A DNA stretch of 64,000 bases, taken from Opitutia bacterium (GTDB lineage Bacteria; Verrucomicrobiota; Verrucomicrobiia; Opitutales; Seribacteraceae). The stretch spans positions 19,836 to 83,835 of the forward strand of contig PAZC01000024.1 of NCBI GenBank assembly GCA_002716045.1. Reading direction: 5' to 3'. Both the position numbers and the translations under genes were made by a program. The notes beneath the pieces were generated by a model. It saw only the letters and a program-made list of their open reading frames with translations. It was not told the DNA's origin and did not search any database. Shown piece by piece: positions 1 to 64,000 of the stretch (its first letter is position 1; every line of letters begins with the position of its first letter).

Positions 1-63
1 TAGCTCTCGCTGATGGCTTCCGCAACCTCTTTCGAGCCTTGGCGTCTTTTTTTACCAGTACGC

Positions 64-1389
64 CTATTTCTTGGCGAGGCAGTAGAGGTGGCGCGTGCCG
101 CGAAGAAAAAGCGCGTCGCCCGCGATGGCGGCGGATGCATTGATCGCCTCGTCCAGATGGTTCAAGGCAACCACCTTGGGCTCCTCCTTGTCATCCAGCA
201 CCAAGGTGGCCCCCTGTTGGTCGGTCAGGTAAATTCGCCCATCGGCGGATACCGGGGAGGCATAGAGATTGAGTAGCCCGGGCAATCGGAAGGGACCGGA
301 AGGTTCCTTCCCCGTCTTGGCCACGAGTCGGGTCAGTATGGCTTGGTAATGACGGAGAAAGTAAAGATGTCCGTTGTGCAGGAGCGGGGAGGGAACGTAA
401 GGGGTGCGTTGGCGACGTGACCAAAGCAGGTGTTTTGTGCCTGTCAGATCGCCCTTCGCGCCGGCTAGGCGAATGGCCAGCATGGCTTGCTTTTCGTAGC
501 TGCTGCCGGCAATCAGCAGACCATCCGACACCACTGGGGAAGCCACCACGTTTTTGGACAGGCCGCCACATGACCAAATGACCTTGCCGGTTGACAAGTC
601 ATATCCGCGTACTGCGGTGGATCCGCTGACAATTACTTGGGGCTTGCCGTCCACTTTCGCGATCACGGGCGTGGCCCAGGAAGTTACCTCGTCGCGTGGT
701 TGCCGCCAAATTTCCTTGCCCGTCTTTGCCTCGAGGGCGACCACGAAGGAGTCTCCTTCATGGTCCCAGTTCACTACCAAGGTTTCCCCGTGCAAGGCGG
801 GCGAAGCTCCTTCGCCATGCCCATGCTTGACCTGCATGTCACCGAAATCCTTTTCCCAAAGGAGTTTTCCCTTGATCGACAGGCAATAGAGCCCGTTGGA
901 GCCAAAGAAGGCATAGACGCGTTCGCCGTCTGTTACGGGTGAGGCGGATGCCCAGGTTCCGCTTTCGTGGGCGCTTTGGTGCGGCTGGGCATTGCGCACG
1001 ACCGTTTCCCAATTGATTTTGCCGGAGTGGCGAGCCAGCGCCATGACGACGAATCGCATTTTTTTCTCCGGATCGACGTTGTTGTGGGCGCCGGGCGGTT
1101 GTTCCGGAACATCTAGTTTTTCGCCGTGGGGCACTGCTGACAGCAGGAACACTTGGTCTCCCCAGACAATGGGCGAGGAATGAGCATTGCCGGGCAGGGC
1201 AGTTTTCCAGCGGATGTTTTTCTTCTCGCTCCATTCTGTCGGCGGCTTGCCACGCGGCGATTCTCCCGTGCCCAAGGGTCCTCGCCATTGACCCCATTGG
1301 TTTAGCGGATCCAGTTTTCTTGGTTCCGCTCCTGCATGCAGCGTCCAGCAAAGAGCCAGGCAGAGGGCAATTGAGCCCTGCGCAGTCAT
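64..1389 (-). CDS. PQQ-binding-like beta-propeller repeat protein, secreted
   Basis: Repeated 'WGDQVF', 'SPVTDGERVYAFFGSNGLYCLS', 'GKEIWRQ' blade motifs; internal start MTAQGS gives a signal-peptide-like N-terminus and abuts the upstream gene's stop. Confidence 0.85.
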   Translation of the reverse strand: MTAQGSIALCLALCWTLHAGAEPRKLDPLNQWGQWRGPLGTGESPRGKPPTEWSEKKNIRWKTALPGNAHSSPIVWGDQVFLLSAVPHGEKLDVPEQPPGAHNNVDPEKKMRFVVMALARHSGKINWETVVRNAQPHQSAHESGTWASASPVTDGERVYAFFGSNGLYCLSIKGKLLWEKDFGDMQVKHGHGEGASPALHGETLVVNWDHEGDSFVVALEAKTGKEIWRQPRDEVTSWATPVIAKVDGKPQVIVSGSTAVRGYDLSTGKVIWSCGGLSKNVVASPVVSDGLLIAGSSYEKQAMLAIRLAGAKGDLTGTKHLLWSRRQRTPYVPSPLLHNGHLYFLRHYQAILTRLVAKTGKEPSGPFRLPGLLNLYASPVSADGRIYLTDQQGATLVLDDKEEPKVVALNHLDEAINASAAIAGDALFLRGTRHLYCLAKK

Positions 1390-1390
1390 C

Positions 1391-2641
1391 TCAGGACCCT
1401 CGCAAGTCGAGGCAGACCAAGTCGCCCTTGGCATTGCGCAGGTAGAGTCTGCCATTGGCCAGTACCGGACTGGTCCAGCAACGTCCGCCGATCACTTGTT
1501 CGCGGGCAGTTGCGGAGAAGCCTTTTGCGGAAACCGGGGCGATGGCCAGCTCGCCTTTTTGGCCGAGGGCTATGATTTGATTGTCTGCTACAATCAGCGA
1601 GCCGACCTGCAAATTACTTTTGTCCCGCCATTGTTCCTCACCGGTGGAGAAGCGTATGCAGACCAGTTCCTTGGGTCCGGCCATATGCACGTTGCCATCG
1701 AAGCCATAGAGAAAGTCGCCAACCAGGATCGAGTTGTTCATGTGGTTGGACATTTTCTTGTTCTCGTAGATTTTCTTCAGTGAACCGCTTTTGAGTTGAA
1801 ACAAGGCGCAGCCCCGGCGGTAGCCGGTCGAAATGAAGATCTTGTCGCCTCGCACGATCGGCGTGGTGGAATTCGTGCGGTAGCTCGTTTCCCATTTTTC
1901 GAAGGCGACGGTGGAGCCATCCTTGGCATCGAGAACCACGAGGCCGTCCGTCTTTAGCGTGGCGACAAAGGTCTTGCCGCCGTGAGGAAAGGCAATCGGG
2001 CTGCCGTAGGCATGGCGGTATTGCTTGCTGCGCCACACTTCCTTGCCGGTCTTCTTGTCGAGTGCGAAGGTATGGGCGGCCTCGATGATGAGCAAGTCAT
2101 CGAGTACGTAGGGCGAACCGGCAAAGCCCCATTCCGGAGGCCGTTTCATGCCGGCTGCCTGCATCATGTTCCTTGTCCAGAGAATCTTCCCCGTCTTGGC
2201 TTGGTAGGCGTTGAGGCGCCCGTCCTTGCTTATGGTATAGACCGTCGAGCCATCCACCGTGGGGGTGGCGCAGGGGCCGCCCTCATGGAGGTAGTCGACG
2301 ATGGCTGCCTCGTAGGAATCCGTCCAAATTTCTTTTCCGGTGGCAGCATCGAGGCACCACACGGTTTCCTTGCCGCCGCGTTTGCGTCCGTCGTGGCCCA
2401 TCGTGAAAAGTTTCCCATCCGCCACTGACACGGTGGAGAAGCCAACGCCCAGCTTGGCTTTCCAGGCGACTGTCTCCAAGTTGGCTTTCCAGCCTTTCTC
2501 GGTGGAGATGCCAGTGCCCGAGGGCCCTTGCCAACGGGGCCAGTCATCAGCTGACAGCGAACTGCCGATTGCGATTAGGATAAAGCAGGACCAAAAACTT
2601 TTCATGGAAGCAAAGTCTTGGCGCCCTTTGCTCGTTATCAA
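1391..2641 (-). CDS. PQQ-binding-like beta-propeller repeat protein, secreted
   Basis: Motifs 'WCLDAATGKEIWTDSY', 'LNAYQAKTGKILWTRN', 'FALDKKTGKEVWRS'; N-terminal signal sequence. Confidence 0.85.
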   Translation of the reverse strand: MITSKGRQDFASMKSFWSCFILIAIGSSLSADDWPRWQGPSGTGISTEKGWKANLETVAWKAKLGVGFSTVSVADGKLFTMGHDGRKRGGKETVWCLDAATGKEIWTDSYEAAIVDYLHEGGPCATPTVDGSTVYTISKDGRLNAYQAKTGKILWTRNMMQAAGMKRPPEWGFAGSPYVLDDLLIIEAAHTFALDKKTGKEVWRSKQYRHAYGSPIAFPHGGKTFVATLKTDGLVVLDAKDGSTVAFEKWETSYRTNSTTPIVRGDKIFISTGYRRGCALFQLKSGSLKKIYENKKMSNHMNNSILVGDFLYGFDGNVHMAGPKELVCIRFSTGEEQWRDKSNLQVGSLIVADNQIIALGQKGELAIAPVSAKGFSATAREQVIGGRCWTSPVLANGRLYLRNAKGDLVCLDLRGS

Positions 2642-2667
2642 GCCTTCTCTGCGTACAAGGTAGCGAT

Positions 2668-4008
2668 TCAGCGTATGACGCTGGCTTCCAGGAAGATTAT
2701 GATTTCCCGTTTTTCGTCGCTGGCGGGGCCGCGAAAGATCATGGTATGACTTCTTTTGAGGATCACCGTGGTATTAAGCCTCCAGGTCCAGAACTTTGGC
2801 ACCTTGGTTCCCGCTCCGTATTCCTCGAATCCCTTTGATTCGGTGATTTTCTGGGCCAGCTCCACTGTAACGCGGTCATATTTGGGCTCATGCCTGGCGG
2901 TTAGCTCGATCTTCGTGCCGACCATGCGGAAGCCTGGTTGCTCGTCATCCGGAGCTACGGTGTCGAATTGTGGAATTGGAGCGAACGGTTGGTCGGGTTT
3001 GCTATCTGAGGAAGCAACTGGTTCGGGTGGTATGAAGCCGGTGGGGTAGATTACTTCCTCGCCTATTTGGAAACTGGCAGGAAGGCCATCCATTGCAACG
3101 AGTCGGGGAAGAGATTTCAGCACGAAGCCATCCATCTTTCTCAACTCGAAAAAGGTTGCGTTGGCCAAGCGACTTTCGATCTGAAAATGGCCTTGTCCCA
3201 TTAGGATCCTGGGGCCAAAGGCTTTTTCGAGGACCTTCTCCAAAGCTCCAAGCGGAACCTCCAAAATCTTGAATTGGGCTTCGATTTGCTTGGCGACTTT
3301 ATCATCAAGACCCAGAAGGATTGCACGGATACTATCGAGAGCTTCCTGCTCATGGGTGGCAATGATCTGAAAACCATCGAAAATAAAGCGATGCCCTTTC
3401 CTTTCGTCGAAAATGACTCCCGCATTAGTCAGGTATTGCTTCACTTTGCCCGAAGGATCGATCTTTTTGGGGAAACCACTAAAGGGATCAGGCGGAACTC
3501 CCGCTCCTACTCCGGTCATGCGATTGATGATATCTTGGGGAACTTCGAAAAACTCTAACTTCAGCCCTTGCGGGAAGCCGAGCCCGCCACGTGGCTCTTT
3601 CATTACCACGATGGCATCCTTTCTGACTTCATATGTCCAACCGACCATTTCGGTGATGAAATCCAATGTTTTTTCCAAGCTCATCTGGTTGAGCTTGATA
3701 GTCAGCGAAGGAGCGGGCGCTCCTTGATCAAGGACGATTATGTTTACCCCTTTTGCGTCAGGAATCGTTTCCTTGGAATCAAGCTTTCGTGATTGAGCCG
3801 ACAGCAGATTCATTGCTTCTCGCAGAGGAGTATTGAAAAGGTTCAGCTGGGGAATTTCGATTCGCTTGATCTTGTCCTCGAGGCTTTTGTCGCTGTCCTT
3901 GGGCTTTTCGCATCCGATGAAACACAAGTCCTCTTTCTGCTCGGAGAAACCGAGTGAGAAGGCGTAGAAAAAGAACAGGATGAGAATTACGCGCGAGCTT
4001 GGCTTCAT
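2668..4008 (-). CDS. Secretin/STN-domain-like secreted protein (type II/III secretin N-domain style)
   Basis: 'NTPLREAMNLLSAQSR...LTIKLNQMSLEKTLDFITEMVGWTYEVRKDAIVV' resembles a secretin N0/STN domain; C-terminal beta-rich region; signal peptide. Confidence 0.55.
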   Translation of the reverse strand: MKPSSRVILILFFFYAFSLGFSEQKEDLCFIGCEKPKDSDKSLEDKIKRIEIPQLNLFNTPLREAMNLLSAQSRKLDSKETIPDAKGVNIIVLDQGAPAPSLTIKLNQMSLEKTLDFITEMVGWTYEVRKDAIVVMKEPRGGLGFPQGLKLEFFEVPQDIINRMTGVGAGVPPDPFSGFPKKIDPSGKVKQYLTNAGVIFDERKGHRFIFDGFQIIATHEQEALDSIRAILLGLDDKVAKQIEAQFKILEVPLGALEKVLEKAFGPRILMGQGHFQIESRLANATFFELRKMDGFVLKSLPRLVAMDGLPASFQIGEEVIYPTGFIPPEPVASSDSKPDQPFAPIPQFDTVAPDDEQPGFRMVGTKIELTARHEPKYDRVTVELAQKITESKGFEEYGAGTKVPKFWTWRLNTTVILKRSHTMIFRGPASDEKREIIIFLEASVIR

Positions 4009-4276
4009 AGTTATTGGAGCAGGTTAGCTTTTATCTGAGGCAAAGAAATCTCATGTATTTACTAGCGTGAATATTAAAGATTCCACGAATGAATAAATAT
4101 TTTTTCCCGCGGCCCGACATTTGATTGGATGCATGCAATTTGATGCAACTGCACTAAATAAGCAAATTATATTTTTCTTTTAGTTTCAAGGTGGGGTACA
4201 GGCATTTCAACGGAACTTGGTTTTTGGAGTTGAGATTGGGGCTTGGTGGTCTTACAGCTTGGATTTGAGCCTGATT

Positions 4277-5137
4277 ATGGCTTTGAGCATGGAAATATAT
4301 TTGCATATTGGCGAAGACAACGTGGGTCCGCTTTCTCCCGAGGAAGTGAAAGCCAAGCATGCCTCCGGAGAGGTAGGGCCCGATACCTTGGGTTGGATGG
4401 ATACCCTCGACACTTGGTACCCGCTGTCCAATGAGAAATTCGATTTTCTGGGTATAGCTTCCGCAGCGGAGCCTGCGCCTGCAGCTGCAACGGAGGCTCC
4501 CACCGCGTCACCTGCAGCTGAGCAACCTGTTGCTGATGCTGCGCCTGCATCGACTGAAGCAGTTGCGGCCGAAGCTTCTACCGAAGGGCAAAAGGAGGCT
4601 GCAGTTCAAAGTCAGGAGGAGGCTGTCCCCGATGAGCTGGAGGAAGAGGAAACCGAACCGGAGCCCGATCCCGCCGAACTCGCGGCCACTTCATCCGCCT
4701 ATGATGCAGCATCTGCTTTCGAGCCACGGTCACGAGACAAGCTAAAGGCTGAGATGATACGTCTCAAGCAAGAGCACGACAAGGTATTGTTGCCTGAGAT
4801 AGGGCGCAAAGCGGTGGAGGAAGGGATTCGGGTCAGCGGAGCCACGGAGATCCTGAACCGCATCGAGGCCGCCCGTAAAAAAGGGGATTCGCCCCAGTTG
4901 CAAGCGGCCTACGTTTCCTATGCCTTGGCCATCGTGCAAGGCGGCCTGACGGATCCTGCGCTGGACGACTTGCTGGAACAAGAACGGCGCGTGTCCGAAG
5001 ACATGCTGAATTTGCATACGGAAGCAAAGGGCCTCGCAGATACTCCGAAGCCAGGCGGAGCCTTGAAGTGGGTTTTGCTGGTTGGCGCCGTGCTGGCCTT
5101 GGGCGGCATAGTGGCCTTGGTCATTTTGAAGAGCTAG
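4277..5137 (+). CDS. GYF_2 domain-containing membrane protein
   Basis: N-terminal 'IYLHIGEDNVGPLSPEEVKAKHASGEVGPDTLGWMDTLDTWYPLS' GYF_2-like motif; Ala/Glu-rich linker; C-terminal TM 'WVLLVGAVLALGGIVALVIL'. Confidence 0.7.
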   Translation: MALSMEIYLHIGEDNVGPLSPEEVKAKHASGEVGPDTLGWMDTLDTWYPLSNEKFDFLGIASAAEPAPAAATEAPTASPAAEQPVADAAPASTEAVAAEASTEGQKEAAVQSQEEAVPDELEEEETEPEPDPAELAATSSAYDAASAFEPRSRDKLKAEMIRLKQEHDKVLLPEIGRKAVEEGIRVSGATEILNRIEAARKKGDSPQLQAAYVSYALAIVQGGLTDPALDDLLEQERRVSEDMLNLHTEAKGLADTPKPGGALKWVLLVGAVLALGGIVALVILKS

Positions 5138-5181
5138 CCCTGTCCGGGAATAGCTGGACAGCCTCTTCGCTCAGATCGTGA

Positions 5182-6516
5182 CTAGCGGTTAAACCGCAGG
5201 GCCCGTCCTCTCGCTTCTTTTTTCAGTCGGCCTTTGTTCCAGGCAACTTGCCCTGACACTACGGTGGTTTCCACGGTAGCCGAGAAAGTTTCACCATCGA
5301 AAGGCGACCATCCACATTTCGCAAGCAGCCCGCTTTTTTCCACTGCCGTGGGTTTGTCCAAGTCAACGAGCACGAGATCTGCCCAATAGCCTTCGCGCAA
5401 GTAGCCACGCTCCTCGATTTGGTAAAGATCGGCCAAGGCATGACTGGTTTTGCGCACGATGTTCTCCAGTGAAATTTCGCCCGCCCTGTACAATTCCAGC
5501 AGAATGAGCAGGCTGTGCTGAATGAGGGGAAGGCCGGATGGGCAGTCGAAGTAATTGCCCTGTTTTTCCTCCCAGGTATGTGGGGCATGATCGGTTGCTA
5601 TGACGTCGATGCGATCCTCGTTGACTGCTTGTACCACGGCTTTGCGGTCGGCGCCGCTCTTTATTGCGGGGTTGCACTTGATTAGGGGCCCTCTGGATTC
5701 ATAGGCAGTGTCGTCCAGATAGAGGTGATGCACGCAGGCTTCGGCCGTGATTTTCTTGTCCTTCACTGGGCCCGGCTCGAAGAGTGCGATCTCCTCCGCA
5801 GTTGTGATATGGAGGACATGGAGGCGGGCGTCGTGTCGCCGAGCCAGTTCCACCGCGAGACTAGATGAGAGCAAGCATGCTTCTCGGCTTCGTATGTCGG
5901 GATGCAGTTCGAAGGGTACGTTCTCGCCATATTGGTCACGAGCCTTTCGTTCGTTCTCCAGGATCGAGGGAGTGTCCTCGCAATGCGACGCAACCAGTGT
6001 GGGAGCGTGCCTGAACAGGTTTTCCAACGCCTCCTCGTTGTCCACCAGCATATTTCCGGTGGAAGACCCCATGAATACTTTGATGCCCGCGATTTCATCG
6101 ATTGCGGCTGACTTTACGTCTTCCAGGTTATCATTTGTAGCGCCTAGGTAGAACGCATAATTAGCCAAGGACTCCCTGCCCGCGATGGAACACTTTTCGC
6201 GGAGGTGTTCCATCGAGACCGTGGGTGGTGAAACATTGGGCATCTCCATGAAACTAGTGACGCCTCCGGCAACCGCGGCGCGTGCTTCAGTGGCAATGCT
6301 TGCCTTGTGCGTGAAACCAGGCTCGCGAAAGTGTACTTGGTCGTCGATCAGGCCGGGCAACAGGTGGAGTCCGGCAGCGTCTATCACTTCGTCTGCCTGA
6401 CGCGAGGAAAGGTCGGGGCCTATCCGTTCAATGCGTCCTTCGCGAATAAACAGGTCGGCCTCGGTTGTGGCGCCTTCGTTGACGATTTTCGCGTTGAGGA
6501 CGAGAAGGGAGTTCAT
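5182..6516 (-). CDS. Dihydroorotase (amidohydrolase superfamily)
   Basis: 'GLHLLPGLIDDQVHFREPGFTHKASIATEARAAVAGGVTSFMEMPN', 'VIATDHAPHTWEEK'. Confidence 0.85.
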   Translation of the reverse strand: MNSLLVLNAKIVNEGATTEADLFIREGRIERIGPDLSSRQADEVIDAAGLHLLPGLIDDQVHFREPGFTHKASIATEARAAVAGGVTSFMEMPNVSPPTVSMEHLREKCSIAGRESLANYAFYLGATNDNLEDVKSAAIDEIAGIKVFMGSSTGNMLVDNEEALENLFRHAPTLVASHCEDTPSILENERKARDQYGENVPFELHPDIRSREACLLSSSLAVELARRHDARLHVLHITTAEEIALFEPGPVKDKKITAEACVHHLYLDDTAYESRGPLIKCNPAIKSGADRKAVVQAVNEDRIDVIATDHAPHTWEEKQGNYFDCPSGLPLIQHSLLILLELYRAGEISLENIVRKTSHALADLYQIEERGYLREGYWADLVLVDLDKPTAVEKSGLLAKCGWSPFDGETFSATVETTVVSGQVAWNKGRLKKEARGRALRFNR

Positions 6517-6517
6517 C

Positions 6518-7051
6518 CTAGCGGTTCCAAGGCATATACCTTAGAATATTATTCAGTCCGCGGATTCCGGTCCAACCGGAGAAGATCAAGCTGAGACCAA
6601 AAAATGCCGGAAGCACCAACCACCAGAACTCATGAGTATACCAAAAGATTGTCGTTCCTCCGATGATTAGGGTTCCGATAAGCAAGCGCGCCTGTCGATT
6701 CACCGAAATTGGACCTTTTCCTCGAGTAAGTGGGAATTCGGCGTCTTCCCATGAGCGAAGACCGCCATTTAGGATATTTACTTTCTTGAACCCTGCATCC
6801 AGTAGCTTTCGGGCCAAGAGGGCCGAGCGTCTTCCGGTCAGGCACATGGCGCAAATCTCCTGCCCGTTGACCGATTTCTTCAATTGCTCGATGACGTTTT
6901 CGTCCACTGTATCCAGTGGTAGTGAAATGGCTTCGTCGACATGTACCTTGCTGTGTTCCTCGGGGGTGCGTACGTCCAGTAGCACGACCGCTTTTTCATC
7001 GAGTCTTCTCTTGAGGACGCGAACGTCCATAGCATGCATGGAAGGTGTCAT
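6518..7051 (-). CDS. Rhodanese-like domain protein with C-terminal membrane domain (DUF2892-like)
   Basis: 'LLDVRTPEEHSKVHVDEAISLPLD...ICAMCLTGRRSALLARKLLDAGF' rhodanese signature, then 'ARLLIGTLIIGGTTIFWY...' TM helices; start overlaps the proA stop (ATGA). Confidence 0.8.
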   Translation of the reverse strand: MTPSMHAMDVRVLKRRLDEKAVVLLDVRTPEEHSKVHVDEAISLPLDTVDENVIEQLKKSVNGQEICAMCLTGRRSALLARKLLDAGFKKVNILNGGLRSWEDAEFPLTRGKGPISVNRQARLLIGTLIIGGTTIFWYTHEFWWLVLPAFFGLSLIFSGWTGIRGLNNILRYMPWNR

Positions 7052-8328
7052 TCTCTTACTTGCCCAGTTCCCAAGATATGGTACTTGTAAGTGCACAGTT
7101 CACGCAAGCCCATAGGACCTCTTGCATGGAGACGATCAGTTGATATGCCGATTTCGGCCCCCAGTCCGAACTCGAAACCATCTGTGAAGCGGGTGCTGGC
7201 ATTCCAATAGACAGAGGAGGAATCCACTGCCTCCATGAACTGGTTGGCATGCTCTTCGCTCTTGGTTACTATCGCATCACTGTGGCCGCTGCCATAGCGG
7301 TTTACTTGTTCAATTGCATCCCTCAGCGAGCCGACCACCTTCACTGCAAGCACGAGATCATGGAATTCCTCGTGGTAGTCATCTTCAGTGGCATCCTTGA
7401 GCCCGTTCGAGCCTGACGAATCTTCCAAAATCGTGCGCGTGCGCGAATCCACTCGCAACTCGACGCCTTCCTTGACGAGACTTTCGGCGGCGGCAGGAAG
7501 AAAGGTGTCGGCTACATCTTGATGAACAAACAGGTTTTCGACCGCATTGCAGACGCCGGGGCGCTGGCATTTTGCATTTATCGCTATCTTACGGGCCAGT
7601 TCGAGGTCAGCCTCGGAGTCGACGTACAGGTTACAAACCCCCTTGTAATGCTTGATCACCGGAATCCTGCTATTTTCGGCCACAAAGCGTATGAGGCCTT
7701 CTCCGCCACGGGGAATGATGCAGTGAACGTATTGATCCAGTCGCAGCAAATGTTCGAGGGCTTCTCGATCAGTCGTTGGAATGAGCGCTGACGAATCGGG
7801 GTTCACGTCATTTTCAACGAGGGCCTGCCTGATGATTTCACTCAATGCCAAGTTGCTGTGAAATGCTTCCTTTCCGCCGCGCAGAATGCTAACGTTGCCA
7901 GACTTCAGGCATAGCACGGCGCAATCGATGGTGACGTTGGGGCGTGATTCGTAAATAATGCCGATTACTCCCATCGGGGCACGAATTTTTCTTATCTCGA
8001 GGCCGTTGGGACGTGTGGAGCGCTCAATTTCCTCACCCACAGGATCGGGCAAGGCAATGACTTGGCGAACACCTTCGGTCATGTCTGCGATACGTTTGGG
8101 GGTAAGGGCAAGCCTGTCGATCATGGCTTCGCTCAGCCCGTTTTCACGTCCGTTTCGAAGATCTTTCTCGTTTTGGCTGACGAGTTCATCGGAAGATTGT
8201 TCCAAAAGCTCAGCAATGCGTCCGAGTATGGCATTCTTTTTTCCAGTATCCAAGATGGCCAATTCCCGAGATGCAGAATGGGCTTTCTTTGCCAAAGACT
8301 GGGTCAATTTTTCAATGTCCTCGGTCAT
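7048..8328 (-). CDS. proA: Glutamate-5-semialdehyde dehydrogenase (gamma-glutamyl phosphate reductase)
   Basis: 'IRAPMGVIGIIYESRPNVTIDCAVLCLKSGN', 'LRGGKEAFHSN', 'GLGAEIGISTDRLHARGPMGLRELCTYKY'. Confidence 0.95.
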   Translation of the reverse strand: MTEDIEKLTQSLAKKAHSASRELAILDTGKKNAILGRIAELLEQSSDELVSQNEKDLRNGRENGLSEAMIDRLALTPKRIADMTEGVRQVIALPDPVGEEIERSTRPNGLEIRKIRAPMGVIGIIYESRPNVTIDCAVLCLKSGNVSILRGGKEAFHSNLALSEIIRQALVENDVNPDSSALIPTTDREALEHLLRLDQYVHCIIPRGGEGLIRFVAENSRIPVIKHYKGVCNLYVDSEADLELARKIAINAKCQRPGVCNAVENLFVHQDVADTFLPAAAESLVKEGVELRVDSRTRTILEDSSGSNGLKDATEDDYHEEFHDLVLAVKVVGSLRDAIEQVNRYGSGHSDAIVTKSEEHANQFMEAVDSSSVYWNASTRFTDGFEFGLGAEIGISTDRLHARGPMGLRELCTYKYHILGTGQVRE

Positions 8329-8414
8329 AGATCAAAACCTACGAAAGTGATGAATTGAATTCATGAAAAATGTCGAGAAAAAGGGCATCTTTCCGCTGTC
8401 TTTTTGTACTTTGC

Positions 8415-9362
8415 TTATTGCTCGACTTGTATCAACTGCCGCAATTCTTGGACCCGTTGCGCAATCACCGAATTTCCAGCCGATTCCAAGCGATCGCAAC
8501 CAAAGGCTTCGACAGTCAAGCTTGCTACGGCGGTGCCGTATACCATGGCTTCCTTGATGGCCTCGAAATCTCGCCGATCCCGGGAGGCAAGGCGTCCGAG
8601 CAGAGCTCCCGCGAAGGAGTCGCCGGCGCCGGTTGGGTCCCGCAGATCGGTTACGGGGTATGCCGGCAAGGCGAAAAGGCCATCCTCGTGAAACAGGATC
8701 GCGCCGTGCTCGCCTTTTTTTATTATGACTGTTTCCGGACCCATTTGCCTTAGCTTTTGTCCAGCCAAGATAACGTTTTTTTCGGAGGTGAGTTCCTCTG
8801 CCTCGGAATCATTGATCACAAAGAGATTCACTCTCTTGATGAGGCTTAGCAGGGCGTCTCGCTCGATGTCTATCCAGAGGTCTATGGTATCAGCCAGCAC
8901 ATAGGCGCCATCGCCTTCGAGCAAGTCGAGGACATGGGCTTGCAGGGCGGGATGTATGTTGCCCAGAAGCACGTATGGCGCGCTTTTGTAGTTAGTGGGC
9001 AGTTCAGGCCGAAATTGTTCGAACACGTTGAGCTGGATGTCGAGTGTGTCCCGGCGATTGAAGTTTTCGTGGTACTGTCCTTTCCAAAAGAAAGTGGGGC
9101 CGCTTTCGTCACGTTGCAGGCCTTCGAGGTCAATGCCTCGCGAGCGAAGTCGATCGAGATGTTCTTCGCCGAAGTCATTTCCCACTACGCCCACCATGAG
9201 TGGTTTCGCAAAATAGCTGGCCGCGAAGGAGCAATAGGAGGCGGCTCCGCCGAGGATGCCTTCTTGTGATCCATGAGGTGTAATGACGTTATCGAAGGCC
9301 ACTGAACCGACCACTAGGACCGGTTGCGGTTTGCTCGAATCGCTTTTTATTCTTTCTATCAT
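8415..9362 (-). CDS. PfkB family carbohydrate/nucleoside kinase
   Basis: 'VGSVAFDNVITPHG...GGAASYCSFAAS', C-terminal 'DPTGAGDSFAGALLG' PfkB signature. Confidence 0.9.
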   Translation of the reverse strand: MIERIKSDSSKPQPVLVVGSVAFDNVITPHGSQEGILGGAASYCSFAASYFAKPLMVGVVGNDFGEEHLDRLRSRGIDLEGLQRDESGPTFFWKGQYHENFNRRDTLDIQLNVFEQFRPELPTNYKSAPYVLLGNIHPALQAHVLDLLEGDGAYVLADTIDLWIDIERDALLSLIKRVNLFVINDSEAEELTSEKNVILAGQKLRQMGPETVIIKKGEHGAILFHEDGLFALPAYPVTDLRDPTGAGDSFAGALLGRLASRDRRDFEAIKEAMVYGTAVASLTVEAFGCDRLESAGNSVIAQRVQELRQLIQVEQ

Positions 9363-9745
9363 ACTTCTGTTACGGGAAAGGTACTTGCGAGGATGACTTG
9401 ATTATCGATCTCTATGATGATCCCGTAATTGCCAGGGGTTTCGAAATCCAAGCCTTGGATGTCATTGATTAGATTGATCCTTTGGGCAGGGTTTTCGGCC
9501 TCGAATTCCTTCTCAATTATTGTGCGGGGCTCTTCCATGGGCAGACCAATGGTAATCTTGAGCTGATGCTTGCCCATGGTGAGATCCGAGAAGGAAAGGA
9601 ACCATACCATGCGGGGATGAGATACGGGAAATTCCTTGGCCCGCAGGTTGGTGAAGATACCAAGGAGGGTATGCTTGCCTGTGGCTGGGTCCACGTAAAC
9701 TGCGTCGCATGTGACCCAGGCCAAGATTTGTGGTTTTGTGGACAT
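9359..9745 (-). CDS. DUF6941-like conserved hypothetical protein
   Basis: 'MSTKPQILAWVTCDAVYVDPATGKHTLLGIFTNLRA' resembles the DUF6941 N-terminus; stop overlaps the pfkB-like start. Confidence 0.55.
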   Translation of the reverse strand: MSTKPQILAWVTCDAVYVDPATGKHTLLGIFTNLRAKEFPVSHPRMVWFLSFSDLTMGKHQLKITIGLPMEEPRTIIEKEFEAENPAQRINLINDIQGLDFETPGNYGIIIEIDNQVILASTFPVTEV

Positions 9746-9777
9746 GTTTGTGTTAAGGCCTAAGCATAAGCGTTTGC

Positions 9778-11889
9778 TCAGCCTGAGGCAAGACCACTCC
9801 TTGCCAAGAGGGCCATGGGATCGGGGTCCCGACCCATGAAGGCGCGGAAGAGATCCTCAGGTGGTTCGGAATTTCCTTTGCTTAGTATTTCCTGTCGGAA
9901 AGCCTTTCCGACGGATGATTCCATGATGCCTTCCTTTTTGAAGCGCGTGAAGGCATCGGCGTCGAGTACCTCGGCCCACTTGTAGGAATAGTAGGCGGCG
10001 GCATAGCCGACTGGGTGAGAAAACAAGTGACCGAATCGGTGCGCCCCGGAGGGAGGATTGGTTTTGCGTTTTGCCAAGTAGCCTTCGAGAACTTCCTCGA
10101 TGGCTTTTTCGAGGTCATCGTATCCCTCCGTGGCGAGCCGGCGATGCAGCTCGAGGTCCATTTTGCCGAGAGACAACTGGCGCATCATGGCGCTGCCCTC
10201 CATATAGTTGCGGGCCCGCAACATCTTTTGAAACAGTTCTTCGGGGATCGCTTCCCCGGTTTGGTGATGTCTCGCGAAGAGGTCTAGGCTTTGTCGCTCC
10301 CAGCACCAGTTCTCCATTATTTGTGAAGGTAGTTCGACGAAATCCCAGGCCACGTTCACCCCGTTCAGGCTCTTGTGCCTCACTTCACCGCAAAGATGGT
10401 GCATGAGGTGCCCGAACTCGTGAAAAACGGTTTCCACTTCGTAGTGTGTCAGCAGAGCCGGCTTGTTTTCGGAGGAGGGGGTCAAGTTTCCGCACATCAA
10501 GCCAAGGTGGGGAGAGAGGGTTCCACCTTCCATGGGTTCGCCGGTCTTGAGGAAGTTCATCCATGCTCCTCCGCGCTTGCTTTCACGCGGATGCCAGTCG
10601 GCATAGAATGACCCCATGTGGCGGCCGTTTTCTGAGTCGAAAAGGTCGTAGAACTTGACTTCCGGATGCCATACCTCGATGGGTTCGGCGTCGTTACCGT
10701 CGACTGTTGAGGCAGGTTTCCCCTCAAACTGAGTGGAGCGCTCCTCGATGCGGAGGCCGAACACGAGGGTGACGAGTTGGAACATGCCCTCGAGAACGGA
10801 CTCGATAGGGAAATAAGGTCGCAGGTCCTCTTCGTCGAAGTCGAAAAGATCCTTTTTTCGTTTCTCCATCCAGTAGCTGACCTCCCATGGTTCGAGCAAA
10901 TCCTTTGCCGCATCGGTCTTTTCCGCCTTGTAGGTTTCCAGTTCGTCGTTCTCCTGCTGGAAGATGGCGAAGGTCTTGTCCCGAAGGTCGCTCACGAAGG
11001 CATCGGCTCGGGCACCGTTTTTTGCCATGCGGCGAGCGAGCACTACGTCGGCGAAATCCTTTTTCCCGAGCAAGGCCGCTTTTTCGGTTCGAAGGGCAAG
11101 GATCTTGCGAATCAGTTCGGTGTTGTCGCGCTCGCCTTCCCGCCCGACAAGTCCGGACGCCTCCCACACTTGCCGCCGCAGATCGTCGTCGTCCAGATAT
11201 TGCATGAGGGGCATCATGGAAGGAGCATGCAAAGTGAAGAGCCAACGGGGCTTGCCGTCTTCATCGCCGAGCTTTTCCTTGGCGGCTTGCCGAGCGTTGG
11301 CGCGAGCCAATTCGGGAAGGCCGGCCAATTGATTTTCGTCTTCGATGACGAGGGTCCAGTCGTTGGTGGCGTCCAAGACGTTCTCGGCGAACTTTTGGGT
11401 TACTTGGGCTAGTTCGGTGGAGATGGCTTGCAGTCGCTCCCTTTTCTCTTCCGGCAGGTCCGCTCCGGCTTCCAGGAAGTCAGCCATGGTTTCCTCGAAC
11501 AATCTTTTGTCAGCCCCTTTCAGGGATTGGGCTTCCTCGGTTTTTGAGAAATGTCGCAGCGAAGACCATAGCTTGGCGTCCAAGGAAATCTTCGCGTTGA
11601 AGGCCGAGACCTTGGGCAACATTTCATTGTACGCCGGCCGTAATTCGTCGGAATTCCGGACCGAGTCCAAATGCCCGACCTTCCCCCATGCTTCGTTGAG
11701 TTCATCGATGGCGGCGCCGCCTGCTTGCACGACGTTGGCGAACGTGACCTCGGCAGGATCTAGCTGACGGATTGCTTCCAGGTTTTTCTCGGCCCGTTCC
11801 AGTGCCTCTTGAATGTCTGGAACCACGTTGTCTGGAGTCAACGCTGTCCAAGGGATTGCGAAGGAAGGATCAAGAAATGGATTTTTCAT
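9778..11889 (-). CDS. M3 family metallopeptidase (oligopeptidase A-like)
   Basis: 'ETVFHEFGHLMHHLCGE' HExxH, 'FVELPSQIMENWCWE', 'GYAAAYYSYKWAEVLDADAF'. Confidence 0.95.
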   Translation of the reverse strand: MKNPFLDPSFAIPWTALTPDNVVPDIQEALERAEKNLEAIRQLDPAEVTFANVVQAGGAAIDELNEAWGKVGHLDSVRNSDELRPAYNEMLPKVSAFNAKISLDAKLWSSLRHFSKTEEAQSLKGADKRLFEETMADFLEAGADLPEEKRERLQAISTELAQVTQKFAENVLDATNDWTLVIEDENQLAGLPELARANARQAAKEKLGDEDGKPRWLFTLHAPSMMPLMQYLDDDDLRRQVWEASGLVGREGERDNTELIRKILALRTEKAALLGKKDFADVVLARRMAKNGARADAFVSDLRDKTFAIFQQENDELETYKAEKTDAAKDLLEPWEVSYWMEKRKKDLFDFDEEDLRPYFPIESVLEGMFQLVTLVFGLRIEERSTQFEGKPASTVDGNDAEPIEVWHPEVKFYDLFDSENGRHMGSFYADWHPRESKRGGAWMNFLKTGEPMEGGTLSPHLGLMCGNLTPSSENKPALLTHYEVETVFHEFGHLMHHLCGEVRHKSLNGVNVAWDFVELPSQIMENWCWERQSLDLFARHHQTGEAIPEELFQKMLRARNYMEGSAMMRQLSLGKMDLELHRRLATEGYDDLEKAIEEVLEGYLAKRKTNPPSGAHRFGHLFSHPVGYAAAYYSYKWAEVLDADAFTRFKKEGIMESSVGKAFRQEILSKGNSEPPEDLFRAFMGRDPDPMALLARSGLASG

Positions 11890-11996
11890 TTGAGGAACAT
11901 GGCATGATTGCTTCCTTCATCCTCATGACAAGGCGAAAGCATTGGCTTTCTTCCTTCTTGAGCATCTCTTCAACTTCGGCATTTTGGTTCGCTTAT

Positions 11997-13034
11997 ATGA
12001 CTATTCTGTCCCAAAAGGTTTTGCGGTACGACCAGCATGGCGACCCGTCCGAGGTGCTCCGATTGGAGGAAAGTCCAGTTCCTCCTCTAGAGGATGGAGA
12101 TATATTGCTTCGGATGCGGGCGGCTGCCATCCATCCATCCGACCTCGGTTTGATCGCAGGGTCCTACGCTAACTTGCGCGACCTTCCTGCCATCGGTGGA
12201 CGCGAAGGGGTGGGGGAGGTGATTGAGGTAGGTCCGGGAGTGGACAAGAAGCTAATTGGACGCATGGCATCGATGCCCGAGGACCGGGGTGTTTGGGCCG
12301 AATACGTCCTGATGCGGGCCGCGGATTTATTTTTTCTTCCCATAGGTTTGCCGTTCGAACAGGCTGCCCTTGCCCTCCTTAACCCTATGACGGCTTGGCG
12401 TTTGCTGCATGACTTCGAGTACCTCAGGGAAGGTGATTGGATCATCCAGAACGCGGCCAATTCGGCGGTTGGTCTGGCAGTGATCCAATTGGCGAAGCAT
12501 CTGGGTGTCCGCACGGTGAACGTCGTGAGGCGCAATGAATTGTTTGACGACATGCAAAAGATCGGGGCCGACGCGGTGGCGCTGGATGACGATGATTATC
12601 CTGAAAGCCTGCTTGCTCTGACTGACGGGCAGGAACCAAAGCTTGCCTTGAACTCGATTGGCGGGTCCAGCGCCTTGCGCCTGGCGAAGTCACTTTGTCC
12701 CGGTGGAGTGCATGTTACTTTTGGCGCCATGACCGGTGAATCCATTCGCTTTCCCACGCGCCGTTTGATTTTTGACGACGTTCGATTCGTTGGCTTTTGG
12801 CTCGATCACTGGAAGCAGAGCCAATCTCCCGAAAAAGTTCATCAAGCGCGCGAGGAGATTCTCTTTCTCTCCGCGACCAATGTCTTGCAAAGCAGGATCG
12901 AGGCGACCTATCCGTTGGCTAAATATGAGGATGCCTTGGCCCGGGCGAGCGAACCTAGATTCGGGAAAGTGCTCTTTGTCCCTGACCAAGATGCGGGCAC
13001 ATTGGCGGAGAGTTCCTCGACCAACGCCTCGTAG
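11997..13034 (+). CDS. MDR-family zinc-independent alcohol dehydrogenase / enoyl reductase-like protein
   Basis: 'LRYDQHGDPSEVLRLEESPVPPLEDGDILLRMRAAAIHPSDLGLIAGSY', 'GREGVGEVIEVG', 'ANSAVGLAVIQLAKHLGVRTVNVVRR'. The ORF track start at 11772 overlaps the opposite-strand peptidase; ATG at 11997 preferred. Confidence 0.85.
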   Translation: MTILSQKVLRYDQHGDPSEVLRLEESPVPPLEDGDILLRMRAAAIHPSDLGLIAGSYANLRDLPAIGGREGVGEVIEVGPGVDKKLIGRMASMPEDRGVWAEYVLMRAADLFFLPIGLPFEQAALALLNPMTAWRLLHDFEYLREGDWIIQNAANSAVGLAVIQLAKHLGVRTVNVVRRNELFDDMQKIGADAVALDDDDYPESLLALTDGQEPKLALNSIGGSSALRLAKSLCPGGVHVTFGAMTGESIRFPTRRLIFDDVRFVGFWLDHWKQSQSPEKVHQAREEILFLSATNVLQSRIEATYPLAKYEDALARASEPRFGKVLFVPDQDAGTLAESSSTNAS

Positions 13035-13182
13035 TTTCCCAGTCCAGAAGGCTCATTCATTATTTTCTTTCAGAGGAGACTAACTGTTTGCACAATGATT
13101 TGTTGATTGATCGATTGATGTCATTTTGCATCAAAAAGCAGTCATTTCTTTTGTATCTTCCTTCATTCACCCAGCAACAACC

Positions 13183-13503
13183 ATGAAAACCGCCATTACC
13201 AAAACCCAACTCATTCTGACTTTTGCCACCCTCGTCCTCGTCGGGTTTTTCAGCACAGGAGCCTTCCGGGAAAAATCGGAGGCAACCTTGCCCGTTATCA
13301 AAGCCGGAGTCGATGATCGCGGCAATCCGATCTGCATCAACAAATCCCAAGTCTATATGTTTACAAAGGATGATTCTGGCCGTCGCATACTCTTTCATTT
13401 TCATGACCCTGGCGCTCGTGACGGCTTTTCCATTGTTAAGAAAGTCTTTGCAACCAACAAGGCGATGGATGAATACTGGGAGGTTTTGGTAAAGCAATGG
13501 TAA
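13183..13503 (+). CDS. Hypothetical secreted/membrane-anchored small protein
   Basis: ORF with N-terminal TM/signal 'TQLILTFATLVLVGFFSTGA'; stop overlaps the start of the next gene (ATGGTAA). Confidence 0.5.
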   Translation: MKTAITKTQLILTFATLVLVGFFSTGAFREKSEATLPVIKAGVDDRGNPICINKSQVYMFTKDDSGRRILFHFHDPGARDGFSIVKKVFATNKAMDEYWEVLVKQW

Positions 13504-14171
13504 CTATTCCTTCACATGCCCGTACTGTTTCTCAGCGAGCAGTTATCTCCTCTCTTTTGGCTCTCCTCGGGGTCTTCTTGGCATCTTGCGAGAAACCTCT
13601 GAAGAGAAAGCTCATGATGGCCCTCGAACAAAACGCGACCGAGGAGCGAGGCGGTGTCCTTTTTGACGTAGCCAAAGACAAGCCTCACGATGGCTACGTC
13701 AAGGAAAGGGCGGATAATGGTCGCGTAACCTTCCTTTACGCTGTCCGCGGAGGAAAACGGGAAGGTATTTCCCTTGGTTGGCATGACAACGGGTCACTCA
13801 GCTTGCAGGGAAATTTCAAGGATGGCAAGGAGGACGGCTTGTGGACCACTTGGTACGAAAACGGAAACAAGAGATGGGAGGGCATGCGCCGGAGCGGTAA
13901 CAAGGATGGACCCTGGACCATGTGGCGTGAAGACGGCCAAAAGAAATCCGAAGGCTTTTATGAAAACAACCTTAAGCAAGGACGTGAAATTGTTTGGCAC
14001 CAGAACGGGCGCATTTGGCAAACCCGCTTTTTTCAAAAAGGAGCCAAGGATGGTCGCTGGATTTATTGGGACAAACAAGGCCGCATCGTCCGTGAAGAAG
14101 TATTTCGTGGCAATGAATTGATCGATAGCAAGAAGCTGCCCGACTTCTGGTTGCAGGACAAAGATTCCTGA
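13497..14171 (+). CDS. YwqK/MORN-repeat lipoprotein
   Basis: Repeats 'GISLGWHDNGSLSLQGNFKDGKEDGLWTTWYENGNKRWEGMRRSGNKDGPWTMWREDGQKKSEGFYENN'; lipobox-like 'GVFLASCEK'. Confidence 0.8.
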   Translation: MVTIPSHARTVSQRAVISSLLALLGVFLASCEKPLKRKLMMALEQNATEERGGVLFDVAKDKPHDGYVKERADNGRVTFLYAVRGGKREGISLGWHDNGSLSLQGNFKDGKEDGLWTTWYENGNKRWEGMRRSGNKDGPWTMWREDGQKKSEGFYENNLKQGREIVWHQNGRIWQTRFFQKGAKDGRWIYWDKQGRIVREEVFRGNELIDSKKLPDFWLQDKDS

Positions 14172-14312
14172 CCATTTTTCTTGCTCTTTGCCGCTCGTTT
14201 TTCGATTTGTCCGCCTCGGGCAAAGATATTTTTTCGTTAAATACTTGGGCCCATCACTTGCGCTTTCGGCTTTTGTCGATATATTGAGTCTTAACGAGCT
14301 TCTAATCTATTC

Positions 14313-14537
14313 ATGAAGGAAAAACTACCAACAGTGAAACGCCTGCATATTCTGGAAGATTACAATCGAGGCCGCAAAGTGATGGTTGTGACAAGGGATT
14401 CCAATTTTACTTGGGGTCGTTGGTTGAGGCGCAATCGAAATGCCATGGAGGCGGTCGAGGAATATTCATCGGCGGACGCGAAGACGCAGGAGACTCTCCG
14501 ACGGTTTCTGGGATCATTGGGCATCCACTTGCGCTGA
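14313..14537 (+). CDS. Hypothetical small protein
   Basis: 74-aa ORF 'MKEKLPTVKRLHILEDYNRGRKVMVVTRDSNF...' in an otherwise intergenic region; no recognised family. Confidence 0.35.
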   Translation: MKEKLPTVKRLHILEDYNRGRKVMVVTRDSNFTWGRWLRRNRNAMEAVEEYSSADAKTQETLRRFLGSLGIHLR

Positions 14538-14570
14538 AGGAAAACCTCTCGGTTTTCTGTCGGCCAAGTA

Positions 14571-16034
14571 CTAGCTCAACTGGTCAAGTCGTGTGGCTGC
14601 GCTAGCCCAATCCCCTGTGTTGCCTGGCTCAAACACTTGCAGATCGCAAGATTTACCTATTCTTCTGCGGGCTTCTTCCAAAGACGACAGTTCGCCCAGA
14701 GAAAGCGCTTGGGCAGCCACGTTTCCCAAGGCCGTTGCCTCTGCAGGGCCTGCGATCACCGGTATGCCGAGGGCATCGGCGGTAAATTGATTGAGCAGCT
14801 CGTTGCGACTACCACCGCCGATCACGTGTAGTCTGGAGAAATCCCTGTCCGTTAATTCACTGAGGTCCGTGATTCTTTTTCGATAGAGCAAGGCGAGGCT
14901 TTCCAGTACACAGCGAACGAAGGCTCCTGAAGAGCTTGGTTCCGCTTGCCCTGTCTCACGGCAATACGCTGCAATTGTAGCCGGCATGTCCTCCGGATTG
15001 AAGAAGCGTTCGTCATCCGGATCGATTAAATGGGCAAAAGGTTGAGCTTTGCGGGCCAAGGTTGCAAGTTCCTCATAGTTGATTGAAATCCCTTCCCCGG
15101 CCCATTTTCGACGACATTCCTGAATCAGCCACAACCCGATTACGTTACGAAGAAAACGCACGCGGTGATCATAACCGATTTCGTTGGTGAAGTTTCTTTC
15201 GCGGGCATCGTCGGAAACAAGTGGATCATTTAATTCCGTCCCGATGAGAGACCACGTGCCTGAACTAAGGAAAGCCCAATGTCCCGAATCTTCGGTAACG
15301 GGTACAGCAGCAACCGCTGCTCCTGTGTCGTGCGAAAGACCGGCTACGACCTTGACGTTACCTAGGCCTGTTTCCATTCCAATTTCAGGAAGCAAGGTTC
15401 CTAGTTCTGTTCCAGAGGGCACGATCTCAGGGAACTTGTCTTCGTTTATGCCCGTGGCTTCCAGCAAACGAGTTGACCAACGCCGGTTGCGTGGGTCGTA
15501 TAGTTGGGTTGTGCTGGCAATTGACAATTCGGTCTTTGCCACCCCGCAGAGCAAATAGTTAAAGGCATCCGCCATTGGCAGGATCATTTTCGCGACCTTC
15601 AGGCGGTCGGGGTTTTCGGCTGCCAGTTGAAACAAGGTATTGAATGCGATGAACTGCAAACCGGTTTCCTCGTAGACATCTTCCCAGGCGATTTCCTCCA
15701 AGACTTTCTCCGCCGCCGCCTTGTTGCGCTCGTCTCGATAATGGTAGGCTGGGGGCATAATGGCACCTTTTCCATCTATTAGAACGTAATCCACTCCCCA
15801 GGAATCGACGCTCACCGATTCTATGACCAAGCCTAGGCGGCTCGCCTTGGTAAGTCCGACCTTGATTTCTCGAAACAGGGCATCCAAATCCCAGGTCAGG
15901 GAATTACCGTTTGCCAATGGCAGGTTGGGAAAACGATGAACTTCCTCCAGCTCGAGTTTATCGTTGCGGATTGTACCGAGCATGACGCGACCACTTTCGG
16001 CCCCGAGATCGACTGCAAGATAGCATTTGGCCAT
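14571..16034 (-). CDS. rhaB: Rhamnulokinase (FGGY family)
   Basis: 'AVDLGAESGRVMLGTI', 'VSVDSWGVDYVLID', 'SHDTGAAVAAVP', 'HVIGGGSRNELLNQFTADALGIPVIAGPAEATALGN'. Confidence 0.9.
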   Translation of the reverse strand: MAKCYLAVDLGAESGRVMLGTIRNDKLELEEVHRFPNLPLANGNSLTWDLDALFREIKVGLTKASRLGLVIESVSVDSWGVDYVLIDGKGAIMPPAYHYRDERNKAAAEKVLEEIAWEDVYEETGLQFIAFNTLFQLAAENPDRLKVAKMILPMADAFNYLLCGVAKTELSIASTTQLYDPRNRRWSTRLLEATGINEDKFPEIVPSGTELGTLLPEIGMETGLGNVKVVAGLSHDTGAAVAAVPVTEDSGHWAFLSSGTWSLIGTELNDPLVSDDARERNFTNEIGYDHRVRFLRNVIGLWLIQECRRKWAGEGISINYEELATLARKAQPFAHLIDPDDERFFNPEDMPATIAAYCRETGQAEPSSSGAFVRCVLESLALLYRKRITDLSELTDRDFSRLHVIGGGSRNELLNQFTADALGIPVIAGPAEATALGNVAAQALSLGELSSLEEARRRIGKSCDLQVFEPGNTGDWASAATRLDQLS

Positions 16035-16168
16035 GATTACCTTAGTGGGTCGCGCAAGGAACTGTTCTGGAGCAAAAGAAGCAAAAGTTGACCCTTGTCT
16101 CTTGCATCGTGTAAGGGCGTTATTCCATGGCAGGGCAACTGGAGGGCCCCAAGATCAAATTGGCAAGG

Positions 16169-16939
16169 CTAGGGAGCAGGATTTTCAACCGCATTCCCGC
16201 CAGCGTAAGTTTTACGCGAACTTTCGGAGCCATCTTCGTTGTATTCGATCCAAAGCCCTTCTTTGCTTCCTTCCTTGAAGGAACCTTCCGAACTCTTCTG
16301 GCCGTTCTTGTACCAATAGGTCCATCGCCCGTCGAGATGGTTGTCCTTCCATTGTCCTTCTTCTGACTTTTGCCCGTTATCGTACCATTCGATCCAAGAG
16401 CCTTCTTCGGTTCCACCCTTGTATTCCCCTTCCTGCCACTTTTGACCGTTCGGATGCCAATAAGTCCATAAACCTTCCATGTTGCCGTCCTTGTACCTTC
16501 CTTCGCCGATTTTTTGTCCACTGTCATTCCATTCGGTCCAGACTCCCTCGCTTTCGTTGTTTTTCCATTCCCCTTCGCTTAGTTTCTGTCCCGCTTCATT
16601 CCATTTCGTCCAAGGGCCATTTTTTTGGCCGTCCTTGTATTGAACCAAGTGGACTAGGTTGCCACTGGGGCTCAGTTCTTTGGCCCATCCCGTGAAGGGT
16701 TTGTCCTCGTTGGGAGCGAAAGAACCATTGCCGTCCTCTTCTTGCAAACGGCCTAGAAAGACTGCCTTGCTGAGCCTTTCCTCAAGGGGATTAGCTGGTT
16801 CGCCTTGTTTTGTTTCAGGCTGTGGAGGCGTTTGATTCGTTTCCGGTTGTGGCAACGTTTTTTCGGATGTTTCCTTTCCGGAGTCATCTCCACACCCAGC
16901 GAGCGCCACGAATAAAAGTATCGGGATAATCGTTTTCAT
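16169..16939 (-). CDS. YwqK/MORN-repeat lipoprotein
   Basis: Lipobox 'LLFVALAGCGDD'; about six tandem units such as 'GQKWQEGEYKGGTEEGSWIEWYDNGQKSEEGQWKDNHLDGRWTYWYKNGQKSSEG'. Confidence 0.8.
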   Translation of the reverse strand: MKTIIPILLFVALAGCGDDSGKETSEKTLPQPETNQTPPQPETKQGEPANPLEERLSKAVFLGRLQEEDGNGSFAPNEDKPFTGWAKELSPSGNLVHLVQYKDGQKNGPWTKWNEAGQKLSEGEWKNNESEGVWTEWNDSGQKIGEGRYKDGNMEGLWTYWHPNGQKWQEGEYKGGTEEGSWIEWYDNGQKSEEGQWKDNHLDGRWTYWYKNGQKSSEGSFKEGSKEGLWIEYNEDGSESSRKTYAGGNAVENPAP

Positions 16940-17089
16940 TGTGCCTATTCTAGAAACCTTACCTTCCTTATTGCAAGCCCCCCTTGTTTCTCTTTGCTTG
17001 ATCGAGGTTGCTATTTCTCGCCGCCTACTTTTCTTGGTTTTGAAGCAACCTCGCTTGACGCCGCGCCTAACATTGCCACTTTTTCACAC

Positions 17090-17302
17090 ATGTCTATTTT
17101 TCGCTATCTTCAGCTAGCCCCTTTTTTCATCGGAAATTGGGTGTGGGCTCAAAATGCGACTTCCTCCAGCAATTCCTTCGGTGACCGGGGTTTCTGGGAA
17201 GACGCACTGGATAATCCAGGCCATTATTCCTACGTATTGATCATTTTCATAGTCCTTGGTTATTTTCTCTGGAAGGTGCAGGGCTTGGGCGAGGACGATT
17301 GA
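17090..17302 (+). CDS. Small single-TM membrane protein of unknown function
   Basis: 'MSIFRYLQLAPFFIGNWVWAQ' signal-like segment plus 'YSYVLIIFIVLGYFLWKVQG' TM; 25 nt upstream of the TIR gene. Confidence 0.5.
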   Translation: MSIFRYLQLAPFFIGNWVWAQNATSSSNSFGDRGFWEDALDNPGHYSYVLIIFIVLGYFLWKVQGLGEDD

Positions 17303-17327
17303 CGAGAATGCCCTTCTCGTTTTATTG

Positions 17328-19601
17328 ATGGGTTTGGCGGTGAACGTTTACGTATACAAGAACGACAAGAAGTCGGGGCCTTTTTCTCTGGATGAATTGC
17401 AAGCCAGCCTGGACGAAGGGGCATTCAGTCCCATAGATTCGGCTTGGTTTGAGGGTTGCGAGGAATGGACCACGGTTTCTCATGTGCCGGGAATATTGAT
17501 TTCGGAGGAGAAGAGGCGGCAGCACTTGGTTCCTCCTTTTGAGGCTTATTCCGGAGACAAGCCATTTGTTTTCGTGAGTTATTCCCATGCCGACGGCGAA
17601 CTCGTGTTCAGGGAAATTCGCCGCCTCCATGAAGCTGGATATCGTATTTGGTATGACGAGGGAATCGATCCAGGGCAGGATTGGCCCGAACATATTGCCA
17701 AGGCAGTCATCGATTGTGACCTTTTCCTTATGTTTACTTCTCCGCGATCGGCTGCCTCTGAGAATTGTCGCAACGAAGTCAATCTCGCCCTTAATCGGAA
17801 AAAGAAATTTCTAGCCATTTATCTTGAGCATACCGAGCTTCCGCCTGGTCTCGAGTTACGCATGGGTGATCTGCAGGCCATCCTGAAGTTTCGAATGCCT
17901 GATGCCACTTATCGAAAGAAGGTATACATGGGACTTGAAGCCATGTTGGGAGAAGGTGGTCGTGATCTTCCCGAAGGTGATGATCCGGTGGCGGAGGCGC
18001 TGAAGATCGAGGTAGTCGCGGATTACCTCATGGCTCCGGTGGACGCCGACTTGGCATCCGAATATCTGCCGAAAGAGGAGGCGAGCTCATCCAAGTCTGC
18101 GAAGAAAGGGGTGGGAATCTCTTTTGTGTGGGCGCTTGCTGCGGTTTGCATTGCCTTGGCGGTATATTTTTACACCCAGCAAGATCGGGGGGAAAACAAT
18201 TCAGCCAAACAAGACCCCAAGCCGCAACCAGTCGAGATGGCTTTGCCATTGGATGCCAAGTCGAAGCAGGAACTTGAGAAGGAACAACTGGATCGGGAGG
18301 AACTGGAAAGTTTACGCGAAATGGTGGCCAAGCAAAAACAGGATCAGGAGATCCAGTCCCAACTGAATGACGCCGTCGACCTTCAGGTCTATCTGGAATC
18401 GCTCAAGCGAGCCGTCGAACTGGAGGCTTACCAAGGAGCTGCTTTGCTGGCTGCTCAAAAAGTACTGACCCACGATTACGTCTTCGACAATGACCAAGGC
18501 GAACTGGATCGACGTCTTCTGTTTGAGGGGCCTGGCGAGGTCTGGAACAGAGTTAAGTTGGGTGAAGTAGGTGTTTATCCTGAAAATTCTCAGGGAGAGT
18601 ACGAGGCTTTGTCCTCGATAGTTAGCTTTTCAGGCATTCGTGACGTTTGGCGCTACAATCTGACCGAATACACTCCAGTAAAGGTGGGGAACACCTTCAC
18701 CGGGCAGGCCAAGTACGAGACAAAGCGAGAACACTTGCGCCCCATTTTTTCCTTTGGCCAGATCCGGGCGCTTGTCGCAGATGAGAAGTTTGATTCAGAG
18801 GACAAATCTTCTGAAAAAGTGGAAAAGCTCACCCAACATGGGAATTTCCTTATCCAAGGTCGTCGTCAAGTCCGACAAGTAACTTCCACCCACTGGGCGG
18901 GAAACATCAAGGGACAGGTTCTCGAAAAGCCCGAACTCACCCTGGAGTCTCATTTCGTGCAGGATCAGATCGAGCAATATCTGGACGGTGAAAATAGCCG
19001 GGTTCGGGCTCCTTTGCTCGACCTCTTGGACACACTCCTTGTGGACCAGAGCGTGGATGTCTTGTTCAAGGCATTCATTCACGACAAGCTATGTAAGATT
19101 CTTTTGCCTCGCGGCGATCAATGGGGTGTCCCTTTTTCACCATGGTTGATTGAGGACCATAATCGCCTGCAGGAAATTCTCAGGACACCGCTCAAGAGCA
19201 CTGACTGGATGAATCCGGAACCGTTTCAGGAAGTGAAGGAAGATCTTGCTGTCTACTATCGGGATTTAAATACACGAAGCTATTCCGCTGAAGCCAATGT
19301 GTACGTAAACTTCCTGCGAGACATCTCGGCTGCCACCCATGCTTTTGCAGGCCACGTTGACGAGCTGAACCAACCTCGCTTCATCGACGAGGATAATCCC
19401 CCCTCTTTTCTTTGGTGCCTTGTCTTGGAGCAAAGCGAAGTCGAATTCCAACAGTTCAGTGGATCTAACGGAATTCCATTCAGTCCCTTGATCTCGCTCA
19501 GGGGCGATTTGGAGGATGCTTACCAGAAGGTCCTGTCTGAGTTGGGCGAAGGCGCGGCCGAAATGGAGGACCTTTTGCCTTTTCCATATCCGGGGCAATA
19601 G
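17328..19601 (+). CDS. GYF_2-TIR-transmembrane protein with large C-terminal domain of unknown function
   Basis: N-terminal GYF_2-like 'NVYVYKNDKKSGPFSLDELQASLDEGAFSPIDSAWFEGCEEWTTVSHV'; TIR 'KPFVFVSYSHADGELVFREIRRLHEAGYRIWYDEGIDPGQDWPEHIAKAVIDCDLFLMFTSPRSAASENCRNEVNLAL'; TM 'GISFVWALAAVCIALAVYFYT'. Confidence 0.85.
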   Translation: MGLAVNVYVYKNDKKSGPFSLDELQASLDEGAFSPIDSAWFEGCEEWTTVSHVPGILISEEKRRQHLVPPFEAYSGDKPFVFVSYSHADGELVFREIRRLHEAGYRIWYDEGIDPGQDWPEHIAKAVIDCDLFLMFTSPRSAASENCRNEVNLALNRKKKFLAIYLEHTELPPGLELRMGDLQAILKFRMPDATYRKKVYMGLEAMLGEGGRDLPEGDDPVAEALKIEVVADYLMAPVDADLASEYLPKEEASSSKSAKKGVGISFVWALAAVCIALAVYFYTQQDRGENNSAKQDPKPQPVEMALPLDAKSKQELEKEQLDREELESLREMVAKQKQDQEIQSQLNDAVDLQVYLESLKRAVELEAYQGAALLAAQKVLTHDYVFDNDQGELDRRLLFEGPGEVWNRVKLGEVGVYPENSQGEYEALSSIVSFSGIRDVWRYNLTEYTPVKVGNTFTGQAKYETKREHLRPIFSFGQIRALVADEKFDSEDKSSEKVEKLTQHGNFLIQGRRQVRQVTSTHWAGNIKGQVLEKPELTLESHFVQDQIEQYLDGENSRVRAPLLDLLDTLLVDQSVDVLFKAFIHDKLCKILLPRGDQWGVPFSPWLIEDHNRLQEILRTPLKSTDWMNPEPFQEVKEDLAVYYRDLNTRSYSAEANVYVNFLRDISAATHAFAGHVDELNQPRFIDEDNPPSFLWCLVLEQSEVEFQQFSGSNGIPFSPLISLRGDLEDAYQKVLSELGEGAAEMEDLLPFPYPGQ

Positions 19602-19617
19602 GAGCCCGGAGGCTTCA

Positions 19618-21435
19618 TCAGGTTAGTGGCCAGAAGAAAAGGATCAGAGGGGTGCCGCCTGCGACGATCAGTATTTCGAGCGGCAGACCCATGCGCCAGT
19701 AGTCTCCGAAGCGGTATCCGCCTGGACCCAGAATGAGTGCATTGCACTGGTGCCCGATGGGGGTGAGGAAAGCGCAGGAGGCACCCACCGCCACGGCCAT
19801 CAGGAAAGGGTCTGGCATATAGCCCATGGTTTGCGCGATCCCCACTGAGATGGGTGCCATGATGAGGGCGGTTGCAGCGTTGTTTATGACGTCGGACAAA
19901 CACATCGTAAGGGTCATGACGACGGCCAAGGCTACCCACGCTGGAAAGGAGCCGACAGTATCAGCCATGCCTTTGGCTATGAGTTCCGCGCAACCGGTTG
20001 ATCGCAATGCCTCGCTGACGGGCATCATCGCGGCGAGGAGCACGATGACTGGCCAGTCGATGTCGCGATAGATTTCACGAGTGGGGAGTATTCCGGCAAA
20101 GACATAGGCGAGAGCTGCTCCAACGAAAGCCAACGTCATCGGAAGTATTCCGGCTGCGCTCAACCCAATGGCAGCGGCAAATACGAGAAGCGCGGGCCAT
20201 GCCTTGGGATAAGAACCAACCTTCACCTCGCGGTCCGCGAGTGGCAACAAATTTAGGGTGCCAACTTGATCATCCAATTCACTGACTTCACCATGGAGAA
20301 GGAGCACGTCCCCCAAACGGAAAACGACTTCGCTCAAGCGTGTTTGGATTGGTTCGTTTTGGCGAGCAATGGCGAGCAAGGCGCCGGATCTTCCTATGCG
20401 GCGTCTAAGGTAGGTGCGACCCCGCCCTTCGAGCGGTGACCCGGCGGTCACCACTGCCTCGACGAAGCCGAGGTTTTCTCCTTCGAGCCCATCTATGCGC
20501 TGACGAATTTCCTTCCCCAGGCGAAAACCATGCTTGGCAAGGATTTCCTGCAAGTCATTTGGGTCGGCCTTGGCGAGGAAACGGCTTTTCTCGCTTATGA
20601 TTCGGTCCGGCTGGGTGGTTACCACCTTGTTGTCCTTCTGCACAAAAGCAATCAGTTCCAGCTTGCCTTCGCATTCCTTGGAGATTTCGCCGACGGTTCG
20701 TCCAATCTCCTTGCAACCCTCGGGAACCCGGATCTCCGTGACGTATTGATCGATTTGAAACAAAGTGTCGCTTCCTGGCTTTTTTCGGTTGGTCGTTGGG
20801 ATGAGGCGCCATCCGATCAAGGCAATGAAGGCTATGCCTCCCAATGCCACGGGGACACCCACGGCAGAGAAAGCAAACAGGCCATAGGGATCTGCACCCT
20901 CGACTAGTTCGGGGCGCAAAGTTGCTATGATGATGTTTGGGGGTGTGCCGATCATCGTCATCATGCCGCCTAGAATACTGGCAAAAGCCAACGGCATGAG
21001 AAGGATACTGGCGGACCGAGCGCGTTCAGTCGCTGTCCGCAGTGTAACTGGCAGCATGAGGGCCAAGGCGCCGACGTTGTTCATGAATGCCGAGCATACC
21101 ATGACCACAGCGGAGAGAGAAAAGACATGCCCTGATTCGCTTTTGGTCAGCGGCATAATCATTCGTGCCAGCATGTCCACCACGCCTGCGTTTCGGAGAG
21201 CGCGGCTGATCACAAGCACAGCCGCCACCGTGATCACGGCTGGATGCCCGAAGCCCAATAGCAGTAGTTCGGGGTTTTGGACCAAGCTCGAGGACTCTCC
21301 TCCGAGGGCGAGGTCGGTGATGGCCAGCGCTACCAGAGAAGTGATTGCCACCACGTCGTGTCGCCATCGATTCAAGGCAAAGAGGACGAAAGTCCCGATT
21401 ATAACGCCTAACACGGCGATTTGGTCCGTGGTCAT
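19618..21435 (-). CDS. SLC13 family permease with TrkA-C (RCK_C) domains
   Basis: Multiple TM helices, 'NNVGALALMLPVTL', 'GTPPNIIIA', two soluble RCK_C-like segments, 'DVINNAATALIMAPI'. Confidence 0.9.
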   Translation of the reverse strand: MTTDQIAVLGVIIGTFVLFALNRWRHDVVAITSLVALAITDLALGGESSSLVQNPELLLLGFGHPAVITVAAVLVISRALRNAGVVDMLARMIMPLTKSESGHVFSLSAVVMVCSAFMNNVGALALMLPVTLRTATERARSASILLMPLAFASILGGMMTMIGTPPNIIIATLRPELVEGADPYGLFAFSAVGVPVALGGIAFIALIGWRLIPTTNRKKPGSDTLFQIDQYVTEIRVPEGCKEIGRTVGEISKECEGKLELIAFVQKDNKVVTTQPDRIISEKSRFLAKADPNDLQEILAKHGFRLGKEIRQRIDGLEGENLGFVEAVVTAGSPLEGRGRTYLRRRIGRSGALLAIARQNEPIQTRLSEVVFRLGDVLLLHGEVSELDDQVGTLNLLPLADREVKVGSYPKAWPALLVFAAAIGLSAAGILPMTLAFVGAALAYVFAGILPTREIYRDIDWPVIVLLAAMMPVSEALRSTGCAELIAKGMADTVGSFPAWVALAVVMTLTMCLSDVINNAATALIMAPISVGIAQTMGYMPDPFLMAVAVGASCAFLTPIGHQCNALILGPGGYRFGDYWRMGLPLEILIVAGGTPLILFFWPLT

Positions 21436-21522
21436 GCTCCTTACAAAAGTAGATGCATCTTCATCTGTCGAACAATCCTCGCCATATCGCTTCGATTCCC
21501 TTCATCTTTCAAAAGTGAAAAA

Positions 21523-21598
21523 TGGTGGCGAGACCCGGGATTGAACCGGGGACACCGCGATTTTCAGTCGCGTGCTCTACCAACTGAGCTATCTCGCC
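21523..21598 (-). tRNA. tRNA-Phe (GAA), CCA encoded
   Basis: Reverse complement GGCGAGATAGCTCAGTTGGTAGAGCACGCGACTGAAAATCGCGGTGTCCCCGGTTCAATCCCGGGTCTCGCCACCA folds as a cloverleaf with anticodon GAA and GGCGAGA/TCTCGCC acceptor pairing. Confidence 0.97.
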
Positions 21599-21698
21599 TT
21601 GTGAAATGGGAAGCAGATGGTCATAGAGTAGGGCTTGGCGATGGTCAATATCGCATTCTTTTGAAAATAAACTTCACCGCTGCCAAAACTAACCTTAA

Positions 21699-22079
21699 GT
21701 GTGTGCCATGATGAAACAAGATCGGGAGGTACATGAATTGCTCAGCGCGTTTCGTTCGTTGCCTGCAAGCGTGGGCAAACCTCTTGGTCCGGACGCGCAG
21801 AGCGTGTGCAAAGTCATCGCCGAGGTGGTTAAGAAGTATGGCTTGGAAGAATTACGTCCGGAGCAAAAGATTGTCGAGCACTGGAAAGATATCGTTGGCG
21901 AGACCTTTGCGGGACGTTGCGGTCCGAGGCGTATTACCCAAGACGGGAAATTGATTATCCAGGTGATGGGAGCCACCGTCCGTCAGGAAATGGCTTTTCG
22001 AAAGAAAGATATTTTGGCGGCAGTCCGAAAAATTCCCGGATGCAGGGTGGTAAAGGCAATTAGCCTTGTTACTTCCTGA
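21699..22079 (+). CDS. DUF721 / DciA-like protein
   Basis: 'LRPEQKIVEHWKDIVGETFAGRCGPRRITQDGKLIIQVMGATVRQEMAFRKKDILAAVRK' matches the DUF721 pattern. Confidence 0.7.
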   Translation: MCAMMKQDREVHELLSAFRSLPASVGKPLGPDAQSVCKVIAEVVKKYGLEELRPEQKIVEHWKDIVGETFAGRCGPRRITQDGKLIIQVMGATVRQEMAFRKKDILAAVRKIPGCRVVKAISLVTS

Positions 22080-22091
22080 GTGACGCCTGTT

Positions 22092-24836
22092 TCATCCCAA
22101 GGCGGCTAGAGCCGTGCGATTATCCTCCAGTTTGCCTTGGCTTTCCTCAAGTTGGCGGCGGGCGCCTTCAATTACCTGTGGCGGTGCCTTGGCCGTGAAA
22201 TCCTCGTTGTTCAAGCGAGCCTCGGTCGATGCCACTACTTTCTCGAGCTTGAGGATTTCCTTTTCCAGACGCGCTCTTTCCGCTTCCACGTCGATGGCGG
22301 AAGCAAGGTCGAGAAATGCTGTGCCGAGATCAGTTACCACGCTGGGAGCGCCTGTAGGCGCTGCATCAAGTCTATCGAAGGAAGCGGCCCCGACGAAATT
22401 GAGGATCTTTTCCTTATGCCTCTCGAGGACAACTGACTTTTCATTGGAGGAGACGTAATGGAAGGCGACTTCCTTGTTGGTTGCGAGGCCTCGTTCGGCC
22501 TTGAGCGCCCGCATGTCAGTGACGAGTTCGCGCACAGCGGTCACCTCCGTGCCGGCCTGGGCATCTAGCGTAATGCCTTTTGCGGCAAGCGCTTCCCTGA
22601 GATCTTGGGCTTGGCCTGGGTCGACGTACTGGATTGACCTGTCTTCGCCGGCATAGTCTAGCCGCTGCCATAGTTCCTCCGTGATGAAGGGCGTTACCGG
22701 GTGGAGCAGGAGCAGGGTTTGGCGAAGACAAATGTCCTGGACCGCGAGGCAACTTTCGCGGAGGTCCTCGTTGCGCAGCTTGGCTTTGGACACCTCGACG
22801 TACCAGTCGCAGAAATCGGTCCAGAAAAACCGATATATGGCATGCAGCAGTGAGTTGAACTCGTATTCGTGATGATCTTGTTCCACTTGATCCAAGGTAT
22901 CTGCCAGACGGGTCAGGATGGCATGATCCTCCGCATCGAGGTGTTCGGGTTGCAGCCGGGACAAGATAGCGTCGATGGATGAATTGTCGCGAGCATCGCC
23001 TGACATGCGCCGGAAACGAGAAACGTTCCAGAGTTTGTTGCAGAAGTTGCGGCCCTGCTCGACGCGTTCCTCGGCGAAGCGAATGTCTTGACCCTTGGGG
23101 GCGATGCTCATGATTCCATGGCGAAGTCCGTCTGCGCCGTACTTGGCGATGAGGTCTAGCGGTTCGGGCGAATTGCCGAGTGACTTCGACATCTTACGGC
23201 CTTTGCCGTCCCGGATGATGCCGGTGAAATAAACGTCGCCGAAGGGTATGCGGCGCTTGATTTCCTCGTCGTCAAGCACCGTGTCCTTGTCGGTTGGCTC
23301 GCCCATGAATTCAAGGCCCGCCATGATCATGCGGGCGACCCAGAAAAATATGATGTCCGGCCCCGTGACAAGGGCCGAGGTTGGATAAAAGGCGGCGAGG
23401 CCTTGTTCCTTCATGGCCTTTTCGTCTGGCCATCCCATGGTGGCGAAAGGCCATAGCCAAGAGGATGCCCAAGTATCAAGTACGTCCTCGTCCTGTTCCC
23501 AGTTCTCGGGATCGGCTGGGCCATCCACTGACACGTGCAAGTTCTCGGGATCGGAACGGTCGGAGCCTTTCTTGTACCATACCGGGATACGGTGCCCCCA
23601 CCAGAGTTGGCGGCTGATGCACCAGTCCCTGATATTTTCGAGCCAGTGTAGGTATGTCTTGGTCCAGCGTTCCGGGAAGTAACGAATGAAGCCTTCGGAT
23701 ACGGCTCGCTTGGCTTCCTCGACTCGTGGGTAGCGAAGGAACCATTGTTCGGAGAGGCGGGGCTCGATGGGAACATCGGCCCGCTCGGAATATCCCACGT
23801 TATTGGCGTGAGCCTCCTCATCGATGAGATCTCCCTGATCGCGCAGTTTCTCGATTGCCGCCTTGCGCGCATCGAAGCGATCCATGCCGGAAAAGTCCTC
23901 GCCAGCCAAATCGTTCAAGGTGCCATCGGGATTGAATACGTCGATGAAAGGCAAGTCGTGGCGTTGGCCGATCTCGAAGTCGAGGGCGTCATGAGCCGGA
24001 GTGACTTTGAGCATGCCGGTTCCGAAATCTTTTTCTATGGCCTCGTCCGTGATCAGAGGAATCTCAGCGGGATTGAGTGGTCGCCTGACGTGTTTTCCCT
24101 GCAGTGTCGGCCAGCGCTCATCTTCCGGATGCATCGCAATGGCGACGTCACCCATGATGGTTTCCGGTCTGGTGGTGGAGACTTCAACGTAGGACCCTGG
24201 TTCCTCCACGATCTCGTAGCGCACTTTATATAGTTTGCTGTCCTGCGGCTTCATGATTACCTCCTCGTCGGAGAGGGCAGTGAGGCTGACGGGGCACCAA
24301 TTCACCATGCGCTTGCCACGGTAAACGTAACCGCGCTCGAAAAGTTTCACGAAAGAGGTGAGTACGGCTTTCGAGTAGTCATCGTTCAAGGTGTGGACAG
24401 TTCTTTCCCAGTCACAGGAGCATCCCAGTTTGCGCAGTTGCTTCAGTATGATGCCACCATGCTTGTCGCGCCACTCCACGGCGCGCTCGAGGAATTTTTC
24501 ACGCCCAAGGTCGTGTCGGGAAAGACCTTCTTCTCGCAAAGCTCTCTCCACTTTGGTCTGGGTGGCGATCCCTGCGTGATCAGTGCCAGGTAGCCACATC
24601 ACGGAGGCTCCCTTCTGGCGGGCCCGGCGGGAAAGGATGTCCTGAATGGTGTTGTTCAGTACATGTCCCATGGTGAGTACACCGGTTACGTTGGGGGGGG
24701 GAATGACAATGGAATAAGTTTTTTGGCCTTCCGCTGGCTTGCCCGAGAAACAGCCATCTTTTTCCCAATTCCCGTACCAACGATCCTCAACTTCGTTGGG
24801 CTCGTATGCTTTCGGTATTTCAGTTGAATCACTCAT
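22092..24836 (-). CDS. valS: Valine--tRNA ligase
   Basis: 'PPPNVTGVLTMGHVLNNTIQDIL', 'MLPGTDHAGIATQ', 'GRKMSKSLGNSPEPLDLI', C-terminal coiled-coil. Confidence 0.97.
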   Translation of the reverse strand: MSDSTEIPKAYEPNEVEDRWYGNWEKDGCFSGKPAEGQKTYSIVIPPPNVTGVLTMGHVLNNTIQDILSRRARQKGASVMWLPGTDHAGIATQTKVERALREEGLSRHDLGREKFLERAVEWRDKHGGIILKQLRKLGCSCDWERTVHTLNDDYSKAVLTSFVKLFERGYVYRGKRMVNWCPVSLTALSDEEVIMKPQDSKLYKVRYEIVEEPGSYVEVSTTRPETIMGDVAIAMHPEDERWPTLQGKHVRRPLNPAEIPLITDEAIEKDFGTGMLKVTPAHDALDFEIGQRHDLPFIDVFNPDGTLNDLAGEDFSGMDRFDARKAAIEKLRDQGDLIDEEAHANNVGYSERADVPIEPRLSEQWFLRYPRVEEAKRAVSEGFIRYFPERWTKTYLHWLENIRDWCISRQLWWGHRIPVWYKKGSDRSDPENLHVSVDGPADPENWEQDEDVLDTWASSWLWPFATMGWPDEKAMKEQGLAAFYPTSALVTGPDIIFFWVARMIMAGLEFMGEPTDKDTVLDDEEIKRRIPFGDVYFTGIIRDGKGRKMSKSLGNSPEPLDLIAKYGADGLRHGIMSIAPKGQDIRFAEERVEQGRNFCNKLWNVSRFRRMSGDARDNSSIDAILSRLQPEHLDAEDHAILTRLADTLDQVEQDHHEYEFNSLLHAIYRFFWTDFCDWYVEVSKAKLRNEDLRESCLAVQDICLRQTLLLLHPVTPFITEELWQRLDYAGEDRSIQYVDPGQAQDLREALAAKGITLDAQAGTEVTAVRELVTDMRALKAERGLATNKEVAFHYVSSNEKSVVLERHKEKILNFVGAASFDRLDAAPTGAPSVVTDLGTAFLDLASAIDVEAERARLEKEILKLEKVVASTEARLNNEDFTAKAPPQVIEGARRQLEESQGKLEDNRTALAALG

Positions 24837-24860
24837 GGGCTTGTAAACAGCCTGGCGAGC

Positions 24861-25595
24861 CTAGCGAATACGATGTCCTTGGCGAGAAAAAGCGCGCGTT
24901 CGTGGCTTTTGAAACAAACTGACCTTTGGTTTCTTGAAGAACGGAGTCAGCGCGAAACCCGCGGCAAATCCGCCCAAATGAGCCATTACTGCAACCCCTC
25001 CAGCGGCTTTCATGGATTCGGGCAAGGCGAGGATTTGTTCCACTACCCAAAGCCCTAGCACCACCCACGCGGGCACGTATATTGTGCCTATAAAAATAAA
25101 CAGCCAATAGAACACCCTGACGTTGGCTCGTGGATAAAGTAGCAGGTATCCGGCGATCACCCCGGAAATGGCACCCGAGGCGCCGACCATGGGGACAGTG
25201 GATTCAGGGTCCACGAAACCTTGGGCCAAGGCCGCCGCTGTTCCGCAGGTGAGATAAAACAACAAGAAACGAATTTTTCCCATGGCGTCCTCCACGTTGT
25301 CCCCGAAAAGATAGAGGAAGAGCAAATTGCCGAGCAAGTGGGCGATGCTCCCATGGCTGAACATGGAGGTATAGATGGTGGTCCACTCCCAGATCTTGCC
25401 CTCGATCGAGCCGGTCGGGCCACCGCCGAAGAAGGCATTGGGCACGAATCCGTAGGTGAGGAAGTAGCGTTCCCATTCTTGCGGAGGCAAGGGGAATTGG
25501 TAACGAAAGAATACCAAAAGATTGGCTCCGACGAGGCACCAAGTGAGCAAAGGTAATTTGCTTGTCGGATTATCGTCTTTGTACGGAAAAAACAT
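24861..25595 (-). CDS. Rhomboid family intramembrane serine protease
   Basis: 'GASGAISGVIAGYLLLYP' (GxSG) and 'MAHLGGFAAGFAL' catalytic His; multiple TM helices. Confidence 0.92.
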   Translation of the reverse strand: MFFPYKDDNPTSKLPLLTWCLVGANLLVFFRYQFPLPPQEWERYFLTYGFVPNAFFGGGPTGSIEGKIWEWTTIYTSMFSHGSIAHLLGNLLFLYLFGDNVEDAMGKIRFLLFYLTCGTAAALAQGFVDPESTVPMVGASGAISGVIAGYLLLYPRANVRVFYWLFIFIGTIYVPAWVVLGLWVVEQILALPESMKAAGGVAVMAHLGGFAAGFALTPFFKKPKVSLFQKPRTRAFSRQGHRIR

Positions 25596-25738
25596 GTTCG
25601 GGCTAGTTTCAGTCGCTTCTGACAGAGGTCAAGCCATGGCTTGCCATTCCAAGTGAAATATGGCCTCGCTTGAATTCGGTGAAATCGAACTGATGCTTGC
25701 CTGCTTCCCAAGTTCCTCCAGAATAGTACTCCAAGTAT

Positions 25739-25981
25739 ATGACTGATCGACGATTGGCGGTGTTCGAGACGGATAAAGGAATCACCTTTTCCTTCGGTGA
25801 ACACACCTATTTCGTTTCGAAGCAAGACCCCTTTTACAATATCGCGAAAAAGTCCCTTTCCCAAGGCGACTACGTACCGTTTTACGTGGAGATGGCGAAG
25901 CGCGAGGGATTGGGGGAGGCGTTTCGTGACTCGCTCATGAAGGAAGTGAAAAATCTCAAGGACAACTCGGACGACAAATAG
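25739..25981 (+). CDS. Hypothetical small protein
   Basis: 80-aa ORF 'MTDRRLAVFETDKGITFSFGEHTYFVSKQDPFYNIAKKSLSQGDY...' with coding-like composition. Confidence 0.45.
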   Translation: MTDRRLAVFETDKGITFSFGEHTYFVSKQDPFYNIAKKSLSQGDYVPFYVEMAKREGLGEAFRDSLMKEVKNLKDNSDDK

Positions 25982-25983
25982 TT

Positions 25984-27363
25984 TTGGACATGAACCGCCT
26001 TTCTTCATATCTTTTTTTTAACGTCCGCTCGAAATCATTGCGGATAGTGGCTATGCAAACTTTTGTTCGAGATTTGAGCTGGCTAGTGAGTGGCGGTTGT
26101 ATTTGCCTAGTATCCGTCGAAGCCAAGATGGTGGAGAATTTCGAACAGCCGGGTCGGCTTGGCGATCGCTGGACGGCTAATGTCGGAATGCGTCTTGAGC
26201 GTGTCCCCGTGCCGGCTGAGGTTCGCCATGAGGGAGTGGAACGCCGCATGTTGAAGGTGGATGCCGTGGCTGGTGGATATTTTGCGAGCCAACCCAACTT
26301 TCCGCGCTGTCGCTTTCATTCAGCGAAGACAGTCAAGTTTCGGGCCCAAGCGCCGGATGCTTCTGCCGCTGCACCTGTAATTTTTGAATTTCAGGTTTAT
26401 TCCACCGATAGAAAGGCATGGCGTTGGCGGAAAGTTACTTTGGACAACCCTGATTGGAGTACAGTGGAACTACCCACCAAATATTTTCGGCATAGCCCGG
26501 CTGCCTTTGTCCCCTTTGAGGAGACTCGGAGATTCGCTTTCCGCTTTCGTGTCGCAGGCCGTTTGCATCTGGACGGTATCGAGTTAGTCGAAGGCGGCTT
26601 CGGGACACGGCCCTCGGAACTGTCCTTGGAAGAGATTGGGAAGATGGCTTTTGGGACCAAGGCAACCATTCACCGAGGCAAGACCTTTGCCGTAATTACC
26701 GATGAGCCTCGCCTCGAGGAAAAAGATACCTTGGCGGCCCTCGACAAACTGCTGGAGATGGTCTTGGCTGATTTTCCCGAACTCAAGGCGCCTAAAAGCC
26801 TTTCCCCCCTGCTTGTTTTTTCGGATGAGGTTCGTTATCGGGCCTTTTGGGGGGAGCTCGCCGAAGCATTTAACTCACAAGGCCCCAAGCCTGATTCCGA
26901 CGGGTATTCCATGCTGGGTATCGCGGGGTCCTACTATGACCCGCGCCAAGGCTCTGTCCGCCCGGTATACGTCCATGAGGCTTGTCACGCCTTGATGACC
27001 CGCCTTCTGGGCATCTCGAGCCAAGGAGATTGGTTGCACGAAGGCTTGGCCAACTACTATCAGTTGCGTTTCACGAAACAAAATTTCGGAACCATTGCCA
27101 AGACTCTGGTTGCCCAGCGCCGACTGATCCCCTTGCCGCGTTTGTTGAACGGCCAGGCAATTAGCATGCAAAGCTATGCCCAGTCAGCCCTATTTATAGA
27201 CTGGATCATGACCAACTCCACGAGGAAGGCCCGTTTCTTGCCAGCCATTCGTTCCATGGCAAAGTCAGGTTCCACGCTTTTCGATCCTGCGGCCAAGATA
27301 CATTTCGGAGCGAGTGTGCAACGCATCGAGGCTTCGTGGATGCGCTGGATGCAATCCCGTTGA
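25984..27363 (+). CDS. Putative gluzincin-type metallopeptidase (peptidase MA-like) with N-terminal carbohydrate-binding-like domain
   Basis: 'VHEACHALMTRLLGISSQGDWLHEGLANYYQLRF': HEACH fits HExxH, with a downstream Glu in HEGLANYY. Confidence 0.7.
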   Translation: MDMNRLSSYLFFNVRSKSLRIVAMQTFVRDLSWLVSGGCICLVSVEAKMVENFEQPGRLGDRWTANVGMRLERVPVPAEVRHEGVERRMLKVDAVAGGYFASQPNFPRCRFHSAKTVKFRAQAPDASAAAPVIFEFQVYSTDRKAWRWRKVTLDNPDWSTVELPTKYFRHSPAAFVPFEETRRFAFRFRVAGRLHLDGIELVEGGFGTRPSELSLEEIGKMAFGTKATIHRGKTFAVITDEPRLEEKDTLAALDKLLEMVLADFPELKAPKSLSPLLVFSDEVRYRAFWGELAEAFNSQGPKPDSDGYSMLGIAGSYYDPRQGSVRPVYVHEACHALMTRLLGISSQGDWLHEGLANYYQLRFTKQNFGTIAKTLVAQRRLIPLPRLLNGQAISMQSYAQSALFIDWIMTNSTRKARFLPAIRSMAKSGSTLFDPAAKIHFGASVQRIEASWMRWMQSR

Positions 27364-27370
27364 TCGTCAA

Positions 27371-28063
27371 CTAATCCTGGATCAGGCTCCAATTGTCGGG
27401 CGCCGGTTCCTTTGCCACGCTTTCGCGTATTCGTTTCAGGAATTCTGATCTCGCCATCTCCTTGGCGCCCAAGCTGGCTAGGTGAGGTGTATTCATTTGG
27501 CAATCGATGAGATCGAACCCCCAAGCTTCCAATCGTTCCACGAGTGACCACAAGGCAATTTTCGATGCATCGGAAACTTCGTGAAACATGGATTCCCCGA
27601 AAAACGTTTTCCCCAGCGCCACCCCGTACAGTCCGCCCACGAGTTGCTCTCCTTGATAAGTTTCCACTGAGTGAGCCCGACCAAGCTCATGTAATTTCTC
27701 GTAGGCGCCAATCATCTCCTCGGTGATCCAAGTCCCAGCTTGATTGTCTCTCTTGGTGGTGGCGCAGCGCCGGATTACTTCACCAAAGGCCGTGTCGAGG
27801 CGGGTAACGAACTTTCCGGAACGGCGTTTGCGAGCCAAGCTTTTGCTTATCTTCAATTCCTCCGGAAAAAGCACCAGGCGAGGGTCGGGTGAAAACCAGA
27901 GGATCGGATCTTCTTCCGAGTACCAAGGGAAAATTCCATTTTCATAGGCTAACAATAGACGTTCCACGGATAAGTCGCCGCCGACCGCGAGCAAACCACT
28001 TTCGTGGGCGAGAGACGGATCGGGGAAAGCTATATCTTGGTCCAGAAAATGGATGTTCATCAA
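27371..28063 (-). CDS. aat: Leucyl/phenylalanyl-tRNA--protein transferase
   Basis: 'FPDPSLAHESGLLAVGGDLSVERLLLAYENGIFPWYSEEDPILWFSPDPR', 'GLYGVALGKTFFGESMF', 'DCQMNTPHLASLGA'. Confidence 0.96.
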   Translation of the reverse strand: MMNIHFLDQDIAFPDPSLAHESGLLAVGGDLSVERLLLAYENGIFPWYSEEDPILWFSPDPRLVLFPEELKISKSLARKRRSGKFVTRLDTAFGEVIRRCATTKRDNQAGTWITEEMIGAYEKLHELGRAHSVETYQGEQLVGGLYGVALGKTFFGESMFHEVSDASKIALWSLVERLEAWGFDLIDCQMNTPHLASLGAKEMARSEFLKRIRESVAKEPAPDNWSLIQD

Positions 28064-28088
28064 GATTCAGGCGGACGAGAAGACTGAA

Positions 28089-29036
28089 CTATTCTTCCGC
28101 AGAGGGGGGCGAGGCAGTTTCGAGCAGGCTTATTTCGGGACGGCAATTGAACCGCACGCCATGAAGATTTCCGACTCCGCGCGTAATGTGGATCAGGCGC
28201 CCCTTCCATTCGTGGAGGCCCTCCACGAAACGATGATCCTCGACCGGGGCAAAAGGGGTTCCGAGCAGCGGCAGTATGCATTGACCGCCATGGGTGTGGC
28301 CGCAAAGCATCAGGTCCCAGTCATAAGAGGCAAGTTCATCCTTTGAGTCGGGATTATGGCACATGACAAGAACCGGCGGGCGATTCGTTGTCTTTCCATC
28401 GGAGTTTTGAGCTCGAAGGGCTTGGCTTGGCTTCATGGTTCCGCTCCAGAGGTCGTCTAAGCCGACAACTACAATCTTTTCCCCTTTGATGAAAATGTTT
28501 TCGCTTTGGTTTCGGAGCAGATAAACGCCCGCCTTGGACAAGGTGGTCTCTACTTTGTCGCTGTTCTTGTAGCCATAGGTGGAGGCGGACCACTTTCCTC
28601 CGTCGTGATTGCCAAGACAGGCGAAGGTGGGAGCTTTCTCGCTCAAGGCGCGGAGGACTTCGACATAGCGGTCGAACTCTTGATCACTTGCCTTGGAGGT
28701 GATGAAGTCACCCGTAATAAAAGTGGCATCTGGTTTTTGCTCCAGACCCATTTCGATTGATTTCTCTATCAACTCGAAGGGCACGACGGAGGAAAAATGA
28801 AAGTCAGAGAGGTGAAGTAGGCGTAGCTTTTTGCCTGTCTTGAACTTGTCATGGGGCAAAAGGTGGCTTGATGTTCGCAGCCAACTGGATTCCCAGAATC
28901 TAGAGTATCCAGCAGCGACGCCACCGGCGACCCCCAGTCCAAGCACGGCTTTCAGCCAGCGACGGCGTGATTCTTTTTTGCCTTTCGGTTGGTTTACGGG
29001 GAGGGATTGCCGGAAGTCAGGAGGCTTTTCGTCCAT
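28089..29036 (-). CDS. Metallophosphoesterase (YkuE/YaeI-like)
   Basis: 'LLHLSDFHFSSVV', 'FITGDFI', 'CLGNHDGG', 'LMLCGHTHGGQ'. Confidence 0.9.
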   Translation of the reverse strand: MDEKPPDFRQSLPVNQPKGKKESRRRWLKAVLGLGVAGGVAAGYSRFWESSWLRTSSHLLPHDKFKTGKKLRLLHLSDFHFSSVVPFELIEKSIEMGLEQKPDATFITGDFITSKASDQEFDRYVEVLRALSEKAPTFACLGNHDGGKWSASTYGYKNSDKVETTLSKAGVYLLRNQSENIFIKGEKIVVVGLDDLWSGTMKPSQALRAQNSDGKTTNRPPVLVMCHNPDSKDELASYDWDLMLCGHTHGGQCILPLLGTPFAPVEDHRFVEGLHEWKGRLIHITRGVGNLHGVRFNCRPEISLLETASPPSAEE

Positions 29037-29051
29037 CGTTACCCCACCGGA

Positions 29052-30395
29052 TCAGGAATTTGGCGCGATGCCCCCAGCTTCCTCTATGGCAAGCAATTGC
29101 TCCAAGAGGGCTTTGGACTCGGTTGTTTCTTCCATTCCACTGGCCAAGTCCTTGATCTTCACCTGACTGGCTGCGACTTCCTCCTCGCCATAGATCAGGG
29201 CGAAGTCAGCTCCTGATTTACCAGCTTCTCGAAATTGTTTGCCGAAGCCCTGTTCGCGTAGCGCGTAACCTACCGAGTAGCCCGCTTGTCTTAGCAGCGA
29301 GGCATCATGGAGCGCCACGTTGCGCTCCTTTTCGCCGGCAGTCACAAGGTAAAGGTCGGGTCCTCCTGAGAGTTCGGGCAACAGGCCGTTCTTTTCCAGG
29401 CAATCGGCGAGGGTAACGTCCCCGAGCGCGAAACCAGTTGCCGGCAGATCAGTGTCACCTCCTGATAATTTGGCGACCAAGTGGTCGTAGCGACCTCCGC
29501 CAGCTAGAGCTCGACTGTCTCCGCTGGTCTCAAATACCTCGTATACGAAACCAGTGTAGTATGCCAGCCCTCTCACTATGCCTAGATCGATTGCTACTGA
29601 TTCCATGTATCCCATGGATTCCAAGCTAGCCATGAGGCGTTGCCAATCAGTGGCCCGCTGGTCGGCGGGATCTCCAATCTCCAGAGAAAAGGATTTCAGC
29701 ATTTCAACCACGGACTCCACGTTGTTTACCGCTTTCAATTCCTCGATGCCGCCTAGCAAATCATCACTTTGTTCAGGAAGGACGGCCTCCATGGCTTCCT
29801 TGGTGGCTTCTGGCTTTCGGCGGCCGCTTTTGTCTATGATTGCGAGTATCTCGCCTTTTTGGGTTTCCGGTATCTTGCGACTTTCCAGAAAAAGGCTCCA
29901 TATGACGCGGTCACTCAGTCGCACTCGGAAGTGGTCTTGCTCGAGACCGAATTCCCTCAAGATCGAAATGAGCAGGGCGATCACTTCGGCATCCGCCGCC
30001 GGGTCGGTTTCTCCGAGAATATCAGCGTTGAACTGAAAGAACGAGCGAAGCCGTCCCTTTTGTGGGCGCTCGTATCGAAAATGTTCCCCCAAATGAAACC
30101 ACTTGATGGGTTTTTTCAGTGATTCGGCCTTGGCTCCGGCCAAGCGAGCGAGGGAGGGCGTCAGTTCCGGGCGCAGAGCGACAGCGCGGCCACCTTGGTC
30201 CGTGAAATGAAAGAGTTGGGATACGATTTCCTCACCGGATTTCTCCAGATAGAGGTCAAGGGGCTCCAGGACAGGGGAATCAAATTCGCTGAAATCGAAA
30301 CGTTCAGCTACTTCACGGATGATACCGAAGATGTGGTTTCGTTTGGTGAGAGCTTCGGGATAGAAGTCTCGGAAGCCGGGAAGGTGCTCGAACAT
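29052..30395 (-). CDS. hisS: Histidine--tRNA ligase
   Basis: 'GFRDFYPEALTKRNHIF', 'ALRPELTPSLARL', 'VRGLAYYTGFVYEVFE', 'LAGGGRYDHL'. Confidence 0.93.
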   Translation of the reverse strand: MFEHLPGFRDFYPEALTKRNHIFGIIREVAERFDFSEFDSPVLEPLDLYLEKSGEEIVSQLFHFTDQGGRAVALRPELTPSLARLAGAKAESLKKPIKWFHLGEHFRYERPQKGRLRSFFQFNADILGETDPAADAEVIALLISILREFGLEQDHFRVRLSDRVIWSLFLESRKIPETQKGEILAIIDKSGRRKPEATKEAMEAVLPEQSDDLLGGIEELKAVNNVESVVEMLKSFSLEIGDPADQRATDWQRLMASLESMGYMESVAIDLGIVRGLAYYTGFVYEVFETSGDSRALAGGGRYDHLVAKLSGGDTDLPATGFALGDVTLADCLEKNGLLPELSGGPDLYLVTAGEKERNVALHDASLLRQAGYSVGYALREQGFGKQFREAGKSGADFALIYGEEEVAASQVKIKDLASGMEETTESKALLEQLLAIEEAGGIAPNS

Positions 30396-30424
30396 GGTCG
30401 GGCGGAAGAGGCCCGGGTTCTACC

Positions 30425-30742
30425 TCAGGCGTCCTCGAGTAGATCGAGGTCCAAATCCTTGAGAGCGGCCTTCAATTCTTTGCCGGCCTTGAACTTGACG
30501 ACTGCCCGCCGCGGAATCTCGACGTCGGTTTCGGGGCGATTGGGGTTACGTCCCACACGAGCTTTCCTCACTTGAATCTCAAAGACACCGAATTTTCTGA
30601 GCTCGATGTTTTTTCCACGAGCCAAAGCATTTTGGATGGCGTCGAGGGTATCTTGAACAATTTCCCTGACCACGTTTTGCTTGTGGTTTCGTTTGTTGTA
30701 GATCTCCAGAACGATTTGACGCTTGGTGAGGTTGGAAGCCAT
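30425..30742 (-). CDS. HU/IHF family DNA-binding protein
   Basis: 'LTKRQIVLEIYNKRN...NIELRKFGVFEIQVRKARVGRNPNRPETDVEIPRRAVVKFKAGKELK'. Confidence 0.93.
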   Translation of the reverse strand: MASNLTKRQIVLEIYNKRNHKQNVVREIVQDTLDAIQNALARGKNIELRKFGVFEIQVRKARVGRNPNRPETDVEIPRRAVVKFKAGKELKAALKDLDLDLLEDA

Positions 30743-30851
30743 GATTACTTTCCGTTTGAAAATTATGAGGTTCGCTGTTTTCTTGAGGTAATTTCGCTTT
30801 GAGGTTTTTTTGTAAGCGGCAAACTGTCAACCCTTTATTTGAAAGTTTAAC

Positions 30852-32447
30852 ATGGCCAAAAAGGACGATGATAATCCTTTGGAGGAAATTCAGAAGCAAC
30901 TTAGTCAGTTACTGAAAGGACAGAATGTGCAAGTAGCATTCGCTCCTTTCATGAAAGCTGCCGAGGATAGGCAACAAGAGAGTGAGGAGGACGATGAGGA
31001 ACCCATCGAACCCGAGTCTGACGACAGTTTACAGGGGTTTCGTGATTTTGACCGCAAACCAAAGGAGATTCGCGATTATCTGGATCGCTTTGTAATCAAG
31101 CAGGAACAGGCGAAGCGGGTTTTGTCGGTTGCGGTATGCGATCATTACAACCATGTCCGTCACTGCGTCGAGAACCCAGACGCTGCCTCCCGGGAATACG
31201 TTAAGCCCAACGTTTTGTTGCTGGGACCCACCGGGGTAGGGAAAACCTACTTGATGCGCAACGTCGCAAAGTTGCTCGGGGTTCCTTTCGTGAAGGCAGA
31301 CGCGACCAAGTTTTCAGAGACCGGTTACGTGGGCTATGACGTGGAGGACATTGTCCGCGACTTGGTCAAAGTCGCCGATGGTGACGTGGAATTGGCTCAG
31401 CATGGAATAATCTACGTCGACGAAATCGACAAGATAGCCTCCGCTGCCTCCAAGGGCGGGCGTGACGTTTCCGGCAGGGGCGTCCAGATCAACCTCCTCA
31501 AGTTAATGGAGGAAACCGAGGTGAACTTGCATTCCGCCCATGACATGATGGGGCAGATGAAGGCGATGATGGAAATGCAGCAAGGAGGCAAGCCGGGCAA
31601 GCGCAGCATCAGTACACGCAACATATTGTTCATAGTGAGCGGGGCGTTTGATCAATTGGCCGAAGACGTGAAACGTCGCCTAGACCGAAACAAAATCGGT
31701 TTTGGCCCTAGCGATGCCGATGATGACAACACTTCCCGTTACCTTGCCATGGCGGAGACCCGCGACTTCATTAACTATGGATTCGAACCCGAATTCGTCG
31801 GACGGCTTCCGGTTCGGGTGGCATGCGAAGAATTGCGTCCCACTGACTTGGCGGAAATTCTTCTTTCTTCCGAAGGCAACGTGCTGGAGCAGTTGCGAAG
31901 AGATTTTCAAGGATACGACATTAGTTTCGAGATGGATGAGGAGTCCATTCACAGGGTGGCTGAGTTGGCCTACAAGGAAAATACCGGAGCTCGCGGGCTA
32001 GTAACTGTGTTGGAGCGTGTTTTTAGAGATTTCAAGTTCGAGTTGCCCTCCACTGCGGTCAAGGAATTCAAGGTTAATGCCGAAATGGTGGACGATCCAT
32101 CCGTTACCTTGGCAAAGCTTCTCGAAGACAACGCCGACTTGCTGGACGAGGCAATGCTCGGGGACATTGATCGCTTCGCGGAAGATTTCAAGCAACGGCA
32201 CGGTTTCAGCCTTCGTTTTCACAAGCCCGCCAAGCAGGCCTTGGCCACAATTGCGAAAAAGAGCGGTCGATCGGTTTACGCCATATGCGAACGCAAGTTT
32301 TCCGATCTGGAGCATGGCTTGAAGATCATACACCAGCGGACGGGGCGAGATTCTTTCCCCATCGACAAGAAGGTGGTCGCCGATCCGGACAAGGAACTGT
32401 CGCGCTGGGTAGTTGAAAGTTTTCGAGGCCAAGAGGACGAGAGCTGA
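30852..32447 (+). CDS. ClpX-like AAA+ ATPase without an evident N-terminal C4 zinc-binding domain
   Basis: '[52 protein letters not shown]', '[11 protein letters not shown]', '[17 protein letters not shown]', '[19 protein letters not shown]', '[12 protein letters not shown]'; the N-terminus is acidic and cysteine-free. Confidence 0.88.
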
Positions 32448-32469
32448 ACTTTGCCCAACAGGAAAGGGC

Positions 32470-33183
32470 ATGACCACACCCCGTTCGGAAGCTGTCGAGC
32501 GAACCTTCGCCGGCATCGCCCCAAGATATGACTTTGCCAATCACCTGCTTAGTTTCGGGATTGATTATAGTTGGCGCCGTTTGCTTGTCCATTCTTGCTC
32601 CGCCAGTCATCCGGACAAGGTGCTTGATTTGGCCACGGGGAGCGGGGACGTTGCCTTTGCCTTGGAGCGGGCATTGCCGAAGGAAGCGGATGTGATTGGC
32701 TTGGATTTCTGCCAACCGATGCTCGATCAAGCCAGGCTCAAGTGGAAAGATCGTGGTTCGCCATCCAACCTGAAGTTTCTTCATGGCGATTGCCTTGATT
32801 TATCCTTTGCCGATGGATCTTTCGATGCAATCACCATGGCCTTTGGTTTTCGTAACCTGGAGGATCGGCCTCGCGGATTATCCGAGATGTTGCGCGTGTT
32901 GCGTCCTGGAGGGCGACTTCACCTTCTCGAGTTCAGTCAGCCTTTTCTTGTTATACGCCCATTCTATTACTTCTATTTGCGAGCTGTCCTGCCGCTCTTT
33001 GCTTGGTTGGTGACCGGTGATCGCAAAGCTTACCAATACCTTGGCTCGTCGATCCAAGGATTTCCTGATCGCAGAGGCTTGACCGGGGAATTGTTGGAAG
33101 CTGGCTTCGGCAAGGTGAGCGCGCGTCCTCTTACTGGCGCGATCGTGGCGTTGCACGTGGCTGAAAAGAAGTCGTCCGACTAG
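32470..33183 (+). CDS. ubiE: Demethylmenaquinone/ubiquinone C-methyltransferase family
   Basis: '[25 protein letters not shown]', '[16 protein letters not shown]', '[14 protein letters not shown]', '[15 protein letters not shown]'. Confidence 0.92.
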
Positions 33184-35591
33184 GGTTTGGCATTCTGCTT
33201 GTCTAGTAACTCGGCAAGCGCCTTGGCTGTGGTCACCGGATTTTCGCAAACTTGCTCGCGACAAACGTAGGCGGTCGCTTTCCCGTCGATCGCGACTTGG
33301 TTTTCCAGAAAGGGAGCGAGTTCCACGATCGCGGGATTTTCACCTTCCTCACGAAACAGGAGGACCTTGTTGGGAAGAAATCTTTGCCTCACTGTCTTTA
33401 GCATGGCTTGCGCTTCCTTTGACTCAAGGTCTCCGGCAATCACGATTTCCAGGGATGGTCCCATCGCGAAGTCGAGAGCCGAAAGCCATTGGGTATGCCC
33501 TTGCCCGCTGCGCGCTATGGCGCCGGCGAAGGCTTGAACCAAGGCTTGGGCTTTCTCTTCATAGGCAGTGCGCCCGGTGGCGCGGGCAAGGCGCACGAGA
33601 TTGAGCGCCATGATGGAATTGCCGGAGGGTATGGCGCCGTCGTAACTTTCCATCGCTCGCACCAGAAGTTTTTCACCATCGTTGGCGGTGAGGAAGAACC
33701 CGGCTCCTTCCTTGTCCCAGAAATGCTTCAAGGTGAGATCGGCGAGAGCGAGGGCTTCCTTCAGGTAACGTGTTTCGAAACTCGCTTGGTAAAGGTCAAC
33801 CAAACCATGGATCATGAATGCATAATCCTCCAGGTGCGCAGGCAAGCCGGCGTTGCCGTTGCGGGCTCGCTTGAGCAGGCGCCCATCCTTGCGTTTTAGC
33901 GTAGTCAGGCAATAGTCGGCGGCCTTGCGGGCCACTGCTAGGTAATCCTTGTCATCCAGGGCTTGAGCGGCTTGGGCGAAAGCGGAGATCATGAGCCCGT
34001 TCCAATCAGTCAGTATCTTGTCGTCCTTTTGGGGATGCATGCGTTTTTCGCGTGCTTCAAAAAGTGCTTTGCGACTGCTGGCCAACTCCTTTCGCAGAAC
34101 GGTTTCCTCGATATCCAGTTGGCGGGCCACGACATCCAGGGTAGCTTGCAGAAAAGGTACGTTGGTGCCGGTGCGTTCACCGGTGGCCTCCTCGATGAAG
34201 GTGCCTTCATCGGTGAAGTTGTACACTTTCATGAAGCGTTCGGCTTTTTCCTTACCGAGAATCGTGGAAACTTCATCTTTCGTCCAGACGTAGAATTTGC
34301 CTTCCTCCCCCTCGCTGTCGGCGTCTTCGGCCGAGTAGAATCCGCCCTCCGTATCCGTCATGTCACGCATTACGTAAGTAAGAACCTCACGCGCGAAATC
34401 CGCATACCTTTCATTGTCCGAGGCTTGGTAGCATTCCAGGTTGGCGACCACGAAGAGAGCTTGGTCATACAGCATTTTCTCGAAGTGCGGCAGAAACCAG
34501 CGTTCATCGGTTGAATACCTGTGTATGCCCAGTCCCACATGATCGTAGACCCCGCCCAGCCGAATCTTGGTCAAGGTGTTCTCTACCATGGCCAAGGCAC
34601 TTTCCTCGTCAAATCGAGCATGATGGCGAAGCAGGAAACTCAAGTTATGGGCTGTAGGGAACTTGGGGCGTTCCCCAAAACCTCCGTTGACTGAATCGTA
34701 ACTCCTCTTGAATCCTGCGAAAGCAGCCCGAAACGCTGATTCGTCCAAGGTCTCTCCCGGTTGGACTCCCGAGACCTCAGCCAGTTGAGCCACGATGGCT
34801 GTCGTAACTTCACCCACTTTGGGCCGTTGGTTTTTCCAGGCATCGTTTAGTTGTGGCAGGAGTTCCATCATGCCGGTACTGCCGAAGCGGCTTTGCTTGG
34901 GGAAGTAAGTTCCCGCGAAGAAAGGCTTTTTGTCCGGCGTCATGACCACCGTCATCGGCCAACCGCCCCGCCCAGTCATCATTTGGGTGACGCTCATGTA
35001 GACGTTGTCAATGTCGGGTCGTTCTTCTCGATCCACCTTCACGCAGACAAACCATTTGTTCATCAGCGCAGCCACCTCCTCGTCCTCGAAAGACTCGTGT
35101 TCCATCACGTGGCACCAGTGGCAGGTGGTATAGCCTACGGAGAGAAAGACCGGCTTGTCTTCCTTGCGGGCTTTTTCAAAGGCTTCTTCCCCCCATGGAT
35201 ACCAGTTTATCGGGTTCCCCGCGTGTTGGAGCAAATAGGGGCTTTGCTCGAAGACCAGGCGATTATATTTGGGGCCGCCATCAGGCGGGAGCTTGGCCAA
35301 CTCTTCCGCAGAAGGAATGGGCACGCGTTTGTGGCTTTTTTCTTCCGAATGATTGTCGTCTGCATTCACGTCATTGTCTTTCTTCGGCAAGGGCGTTGGG
35401 GTAATTTCGATATTAGCCGAGGTATTGTTGGTCTCTTGGTTTTTCTCGCCTGTCTCCTTTTGGGCGCCGCAGGATAAAACGAAGAGGCATCCAAGCGCTG
35501 CGCTTGCCATTCGATGGATTGCATGTCTTTTGCGAAGGCTTTGCATGTCAAATTCCTTAAGGCGTTGCGAAAGTTTCTTTCGCTTGAGCAA
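33180..35591 (-). CDS. Thioredoxin domain-containing protein (DUF255/YyaL, SSP411-like)
   Basis: '[69 protein letters not shown]' is diagnostic. Confidence 0.95.
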
Positions 35592-35617
35592 TCGAAATAT
35601 TCAGCAATCGCTTGGCA

Positions 35618-36916
35618 TTAGACGCGGTACCATTGCTTGCGGCGCTTTCGGTCGGTCAGTTTGTTGGCCTCGTCGTCGCCTTTGAACATTTCCTTCTTGG
35701 GGTCCCAGTCCAGTTCGCGTCGTAGTTCGTACCCGATGTTACAAAGTTGGCAAAGGGTGGCGGTGCGGTGACCGGCCTCAATGTGAGCCAGAGGTTGCTT
35801 GCCGTTGCGAATGCAGTCAATCCAGTCACCATGGTGGTTTTTGGGTCTGCGAATTTCCACACTTGCCTTGTATTCCTTGATGAGAGGAGCGGGATCTGAC
35901 TTCCATGGACCGCGATCCACCCAGATAGTGCCTTCTTCTCCGTAAAACACTGTTCCTCCTCGCCAGTCGGGCAGGCTGCCATGCACGACTTCGATGCCGT
36001 TGGCATAGAGGAGCTTCAATCCCTTTTCTCCGGATTTCGGTGGGATCACCTTGACTGGGCCAGTGTGGTCGGCATCCATGCCCCATTGGCCTATATCGAA
36101 GTGATGGGCGCCCATGTCAGCCAAGTAACCGTTGCAGTATTCGCGATAGGCTCGCCATCGGGGAAAGTGGTTGTGTACGTTGTCGGGGCAGAGTTCCTTG
36201 TTGTATCCGCGCACGGGGGCTGGGCCTTGCCAAGCATCCCAGTCGATGCCGGCAGGAATTTCTTGAGTGGGCAGATCACAAGGTTTCGGCGGGCCGCCTA
36301 CGCAGACTTGGATTTTCTTCAATTTACCGATGGCTCCGCTATGAATCATTTCCACGGTACGGCGAAATTTTCCTCCAAACTCGGTACGTTGCTGGCTGCC
36401 GGTCTGGAAGATCACTTTGTTCTCCTTTACGGCGTCGGCCATTGCACGGCCCTCTTTGATTGTAAGGGAAATGGGCTTTTCGCAATAAATATGCTTTCCG
36501 GCCCGGGCGGCCAGTATAGTGGGTTCGCCATGCCAGTGATCGGGTGTGGCGATAAGTACGGCGTCGACGTGTTTCTGAGCCAATAGTTCCCGGTAGTCTT
36601 TTGTGACGGTGAGGCCTTTCCATTTTCCCGCTGGTGTGTTTTTCGCGTAGTGGCCTTCTATTAGGTTTTTGGTGTGGTCACTTCTTACCTTGGCGACTTC
36701 CGCGAAACCGACAACTTGTGTTTCCGAGTTGCGAAGAAGTCGGTGGACGTGGCTTTTGCCTTGTTTGCCAGGTCCTATGACTGCCACGTTAACCCGATTG
36801 TTGGGAGCTTCGTCACCCTTGGCCGCCCAAATGCTCGAAGGTAATATAAAGGGGGCGGCCAGACTGGTTGATTTGATGAAGTTACGACGGGAAAGTTGTT
36901 CTTTTGTGACGCTCAT
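35618..36916 (-). CDS. Gfo/Idh/MocA family oxidoreductase with Tat-type signal
   Basis: 'SRRNFIKSTSLAAPFILP' Tat-like motif, 'VNVAVIGPGKQGKSH', 'DAVLIATPDHWHGEPTILAARAGKHIYCEKPISLTIKEGR'. Confidence 0.93.
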   Translation of the reverse strand: MSVTKEQLSRRNFIKSTSLAAPFILPSSIWAAKGDEAPNNRVNVAVIGPGKQGKSHVHRLLRNSETQVVGFAEVAKVRSDHTKNLIEGHYAKNTPAGKWKGLTVTKDYRELLAQKHVDAVLIATPDHWHGEPTILAARAGKHIYCEKPISLTIKEGRAMADAVKENKVIFQTGSQQRTEFGGKFRRTVEMIHSGAIGKLKKIQVCVGGPPKPCDLPTQEIPAGIDWDAWQGPAPVRGYNKELCPDNVHNHFPRWRAYREYCNGYLADMGAHHFDIGQWGMDADHTGPVKVIPPKSGEKGLKLLYANGIEVVHGSLPDWRGGTVFYGEEGTIWVDRGPWKSDPAPLIKEYKASVEIRRPKNHHGDWIDCIRNGKQPLAHIEAGHRTATLCQLCNIGYELRRELDWDPKKEMFKGDDEANKLTDRKRRKQWYRV

Positions 36917-37048
36917 GTTAGTAGTCTGGAGAGAGGATAAGATTTGAATGAGGCGTTAACTGAATATCGGAAAGAGCGAGAAGGAAAGGGGAAAGTTCCA
37001 AAAGATCGTCAGATTCTTTGCCTGTTTCTCGTACTATTGTAAGTTGCC

Positions 37049-38360
37049 ATGAAATATTTAATATATCCGTTCGCCTTTCTTTTTATCTTTCTGAGTCCTT
37101 CGGTTTTTGCGGACGAGGGACTGCGAAACAGGCTCAAGGACGAACTTTCTCGAAACGGCGACCATTGGACTTACAACGATATAGAAGGCGGCTTTGCCGA
37201 GGCCAAGCGGACGGGAAAACCACTCTTCATTACCTTTCGTTGCGTGCCATGCGAGGCTTGCGAAGGCTTTGACGCAGAGGTTGCCAAGGGTAGCGAGCAG
37301 CTCATGGAGTTGGCTCGTAAAAAATTTGTCTGCGTGCGTCGAGTCGAGATGAAGGGAGTTGACCTTTCGCTCTTCCAGTTTGACAAGGACCTTAGTTGGG
37401 CCGCCATGTTCCTTAACGCCGACCGTACTATTTACGCGCGGTACGGCACCCAGTCGGCCGAAGGGGCCGATGCCTACAATTCTCTTGCTTCGCTAAAAAA
37501 GACCATGGAACGCGTGCTTGCCCTGCACGCTCGTTATCCCGGTAACGCCGCCATGCTGAAAGGCAAGACGGGTAGGCCTTTGCCGTATCGAACGGCCATG
37601 GAAATGCCTGGATTGAAGAACAAGGATAAGTATGCCCAGAAAACAGAGCGTCAGAACTGTATCCATTGCCACAACATTCATGATGCCGAGTATGCGTGGG
37701 CTCAGAAAAAGGGTAATTTTTCCATCCAGATGCTGTGGCGCTATCCATTGCCGGAGAACCTAGGCATACAAATCTAACGAGATGACGGCACCTTGGTGAA
37801 AAGCGTCAATCCTGGCTCTCCGGCATCTCAGGCGCGTCCGTGCAGGAGATGTCCTTTGGTATGCGGATGATCAGGTGTTGGCCTCGATTTCCGACCTGCA
37901 GTGGGTGTTGCATAACTTGTCCGGCGGCTCAACAAGCGTTACTCTTAGAGTGGGTAGGGCAGGCGTTTCCCAGACCATGGTTCTTCGTTTGCCGGTGAAT
38001 TGGAAGAAGACGGATTTTTCCTGGCGGGGTTCGATGTACTCGATCGACCCGAAGTTGGGCTTTTGGGCTGTTCCGCTTAAGCCAGAGGAGTTGGCCAAAC
38101 GGAAGATTCAGGTTCGGGGCAAGGCATTCGTCATCAAGTGGATCAACCACAGCTCGCCTGCTGGACGCGAGTTATTCAAAGCCGGGTTCAAGCAAAATGA
38201 CGTCCTCGTGGAGTATGCTGGCAAGCCCATTGACATGGATATGCGCGGCATGAATGCGGATCTCAAAACCAATTACAAAGTGGGCCAAAGGCTACCTCTG
38301 ACCGCGATCCGAGGGAGCAAGCGGATCGAGGCTCAAGTCAAGTTGGTTGCCAACGACTAA
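37049..38360 (+). pseudogene. Apparently interrupted thioredoxin-like / CxxCH / PDZ protein gene
   Basis: ORF 37049-37777 ends at a TAA inside what reads as the start of a PDZ domain ('PENLGIQI*RDDGTLVKSVNPGSPASQA'); the PDZ continues one frame over as '...GDVLWYADDQVLASISDLQWVLHNLSGG...' in ORF 37875-38360. Confidence 0.6.
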
Positions 38361-38395
38361 CCTGATTGGATTGCCTGTTTGCAAGCTGGAGGCGA

Positions 38396-39805
38396 TCAAC
38401 CACCCTTTACACGCAATACGTTTCGCACTGAATCGAGGTAGCGCCCAACGTTATCGCGTGGTTTGAGCAACTGGGCTCGCTCCAGTAGTTTGACGGCTTC
38501 ACTGTACTTGGATTTCGCAACCAGCATCTGGGCATGTTCAACCAAGGCGTCGACTGTGGTTTCCTCCACCTTGGCTGCCCGCTCGAAATAAAAGCTTGCC
38601 TCCACGAAATCCTTTTTCTTTTTCCAGAAATAACGGCCGCGCATCAACAGGGCTTGGCCGTTGTTCGGCCGTACCTGAAGTATGGAGGCAAGAAAGGAAT
38701 CGGCCTTCTCTGCTTGTCCGCGGGCCAGGGAGACTCGAGCTCGCAAGGTCAGCAGGGCTAGTTTGTTTTCCTCTGTCAGCGCTTGGTTGAACTTCGCCTC
38801 AATGCGGTCTAAATAGTCGAATCCCTCTGCATAGGATCCTTTGTCAACCAGTATGTGAGCCACCCTAATGAAACGGGCGACGTCCAGGTTGCCTCGTTTC
38901 TCGAGGGCAGCTTGATAGGTGGAGAGCGCAAGGGCGGGGAGTTCCAGGTTATGATAAAGGTCGCCTAGCAGTAGGTATCCCCTGACGTCCAGTTCATCGA
39001 GTCGTCGCAAGGTTTCCAGGTTGATGGCGGCTTTCATGGGTTTGCCCAGGGCAACGTAGGCATTGGTTTGCGAAAGCCAGTAGAATGATTGATCAGGCTC
39101 TTTTTCGATTAACTCATCCAGCATGGCGACTGCTTCCGCATGCCTTTCGGTTTCAAGTAGACAGTTAACCAGTCCATTATGAGCGTCCCTCCCATCTGGA
39201 TTCCGAAGAATGGCTGCTCGATAGGCGTTTTCGGCGGAGGCGAACTTTTCTTGGTTCAAGTAGCAGTAGCCGAGCGCCACGAAGGCCACACCCTCGTTTT
39301 CGCCCAATGAAATGGCCTTGAGCAAGGCTTCGGTCGCTTCTTCGAAATGGCCTTGTTGCACCAAGACTAACCCCAGGTTCTTGTGCGCCCGCAGGAAACT
39401 TGGAAATTTTCCAATTGTCACTCGGTAGCCTTGAGCGGCCCGGGTGAGTTCTCCGTTTTGGAAATGCAAGGTGGCCAAGGTGAAGTCGAGGGCGGCGCTG
39501 GATTCTTGTTTGATCTCTTTTTGCAAGGTTTGAATGGCCGCTACGTGATCGTTCTGGGCCTGACTTACCACTTTGCGCAGTAGGTCCTGCTCCTTGCGGT
39601 CGACCTTGGGCTCGATTCCTGCCCGGAATCCATAATCTCCTACGAAGCTGCGGATAAAGCGCGGACTGCTCCAGAACTCCTGGCCCAAGACATGGCTAAT
39701 GGGAAGGAGTTCGGGCATATCTTTCTCTTGTGCCACCACTTGCTCCAGAGATGTTGGCCAAGCCAACGTCAATAAGACAGTCAGTTTCGGGAGGAAGTCC
39801 TTCAT
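38396..39805 (-). CDS. Tetratricopeptide repeat protein
   Basis: Multiple TPR units ('EATEALLKAISLGENEGVAFVALGYCYLNQEKFASAENAYRAAILRNPDGRDAHNGL'); signal peptide. Confidence 0.88.
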   Translation of the reverse strand: MKDFLPKLTVLLTLAWPTSLEQVVAQEKDMPELLPISHVLGQEFWSSPRFIRSFVGDYGFRAGIEPKVDRKEQDLLRKVVSQAQNDHVAAIQTLQKEIKQESSAALDFTLATLHFQNGELTRAAQGYRVTIGKFPSFLRAHKNLGLVLVQQGHFEEATEALLKAISLGENEGVAFVALGYCYLNQEKFASAENAYRAAILRNPDGRDAHNGLVNCLLETERHAEAVAMLDELIEKEPDQSFYWLSQTNAYVALGKPMKAAINLETLRRLDELDVRGYLLLGDLYHNLELPALALSTYQAALEKRGNLDVARFIRVAHILVDKGSYAEGFDYLDRIEAKFNQALTEENKLALLTLRARVSLARGQAEKADSFLASILQVRPNNGQALLMRGRYFWKKKKDFVEASFYFERAAKVEETTVDALVEHAQMLVAKSKYSEAVKLLERAQLLKPRDNVGRYLDSVRNVLRVKGG

Positions 39806-40479
39806 CAGTCGACGATGGTGAAGCGAACAGGCAACACGAATTGGGTTTTCACAGGCTTTCCATTGTAGGTCGGGACCGTGTATGGAGTGTCCTCGGCCGC
39901 TTCGATCGAGGGAGGGGCAAAGTCGGCGTGGCTGGCTGAAATCAGGCTTTCGACTCGCAGCACGCCTTTCTCGTCAATTTGGACAAGCAGGCGCACTTCC
40001 CCTTGAATTCCCTTGCGCTTGAGATGCGCAGGGTATCGCAACCTGCTTTTCCGTAGAGCAACTGGTCGCTGGTCCAATTGATGGAGTTCGAAAACAAGGT
40101 CACCATCGAAGTCTGCGCTACGAGCAAACTGGTCGATAGTGAATGCCGAGCGGAATTCCCCCGGACCTACGGCCAAGGAAGCTTCCAAGGCTTGGAGGGA
40201 GAGCTTCGGCCTTTCCGGTTTCATTTCCTTCGGCTTGGGGGCATCCTTTTTTGCTTCTTCGATTTTCTTTTCCAACTTTGGCTTGGGAGGCGGAGGCTTG
40301 GCCAATTCCACCCAGTCAATTTTTCTTACGTCCCATAATTCTCCTTGCGCTAGTTGTGAAAAGGGGAGCAGGAGGAAAGTCAAAAGGGTGGCAACTATCG
40401 AGGCCAGCACGCTCGGCATTAAGTTGCCAGTTGGCATTAGGCCATCTGGTTCGCTGTCGCCTTTGTGACGTTTCTTCAT
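39805..40479 (-). CDS. TonB family protein (energy transducer)
   Basis: N-terminal TM, Pro/Lys/Glu-rich linker 'AKPPPPKPKLEKKIEEAKKDAPKPKEMKPERP', C-terminal 'SRLRYPAHLKRKGIQGEVRLLVQIDEKGVLRVESLISASHADF...PTYNGKPVKTQFVLPVRF'. Confidence 0.88.
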   Translation of the reverse strand: MKKRHKGDSEPDGLMPTGNLMPSVLASIVATLLTFLLLPFSQLAQGELWDVRKIDWVELAKPPPPKPKLEKKIEEAKKDAPKPKEMKPERPKLSLQALEASLAVGPGEFRSAFTIDQFARSADFDGDLVFELHQLDQRPVALRKSRLRYPAHLKRKGIQGEVRLLVQIDEKGVLRVESLISASHADFAPPSIEAAEDTPYTVPTYNGKPVKTQFVLPVRFTIVD

Positions 40480-40483
40480 CCTG

Positions 40484-40882
40484 TTATTTGACTGCAGCTA
40501 ATTTCACCGCTTTGGCTCCGGCCCCAAGAGCGGCATCCATCACCCGGACTGCCAAGCCGGCGCGAGCGCCTTCTTCCACTCGGAGCAAGACCGGTTGTGG
40601 TTTGCCGGTGGACGCGGTGCTTACCACGCCGCCCACACCTCCAATGCCTAGTTCGCGCCCGTCGCGCAACACTTGTCCTTGGGCAGTTAGATCTAAAATC
40701 AAGGGTTCATCCAACTTTCTCTTTGGGTCGGAAGTGTCTTGATGGTGGGACGTGAGTCCGACCTCATTGACGAAGGAAGTGGCCACGATGAAGAAGATGA
40801 GCAGAATGAATACCATGTCGATCAGGGGCGAAACGTTGATTTCAACTGTTTCCTGACGGTATTTGGAAAGGCGGTGTTTCAC
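40484..40882 (-). CDS. ExbD/TolR family biopolymer transport protein
   Basis: 'INVSPLIDMVFILLIFFIVATSFV'; likely GTG start at 40882. Confidence 0.9.
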   Translation of the reverse strand: MKHRLSKYRQETVEINVSPLIDMVFILLIFFIVATSFVNEVGLTSHHQDTSDPKRKLDEPLILDLTAQGQVLRDGRELGIGGVGGVVSTASTGKPQPVLLRVEEGARAGLAVRVMDAALGAGAKAVKLAAVK

Positions 40883-40892
40883 GATCAATTCC

Positions 40893-41309
40893 TTATGGTT
40901 TTCGCGTGGCCACGCTGACCGGGGCTCCGGCCAAACGAGCTTCTCGTATGATGCGCGCCAACTGGGCGCCGTTGGCATCCCGGTCGACTTGCACGATAAC
41001 CGGAACGTCCACGTCGCGCCGCAATTCCTCGACCAGTGGTTTTACCTGGGCCAACGGAATCGTTTCGCCACCGTAATGAATGAGGTCATTGTCGGCCAAG
41101 GCGAACAGAATGCTGTTCTTGCGCAGATCATCGATTGTTCTGGCTGAGGGTCTCTCCACTTGCACACCCGGTATTTTCACGAAGGTGGCCGACACGATGA
41201 AGAAAATGAGGAGAATGAACACGACGTCGATCAAGGGCGAAACGTTGACCGATTCGATTTCCTCGCGCTTCAGTACTTTTCTACGCAATTTCATTTGAAA
41301 TTGAGTCAC
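40893..41309 (-). CDS. ExbD/TolR family biopolymer transport protein
   Basis: 'ESVNVSPLIDVVFILLIFFIVSATFVKIPGVQVERP'. Confidence 0.93.
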   Translation of the reverse strand: MTQFQMKLRRKVLKREEIESVNVSPLIDVVFILLIFFIVSATFVKIPGVQVERPSARTIDDLRKNSILFALADNDLIHYGGETIPLAQVKPLVEELRRDVDVPVIVQVDRDANGAQLARIIREARLAGAPVSVATRKP

Positions 41310-41904
41310 GAGATGCCATTTGCCGTATGGCGTGGCTTTCCAACAGCCTAAGCAGGTGCAGCCATTCGGATCGACGTCGGGAGACCAAGTGTAGCAAAAC
41401 GTAAGCCGGTATAGCGATCAGCAGGCCCGCTTGGGTAGTCACGAGAGCTTCGGAAATTCCTCCCGAGACCAAGTCCATTTTGCGTCCCAAGTCAAGCGTC
41501 AGACCGCGAAAGGTTGCCAACATGCCATCCACCGTGCCCAGAAGTCCCAACAGCGGGGCAGCGCTGACAAGAGCCAGAAGAAAGCGAATTCTACGGTTGA
41601 GCGTTCGGGCTGTTTCACTGCGAATATTTTGGAATCGTCTACGCGTCTCCTCGCGATTCTTTCCCGTGGACAGGCAATGCCTGATAATTTCCCCGATGGC
41701 CCCACCGATTGCTTCTTGTTTCTCGACCAAGTCGTGAGGCGATGCTTTGCGTATTTCGGTGGGCATCATACGGCTCAGTCGAAAGAGTAGCTCGAAGGCT
41801 ACGAAATAGGCATAGAGGGACAGCAGAAACAATGGCAGCATAAGCGAGCCTCCTTTTTCCCAGGTGCTCCACGCCTGTGTCCAAATGTCAATCTCCGGAT
41901 TCAT
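41281..41904 (-). CDS. MotA/TolQ/ExbB proton channel family protein
   Basis: 'SAAPLLGLLGTVDGMLATFRGLTLDLGRKMDLVSGGISEALVTTQAGLLIAIPAYVLLH'. Confidence 0.92.
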   Translation of the reverse strand: MNPEIDIWTQAWSTWEKGGSLMLPLFLLSLYAYFVAFELLFRLSRMMPTEIRKASPHDLVEKQEAIGGAIGEIIRHCLSTGKNREETRRRFQNIRSETARTLNRRIRFLLALVSAAPLLGLLGTVDGMLATFRGLTLDLGRKMDLVSGGISEALVTTQAGLLIAIPAYVLLHLVSRRRSEWLHLLRLLESHAIRQMASRDSISNEIA

Positions 41905-43324
41905 TCGCGGGTGTTTCAGTTGCAATTTCTTTCTTGGCGTTGGCTGCCAAGTTGACGAATCCCGAGGCAAAGCTTTCCATCTTGGCTATTATTCCTTGTA
42001 CCCTGCGGGAGAGCAGAGCATGGACAATCAGGGCTGGTATGGCTGTGATCAAACCGAATTTTGTCGTCACCAGGGCTTCGGAGATACCTCTTGATAGCTC
42101 TGAATTTTCCGGATTGGCAAAGTGAGTGAGTTGCTGAAAGACATCAATCATGCCGGTGACGGTTCCCAATAGCCCGAGCAAGGGTGCCGCCGCCGCCGTG
42201 ACAGCTACGACCGGAAGCCATTTTTCCAGTCTAGCCTGGGCCTCGATGATTTGTTCATAGAGAACTTCCTCCAAAATTTCAGCGGATTTCCCCAAGTTTG
42301 CGCGGGCTGCTTTGGGCAAGGCCATAAATGGCATGCCGTACTTGCCTTCCAGGTCAGGTTGACCAGAGGGGTGCCGAACTGACAGGATTTGCCACGCTTT
42401 GCAAAGGGCGATCAAGGTGGACAAGAGAGCAAAGCCGAGGATCGGAAAAATCCAGACCCCTCCCTTTGCGAGTTCCTCCACCAAGGTGGGTTCGCTACTG
42501 GCCAACACGATGGCTTTCCCCAAGGTCGGGTCAAGTGGCAGGGTGATCGAGCCACCTTTCTTCTGCGTGACCGCGCCCCTGATGGTCTCTGCGATCTTGT
42601 CGGGGGTTTGCAACACCCTGGAAGAACGAGATCTCGAGAGGGAGGCCGGGTCCAATGACACACCGTTTGAAACCTCGCTACGACGGGAAAACTCAACCAC
42701 GCCGGAGGCATTCGATTCTGAGCTGGCAAAGTAGGTGGCAGGACCCAGCGAAAGAAAGTCGCCTAGTTCCTCGACGTCATCATTCGGGGTGACTGCTCGC
42801 CCCGTGAATCGTATGCCGCCATAACTTTGCTTGAGACGGTCGGCCGACATCTTGGCCAAGTCGAACTGCGGGCTAATTTCGCCCCAAGATTCATCATCTG
42901 GATCTTTTTCCGAATCAGAGAAAAGAATCTTTTTTACTGGTTCTCTTCGCAGTTCTCGCTCGGGAGAACTCAAGCCATCGAACCAACTACGGTTATATTC
43001 GCTTAGCAAGGACAGGGCGGCTTCCAAGTCGCCTTCGATTTCCTCGACTTCATCTTCGAGTTCTGCAAGCGAGGATTCCTGATTGTCCCGCAGGCGCAAT
43101 CTCCGATCGAATTCCTTCCGCTTGGACCGGGCGCTTTCCTCCAGAGAAATGGCTTCCCTTGCCATGGGGGTCTTCTCCAGTTGGTGCTCATTTCGTTGCT
43201 TGGCTAGACGCGCCAAGGCATCTTTCAGGTCACGTTTGGCAGAAGCTTCGACTTCGTCCAAGGTAGCTGCGGTCAAGCCCGGTTGGAGAAGGCAAGAGAT
43301 TCCGAATATAAGAGCAAACCTCAT
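41888..43324 (-). CDS. MotA/TolQ/ExbB family protein with long N-terminal periplasmic extension (TtpC-like)
   Basis: Signal peptide, coiled-coil N-terminal half, C-terminal 'AAAPLLGLLGTVTGMIDVFQQLTHFANPENSELSRGISEALVTTKFGLITAIPALIVH'. Confidence 0.9.
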   Translation of the reverse strand: MRFALIFGISCLLQPGLTAATLDEVEASAKRDLKDALARLAKQRNEHQLEKTPMAREAISLEESARSKRKEFDRRLRLRDNQESSLAELEDEVEEIEGDLEAALSLLSEYNRSWFDGLSSPERELRREPVKKILFSDSEKDPDDESWGEISPQFDLAKMSADRLKQSYGGIRFTGRAVTPNDDVEELGDFLSLGPATYFASSESNASGVVEFSRRSEVSNGVSLDPASLSRSRSSRVLQTPDKIAETIRGAVTQKKGGSITLPLDPTLGKAIVLASSEPTLVEELAKGGVWIFPILGFALLSTLIALCKAWQILSVRHPSGQPDLEGKYGMPFMALPKAARANLGKSAEILEEVLYEQIIEAQARLEKWLPVVAVTAAAAPLLGLLGTVTGMIDVFQQLTHFANPENSELSRGISEALVTTKFGLITAIPALIVHALLSRRVQGIIAKMESFASGFVNLAANAKKEIATETPANESGD

Positions 43325-44104
43325 TTATTCCTTCTTCTCGATTGGTCTAGCCTTGCTGGGAATTGGCAGTTCCACGAAGGTAGCCATTGCCCGTTTGTTT
43401 CGAATGGCGACCGCTTCTTTCACCTTGCTTGCCAAGCCGTCGTCTTGTGTCCAGTTCCAACCATCTTTTCCTGGTATGCCATAACCGGCAGTGGTGGCTG
43501 CTGCGTTTACGAAATAGCCTACGGAAAAGCCGTAGTAGAGCACTTGGAACTCACGAGTCTTGCCGCCTATGGTGAATTTCTGCTTCTCCAAGTTGACGCC
43601 TTGTTGAAAGAGGTTTGCTGCCTGGAGTACTGCGACCACGTTTTCCAGCCGTTCGCGCAAGGAGAACTTGCTCGATCTCTTGGGATCTTGAATGGCTTCG
43701 GCGAAACGCGCCACCCGGTCACGCAAAGGGCTTGGGAAAGCCGGTAGCAATTCCTGGGCTCTGAGCTCCAGCGAATCAATTTTCTCGGCCAGCACTTCAA
43801 CTGCATCCTTCGCTTTCAGGTGCCGTTTGTTAAGGTTTGCCCGATGGAGCGAGACGTCAGCCATTTCCGCTTCCGATTTGGCCAGATTTTTATCCAGCGA
43901 TTCATTTTCTACCTTGAGCGTGGCAATTAGGTCCTTGAGCAATTCGCGGTCCGCGTCCCAGTCAGCCTTTTCCGAGGAAATGATCCGTTCGGTTTCCACC
44001 CACTCCGCAATAAGTTGACGGGCACCCTTGACTTCAGAGCAAGCGAACCAACAGGGAAGAGTGATTCCCGCGAAGATAACCGCAAAGGTTCTAGAATTGT
44101 TCAT
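43325..44104 (-). CDS. DUF3450 family coiled-coil protein
   Basis: 'ARQLIAEWVETERIISSEKADWDADRELLKDLIATLKVENESL', '...YGFSVGYFVNAAATTAGYGIPGKDGWNW' and position upstream of the ExbB-like genes. Confidence 0.75.
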   Translation of the reverse strand: MNNSRTFAVIFAGITLPCWFACSEVKGARQLIAEWVETERIISSEKADWDADRELLKDLIATLKVENESLDKNLAKSEAEMADVSLHRANLNKRHLKAKDAVEVLAEKIDSLELRAQELLPAFPSPLRDRVARFAEAIQDPKRSSKFSLRERLENVVAVLQAANLFQQGVNLEKQKFTIGGKTREFQVLYYGFSVGYFVNAAATTAGYGIPGKDGWNWTQDDGLASKVKEAVAIRNKRAMATFVELPIPSKARPIEKKE

Positions 44105-44236
44105 GCAAAGCACCGGTGAAGGGATAAAGCTTGTGATCTTGAATTTTCCGTGAACTGCACTTTGGGTCAACCATTTCTGAGAAAGAGTCTCAATAAAGTC
44201 CTTGTCGGGTTATTCCGTAAAGCGAGCGCAAAGAAT

Positions 44237-45697
44237 TCAGTTCGCGAGTAGTTTACGGAGAATCTCATCCACCAGTTTGGGGTTTGCTTGGCCTCGAGTT
44301 GCCTTCATGACTTGCCCCTTCAGGGCATTGATAGCGTTCTCCTTGCCACCTTTGAACTCTTCCACTGCCTTGGGTTGCTCAGCGATTACCTGGGTGCAGA
44401 TGCCTTCGAGTTCCCCGGTGTCCGAGGTTTGCTTGAGACCCTTTTCCTCAACTATGGCAGATGGCATTTTTCCACTGGCAAAGATTTCGGGAAAGATCTC
44501 CTTGGCGATGTTACTGGATATCGATCCGTCTTCGACCAAGGACACGAGTTCGGCGACGTGGGCAGGTGTCATCTTGGATTTGGCGAGTGGCATCGGCCCA
44601 TTTTCATCACCTGCCGCCGCAAGTTCACGTAGCAGGTCGTTTGCGATCCAGTTGGCGGATTTCTTGGGTTGTTCGCAAATCTTTGTGGTGGCCTCGAAGA
44701 AATCGCACAACTCCTTGTCCGGGCAGAGGGCGGAGGTGGAGGAGTAAGGCAAGTCGTATTGCTCCATGAACCTGCGCTGCTTGTCGAACGGCATCTCGGG
44801 GATCTCGGCTTGCACTCGCTGGATCCATTCCTCGTCGATTTTGACTGGCATGAGATCGGGATCGGGAAAATAGCGGTAGTCATGCGCCATCTCCTTCGAA
44901 CGCATCGAGGTGGTGTAGCGTTGATCCGGGTTCCAGCGTCGGGTTTCCTGAGAGATCGTTCCTCCTTCGCGAAGAACCGAGATTTGCCTCTTGATTTCAT
45001 ATTCCACACCGTTCCGGACGCCGGAAATCGTATTGAGGTTTTTCAGTTCGACCTTGGTGCCCAGTTCGCTTTCGCCGACTGGGCGGACGCTGACGTTGGC
45101 GTCACAGCGCATTTGGCCTTTTTCCATGTCGCAGTCCGAGATGCCTGCATAGACCAAGGAGTTGCGAAGTGAGTTGAGATAGGCGAACACCTCGTCCGGA
45201 GAGAACAGGTCAGGTTCACTGACGATTTCCAGAAGAGGCGATCCAGCGCGATTGTAGTCGACCAAACTATCCTGTTCGTAATGCGTCAGTTTGCCGACGT
45301 CTTCTTCCAAATGAATGCGGGTGAGTTCCACTTTGCGATGAGATCCCATAACCGCCCGACTTTCTCCTTCCATTTCAATTTCCACTCCCCCGCCGATGCA
45401 GATTGGTTGGTCGTATTGGGAGATCTGGTAGTTTTTCGGCATGTCGGGATAGAAATAGTTCTTGCGGTCCCATTTGCATGTCCTGGCAATTTCGCAACCG
45501 AGGAGCAAGCCCACCTTGATTGATTTCTCGATGGCCTCGAGATTCATGACCGGCAAGGCTCCGGGCAGGCCTAAGACGAAGGGGTCCGTCAAGGTATTGG
45601 GCGGTTCTGCATATCCAGTGGCAGCGCGCGTGAACATCTTGGACTTGGTGTCCGCTTGGACATGCACTTCCAGACCTATGACCGCTTCGTATTCCAT
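44237..45697 (-). CDS. gatB: Aspartyl/glutamyl-tRNA amidotransferase subunit B
   Basis: 'YEAVIGLEVHVQADTKSKMF', 'YFYPDMPKNYQISQYDQPI', 'DYNRAGSPLLEIVSEPD', 'RKLL' tail. Confidence 0.97.
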   Translation of the reverse strand: MEYEAVIGLEVHVQADTKSKMFTRAATGYAEPPNTLTDPFVLGLPGALPVMNLEAIEKSIKVGLLLGCEIARTCKWDRKNYFYPDMPKNYQISQYDQPICIGGGVEIEMEGESRAVMGSHRKVELTRIHLEEDVGKLTHYEQDSLVDYNRAGSPLLEIVSEPDLFSPDEVFAYLNSLRNSLVYAGISDCDMEKGQMRCDANVSVRPVGESELGTKVELKNLNTISGVRNGVEYEIKRQISVLREGGTISQETRRWNPDQRYTTSMRSKEMAHDYRYFPDPDLMPVKIDEEWIQRVQAEIPEMPFDKQRRFMEQYDLPYSSTSALCPDKELCDFFEATTKICEQPKKSANWIANDLLRELAAAGDENGPMPLAKSKMTPAHVAELVSLVEDGSISSNIAKEIFPEIFASGKMPSAIVEEKGLKQTSDTGELEGICTQVIAEQPKAVEEFKGGKENAINALKGQVMKATRGQANPKLVDEILRKLLAN

Positions 45698-45714
45698 TTT
45701 GACGCCGATTGGTT

Positions 45715-47181
45715 TTAGAGTGTCGGTGACTTGCGGCCAAAGGCATGGGCAGCATCAAATGCATGGGCCACGGAAAGCATTTCGGCCTCCTTGAACGCTT
45801 GGCCAATGACCTGCAGTCCAACGGGCAAGCCGCCTTCGGTAAATCCGCAAGGAACGGATATACCGGGCAAGCCAGCGAGATTAACGGAAATCGTGAACAC
45901 GTCACTCAGGTACATCGCAATCGGATCTTCGTTGCGTTCGCCCTGCTTGAAAGCCGGGGTGGGGGAGGTGGGCGTGAGAATGGCATCCACTTGCTCGAAA
46001 GCTTTTTCGAAGTCCTGCCGGATAAGGGTGCGAGTTTTTTGGGCGCGCAGGTAGTAGGCGTCGTAGTAGCCACTGCTCAGGGCATATGCCCCTAGTATGC
46101 ATCGCCGTTTGACCTCTTCCCCGAATCCCTCGCCACGACTCTTTGCGTAGACGTCTATGGCATTTCCCGTGCGGTCGCTGCGATGAGTGTATCTTATCCC
46201 GTCGTAGCGGGCCAAGTTGGAAGATGCTTCCGCGGTCGCTATGACGTAATACACAGGCACCGCCAACTCCGTCATGGGCAGAGACACCTCAACTAGTTCA
46301 TGGCCTTCCGAGCGATAGAATTCGATGGCTTCATCCACCAGGCGACGCACCTCGTCATCGATGCCTTCGCCGAAAAACTCCTTCGGCAGGCCGAGCTTCC
46401 AAGGGCCTTTGTTTTCGTTCAGGACCTCGCTGTAATTCGGTACTTCCGCGGGGTAACTGGTGGAGTCCAGCGGGTCGTGTCCGGAGATGGCTTCCAGCAG
46501 GATGGCGGCATCTTCGACGGTTTGGGAAAAGGGGCCGATTTGGTCGAGTGACGAGGCAAAGGCGGCCAATCCATATCTGGAGACCATGCCATAAGTTGGC
46601 TTCATGCCCACCACACCGCAAAGCGATGCTGGTTGACGAATGGAACCTCCGGTGTCAGAGCCCAGGCTAAGTGGTGCTTCGCGGGCCGCCACGGCGGCGG
46701 CGCTTCCGCCGCTGCTGCCACCAGGCACGCAGGAAAGGTTCCATGGATTATGGGTAGCACCAAAGGCGGAATTTTCCGTGGACGAACCCATGGCGAACTC
46801 GTCTAGGTTGAGCCGGCCCCAGACCAAGGCGCCTGCTTCCTTCAGTTTCGTTGTGGTGGTTGCATCATAGGGGGAAACGTAATTTTCAAGGATGCGGCTG
46901 GCTGCGGTAAGAGGTTGGCCTTTGTGGCAAATAACGTCCTTGAGGCCAACGGGCACACCGTCAAGGGCTCCGCGGGATTCCCCTTTTGCCCGTCTTTCGT
47001 CCGATGCCTTTGCCTGGGCCAGAAAGTCCTCCTCGTCGCGGTGTAGAAAGGCATGCACCTTTTCATCGACTGCATTGGCTCGTTCAATGAATGCCCGAGC
47101 CACCTCCTCGCTGGAGGTTTCACCAGCCACCAGGCAGGAGCCTAGTTCGGCTGCGGTTTTTTCATGCAAAGCGTCTGACAT
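45715..47181 (-). CDS. gatA: Aspartyl/glutamyl-tRNA amidotransferase subunit A
   Basis: 'GVPVGLKDVICHKGQPLTAASRILENY', 'GGSSGGSAAAVAAREAPLSLGSDTGGSIRQPASLCGVVGMKPTYG'. Confidence 0.97.
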   Translation of the reverse strand: MSDALHEKTAAELGSCLVAGETSSEEVARAFIERANAVDEKVHAFLHRDEEDFLAQAKASDERRAKGESRGALDGVPVGLKDVICHKGQPLTAASRILENYVSPYDATTTTKLKEAGALVWGRLNLDEFAMGSSTENSAFGATHNPWNLSCVPGGSSGGSAAAVAAREAPLSLGSDTGGSIRQPASLCGVVGMKPTYGMVSRYGLAAFASSLDQIGPFSQTVEDAAILLEAISGHDPLDSTSYPAEVPNYSEVLNENKGPWKLGLPKEFFGEGIDDEVRRLVDEAIEFYRSEGHELVEVSLPMTELAVPVYYVIATAEASSNLARYDGIRYTHRSDRTGNAIDVYAKSRGEGFGEEVKRRCILGAYALSSGYYDAYYLRAQKTRTLIRQDFEKAFEQVDAILTPTSPTPAFKQGERNEDPIAMYLSDVFTISVNLAGLPGISVPCGFTEGGLPVGLQVIGQAFKEAEMLSVAHAFDAAHAFGRKSPTL

Positions 47182-47190
47182 GGGACAGAC

Positions 47191-47499
47191 TTACTCCTCG
47201 ATCACCTTGGGTACGACCACTTGATCCTGTCGTTTTTCAGGAGCGTTCATGAGGGCTTCCTCGGAAGAAAAGCCAGATCTCGGCTGGTCTTCGTCCCAAA
47301 CGTTATGGCGAGGGAATGCATGAGCCGTGGGTTCGACCCCATCAACTTCCACCGCATTCAGTTTGTCGAAATATTTCAATACGTCACCCAGTTGGGAACT
47401 GAATTTCTGCTTTTCCTCATCGGTTAATTCAATACGTGCGAGGTTGGCCACGTAATCGACGTCGAGTTTTGGTGGTTCGTTCATGTTGGGATGCCTCAA
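47191..47499 (-). CDS. gatC: Aspartyl/glutamyl-tRNA amidotransferase subunit C
   Basis: 'LDVDYVANLARIELTDEEKQKFSSQLGDVLKYFDKLNAVEVDGVEPTAH'. Confidence 0.95.
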   Translation of the reverse strand: MRHPNMNEPPKLDVDYVANLARIELTDEEKQKFSSQLGDVLKYFDKLNAVEVDGVEPTAHAFPRHNVWDEDQPRSGFSSEEALMNAPEKRQDQVVVPKVIEE

Positions 47500-49931
47500 G
47501 ACCGAAGCTTGTAGTCAGTGCTCTCTGCAAGAATACTTTGGATCTCATCGAACGCGGAGTTCACTTCTTTGTCTTCCAGAGTGCGTTCGTCGGAACGAAA
47601 GCATATTCCGCAAGCCACGCTTTTCTTTCCTTTCTCCACGCCTTGGCCGGTGAAGACATCGAAAATATTGACTCTATCCGCCGCAAAGCCTTTCCCCGCA
47701 GCTTTCTCGGCAGCTTGCTGGACCGCTCGCCGAACGGTTTCAGCGGGCACTTCCTCATCGACGACCAGAGCCAAGTCCTTCAAGGCAGGAGGAAAGGATC
47801 CGAATGCCTGAAACTTTACGGCCTTCGCTTTCTTGGAGATGACCACGGGATCGATCAGTAATTCCGCTCCGATAATCGGCCCGTTCAATTCCTTTGCGCG
47901 AGAGAGGGCAAGTTTGCAGTAACCAACTGACAACTCGACTCGATTAATCAATACTTCGCCAGCTCTTCCTGCATGATCTTGCTGCCAAGTTAGGGGATCT
48001 TTCATAGCCTTGATGCCTCCCTTCGGCATGGAGATGCCGGTTGCAGCGAGCAGGCGATGGGCGCACCGCTTGGCCTCGTGGAAATCGGGGGTTGCCTCCT
48101 CTTTCCATTCGCGGGCGGTGTGCTTGGATAGCATGGCAAAGGCCACACTCAATAATTCCATGTTTCCCTTGGGCCCGTCTCGCAGCACGCGCCCAATTTC
48201 GAAAACCCGCCTGAGGTCGTTCTGGTTGCGCTGGTTGTGAGCAAGCGTATCAAGCAGGCCGGGCAAAAGTGAGGCTCGCAAGTGGGTGTGCTCGGCAGTC
48301 AGCGGATTGGCCAGAGCGAGGGCATCGGTAGTTTCCTTTCCATGCCATGCCTCGATTTCACGGGCATCCCGGAGGCTGTAGTTGCAGCATTCGCGAAAAC
48401 CTTGTCCAACGAGAATATCCGCTGCTTTTTCGCTGAAGGTAAAGAGGGGAGAGTGCTCTCTGGAAATAGCTTCGCAAGCCACTGGGCTTTCGGGAATTTG
48501 GGAGGTGCCGTCGATGCGGACGAATTCCTCCACCAAGTCTATGGGGCGATCTACTTCGGAGCGAAAGCTCGGGACCGTCACCTTCCACTTGTCGCCTTTC
48601 TCCACTTCGAACCCAAGTCTGAGCCACGCTTTGCCGATTCGTTCGTCCTCTGCTTCGTAGCCACATCTTTCCCGTACGAAGGACGGGCAAATCTCAATTG
48701 TTCGGTCGCCTCGCGGCGGCTCGCCCACTTGCACTTCCTCCGGGTAGAGTTCTCCTCCGGCGGTTTCGAGAATTAGATCGATTGCCCGGCGAGCGGCAAA
48801 GCGGATCCGTTGAGGATCAACGTCACGGGCAAAGCGATGCGAACTGTCGGTGCTCAAGCCCAATTTGCGGGCGGTGCCTCTTATGTTTCCTGGCACGAAC
48901 CAAGCTGCCTCCAAGACAAGATCCTTGGTGTCTTCGTCCACTTCGGCATCCACGCTCCCCATCACGCCGGCCACCACAAGCGGCTTTTCGGCATCTGCGA
49001 TCACCATCATGCTCTCTTCAAGAGTTCGCTTCTCCTCGTCCAGAGTGGTGATTGTCTCATCGGCATTGGCATCACGAACAATAATTTCGGAGCCCGCAAT
49101 TTTCTTGGCGTCGAAGGCGTGCAGCGGATGTCCCGTTTCCATCAGAACGAAGTTCGTAGCATCCACTACGTTGTTAATGGAGCGCAACCCGACGGCTTCA
49201 AGCCGGTTTCGCAACCAATCCGGGCTGGGCCCGACTTTCACTCCGCGAATTGTCCAGGCGCAGTAGAGCTTGCAGTTGGAGGAACTGATGGACACCCCGC
49301 TCAACAGGTTGTCGCCAGAAGGTGTTGCAACCGTCGGGGCATCCGATTTGACCTCGGGGACGCGCAATGCCTTGTCATAATGAGCGGCCAATTCGCGGGC
49401 GATCCCGAGATGGCCTAGGCAATCACCGCGGTTGGCAGTCAGTTCAAGATCGAAAGTTGGGTCAGCGTCGGGGAATACTTGGTTGATGGGGGTGCCTATC
49501 TCGGGCTTTTCTCTCAGGATGAGCAGACCATCATGGTCATCGCCGAGGCTCAATTCCTTGGAGCTGCACATCATGCCCTCCGAGGTTACGCCTCGCAATT
49601 TCGATTTCTTTATCTTGAAGCCACCTGGCAATTTTGCTCCGGGCAAAGCCACGGGCACTCTGTCTCCGGGCTCGAAGTTGGTGGCGCCACAGACAATGTT
49701 GGCTTCCGGGATTCCTTCCCCCACCTTCACCTTGCATACGCTGAGTCGATCCGCTTCCGGATGTTGATCTCGTGAAATTACTTCACCCACGACGACATTG
49801 TCCAAAGGAGGAGGTCCGCTGTCCTCCACGCCTTCGACTTCCATGCCAAGCATAGGGAACACGTCCACGAGTTCATTCGTCGACGCTTCCAGGTCGACGT
49901 ATTCACGGAGCCATTCGATGCTTGCTTTCAC
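47496..49931 (-). CDS. pheT: Phenylalanine--tRNA ligase beta subunit
   Basis: 'MKASIEWLREYVDLE', 'NRGDCLGHLGIARELAA', C-terminal ferredoxin-fold anticodon-binding-like domain; full-length. Confidence 0.97.
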   Translation of the reverse strand: MKASIEWLREYVDLEASTNELVDVFPMLGMEVEGVEDSGPPPLDNVVVGEVISRDQHPEADRLSVCKVKVGEGIPEANIVCGATNFEPGDRVPVALPGAKLPGGFKIKKSKLRGVTSEGMMCSSKELSLGDDHDGLLILREKPEIGTPINQVFPDADPTFDLELTANRGDCLGHLGIARELAAHYDKALRVPEVKSDAPTVATPSGDNLLSGVSISSSNCKLYCAWTIRGVKVGPSPDWLRNRLEAVGLRSINNVVDATNFVLMETGHPLHAFDAKKIAGSEIIVRDANADETITTLDEEKRTLEESMMVIADAEKPLVVAGVMGSVDAEVDEDTKDLVLEAAWFVPGNIRGTARKLGLSTDSSHRFARDVDPQRIRFAARRAIDLILETAGGELYPEEVQVGEPPRGDRTIEICPSFVRERCGYEAEDERIGKAWLRLGFEVEKGDKWKVTVPSFRSEVDRPIDLVEEFVRIDGTSQIPESPVACEAISREHSPLFTFSEKAADILVGQGFRECCNYSLRDAREIEAWHGKETTDALALANPLTAEHTHLRASLLPGLLDTLAHNQRNQNDLRRVFEIGRVLRDGPKGNMELLSVAFAMLSKHTAREWKEEATPDFHEAKRCAHRLLAATGISMPKGGIKAMKDPLTWQQDHAGRAGEVLINRVELSVGYCKLALSRAKELNGPIIGAELLIDPVVISKKAKAVKFQAFGSFPPALKDLALVVDEEVPAETVRRAVQQAAEKAAGKGFAADRVNIFDVFTGQGVEKGKKSVACGICFRSDERTLEDKEVNSAFDEIQSILAESTDYKLRS

Positions 49932-49936
49932 GGAAA

Positions 49937-50974
49937 TCAGAATTGGGAGAGGAACCGCAGGTCGTTTTGATAGAAGTGCCGAATGTCATCGATGCCGTGC
50001 AGGATCATGGCAACACGCTCTATGCCCAGACCGAAGGCGTAGCCGGTCCACTCTTGAGGATCTATGCCTACTTCGGAAAGTACTTCCGGGTCCACCATGC
50101 CGCATCCCATGATTTCAATCCATTTGTTGCTCAAGCGACCAAGGTTAGATGAAAAGATATCCACTTCGAAACTTGGTTCGGTGAAAGGAAAGAAGCTAGG
50201 CCTCAATCGGGTTTTCACCTCTTTGCCGAAAAGTTCCCTCAGCAAATGATCGAGAACTGCCCTGAGATCCTTTATTGTCACTTTGCGGTCTACGTAAAGT
50301 CCCTCTGTTTGATGGAAGTTGGCGCTGTGGGTGGCATCCACTGTGTCCCGTCGAAAGCAACGCCCGGGGGCAATTACACGAATCGGAGGCTTTTCTCCGA
50401 TCATTGTACGAATTTGAACCGAGGAAGTATGTGTCCGCAGCATATAAGCTTCCTCTTCCCTGCGTTCGATGTTACCGAAACGAGTGTCCGCGGGAAAAAA
50501 CAAGGTGTCTTGTTCGTCTCGGGCGGGATGATCCTCGGGAGTGTTCAATGCATCGAAGCAGTACCATTCACTTTCCACTTCGGAAGCTTCCGCCACCGTG
50601 AAACCGATTCGGCCAAAGATAGAAACAATTTGTCGCTTTACCTGAGTAAGTGGATGCAGGCTGCCAACGTAATCGCCTGGCGGTGGCAGGGAAACGTCAA
50701 CGGGACTTCCAAGCGCTTGGGCGTCTTCCCTGGCATCGAGTTTCGCACCGCATTCCTTGAACATCTCTTCCAGTTGAGATTTTACCTTGTTGACCACTTG
50801 GCCAAAGGCTGGCCGATCTTCCTTCGGCAGGGAACCGATGCCTTTCATGACGGCAGTCAAGGAACCGTTGCCGCCAACAACGGCAGCTTTAAGTTGATCG
50901 AGTTGTGGCCTGCCTTCTATCGAGGCAAGGGCGGCTTCGGTTTTCCCGAGTATGGCCTGCAGTTGATCCTGCAT
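49937..50974 (-). CDS. pheS: Phenylalanine--tRNA ligase alpha subunit
   Basis: 'LHPLTQVKRQIVSIFGRIGFTVAEASEVESEWYCFDALNTPEDHPARDEQDTLFF', 'FGLGIERVAMILHGIDDIRHFYQNDLRFLSQF'. Confidence 0.97.
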   Translation of the reverse strand: MQDQLQAILGKTEAALASIEGRPQLDQLKAAVVGGNGSLTAVMKGIGSLPKEDRPAFGQVVNKVKSQLEEMFKECGAKLDAREDAQALGSPVDVSLPPPGDYVGSLHPLTQVKRQIVSIFGRIGFTVAEASEVESEWYCFDALNTPEDHPARDEQDTLFFPADTRFGNIERREEEAYMLRTHTSSVQIRTMIGEKPPIRVIAPGRCFRRDTVDATHSANFHQTEGLYVDRKVTIKDLRAVLDHLLRELFGKEVKTRLRPSFFPFTEPSFEVDIFSSNLGRLSNKWIEIMGCGMVDPEVLSEVGIDPQEWTGYAFGLGIERVAMILHGIDDIRHFYQNDLRFLSQF

Positions 50975-50984
50975 GGCATTTCTA

Positions 50985-51005
50985 CCCCGGTTGTATCAAC
51001 CGGGG
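50985..51005. other. Perfect 9-bp inverted repeat (CCCCGGTTG-TAT-CAACCGGGG) between rplT and pheS
   Basis: Read directly; no T-tract follows on the minus (transcribed) strand. Confidence 0.8.
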
Positions 51006-51012
51006 CAAGGCT

Positions 51013-51372
51013 TCAGGCGGCCAAGGCGGTTTTGGCTTTGCCGATCAATTCCTTGAAGACTTCCGGCTCATGGATGGCCAGTTCCGAAAGTGCTTTGCGG
51101 TCCAGTTTGATGTCCGCCTTGTTCAGACCATTGATGAATTGACTGTAGCGCAAACCTTCTGCTCGGCAGGCGGCGTTGATGCGAACGATCCAAAGTTGCC
51201 TGAAGGTCGTTTTCTTTTTCCGGCGATCACGATAGGCGTAAGACTCCGCTCGATCAACGGCGTCCTTGGCATAGCGGAAGAGGCGCGACTTGTTTCCGAA
51301 GTAACCCTTCGCTTTCTTGAGAACCTTCTTGCGGCGTTTCTTGGTGGCAACAGCGTTTCGTACCCGTGGCAT
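51013..51372 (-). CDS. rplT: 50S ribosomal protein L20
   Basis: '[68 protein letters not shown]'. Confidence 0.98.
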
Positions 51373-51413
51373 GACTTATTCCTCGCTTGGAACTTTAGGC
51401 GTTGAAAAGAGAT

Positions 51414-51605
51414 TTAGTGGATGGCAGCTTTTACTCGCTTGGCCATTCCCTTGGCCAGGCAACGATCTTGGCCCGCAGACCGACGCTGTTTGACCGACTT
51501 CGTTCGCAGGAGATGGCGATGCCCAGGCTTGCGATGCATCACTTTGCCTGTCGCCGTGATTTTGAACCGCTTGGCGATTCCCTTGTTTGTTTTGCCACTA
51601 CCCAT
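51414..51605 (-). CDS. rpmI: 50S ribosomal protein L35
   Basis: 'GIAKRFKITATGKVMHRKPGHRHLLRTKSVKQRR'. Confidence 0.95.
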   Translation of the reverse strand: MGSGKTNKGIAKRFKITATGKVMHRKPGHRHLLRTKSVKQRRSAGQDRCLAKGMAKRVKAAIH

Positions 51606-52043
51606 GATGTTTAAAAGAAAGCGGAGTAGTAAAAGGCGTGTGCTCGCGCGTGTAAAGACAAATCAAGAGTAGCTTTCGAGTAATTGCGTCTGAAGTCATT
51701 GTTTCCTTCAATCCAGCAGGCGAAGACCTTCGTAACTTTCCATTGCGAACCAAATGGCGAAGACAACCAATGCGCAAGCAAAGCTCGCCCGCAGGCATTT
51801 TCGCAGGACGCGTAGTTTGACGCCTGGGAACTTCGGGTCTTTTCCTCCAAAGTCCCTTACGGATTGAACAAGGTCACTGGAGGAAGTGCGATGGTCGACA
51901 CCACGCAAGCTGGGATTGGTTCCCTTGCGTCTTTTCCGATGCCTCCACTGGAAAATTTTATGAAACATGAACGCCCGATGACAGTTGCATTTTGATGCCT
52001 TCTTCCAGAAATGCCAGTCAATAGATTGACTTCTTGGAAAAAT

Positions 52044-52838
52044 TCAACCGTTTGCGCTCGAGGAATTGGAGAAATCGATTTTGGCGTGACTCGCTTGTCC
52101 CTGCCTGAGGGCGGCCAAATCTGTATTTGGTTCCGGATCAGCTTCATCCAGCCACTCGGTCCTGTAGAACAATTGATAGCCCCCTGTTTCGTCAGGAGCA
52201 AAGAGCGAGCCCAGTCGAATTCGGGCGGGTTCGACTTCCATTATGGTAGTCTCCTCGGTCGAAAATTCAGGGAAATTAAGGTTATGCACAACGAATTCCT
52301 GTTCCTCGGAAGTTCGCACTAGTTCTTCCGCAAACAAGGCGGCTTTTCGGGCCGTGACACGGAGAGACCGAAGCAAGTCACCGCGCACTTCCCCCTGACT
52401 TTCGCGAATGTCGTCGAATTCCTCCGGAGGCAATGCCATGCTGACTGCCACCGATGGAATCCCTTCGAGCGTCCCCTCAAGGGCTCCGCCCACGGTCCCC
52501 GAAGACAAGATCATCGGCCAAGTCACGTTATACCCCAAGTTGATGCCGCTGACCACGATATCTGGTTTTTTCGGTAGAAGATGGCCAAGGGCCAAATTTA
52601 CGCAGTCAGCCGGTGTTCCGTTCACTTGCCAAGCCGGACACTTCATGCCCTCGATTGCCTCCGGCACCAGTCGCTGATGGCGACTGATGGCATGACCTAT
52701 CCAACTGCGTTCTCCGTCAGGAGCGCATACGAAGACGTCAAAGCGTTCGACAAGGGCACTTGTCAGCTCGAGCAAGAAGCGTGACCCTATGCCATCGTCG
52801 TTAGTGACGAGCGCGATGGGTGCCTGGCTCATTGCCAT
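52044..52838 (-). CDS. surE: 5'/3'-nucleotidase SurE
   Basis: 'IALVTNDDGIGSRFLLELTSAL', 'VNGTPADCVNLAL', 'PDIVVSGINLGYN', 'YSGTVGGALEG'-type motif. Confidence 0.95.
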   Translation of the reverse strand: MAMSQAPIALVTNDDGIGSRFLLELTSALVERFDVFVCAPDGERSWIGHAISRHQRLVPEAIEGMKCPAWQVNGTPADCVNLALGHLLPKKPDIVVSGINLGYNVTWPMILSSGTVGGALEGTLEGIPSVAVSMALPPEEFDDIRESQGEVRGDLLRSLRVTARKAALFAEELVRTSEEQEFVVHNLNFPEFSTEETTIMEVEPARIRLGSLFAPDETGGYQLFYRTEWLDEADPEPNTDLAALRQGQASHAKIDFSNSSSANG

Positions 52839-52859
52839 GCCGCAAAATGGAGACTATCT

Positions 52860-55553
52860 TCAGGAGGCGGGGGTGTCTTCGCTTGGTTTTTCTTCTTCAG
52901 AGTCTTCGGCGGGCGCTTCCTCAACAGGGCCTTCACTCGACTCTTCAGAGGCCTCCTCGTTTGGTTCCTCTTCCGATGACTCTTCGGCGGCTTCCTCGTT
53001 TGAACCCTCTTCCGATGGGTCCTCGGCTGCTTCCGTTGCTTCCTCGATAACTTCTGTGTCTTGTAATGGCTCTTGCCCTGCAACCTCGGTTTCTTCCTCA
53101 TTTTCCTCGACGGCTTCTTCGGGAGAATCTTCTCCGTCTTGGTTTTCAGCGTCCTCGAGAGCTGCTTTTCTACTGAGCCGAACTTTGCCACGATCGTCGA
53201 TGCCGATGCACTTGACGGTCATTTCATCACCAATTTTGCAGATGTCTGCCGTCTTGTTGACGCGATAATCGGCTAGTTCAGAAATATGAACGAGTCCTTC
53301 TTTGCCAGGGAGACATTCGACGAATGCACCGAAATCCTTCACGCCAGTAACACTGCCTGTGTAGGTTTCACCGACTTCAATTTCGACTGTGGAGACTTCA
53401 GCTTCCTGCCCGGATGCTTCCGAGGAACCTTCTCCGCCTTCCGCTTCCTGGAGAACGGCTTTTCTGCTGAGTCGAACTTTGCCGCGCTCATCGATGCCGA
53501 TGCATTTCACAATGATTTCGTCACCCAACTTGCAGATGTCTTCCGTCTTGTTGACGCGGAAATCGGCTAGCTCAGAAATATGGACGAGTCCTTCCTTTCC
53601 AGGGAGGCATTCGACGAAGGCGCCGAAGTCTTTCACGCCGCGGACCACGCCACGATAAGTTTTGCCGACCTCGATGTCTCCGGTGGACAAGTTGACTTCT
53701 TCCAGGGCACGCTCCATCGCTTCGCCGGTGGTTGCATAAACATGCACCTTGCCGCTGTTATCATCGTCGATGTTGATGTCGGCTCCAGTAATTTCAGTGA
53801 TCCGTCGAATGTTCTTTCCGCCGGGACCGATGAGGGCACCGATTTTGTCCGGATCGATCATAACCGTTTCGATGCGGGGAGCGTGTTCGCGCAACTCTTG
53901 TCGCGGACCGTTTTGCACGCCATCCATGACGTCGAGAATCTTGTGACGCGCCTCGGTGATTCGAGCGATTGCCTCCTTTGCGATATCAAAGGGCAGGCCG
54001 TTGATCTTGAGGTCGAGCTGAAAGCCAGTGACACCCTGACGGGTGCCGGCGATCTTGAAGTCCATGTCACCGAAGTGATCCTCGGCTCCGATTATGTCAG
54101 TAAGCACGACATGCTTCTCGATACCTCCTTCAGCCCCTGGCTTCGATACCAAGCCTGCCGATATTCCGGCCACCGATCCCAAGGTGGGAACACCGGCGTC
54201 CATAAGTGCGAGCGAACCGCCGCAAATACTGGCCATGGAGGTGGAACCGTTCGAGGACATGATTTCGGAGACCAGGCGAATGGCATATGGGAAATCGTCC
54301 TCACTTGGGAGAACGGGCAAGAGCGACCGCTCGGCCAATGCCCCGTGACCAATTTCACGGCGACTGGTAAAACCAAATCGACCTGCTTCCCCAACCGAGA
54401 ACGGAGGGAAATTGTAATGGAGCAGGAATGACTTGGACGCGGGTCCACCGGTCAAGCCGTCAAGGTCCTGGGTATCTCTTCCAGTGCCCAAAGTGGTCAT
54501 GACGAGTGTTTGGGTTTCCCCTCTTTGGAAAACGGCTGAACCATGCACTCGAGGCAGTGCTCCGGTTTGACAAGTGATTTCCCTCAAGTCATCAGGACCG
54601 CGACCATCGGCTCTCTTGTTTCGCTCGAGGATATTTTCACGATAGATTTCCTCCTGTAGAACCTCGAAGGCCATGTTGACGTGATTGGGATCGAATTCTT
54701 CGCCCAACTGTTCCTCAACTGCGGCGGATGCTTCATCCTTGATGCCGGAGACAGCAACTTCGCGTTCTTGCTTCGAGGGAGCGAAGATCGCTTCGTTCAG
54801 GCGATCGCCGATGATGCCGCGACAGATTTCCATCACGTTGTCAGGTGCTTGCACCAAGTCGAAGTCTTTCTTTTCCTTGCCGCAAAGTTCGGCTAGTTTG
54901 CGTTGGGCCGCTATAATGTCTTGAATGGCGTCATGGGCGAATTCCAAGGCCTCGATGAATCGCTCCTCGGGCATTTGGTCCGCGCTGCCCTCGATCATCA
55001 GCATTTCTGTTTCGCTGCCGACGTATATGAGGTCGAGAGCTGAATCGAAAATTTGCTCGTTATTGGGGTTTACGACGAATTCACCGTCGATTTCACCTAG
55101 GCGAACGCAGCCGACAGGTCCATTCCAAGGGATATCTGATATCATCAGTGCGGCGGATGCGCCGTTTACCATCAGAATGTCTGGCTCGTTCACGAGGTCG
55201 GTTGAGAGAAGGTATCCTATGACTTGCACCTCGTTCATGAATCCCTTGGGGAACAAGGGGCGAAGAGGTCGGTCACAAAGGCGACAGGTCAGTATTTCCT
55301 TTTCATTGGGGCGTCCTTCTCTCTTGAAGAATCCACCGGGGAAACGTCCACCGGCAGCAAATTTTTCGCGATAATCCACGGTCAGTGGGAACCAGTTTTG
55401 GTCGGGGCGCAACTTGGAGGCTGCGGTCACTGACACGAATACGTTTGTTTCGCCTAGTTCCATGGTCACGGAGCCACTGGCCAATCCGGCCAAATCACCG
55501 GAGTTGAAGGTGATGTTTGTCTTTTCTGAGGTTACGGAGTGCTTCTGTTTCAT
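52860..55553 (-). CDS. pnp: Polyribonucleotide nucleotidyltransferase with two S1 domains and a long acidic C-terminal tail
   Basis: '[37 protein letters not shown]', KH '[33 protein letters not shown]', two copies of '[32 protein letters not shown]'. Confidence 0.97.
53164..53384 (-). repeat. S1-domain tandem repeat, second (C-terminal) copy
   Basis: Near-identical protein to the copy at 53458-53678, offset 294 bp. Confidence 0.9.
53458..53678 (-). repeat. S1-domain tandem repeat, first copy
   Basis: See the copy at 53164-53384; the DNA is diverged mainly at synonymous positions. Confidence 0.9.
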
Positions 55554-55599
55554 TTCTGCTTCTTTTGTTATTTTCTGTCTATTTTCATGCTAAATTTCG

Positions 55600-55636
55600 C
55601 GTACCTATGATGTACGGAAACGATATGCGTATCGTT
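55600..55636. other. Two adjacent inverted repeats in the rpsO-pnp spacer (CGTAC-N7-GTACG; AACGATA-TGCG-TATCGTT)
   Basis: Read directly; between the pnp start (55553) and the rpsO stop (55756). Confidence 0.7.
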
Positions 55637-55755
55637 GAAAGATGGGGTATCTGATCGACCGGATGAGTTGGAGTTGGGTATTCGTCAGTTTCCTCTGGCG
55701 CGCCTCCAAAGCCGGATGACTTCGAGAGAACGTGAAGGAAAAGAATGAACTGCGC

Positions 55756-56022
55756 TTAGCGGCGCAGGTTCAATTTCTTGACGATCTCCTGATATTTCTT
55801 CAGATCGTTCCGCTTCAGGTAGTCGAGCAACTTGCGCCGCTTGCTGGCCATTTTAATGAGGCCGTGCCTGGAGTGGTAATCCTTGCGGTGTGTGCGCAAG
55901 TGTTCGGTCAGATGAGAGATTCTGGCAGTGAGCAGTGCAATTTGCACCTCGCTCGAGCCAGTGTCTTTCTCGTGCGTTCTGTATTCTTCTATGATTCCTT
56001 CTTTTTCTACGTATTCGGACAT
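55756..56022 (-). CDS. rpsO: 30S ribosomal protein S15
   Basis: '[72 protein letters not shown]'. Confidence 0.98.
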
Positions 56023-56213
56023 GATGGTTTTGATTTCTCGGTGCGGGGACCTTGCGGTTGCAGGGTCGCGTTCCAGCTACTCGCCGAAAACGCCGTTCCG
56101 TTTCACTAGGGTGAATGAAACCGAGGAAACTTGGCCAGTGAAGGCTCATCGTTTCTAACGCTGGCGAATTAGAATGGTTTTTCGCGTGTCATTCGCAAGT
56201 AAAATCGTTTGCA

Positions 56214-56720
56214 GTGGAGTTCCGCGGAATTTTTTCGTTTTGCCATCAGCGAGTTTTTCAATGCAAGCTCTTTGCCGTGAGTATTCCATATTTTGCTTAT
56301 GGTTCCAACATGCACTTGGAGCAGATGGCCAGGAGATGTCCAGGCGCTCGCCTTTTGCATTTGGTGGCTAAACGCGGATGGCGCTTCATCATCAACGAGA
56401 GAGGATACGTCACGGCGGTTGACGATCCTTCGGCCCGGACTCTTGGTTGTCTCTGGGAACTGAGCGAGGAGCATTGGGAGGCGCTCGACCGCTATGAGGG
56501 AGTTTCCGCCGGTTTCTATTATCGCGTGAACTGCCAGGTGATTCGCTTGGATTCAGGAGATTCCTTGGATGCCATCGCGTATCGGGCCAGTAGCGAAATT
56601 CCGGGGACTCCGACCATTGAGTATGCGGACACAGTCTTTGACGGAGCTCGACAAATTGGTTTGCCGGAAGAATACCTGCTTGCCATCGAGGCTTGGCGAA
56701 ACGGGCCGTTGCCGAGTTGA
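56214..56720 (+). CDS. Gamma-glutamylcyclotransferase family protein
   Basis: 'PYFAYGSNMHLEQMARRCPGARLL', 'LDRYEGVSAGFYYR'. Confidence 0.88.
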   Translation: MEFRGIFSFCHQRVFQCKLFAVSIPYFAYGSNMHLEQMARRCPGARLLHLVAKRGWRFIINERGYVTAVDDPSARTLGCLWELSEEHWEALDRYEGVSAGFYYRVNCQVIRLDSGDSLDAIAYRASSEIPGTPTIEYADTVFDGARQIGLPEEYLLAIEAWRNGPLPS

Positions 56721-56729
56721 TTACTTTCC

Positions 56730-59700
56730 ATGACAAGAGGAACGGAAGGGGCTTGGACCATCCACGTCGACACCGGCGGTACCTTCACTGATTGTATCAC
56801 TGAAGCTCCTGGCGGAGAGATCATCAGGACCAAGGTGCTGTCTCATGGCAGTTTGCCGGGCGTCGTGGATGAAATCATTGGTCCCCGTGCCATGCGCATT
56901 AATGCGCCTTGGCGAGCCCCCGATGATTTTCCGGTTGGCTTCACTGTTCTTTTTCCTGACCGCCCTGATTTCCGATGTAAAGTATCCGAGTATCATGCCT
57001 CCTCCGGCCGTATTCTCGTGGATGAAGATTTGCCCGTTGTTTCGTCAAGTGGCGAACCCGTGGAACTTCTCTCTGGCTGGGAAGCCCCCATCCTCGCGGC
57101 CCGGTTGACCTTGGCTTCCCAAGGCGTTGACCTCGGGCAAGCTTCAGTCGCGATGCGTCTGGCCACCACCCGTTGCACCAACGCACTGCTGGAAGGGAAG
57201 GGGACTCCCCCGGTTCTCTTTGTAACTCGAGGCTTCCCAGACCTCCTCCGCATCGGTGATCAACGACGACTCGGTTTGTTCGATCTGTGCCCCCGAAAAC
57301 GCCAGCCACTGCATGGGAGTGTCGTTGAGGTGAATGAACGATTGGACCGCCATGGGGCGGTGCTGGAGAAACTCGATCCGGAAGATCTTCGTCAAGCAGT
57401 GCAAACGTTGCTTGAAGAGGGTTGCCGGGTGGCTGCGATTTCGTTGCTGCATTCGCACCTCAATCCGCGACACGAGGAACAGCTCGCCGAGCTTCTGCTT
57501 GAAATGGGATTCGAGGTGGTCACGGCTTCCGCTAACCTAAGGCCTTTCGTTAAATGGTTGCCGCGCGCGGAATCTGCGGCGGTCGAGGCATACCTCACGC
57601 CCGTCTTGAATCAATACCTGCGGAACGTTGCATCAGAGATAGAGGATGGTTCTCTTCATGTCATGACTAGTTCGGGAGGCCTCGTTGGAACTGAATCCTA
57701 CAGGGCAATCGACAGTTTGCTTAGCGGTCCGGCGGGAGGAGTTGTAGGTGCGGTGGCAGTGTCCCGCCGGGCGGGCTTGGGCAAAGTCATTGCACTCGAC
57801 ATGGGAGGGACCAGCGCGGACGTCTCACGCTTTGATGGCGATTTTGATTACAGCGATCTGCATTCAGTCGGCGAAGTACTTGTTTCCGCGCCTGCCCTTC
57901 GCATCGAGACCGTGGCTGCGGGCGGGGGTTCCCTTTGCTGGTTGGACGGTGATTTGCTGGCGGTTGGTCCCGCGAGCGCGGGAGCTCGCCCCGGGCCCGC
58001 CTGCTACGGTTATGGCGGACCGTTTTGCCTGACTGACGTCAATTTGCTCTTGGGGCGCTTGGATCCTTCTCTTTTTGCCGTCCCCGTTTTTCCCGAGGAA
58101 TCCGAGCGCAGGCTGGCTGAACTTCTGGAGGGGACTGGTCGCTCCCAAGAGGATGCGCTTCTGGGATTTCTTCAAGTGGCCAATGATTTAATGGCGGGAG
58201 CCATCCGTAAAATATCGGTGCGCGAGGGATATGATCCTTCCGAATATGCTCTCGTTGCGTTCGGCGGAGCAGGAGGTCAGCATGCCTGCGGAGTGGCGGA
58301 GAAACTAGGGATCACCCGGGTGCTCTCTCCCGCGGACGCCGGATTGCTCAGCGCTTATGGTTTGTCCCGGGCCTTGCTTGAGCGCATGGCAGAGCGTCAA
58401 GTTTTGAAGCCGCTTGCCGAGGAGCAACTGTTCCCGATCGAAGACGAATTACGGCACGAGGCGCTCGCGGCGCTCTCATCCGAGGGAATTGTTGTTTCTG
58501 ATCAAGCGATTCGTCGGAAGACAGCCTTTATCCGTTTTGAGGGTCAAGATGCTGCCTTGGAAATCGATTACCAGGAACTTGCCGATCTGCAGGTACTTTT
58601 CGAGAAAAGGTACATCCAAGTATTTGGCTACCTTCCATCTGACTGCCCGCTGGAAGTTGTATCCCTGCGTTTGATCGCATCTGTTGAGACTGTTGCCCAG
58701 GAAGTCGAAACGGTGCCTCCTTCAGCGGATGCTCCCGAAATCACCGTGTCATCTGGCGAATTCGCCGTATTTGGTCGGGACAAGCTTGTGCCGGGACAGC
58801 TCATCGAAGGGCCTGCACTTGTTCCCGATTCCTTTGGCACCCTGTTCCTGGAGGCTGGTTGGCGAGCTGGGGTGGGGGATCACCAGAGTCTTCTTTTGGA
58901 AAGAGTGCCTGCCAACCCGGAATCGGACTCCTCGACTCCAGGGATTGGCGTGGCCTCTCGTGAACTCTTTGCCAATCGTTTCCTCACCTTGGTCGATGAA
59001 ATGGGCGCCCAATTGCAACGCACCGCGCTGTCAACCAACGTCAAGGAAAGGCTCGACTTCTCCTGTGCCTTGCTCGATCAGGAAGGCCGGTTGGTGGCCA
59101 ATGCCCCACATGTTCCCGTACATCTCGGGGCCTTGGGCGTTTGCGTGCGGGAAATAACTAGTAAACTTCACCCTGAACCCGGTGACGTCATCGTTTCGAA
59201 TCATCCTGCATTTGGAGGTTCTCATTTACCCGACGTCACAGTCCTTGCTCCCGTGCATGACGCACATGGGCAACTCGTCGCCTTTGTGGCCAACCGTGCC
59301 CATCATGCTGAAATCGGTGGCATCCGTCCGGGTTCCATGTCTCCCGAGGCCCGCAATTTAGCGGAGGAAGGTGTTGTCATTCCACCGACCCGACTGTTTC
59401 AGGGCGGAGTCTCAAAAGTGGAAGAAATGGCTGATGTCTTCAGACAGGGTCCTTGGCCTTCTCGTCGTCCCGAGGAAAACCTCAGCGATCTCTTGGCCCA
59501 AGTTGCCGCTATCCGAGCGGGTTCGAGTGCCTTGGAGAAACTAGCCCGCGAACATGGCACTGCCACTTTGGCGGAACACATGACCTTCCTGCGCGAGCGC
59601 TCGGCAACCATTTGTCGTGAATTCCTCAGTGGTTTCGATCATGCCGAGTTACATGCCGAAGAGCATCTCGACGACGGATCCAAGATCGTGGCCTGCATCG

Positions 59701-60494
59701 AGATACGCGAGGGACGAGCAATTTTCGACTTCTCCGGAACTTCTCCCAGACATTCTGCAAACCTAAATGCCACCGAGGCAATCGTGGGGAGTGCCGTTGT
59801 TTACGTTTTACGTTTGTTGACCGAGGCGGACGTTCCTCTGAACGAAGGTTTTCTCGAGCCAATTGACATCTTGCTTCCCGATGATTCCCTGCTGGCTCCT
59901 CGCTTCATGGAAGACCCTGCCTTGGCTCCCGCAGTTTCCGGCGGCAACGTTGAGGTTAGCCAGCGCTTGGTGGATACGCTCCTTCGGGCCTTCGATCGTG
60001 TGGCCTGTTCCCAAGGAACCATGAACAACGTGATTTTCGGAAACTCTGACCTCAGTCACTACGAGACCGTCGCCGGTGGCGCTGGAGCGGGGATTGGCTT
60101 TTCCGGTACTTCCGGCGTTCACGTCCACATGACGAACACTGCCATCACGGATCCAGAGATCCTCGAGCTGCGGCTACCGGTGCGCCTCGAGCGATTCAGT
60201 ATTCGGGAAGGTTCCGGTGGCGCGGGTAGTTGGCCTGGAGGCGATGGATTGGAGCGAGAATATCTTTTTGAGGCACCCCTTTCCCTGTCTTTGCTCACTC
60301 AACGCCGGAAGGATGGTCCGTCCGGAATCGCCGGAGGCGCTGCCGGTTCCCCTGGAGAACAATTCATATTGCGTAAAGATGGTACCCGTGAAGCACTGTC
60401 CTCGGTTGTGAATCTCGAGGTCCAGCCAGGCGACCGCCTCATTCTCCGGACTCCTGGCGGCGGCGGAGCCGGTAATCCGGAAACCTTGGCCTGA
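56730..60494 (+). CDS. 5-oxoprolinase / hydantoinase A-B fusion protein
   Basis: HyuA part '[29 protein letters not shown]', '[18 protein letters not shown]'; HyuB part '[40 protein letters not shown]', 'GGGGAGNPE'. Confidence 0.93.
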
Positions 60495-60506
60495 AACTTC
60501 CTGACT

Positions 60507-61247
60507 TTACAAGTGATTTTCTTTCAGTCCTGCCACGACTTGATCGAAGGCGCTGTCGACGTCATCTGCAAAGGAAAAGAGATCCAAGTCCCCCGGTGAG
60601 ACAACTCCCCACCTTACAAATTGCTCAAAGTCCAATATGCTGTCCCAGAACTCTTTGTCATATAGTATGATGGGAACATTCTTATCCAGTTTTTTGGTTT
60701 GGATCAGGGTAAGTGTCTCGAATAGTTCGTCCATCGTGCCGAACCCGCCGGGAAACACGACCAAGGCCTTGGCGTGGTAGAGGAAATAGAATTTCCGCAC
60801 AAAGAAGTAATGGAATTCGAAGCTTAGCTCGGGGGTGGCATACTCATTGACCCCTTGTTCAAAAGGCAGACTGATCCCCAGGGCCACGGATTTCCCTCCT
60901 GCTTCCTGCGCTCCCCTGTTGGCCGCTTCCATGATGCCTGGACCTCCTCCGGAGCAGACCACCAAGCGCTTTTCGGGATCGGGCAGGCTATCCGACCATT
61001 TAGTGAGACGATGAGCTAGCTCCCTTGCCGCCTCATAGCTCTGTGCCCGCCGCTTGGAATGCTCGTCGGTTGCATTTTCGAGGGCGGGGCACCGGGCGGA
61101 ACCAAAGAATACAATGGTGTTCTCCACGTTCTCTTGACGAAATCTCTTCTCTGGTTCCAGTATTTCGCATTGGACTCGAATGGCACGGGCTTCCGGACTG
61201 TTGAGGAATTCGGCGTTGCCATAGGCTTTGGGAGGTTTTTTTGACAT
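60507..61247 (-). CDS. LOG family protein (TIGR00730-type Rossmann fold)
   Basis: 'VVCSGGGPGIMEAANRGAQEAGGKSVALGISLPFEQ', 'VVFPGGFGTMDELFETLTLIQT'. Confidence 0.93.
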   Translation of the reverse strand: MSKKPPKAYGNAEFLNSPEARAIRVQCEILEPEKRFRQENVENTIVFFGSARCPALENATDEHSKRRAQSYEAARELAHRLTKWSDSLPDPEKRLVVCSGGGPGIMEAANRGAQEAGGKSVALGISLPFEQGVNEYATPELSFEFHYFFVRKFYFLYHAKALVVFPGGFGTMDELFETLTLIQTKKLDKNVPIILYDKEFWDSILDFEQFVRWGVVSPGDLDLFSFADDVDSAFDQVVAGLKENHL

Positions 61248-61559
61248 ATTTAATAGGATGCATAAGCAAGTGATTGGGGAAAGTTCAATTTTTTCCTAAA
61301 GAGGTGATTGTCTTGGCCGATTGTTTATCTAGCTGCAAGGAAGCAGCCTCCGATATGAAGGGGGTCTTATTCGAAGGGAGTTGAATGAAGGCCGCTAACG
61401 AAAAGTGTTTCTCCTCATGGGGAAAGACTACGTGGCCTTGAAACAACTCATTATTAAAATATTCGAATCAAGCGGCAAAGGACCGAGTCCCAGAGGTGAA
61501 GAAACTGGTTTTCTCACCACTATGGAGAACTTGTTCCACCGCCGGGAAAGAAAGACCTA

Positions 61560-61835
61560 ATGGAATCCGACCATTCTCCACCAGGCTCTTCGCCCTCGCG
61601 AATCCCTCCATCCTTCGTATTTCCAGGCGATTCACCGCCGGGAAATGGCGCTGGTCATAACAAAGAAGAGGAGAAGCTCGAGCTGTGGGCGCAAAAGATT
61701 GCCGAGTTGCCTTCCGGCGAAAGAGATCCTGGGGCGATTGCCAGGGCACAAGCGCGCTTGGCGGACCCCAATTATCCGGATGACGAAATTCTAGAAACCG
61801 TCGCCTTGAACTTAATTCTCGAAAACAGTTTGTAG
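61560..61835 (+). CDS. Hypothetical small protein, FlgM/anti-sigma-28-like C-terminus (tentative)
   Basis: 'KIAELPSGERDPGAIARAQARLADPNYPDDEILETVALNLI' resembles the 'ALRxxIADGxYxVDxEKVA' FlgM pattern. Confidence 0.4.
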   Translation: MESDHSPPGSSPSRIPPSFVFPGDSPPGNGAGHNKEEEKLELWAQKIAELPSGERDPGAIARAQARLADPNYPDDEILETVALNLILENSL

Positions 61836-61843
61836 AAAAGGTT

Positions 61844-62398
61844 TCAGGCCCCTTCCCCGGAAAGGTTTTTTGGGAAATCGTACTCCACCATTTCTCCGCC
61901 GCCTTCCTCGATCTCGTGCCAATTAGCAATCGGCAAGCGGATCACCGCGACGCCACAGGTCGGTATGTTTGGAATATCGCTCCCGGTCAAGAAATTCACC
62001 AAAATGGTGGTGCTTGGGTTGTGGGCAGCCAGTGCGGCTGAGTTCGCGGCGGAGGGGAATTCACTGACAATGCCAAGCAAGGTAGACGCGGATGCTTCGT
62101 AAGCGGCAGGTAAGGGAAGAAGCTTGTCCTCGGGAAAATCCCAAGCGTTTGCAATCAGTTTCGCCGTGGCCCAGGCACGGGCTGCCGGACTAGAGGCAAA
62201 ATGATCCGGAACCGAATATTTGGACGCGAGTCTATGCCCCATCTCGGGAGCATCTCGCAATCCCCTTTTGTTTAGGGGACGATCGAAATCACTCGATTCC
62301 AAGTTCTTCCAACTTGATTTTGCATGGCGAACAAGAATCAGCAACTTGCCGCTTTGCGGTTGCGGATTTACTGAATCCTCTTTTTCATTCACTGACAT
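61844..62398 (-). CDS. SixA-type histidine phosphatase family protein
   Basis: 'LLILVRHAKSSWKNLESSDFDRPLNKRGLRDAPEMGHRL', 'HNPSTTILVNFLTG'. Confidence 0.88.
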   Translation of the reverse strand: MSVNEKEDSVNPQPQSGKLLILVRHAKSSWKNLESSDFDRPLNKRGLRDAPEMGHRLASKYSVPDHFASSPAARAWATAKLIANAWDFPEDKLLPLPAAYEASASTLLGIVSEFPSAANSAALAAHNPSTTILVNFLTGSDIPNIPTCGVAVIRLPIANWHEIEEGGGEMVEYDFPKNLSGEGA

Positions 62399-62942
62399 GA
62401 AAACGGTATTGTGGGTCTTTTTGGTAAGCGCGATGTTTTTTTTCGGGTGCGGTGATGACACCACTCTCCCGGAAAGTGAAATGGGGACATCCGCCACAGA
62501 GGAAAAGAAATCAGATAGAACATCGGGATCCTCGCCCCGTTTTCAACCCAATGCCCCGGAAGAGCCGGAGGAGCCCGAAGAACCTCAATTGCCCCCCGGA
62601 GAGCCGGCTGAAGATCTGGCGGAACGCGATGGAACTTATTTTTTAGCAGATCGGGAGGACCCCTTTACGGGGGCAGTTGAAAAACGCCACCCGAATGGTA
62701 GGTTGGCGCTCTGGGCAAGTTATTCCGAAGGCAAGCCAGATGGAGTTCAGCACTTCTGGGATGAAAAAGGGAACAAGGTTCAGGAGTCGAATTATACGAA
62801 GGGCTCTTTGGATGGCATCCAGACCTTTTGGTGGCCAAATGGCATCAAGAAAGAAGAGCGCATCTGGCAGGCAGGCGAATACCGTGAGTTGCGCAGATGG
62901 AGTCGGGACGGCGAATTGGTCGAGGAGAACAGGAACTTCTGA
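62397..62942 (+). CDS. YwqK/MORN-repeat lipoprotein
   Basis: Lipobox-like 'VSAMFFFGCGDD'; 'NGRLALWASYSEGKPDGVQHFWDEKGNKVQESNYTKGSLDGIQTFWWPNGIKKEERIW'. Confidence 0.75.
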   Translation: MKTVLWVFLVSAMFFFGCGDDTTLPESEMGTSATEEKKSDRTSGSSPRFQPNAPEEPEEPEEPQLPPGEPAEDLAERDGTYFLADREDPFTGAVEKRHPNGRLALWASYSEGKPDGVQHFWDEKGNKVQESNYTKGSLDGIQTFWWPNGIKKEERIWQAGEYRELRRWSRDGELVEENRNF

Positions 62943-62961
62943 TCCCCGCCTAACGCTATGC

Positions 62962-63880
62962 TCATCCCTCCTCGTCTTCGGAGGGATCAATGATCTCGTC
63001 AAGGCAGCCCTCGAAGTCTTTTAATCTGACAACCTGCAATCCTTCGATTATGTGCTGCAGGGAGCGGCAACTTTGGAAACTTTGCTCCTCTATGTCATTA
63101 GACAAAACCACTATCAAGTGCTTGGCGTCATAGTGGTGCGAGCTAAGGGTGAGCAGCCGGAACAAATTCCCTTCCTCCACCGACTTGAATTCGGTGCGCG
63201 GCTCAATTGCCACTTCCAATTCCTCTACCCACATATCGCAGGCGTTGACCTCGAAGCTTTTGGATACTTCGAAGCCTTTTCGCCTAACGATTTGTTCGCA
63301 GGTTTCCAGCAGGTCAAAAAGAGCGCCAGCCGGCGCTTCCAGTCCGGATTGCTCTTTTCTCACCAAGTTTTCAATGTAGACCGACAAGTCATCGGTTCCA
63401 TGCAGAATCTTGGCGCGTTGTTTGGCGAAATCCAAAAGCTCTTGTTTACGGAATACCCCACTAAACGGATATACCCGCTTATCTTCCAACCCTACGGTCT
63501 TGCGGATTTTATCAAGGGTCTTTTCGAGATCCATTGGTATTTCGACAAATGCATTTTTCAACGAGGAGGATTCCTCCTCCCGGCCTTCCAACTTGCGATA
63601 TTCTTGCCGTATCCACTTTGCTAACGCTACGGTATCTTTGGAATTTTTGAATCCCTTGCTCCGTAATTCGTTAACAATTTCAAGGAAGAAGACAACCTCT
63701 TTGCATTCTTGAGAATATTTCTTTGGGTTGCTCTCTACGATTTCCTCGAATTGCTCTATTACATCCCGATCATCTTTCCAGTCTTGACGGGGTCGCCGCA
63801 AAGCAGGAGACCAGAGTTGCTCTGTGTCCTTGCTTTGCTTTGGCACTTTGGCCTGAGTTAAAGATGTGCTCGAAATCGGG
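62962..63880 (-). CDS. Conserved-looking hypothetical protein (start uncertain)
   Basis: Coding-like sequence 'RQDWKDDRDVIEQFEEIVESNPKKYSQECKEVVFFLEIVNELRSKGF...'; the ORF's first ~35 codons (63881-63987) overlap another frame that looks coding; no ATG near the apparent start. Confidence 0.5.
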
Positions 63881-64000
63881 TCACCCCGATTTTTCGGGAG
63901 AATCCTCTTCCTTTTCCTCGTCAATCTCCTCAGCAACTTCCTCGGAAGCTTCTGGTTCCGGTTCCTCTGCGGGAGCGTCGCCTGCATCGGATTCCTCGGC
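63881..64000 (-). CDS. C-terminal fragment of an acidic protein running off the window
   Basis: Minus-strand frame from 64000 reads AEESDAGDAPAEEPEPEASEEVAEEIDEEKEEDSPEKSG*. Confidence 0.5.
   Translation of the reverse strand, partial: AEESDAGDAPAEEPEPEASEEVAEEIDEEKEEDSPEKSG

What the first reader, a model, noticed from the sequence alone, without database searches (positions are those of the whole stretch)
17090..19601. Membrane-anchored GYF_2-TIR protein with an unassigned C-terminal domain and a small membrane partner
The 757-aa protein (from ATG 17328) has a GYF_2-like N-terminus, then a TIR domain with 'SPRSAASENCRNEVNLAL'. The Glu in NEV sits where many bacterial TIR NADases have their catalytic Glu. 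A single TM helix and coiled-coil follow, then about 400 aa I cannot assign. A 70-aa single-TM protein ends 25 nt upstream, suggesting a two-gene unit. Bacterial TIR proteins are often NADase effectors in antiphage systems (Thoeris, CBASS, Pycsar, short pArgo). Calling this a defence or signalling module is inference: no Thoeris ThsA, cyclase or Argonaute gene is nearby, and the neighbours are a rhamnulokinase/MORN region and a permease.
Basis: partly seen in the sequence, partly recalled or inferred. Interest (0 to 1): 0.75.

Follow-up and report, generated by a model that had tools for sequence, protein, structure and literature searches.

The report
Membrane TIR protein with borrowed outer domain
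A marine Verrucomicrobia (Opitutia) genome encodes a membrane-anchored immune-type (TIR) protein whose unexplained C-terminal half was copied from a part of a separate GTPase-based putative conflict system in the same genome, which suggests that the TIR protein is an unlinked branch of that system.

Summary
Observation confirmed: GYF_2 (aa 8-55), TIR_2 (81-185), one TM helix (about 259-284), and a 70-aa signal-peptide/TM ORF ending 25 nt upstream. The 'unassigned' C-terminus (aa ~325-754) is homologous (47% identity, 429 bits) to the end of a 1,227-aa single-TM protein on another contig of the same genome. That protein is the third gene of a conserved operon: DO-GTPase2, GAP1-N2, third protein, GYF/RDD, MotA/ExbB. 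Of 28 family proteins in fetched loci, 21 lie directly downstream of GAP1-N2 and four stand alone. In a tree the two TIR-fused copies are one clade, sister to this genome's own third protein: a domain copy within the genus. GYF-TIR is a module of this bacterial family with swapped C-termini (FGE-sulfatase, Ig, laminin-G, cyclase, LRR-like), mostly beyond a TM helix. Best reading: a receptor-like TIR protein with cytoplasmic output and an exchangeable extracytoplasmic domain, here tied to a GTPase system predicted to act in biological conflict. The Glu is invariant, but the Trp of WxxxE is Asn, so NADase activity, especially cyclic-ADPR production, is uncertain. Defence is not shown. No fold could be assigned.

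The parts
17090..17302 (+). 70-aa membrane protein: N-terminal signal-peptide-like stretch, short acidic segment, C-terminal TM helix, charged tail ending in DD
   Evidence: homologue at the same place in the sister genome (L031/L066), nothing convincing in the 42 other genomes of the family
17328..19601 (+). GYF_2-TIR-TM-C-terminal-domain protein, 757 aa
   Evidence: orthologue 55% identical in the sister genome
17349..17492 (+). GYF_2 domain (aa 8-55)
   Evidence: PF14237 E 2.5e-9; best Foldseek hit of the low-confidence model is the GltJ GYF domain 7z3c
17568..17882 (+). TIR_2 domain (aa 81-185); S84, D110 and E150 present, N146 in place of the Trp of WxxxE
   Evidence: PF13676 E 8.7e-21; alignments; residue roles from PMC11374754
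18102..18179 (+). Single TM helix (aa 259-284), K-rich on its N-side (N-in by the positive-inside rule)
   Evidence: Hydropathy scan
18300..19598 (+). C-terminal domain (aa ~325-757) shared with the third protein of DO-GTPase2/GAP1-N2 operons
   Evidence: phmmer 429 bits, E 2.4e-128, to G000:C38; profile and phylum search; tree

Best explanation
The 757-aa protein is a receptor-like membrane TIR protein. A cytoplasmic GYF_2 adaptor and TIR output module sits on the inner side of the membrane; a single TM helix connects it to a 430-aa extracytoplasmic domain. That outer domain is a copy of the C-terminal, also post-TM, domain of the third protein of a DO-GTPase2/GAP1-N2/MotA-ExbB gene cluster elsewhere in the genome. 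I infer that the TIR protein joins or watches that GTPase-controlled envelope complex through the shared domain, by pairing with it or by binding the same partner, so that activation clusters the TIR domains and switches on their output. That output is probably NAD+ cleavage to a linear product, otherwise TIR-TIR signalling. Shown: domains, homology, duplication history, TM pattern, conservation. Inferred: topology, physical coupling, enzymatic activity, antiviral role.
For: C-terminal homology to the third protein: 47%, 429 bits. That protein lies in an operon with PF19993 (DO-GTPase2), PF20013 (GAP1-N2), RDD+GYF_2 and MotA_ExbB proteins. In fetched loci from across the phylum the domain's proteins lie directly downstream of GAP1-N2 in 21 cases. 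By my count of the tables, all 30 of 135 relatives with the domain are GAP1-N2-positive, and none of the 93 GAP1-N2-negative genomes has it. The TIR copies form one clade (100/99), sister to this genome's own third protein (95/94). The domain follows a K/R-flanked single TM in both proteins. GYF-TIR relatives carry typical outer-surface domains at the same place: FGE-sulfatase, surface Ig, laminin G. E150 and D110 are invariant and S84 nearly so. [quoted passage not shown]
Against: The TIR gene is not linked to the GTPase operon (contigs C28 and C38) and sits among core genes. The fusion is known in only two genomes, both MAGs; the own genome shows 6% contamination, and contig assignment cannot be checked. 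The shared domain (430 aa) is far larger than the small EADs of the paper. Trp of WxxxE is Asn. No structure: both AlphaFold models were poor (pLDDT 48 and 51). Four relatives of the third protein stand without GAP1-N2 beside them, so the domain is not exclusive to the operon.
Confidence: 0.55

Rival explanations
1. A stand-alone envelope sensor: the C-terminal domain was copied only for its binding property and the TIR protein works without the GTPase system, like the FGE, Ig and LRR-like versions in relatives.
For: GYF-TIR proteins occur in many genomes without GAP1-N2 (G002, G005, G008, G010 and others); different outer domains sit on the same chassis; the gene is unlinked to the operon.
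Against: This outer domain, unlike the others, belongs to one operon type, and both genomes with the fusion also carry DO-GTPase2 and GAP1-N2.
Confidence: 0.25
2. A non-catalytic TIR scaffold in housekeeping envelope signalling, unrelated to defence.
For: Core-gene neighbourhood conserved in the sister genome; Trp of WxxxE replaced by Asn in all 11 members, a residue that the cited work finds weaker in non-cADPR or non-catalytic TIRs (PMC11374754); the MotA/ExbB partner suggests an energised envelope machine.
Against: E150, D110 and S84 are kept across 11 proteins with very different C-termini, which suggests catalysis under selection; patchy presence and swapped domains are unlike housekeeping.
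Confidence: 0.25
3. A decoy or bait: the copied domain mimics the third protein so that a phage or competitor factor that attacks the GTPase system triggers the TIR output (integrated-decoy logic).
For: A domain copied from a resident system and fused to a signalling protein is the pattern of integrated decoys in plant NLRs (own knowledge); the copy is kept over its full length.
Against: No inhibitor of GAP1-N2 systems is known to me; fast evolution was not tested.
Confidence: 0.1

Closest known systems
GAP1-N2-type DO-GTPase systems (Kaur, Burroughs, Iyer, Aravind 2020, PMC7159879)
   Same: The resident operon has DO-GTPase2 and GAP1-N2, a GYF protein with TM segments, and membrane components, as described for such systems; a core component and a likely effector share a domain
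   Different: The text I read names no TIR among GAP1-N2 effectors and no third protein of this family; here the shared domain is large, follows a TM helix, and the TIR gene is unlinked
Effector-associated domains (EADs) in the same paper
   Different: EADs are small and were reported for MoxR-vWA and GAP1-N1 systems; this domain is about 430 aa and probably extracytoplasmic
Bacterial TIR NADases (AbTir, TcpC, Cat1, Thoeris ThsB)
   Same: TIR fold with Ser, Asp and catalytic-position Glu
   Different: NxxxE instead of WxxxE; membrane-anchored; no ThsA, CRISPR or SAVED partner nearby
Toll-like and IL-1 receptors
   Same: Single TM, cytoplasmic TIR, variable outer domain (in relatives: Ig, lectin-fold FGE, LRR-like)
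   Different: Reverse order of domains, unrelated outer domain here, extra GYF; analogy only

Membership tests
TIR NADase | TIR fold by profile | tested here: met
   PF13676 75.1 bits, cut-off 28
TIR NADase | Catalytic-position Glu in helix C | tested here: met
   E150 aligned to the Glu of WTEYEL in 7uxr and WCWDEL in Cat1; invariant in 11 relatives
TIR NADase | Full WxxxE motif (Trp tied to cADPR production) | tested here: not met
   N146 in all GYF-TIR proteins; role of Trp from PMC11374754
TIR NADase | NAD+ cleavage | not testable with these tools
   Needs an enzyme assay
Thoeris | ThsA gene next to the TIR gene | tested here: not met
   Neighbours are rhamnulokinase, MORN-like protein, permease, ValRS; ThsB_TIR 13.5 bits, cut-off 21.2; padloc ThsB hits only weak
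GAP1-N2/DO-GTPase system | Core pair GAP1-N2 and DO-GTPase2 in the genome | tested here: met
   G000:C38
GAP1-N2/DO-GTPase system | Gene lies in the operon | tested here: not met
   Contig C28 against C38; no GAP1-N2 at the sister locus either
GAP1-N2/DO-GTPase system | Shares a domain with an operon component | tested here: met
EAD-type adaptor | Small non-enzymatic domain | tested here: not met
   About 430 aa; enzymatic nature unknown
Toll-like receptor architecture | LRR ectodomain | tested here: not met
   None in this protein; only LRR-like by eye in relatives such as L039, no Pfam LRR hit

The most novel reading that the evidence does not exclude
A bacterial family of 'inside-out Toll receptors': one GYF-TIR-TM chassis on which outer domains are exchanged, with the outer domain here captured from a resident GTPase-driven envelope system, so that the TIR acts as a second, unlinked output of that system.
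Probability: 0.3. Interest if true: 0.85.

Novelty: new variant of a known kind. Interest (0 to 1): 0.62.

Why it matters
It gives an address to a domain that had none and links TIR signalling to GAP1-N2/DO-GTPase systems, for which I found predictions but no experiments in the papers searched. It also shows TIR modules with exchangeable, probably extracytoplasmic domains in bacteria, an architecture that parallels animal TIR receptors. Both claims are directly testable: interaction of the shared domain, NAD+ cleavage, dependence on the operon.

Tried and rejected
AlphaFold of GYF-TIR with three sequences: pLDDT 51; only the GYF part matched. Profile search of the C-terminal domain against PDB and member scan against Pfam: nothing significant. 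Genome-contig scan with the single protein: nothing; alignments A3 and A2 were too diverse to search with. Deeper alignments were available from whole-genome loci but were not sent to the structure tool, whose rule names other sources. Thoeris, CBASS, Pycsar and pAgo membership rejected. Accessory-island idea not supported: the sister genome has the same flanking genes; in the next genus the orthologous permease has no TIR gene beside it. Literature: no paper held both GYF_2 and TIR_2, and one paper only held both GYF domain and TIR domain.

Full report
Observation. Pfam gives GYF_2 at aa 8-55 and TIR_2 at 81-185, both above their curated cut-offs. A single hydrophobic stretch at aa 259-284 is preceded by lysines. 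The 70-aa ORF at 17090-17302 ends 25 nt upstream. A homologue sits at the same place in the sister genome (score 127; 2,000 shuffles had mean 24, maximum 52), and nothing convincing was found in the other 42 genomes of the family. The start codon is not settled, because homologues begin where GTG 17340 lies.

The C-terminal half. A search of 135 related genomes found the C-terminal region (aa ~325-754) at the end of a 1,227-aa protein on contig C38 of the same genome, 47% identical, 429 bits. Its operon holds, in order, a DO-GTPase2 protein (PF19993), a GAP1-N2 protein (PF20013), this third protein, an RDD+GYF_2 protein, a MotA/ExbB protein, two proteins without Pfam hits and, further on, a surface Ig/TSP3 protein. 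The DO-GTPase2 match of the own copy is just under the cut-off on the cut fragment (25.4 against 27 bits) and over it for the whole frame (28.1); the sister genome's copy is over it (29.2).

How tight is the link? With a profile of 12 C-terminal sequences, 19 of 390 genomes drawn from the phylum carry the domain. Of 28 family proteins in the fetched loci, 21 lie directly downstream of a GAP1-N2 gene; two are cut by contig ends; one is the sister genome's TIR fusion; four (L093, L097, L099, L100) stand without GAP1-N2 beside them. Among the 135 relatives, my count from the tables is 30 genomes with the domain, all of them among the 42 GAP1-N2-positive genomes.

History. In a maximum-likelihood tree the two TIR-fused copies are one clade (support 100/99) and join this genome's own third protein (95/94), inside a larger clade of the family's third proteins. 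The simplest reading is a copy of the third gene's 3' end onto a GYF-TIR gene within this genus. The sister genome (Opitutia MAG SP241, PBLJ01000048) has the fusion, a second GYF-TIR gene without the outer domain in tandem, and DO-GTPase2 and GAP1-N2 genes that run into a contig end, so its third gene could not be seen.

The chassis. GYF-TIR N-termini 47-82% identical to this one occur in about 17 of 44 genomes of the family (my count) and hardly at all in the phylum sample outside it. They carry different C-termini: FGE-sulfatase (L041, L043), FGE plus surface Ig (L042), FGE plus laminin-G (L058), a class III nucleotidyl cyclase without a TM (L037), a second GYF plus an LRR-like end (L039, no Pfam LRR hit), or this third-protein domain. 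In the membrane forms the variable part follows a K/R-flanked TM. This pattern says: constant inside, exchangeable outside. The topology is an inference from charge and domain type.

Catalysis. E150 aligns with the Glu of WTEYEL in 7uxr and of WCWDEL in Cat1 and never varies in 11 relatives. S84 and D110 occupy the places of AbTir S140 and D167, which are needed for activity (PMC11374754; my mapping by motif). The Trp four residues before the Glu is Asn in all members. In that paper the Trp is needed in AbTir but not in TcpC and is linked to cyclic ADPR products. NADase activity is therefore possible, cyclic products less likely.

What it works like. Kaur et al. [quoted passage not shown] They place GAP1-N2 systems at the membrane and mention GYF proteins in planctomycetes. 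They list TIR domains for other systems; I found none listed for GAP1-N2. The present protein follows that rule, with a large post-TM domain in place of a small EAD. I therefore think it most likely works as a membrane TIR branch of the GTPase system. Defence is an inference twice over: the operon's role is itself a prediction, and its MotA/ExbB-like gene leaves room for an envelope function without any link to phages.

Limits. Both genomes with the fusion are MAGs; the own one is 94% complete with 6% contamination. The structure models are too poor to use. Supplementary tables of Kaur et al. could not be read, so a mention of this third protein there is not excluded.

Noticed in passing
L030:6187-18999 (G000:C38): Operon DO-GTPase2, GAP1-N2, 1,227-aa third protein, RDD+GYF_2, MotA/ExbB and two short proteins with an N-terminal hydrophobic stretch in relatives; the same gene set recurs in other families of the phylum (L064, L091, L092, L102). 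A GTPase switch tied to a proton-channel-like gene is unexplained.
   Followed up: partly
L037:595-2157, L107:839-2401, L115:1168-2568: GYF-TIR (L115: TIR) fused to a class III adenylate/guanylate cyclase-like domain: two nucleotide-signal modules in one chain, no TM
   Followed up: partly
L066:5764-6963: Tandem second GYF-TIR gene (399 aa) beside the fusion gene, with a TM but a short unassigned C-terminus
   Followed up: no
L044:4216-5730, L056:8957-10405, L057:14123-15778: A second TIR family with FGE-like ends lies beside the same neighbours (a 650-aa protein and a gene that looks like lysyl-tRNA synthetase) in several genomes of the family
   Followed up: no
L093:8319-11450, L097:6876-8879: Third-protein relatives without a GAP1-N2 gene nearby; that of L097 begins with a TM helix and lacks the N-terminal part
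   Followed up: no
L050:565-2718 (G000:C49): A second GAP1-N2 protein in the own genome without DO-GTPase2 or third protein beside it
   Followed up: no
window 13497-14171, 16169-16939, 62220-62942: Three related proteins with MORN-variant-like repeats (G.W..W...G pattern), two of them flanking the rhamnulokinase gene
   Followed up: no
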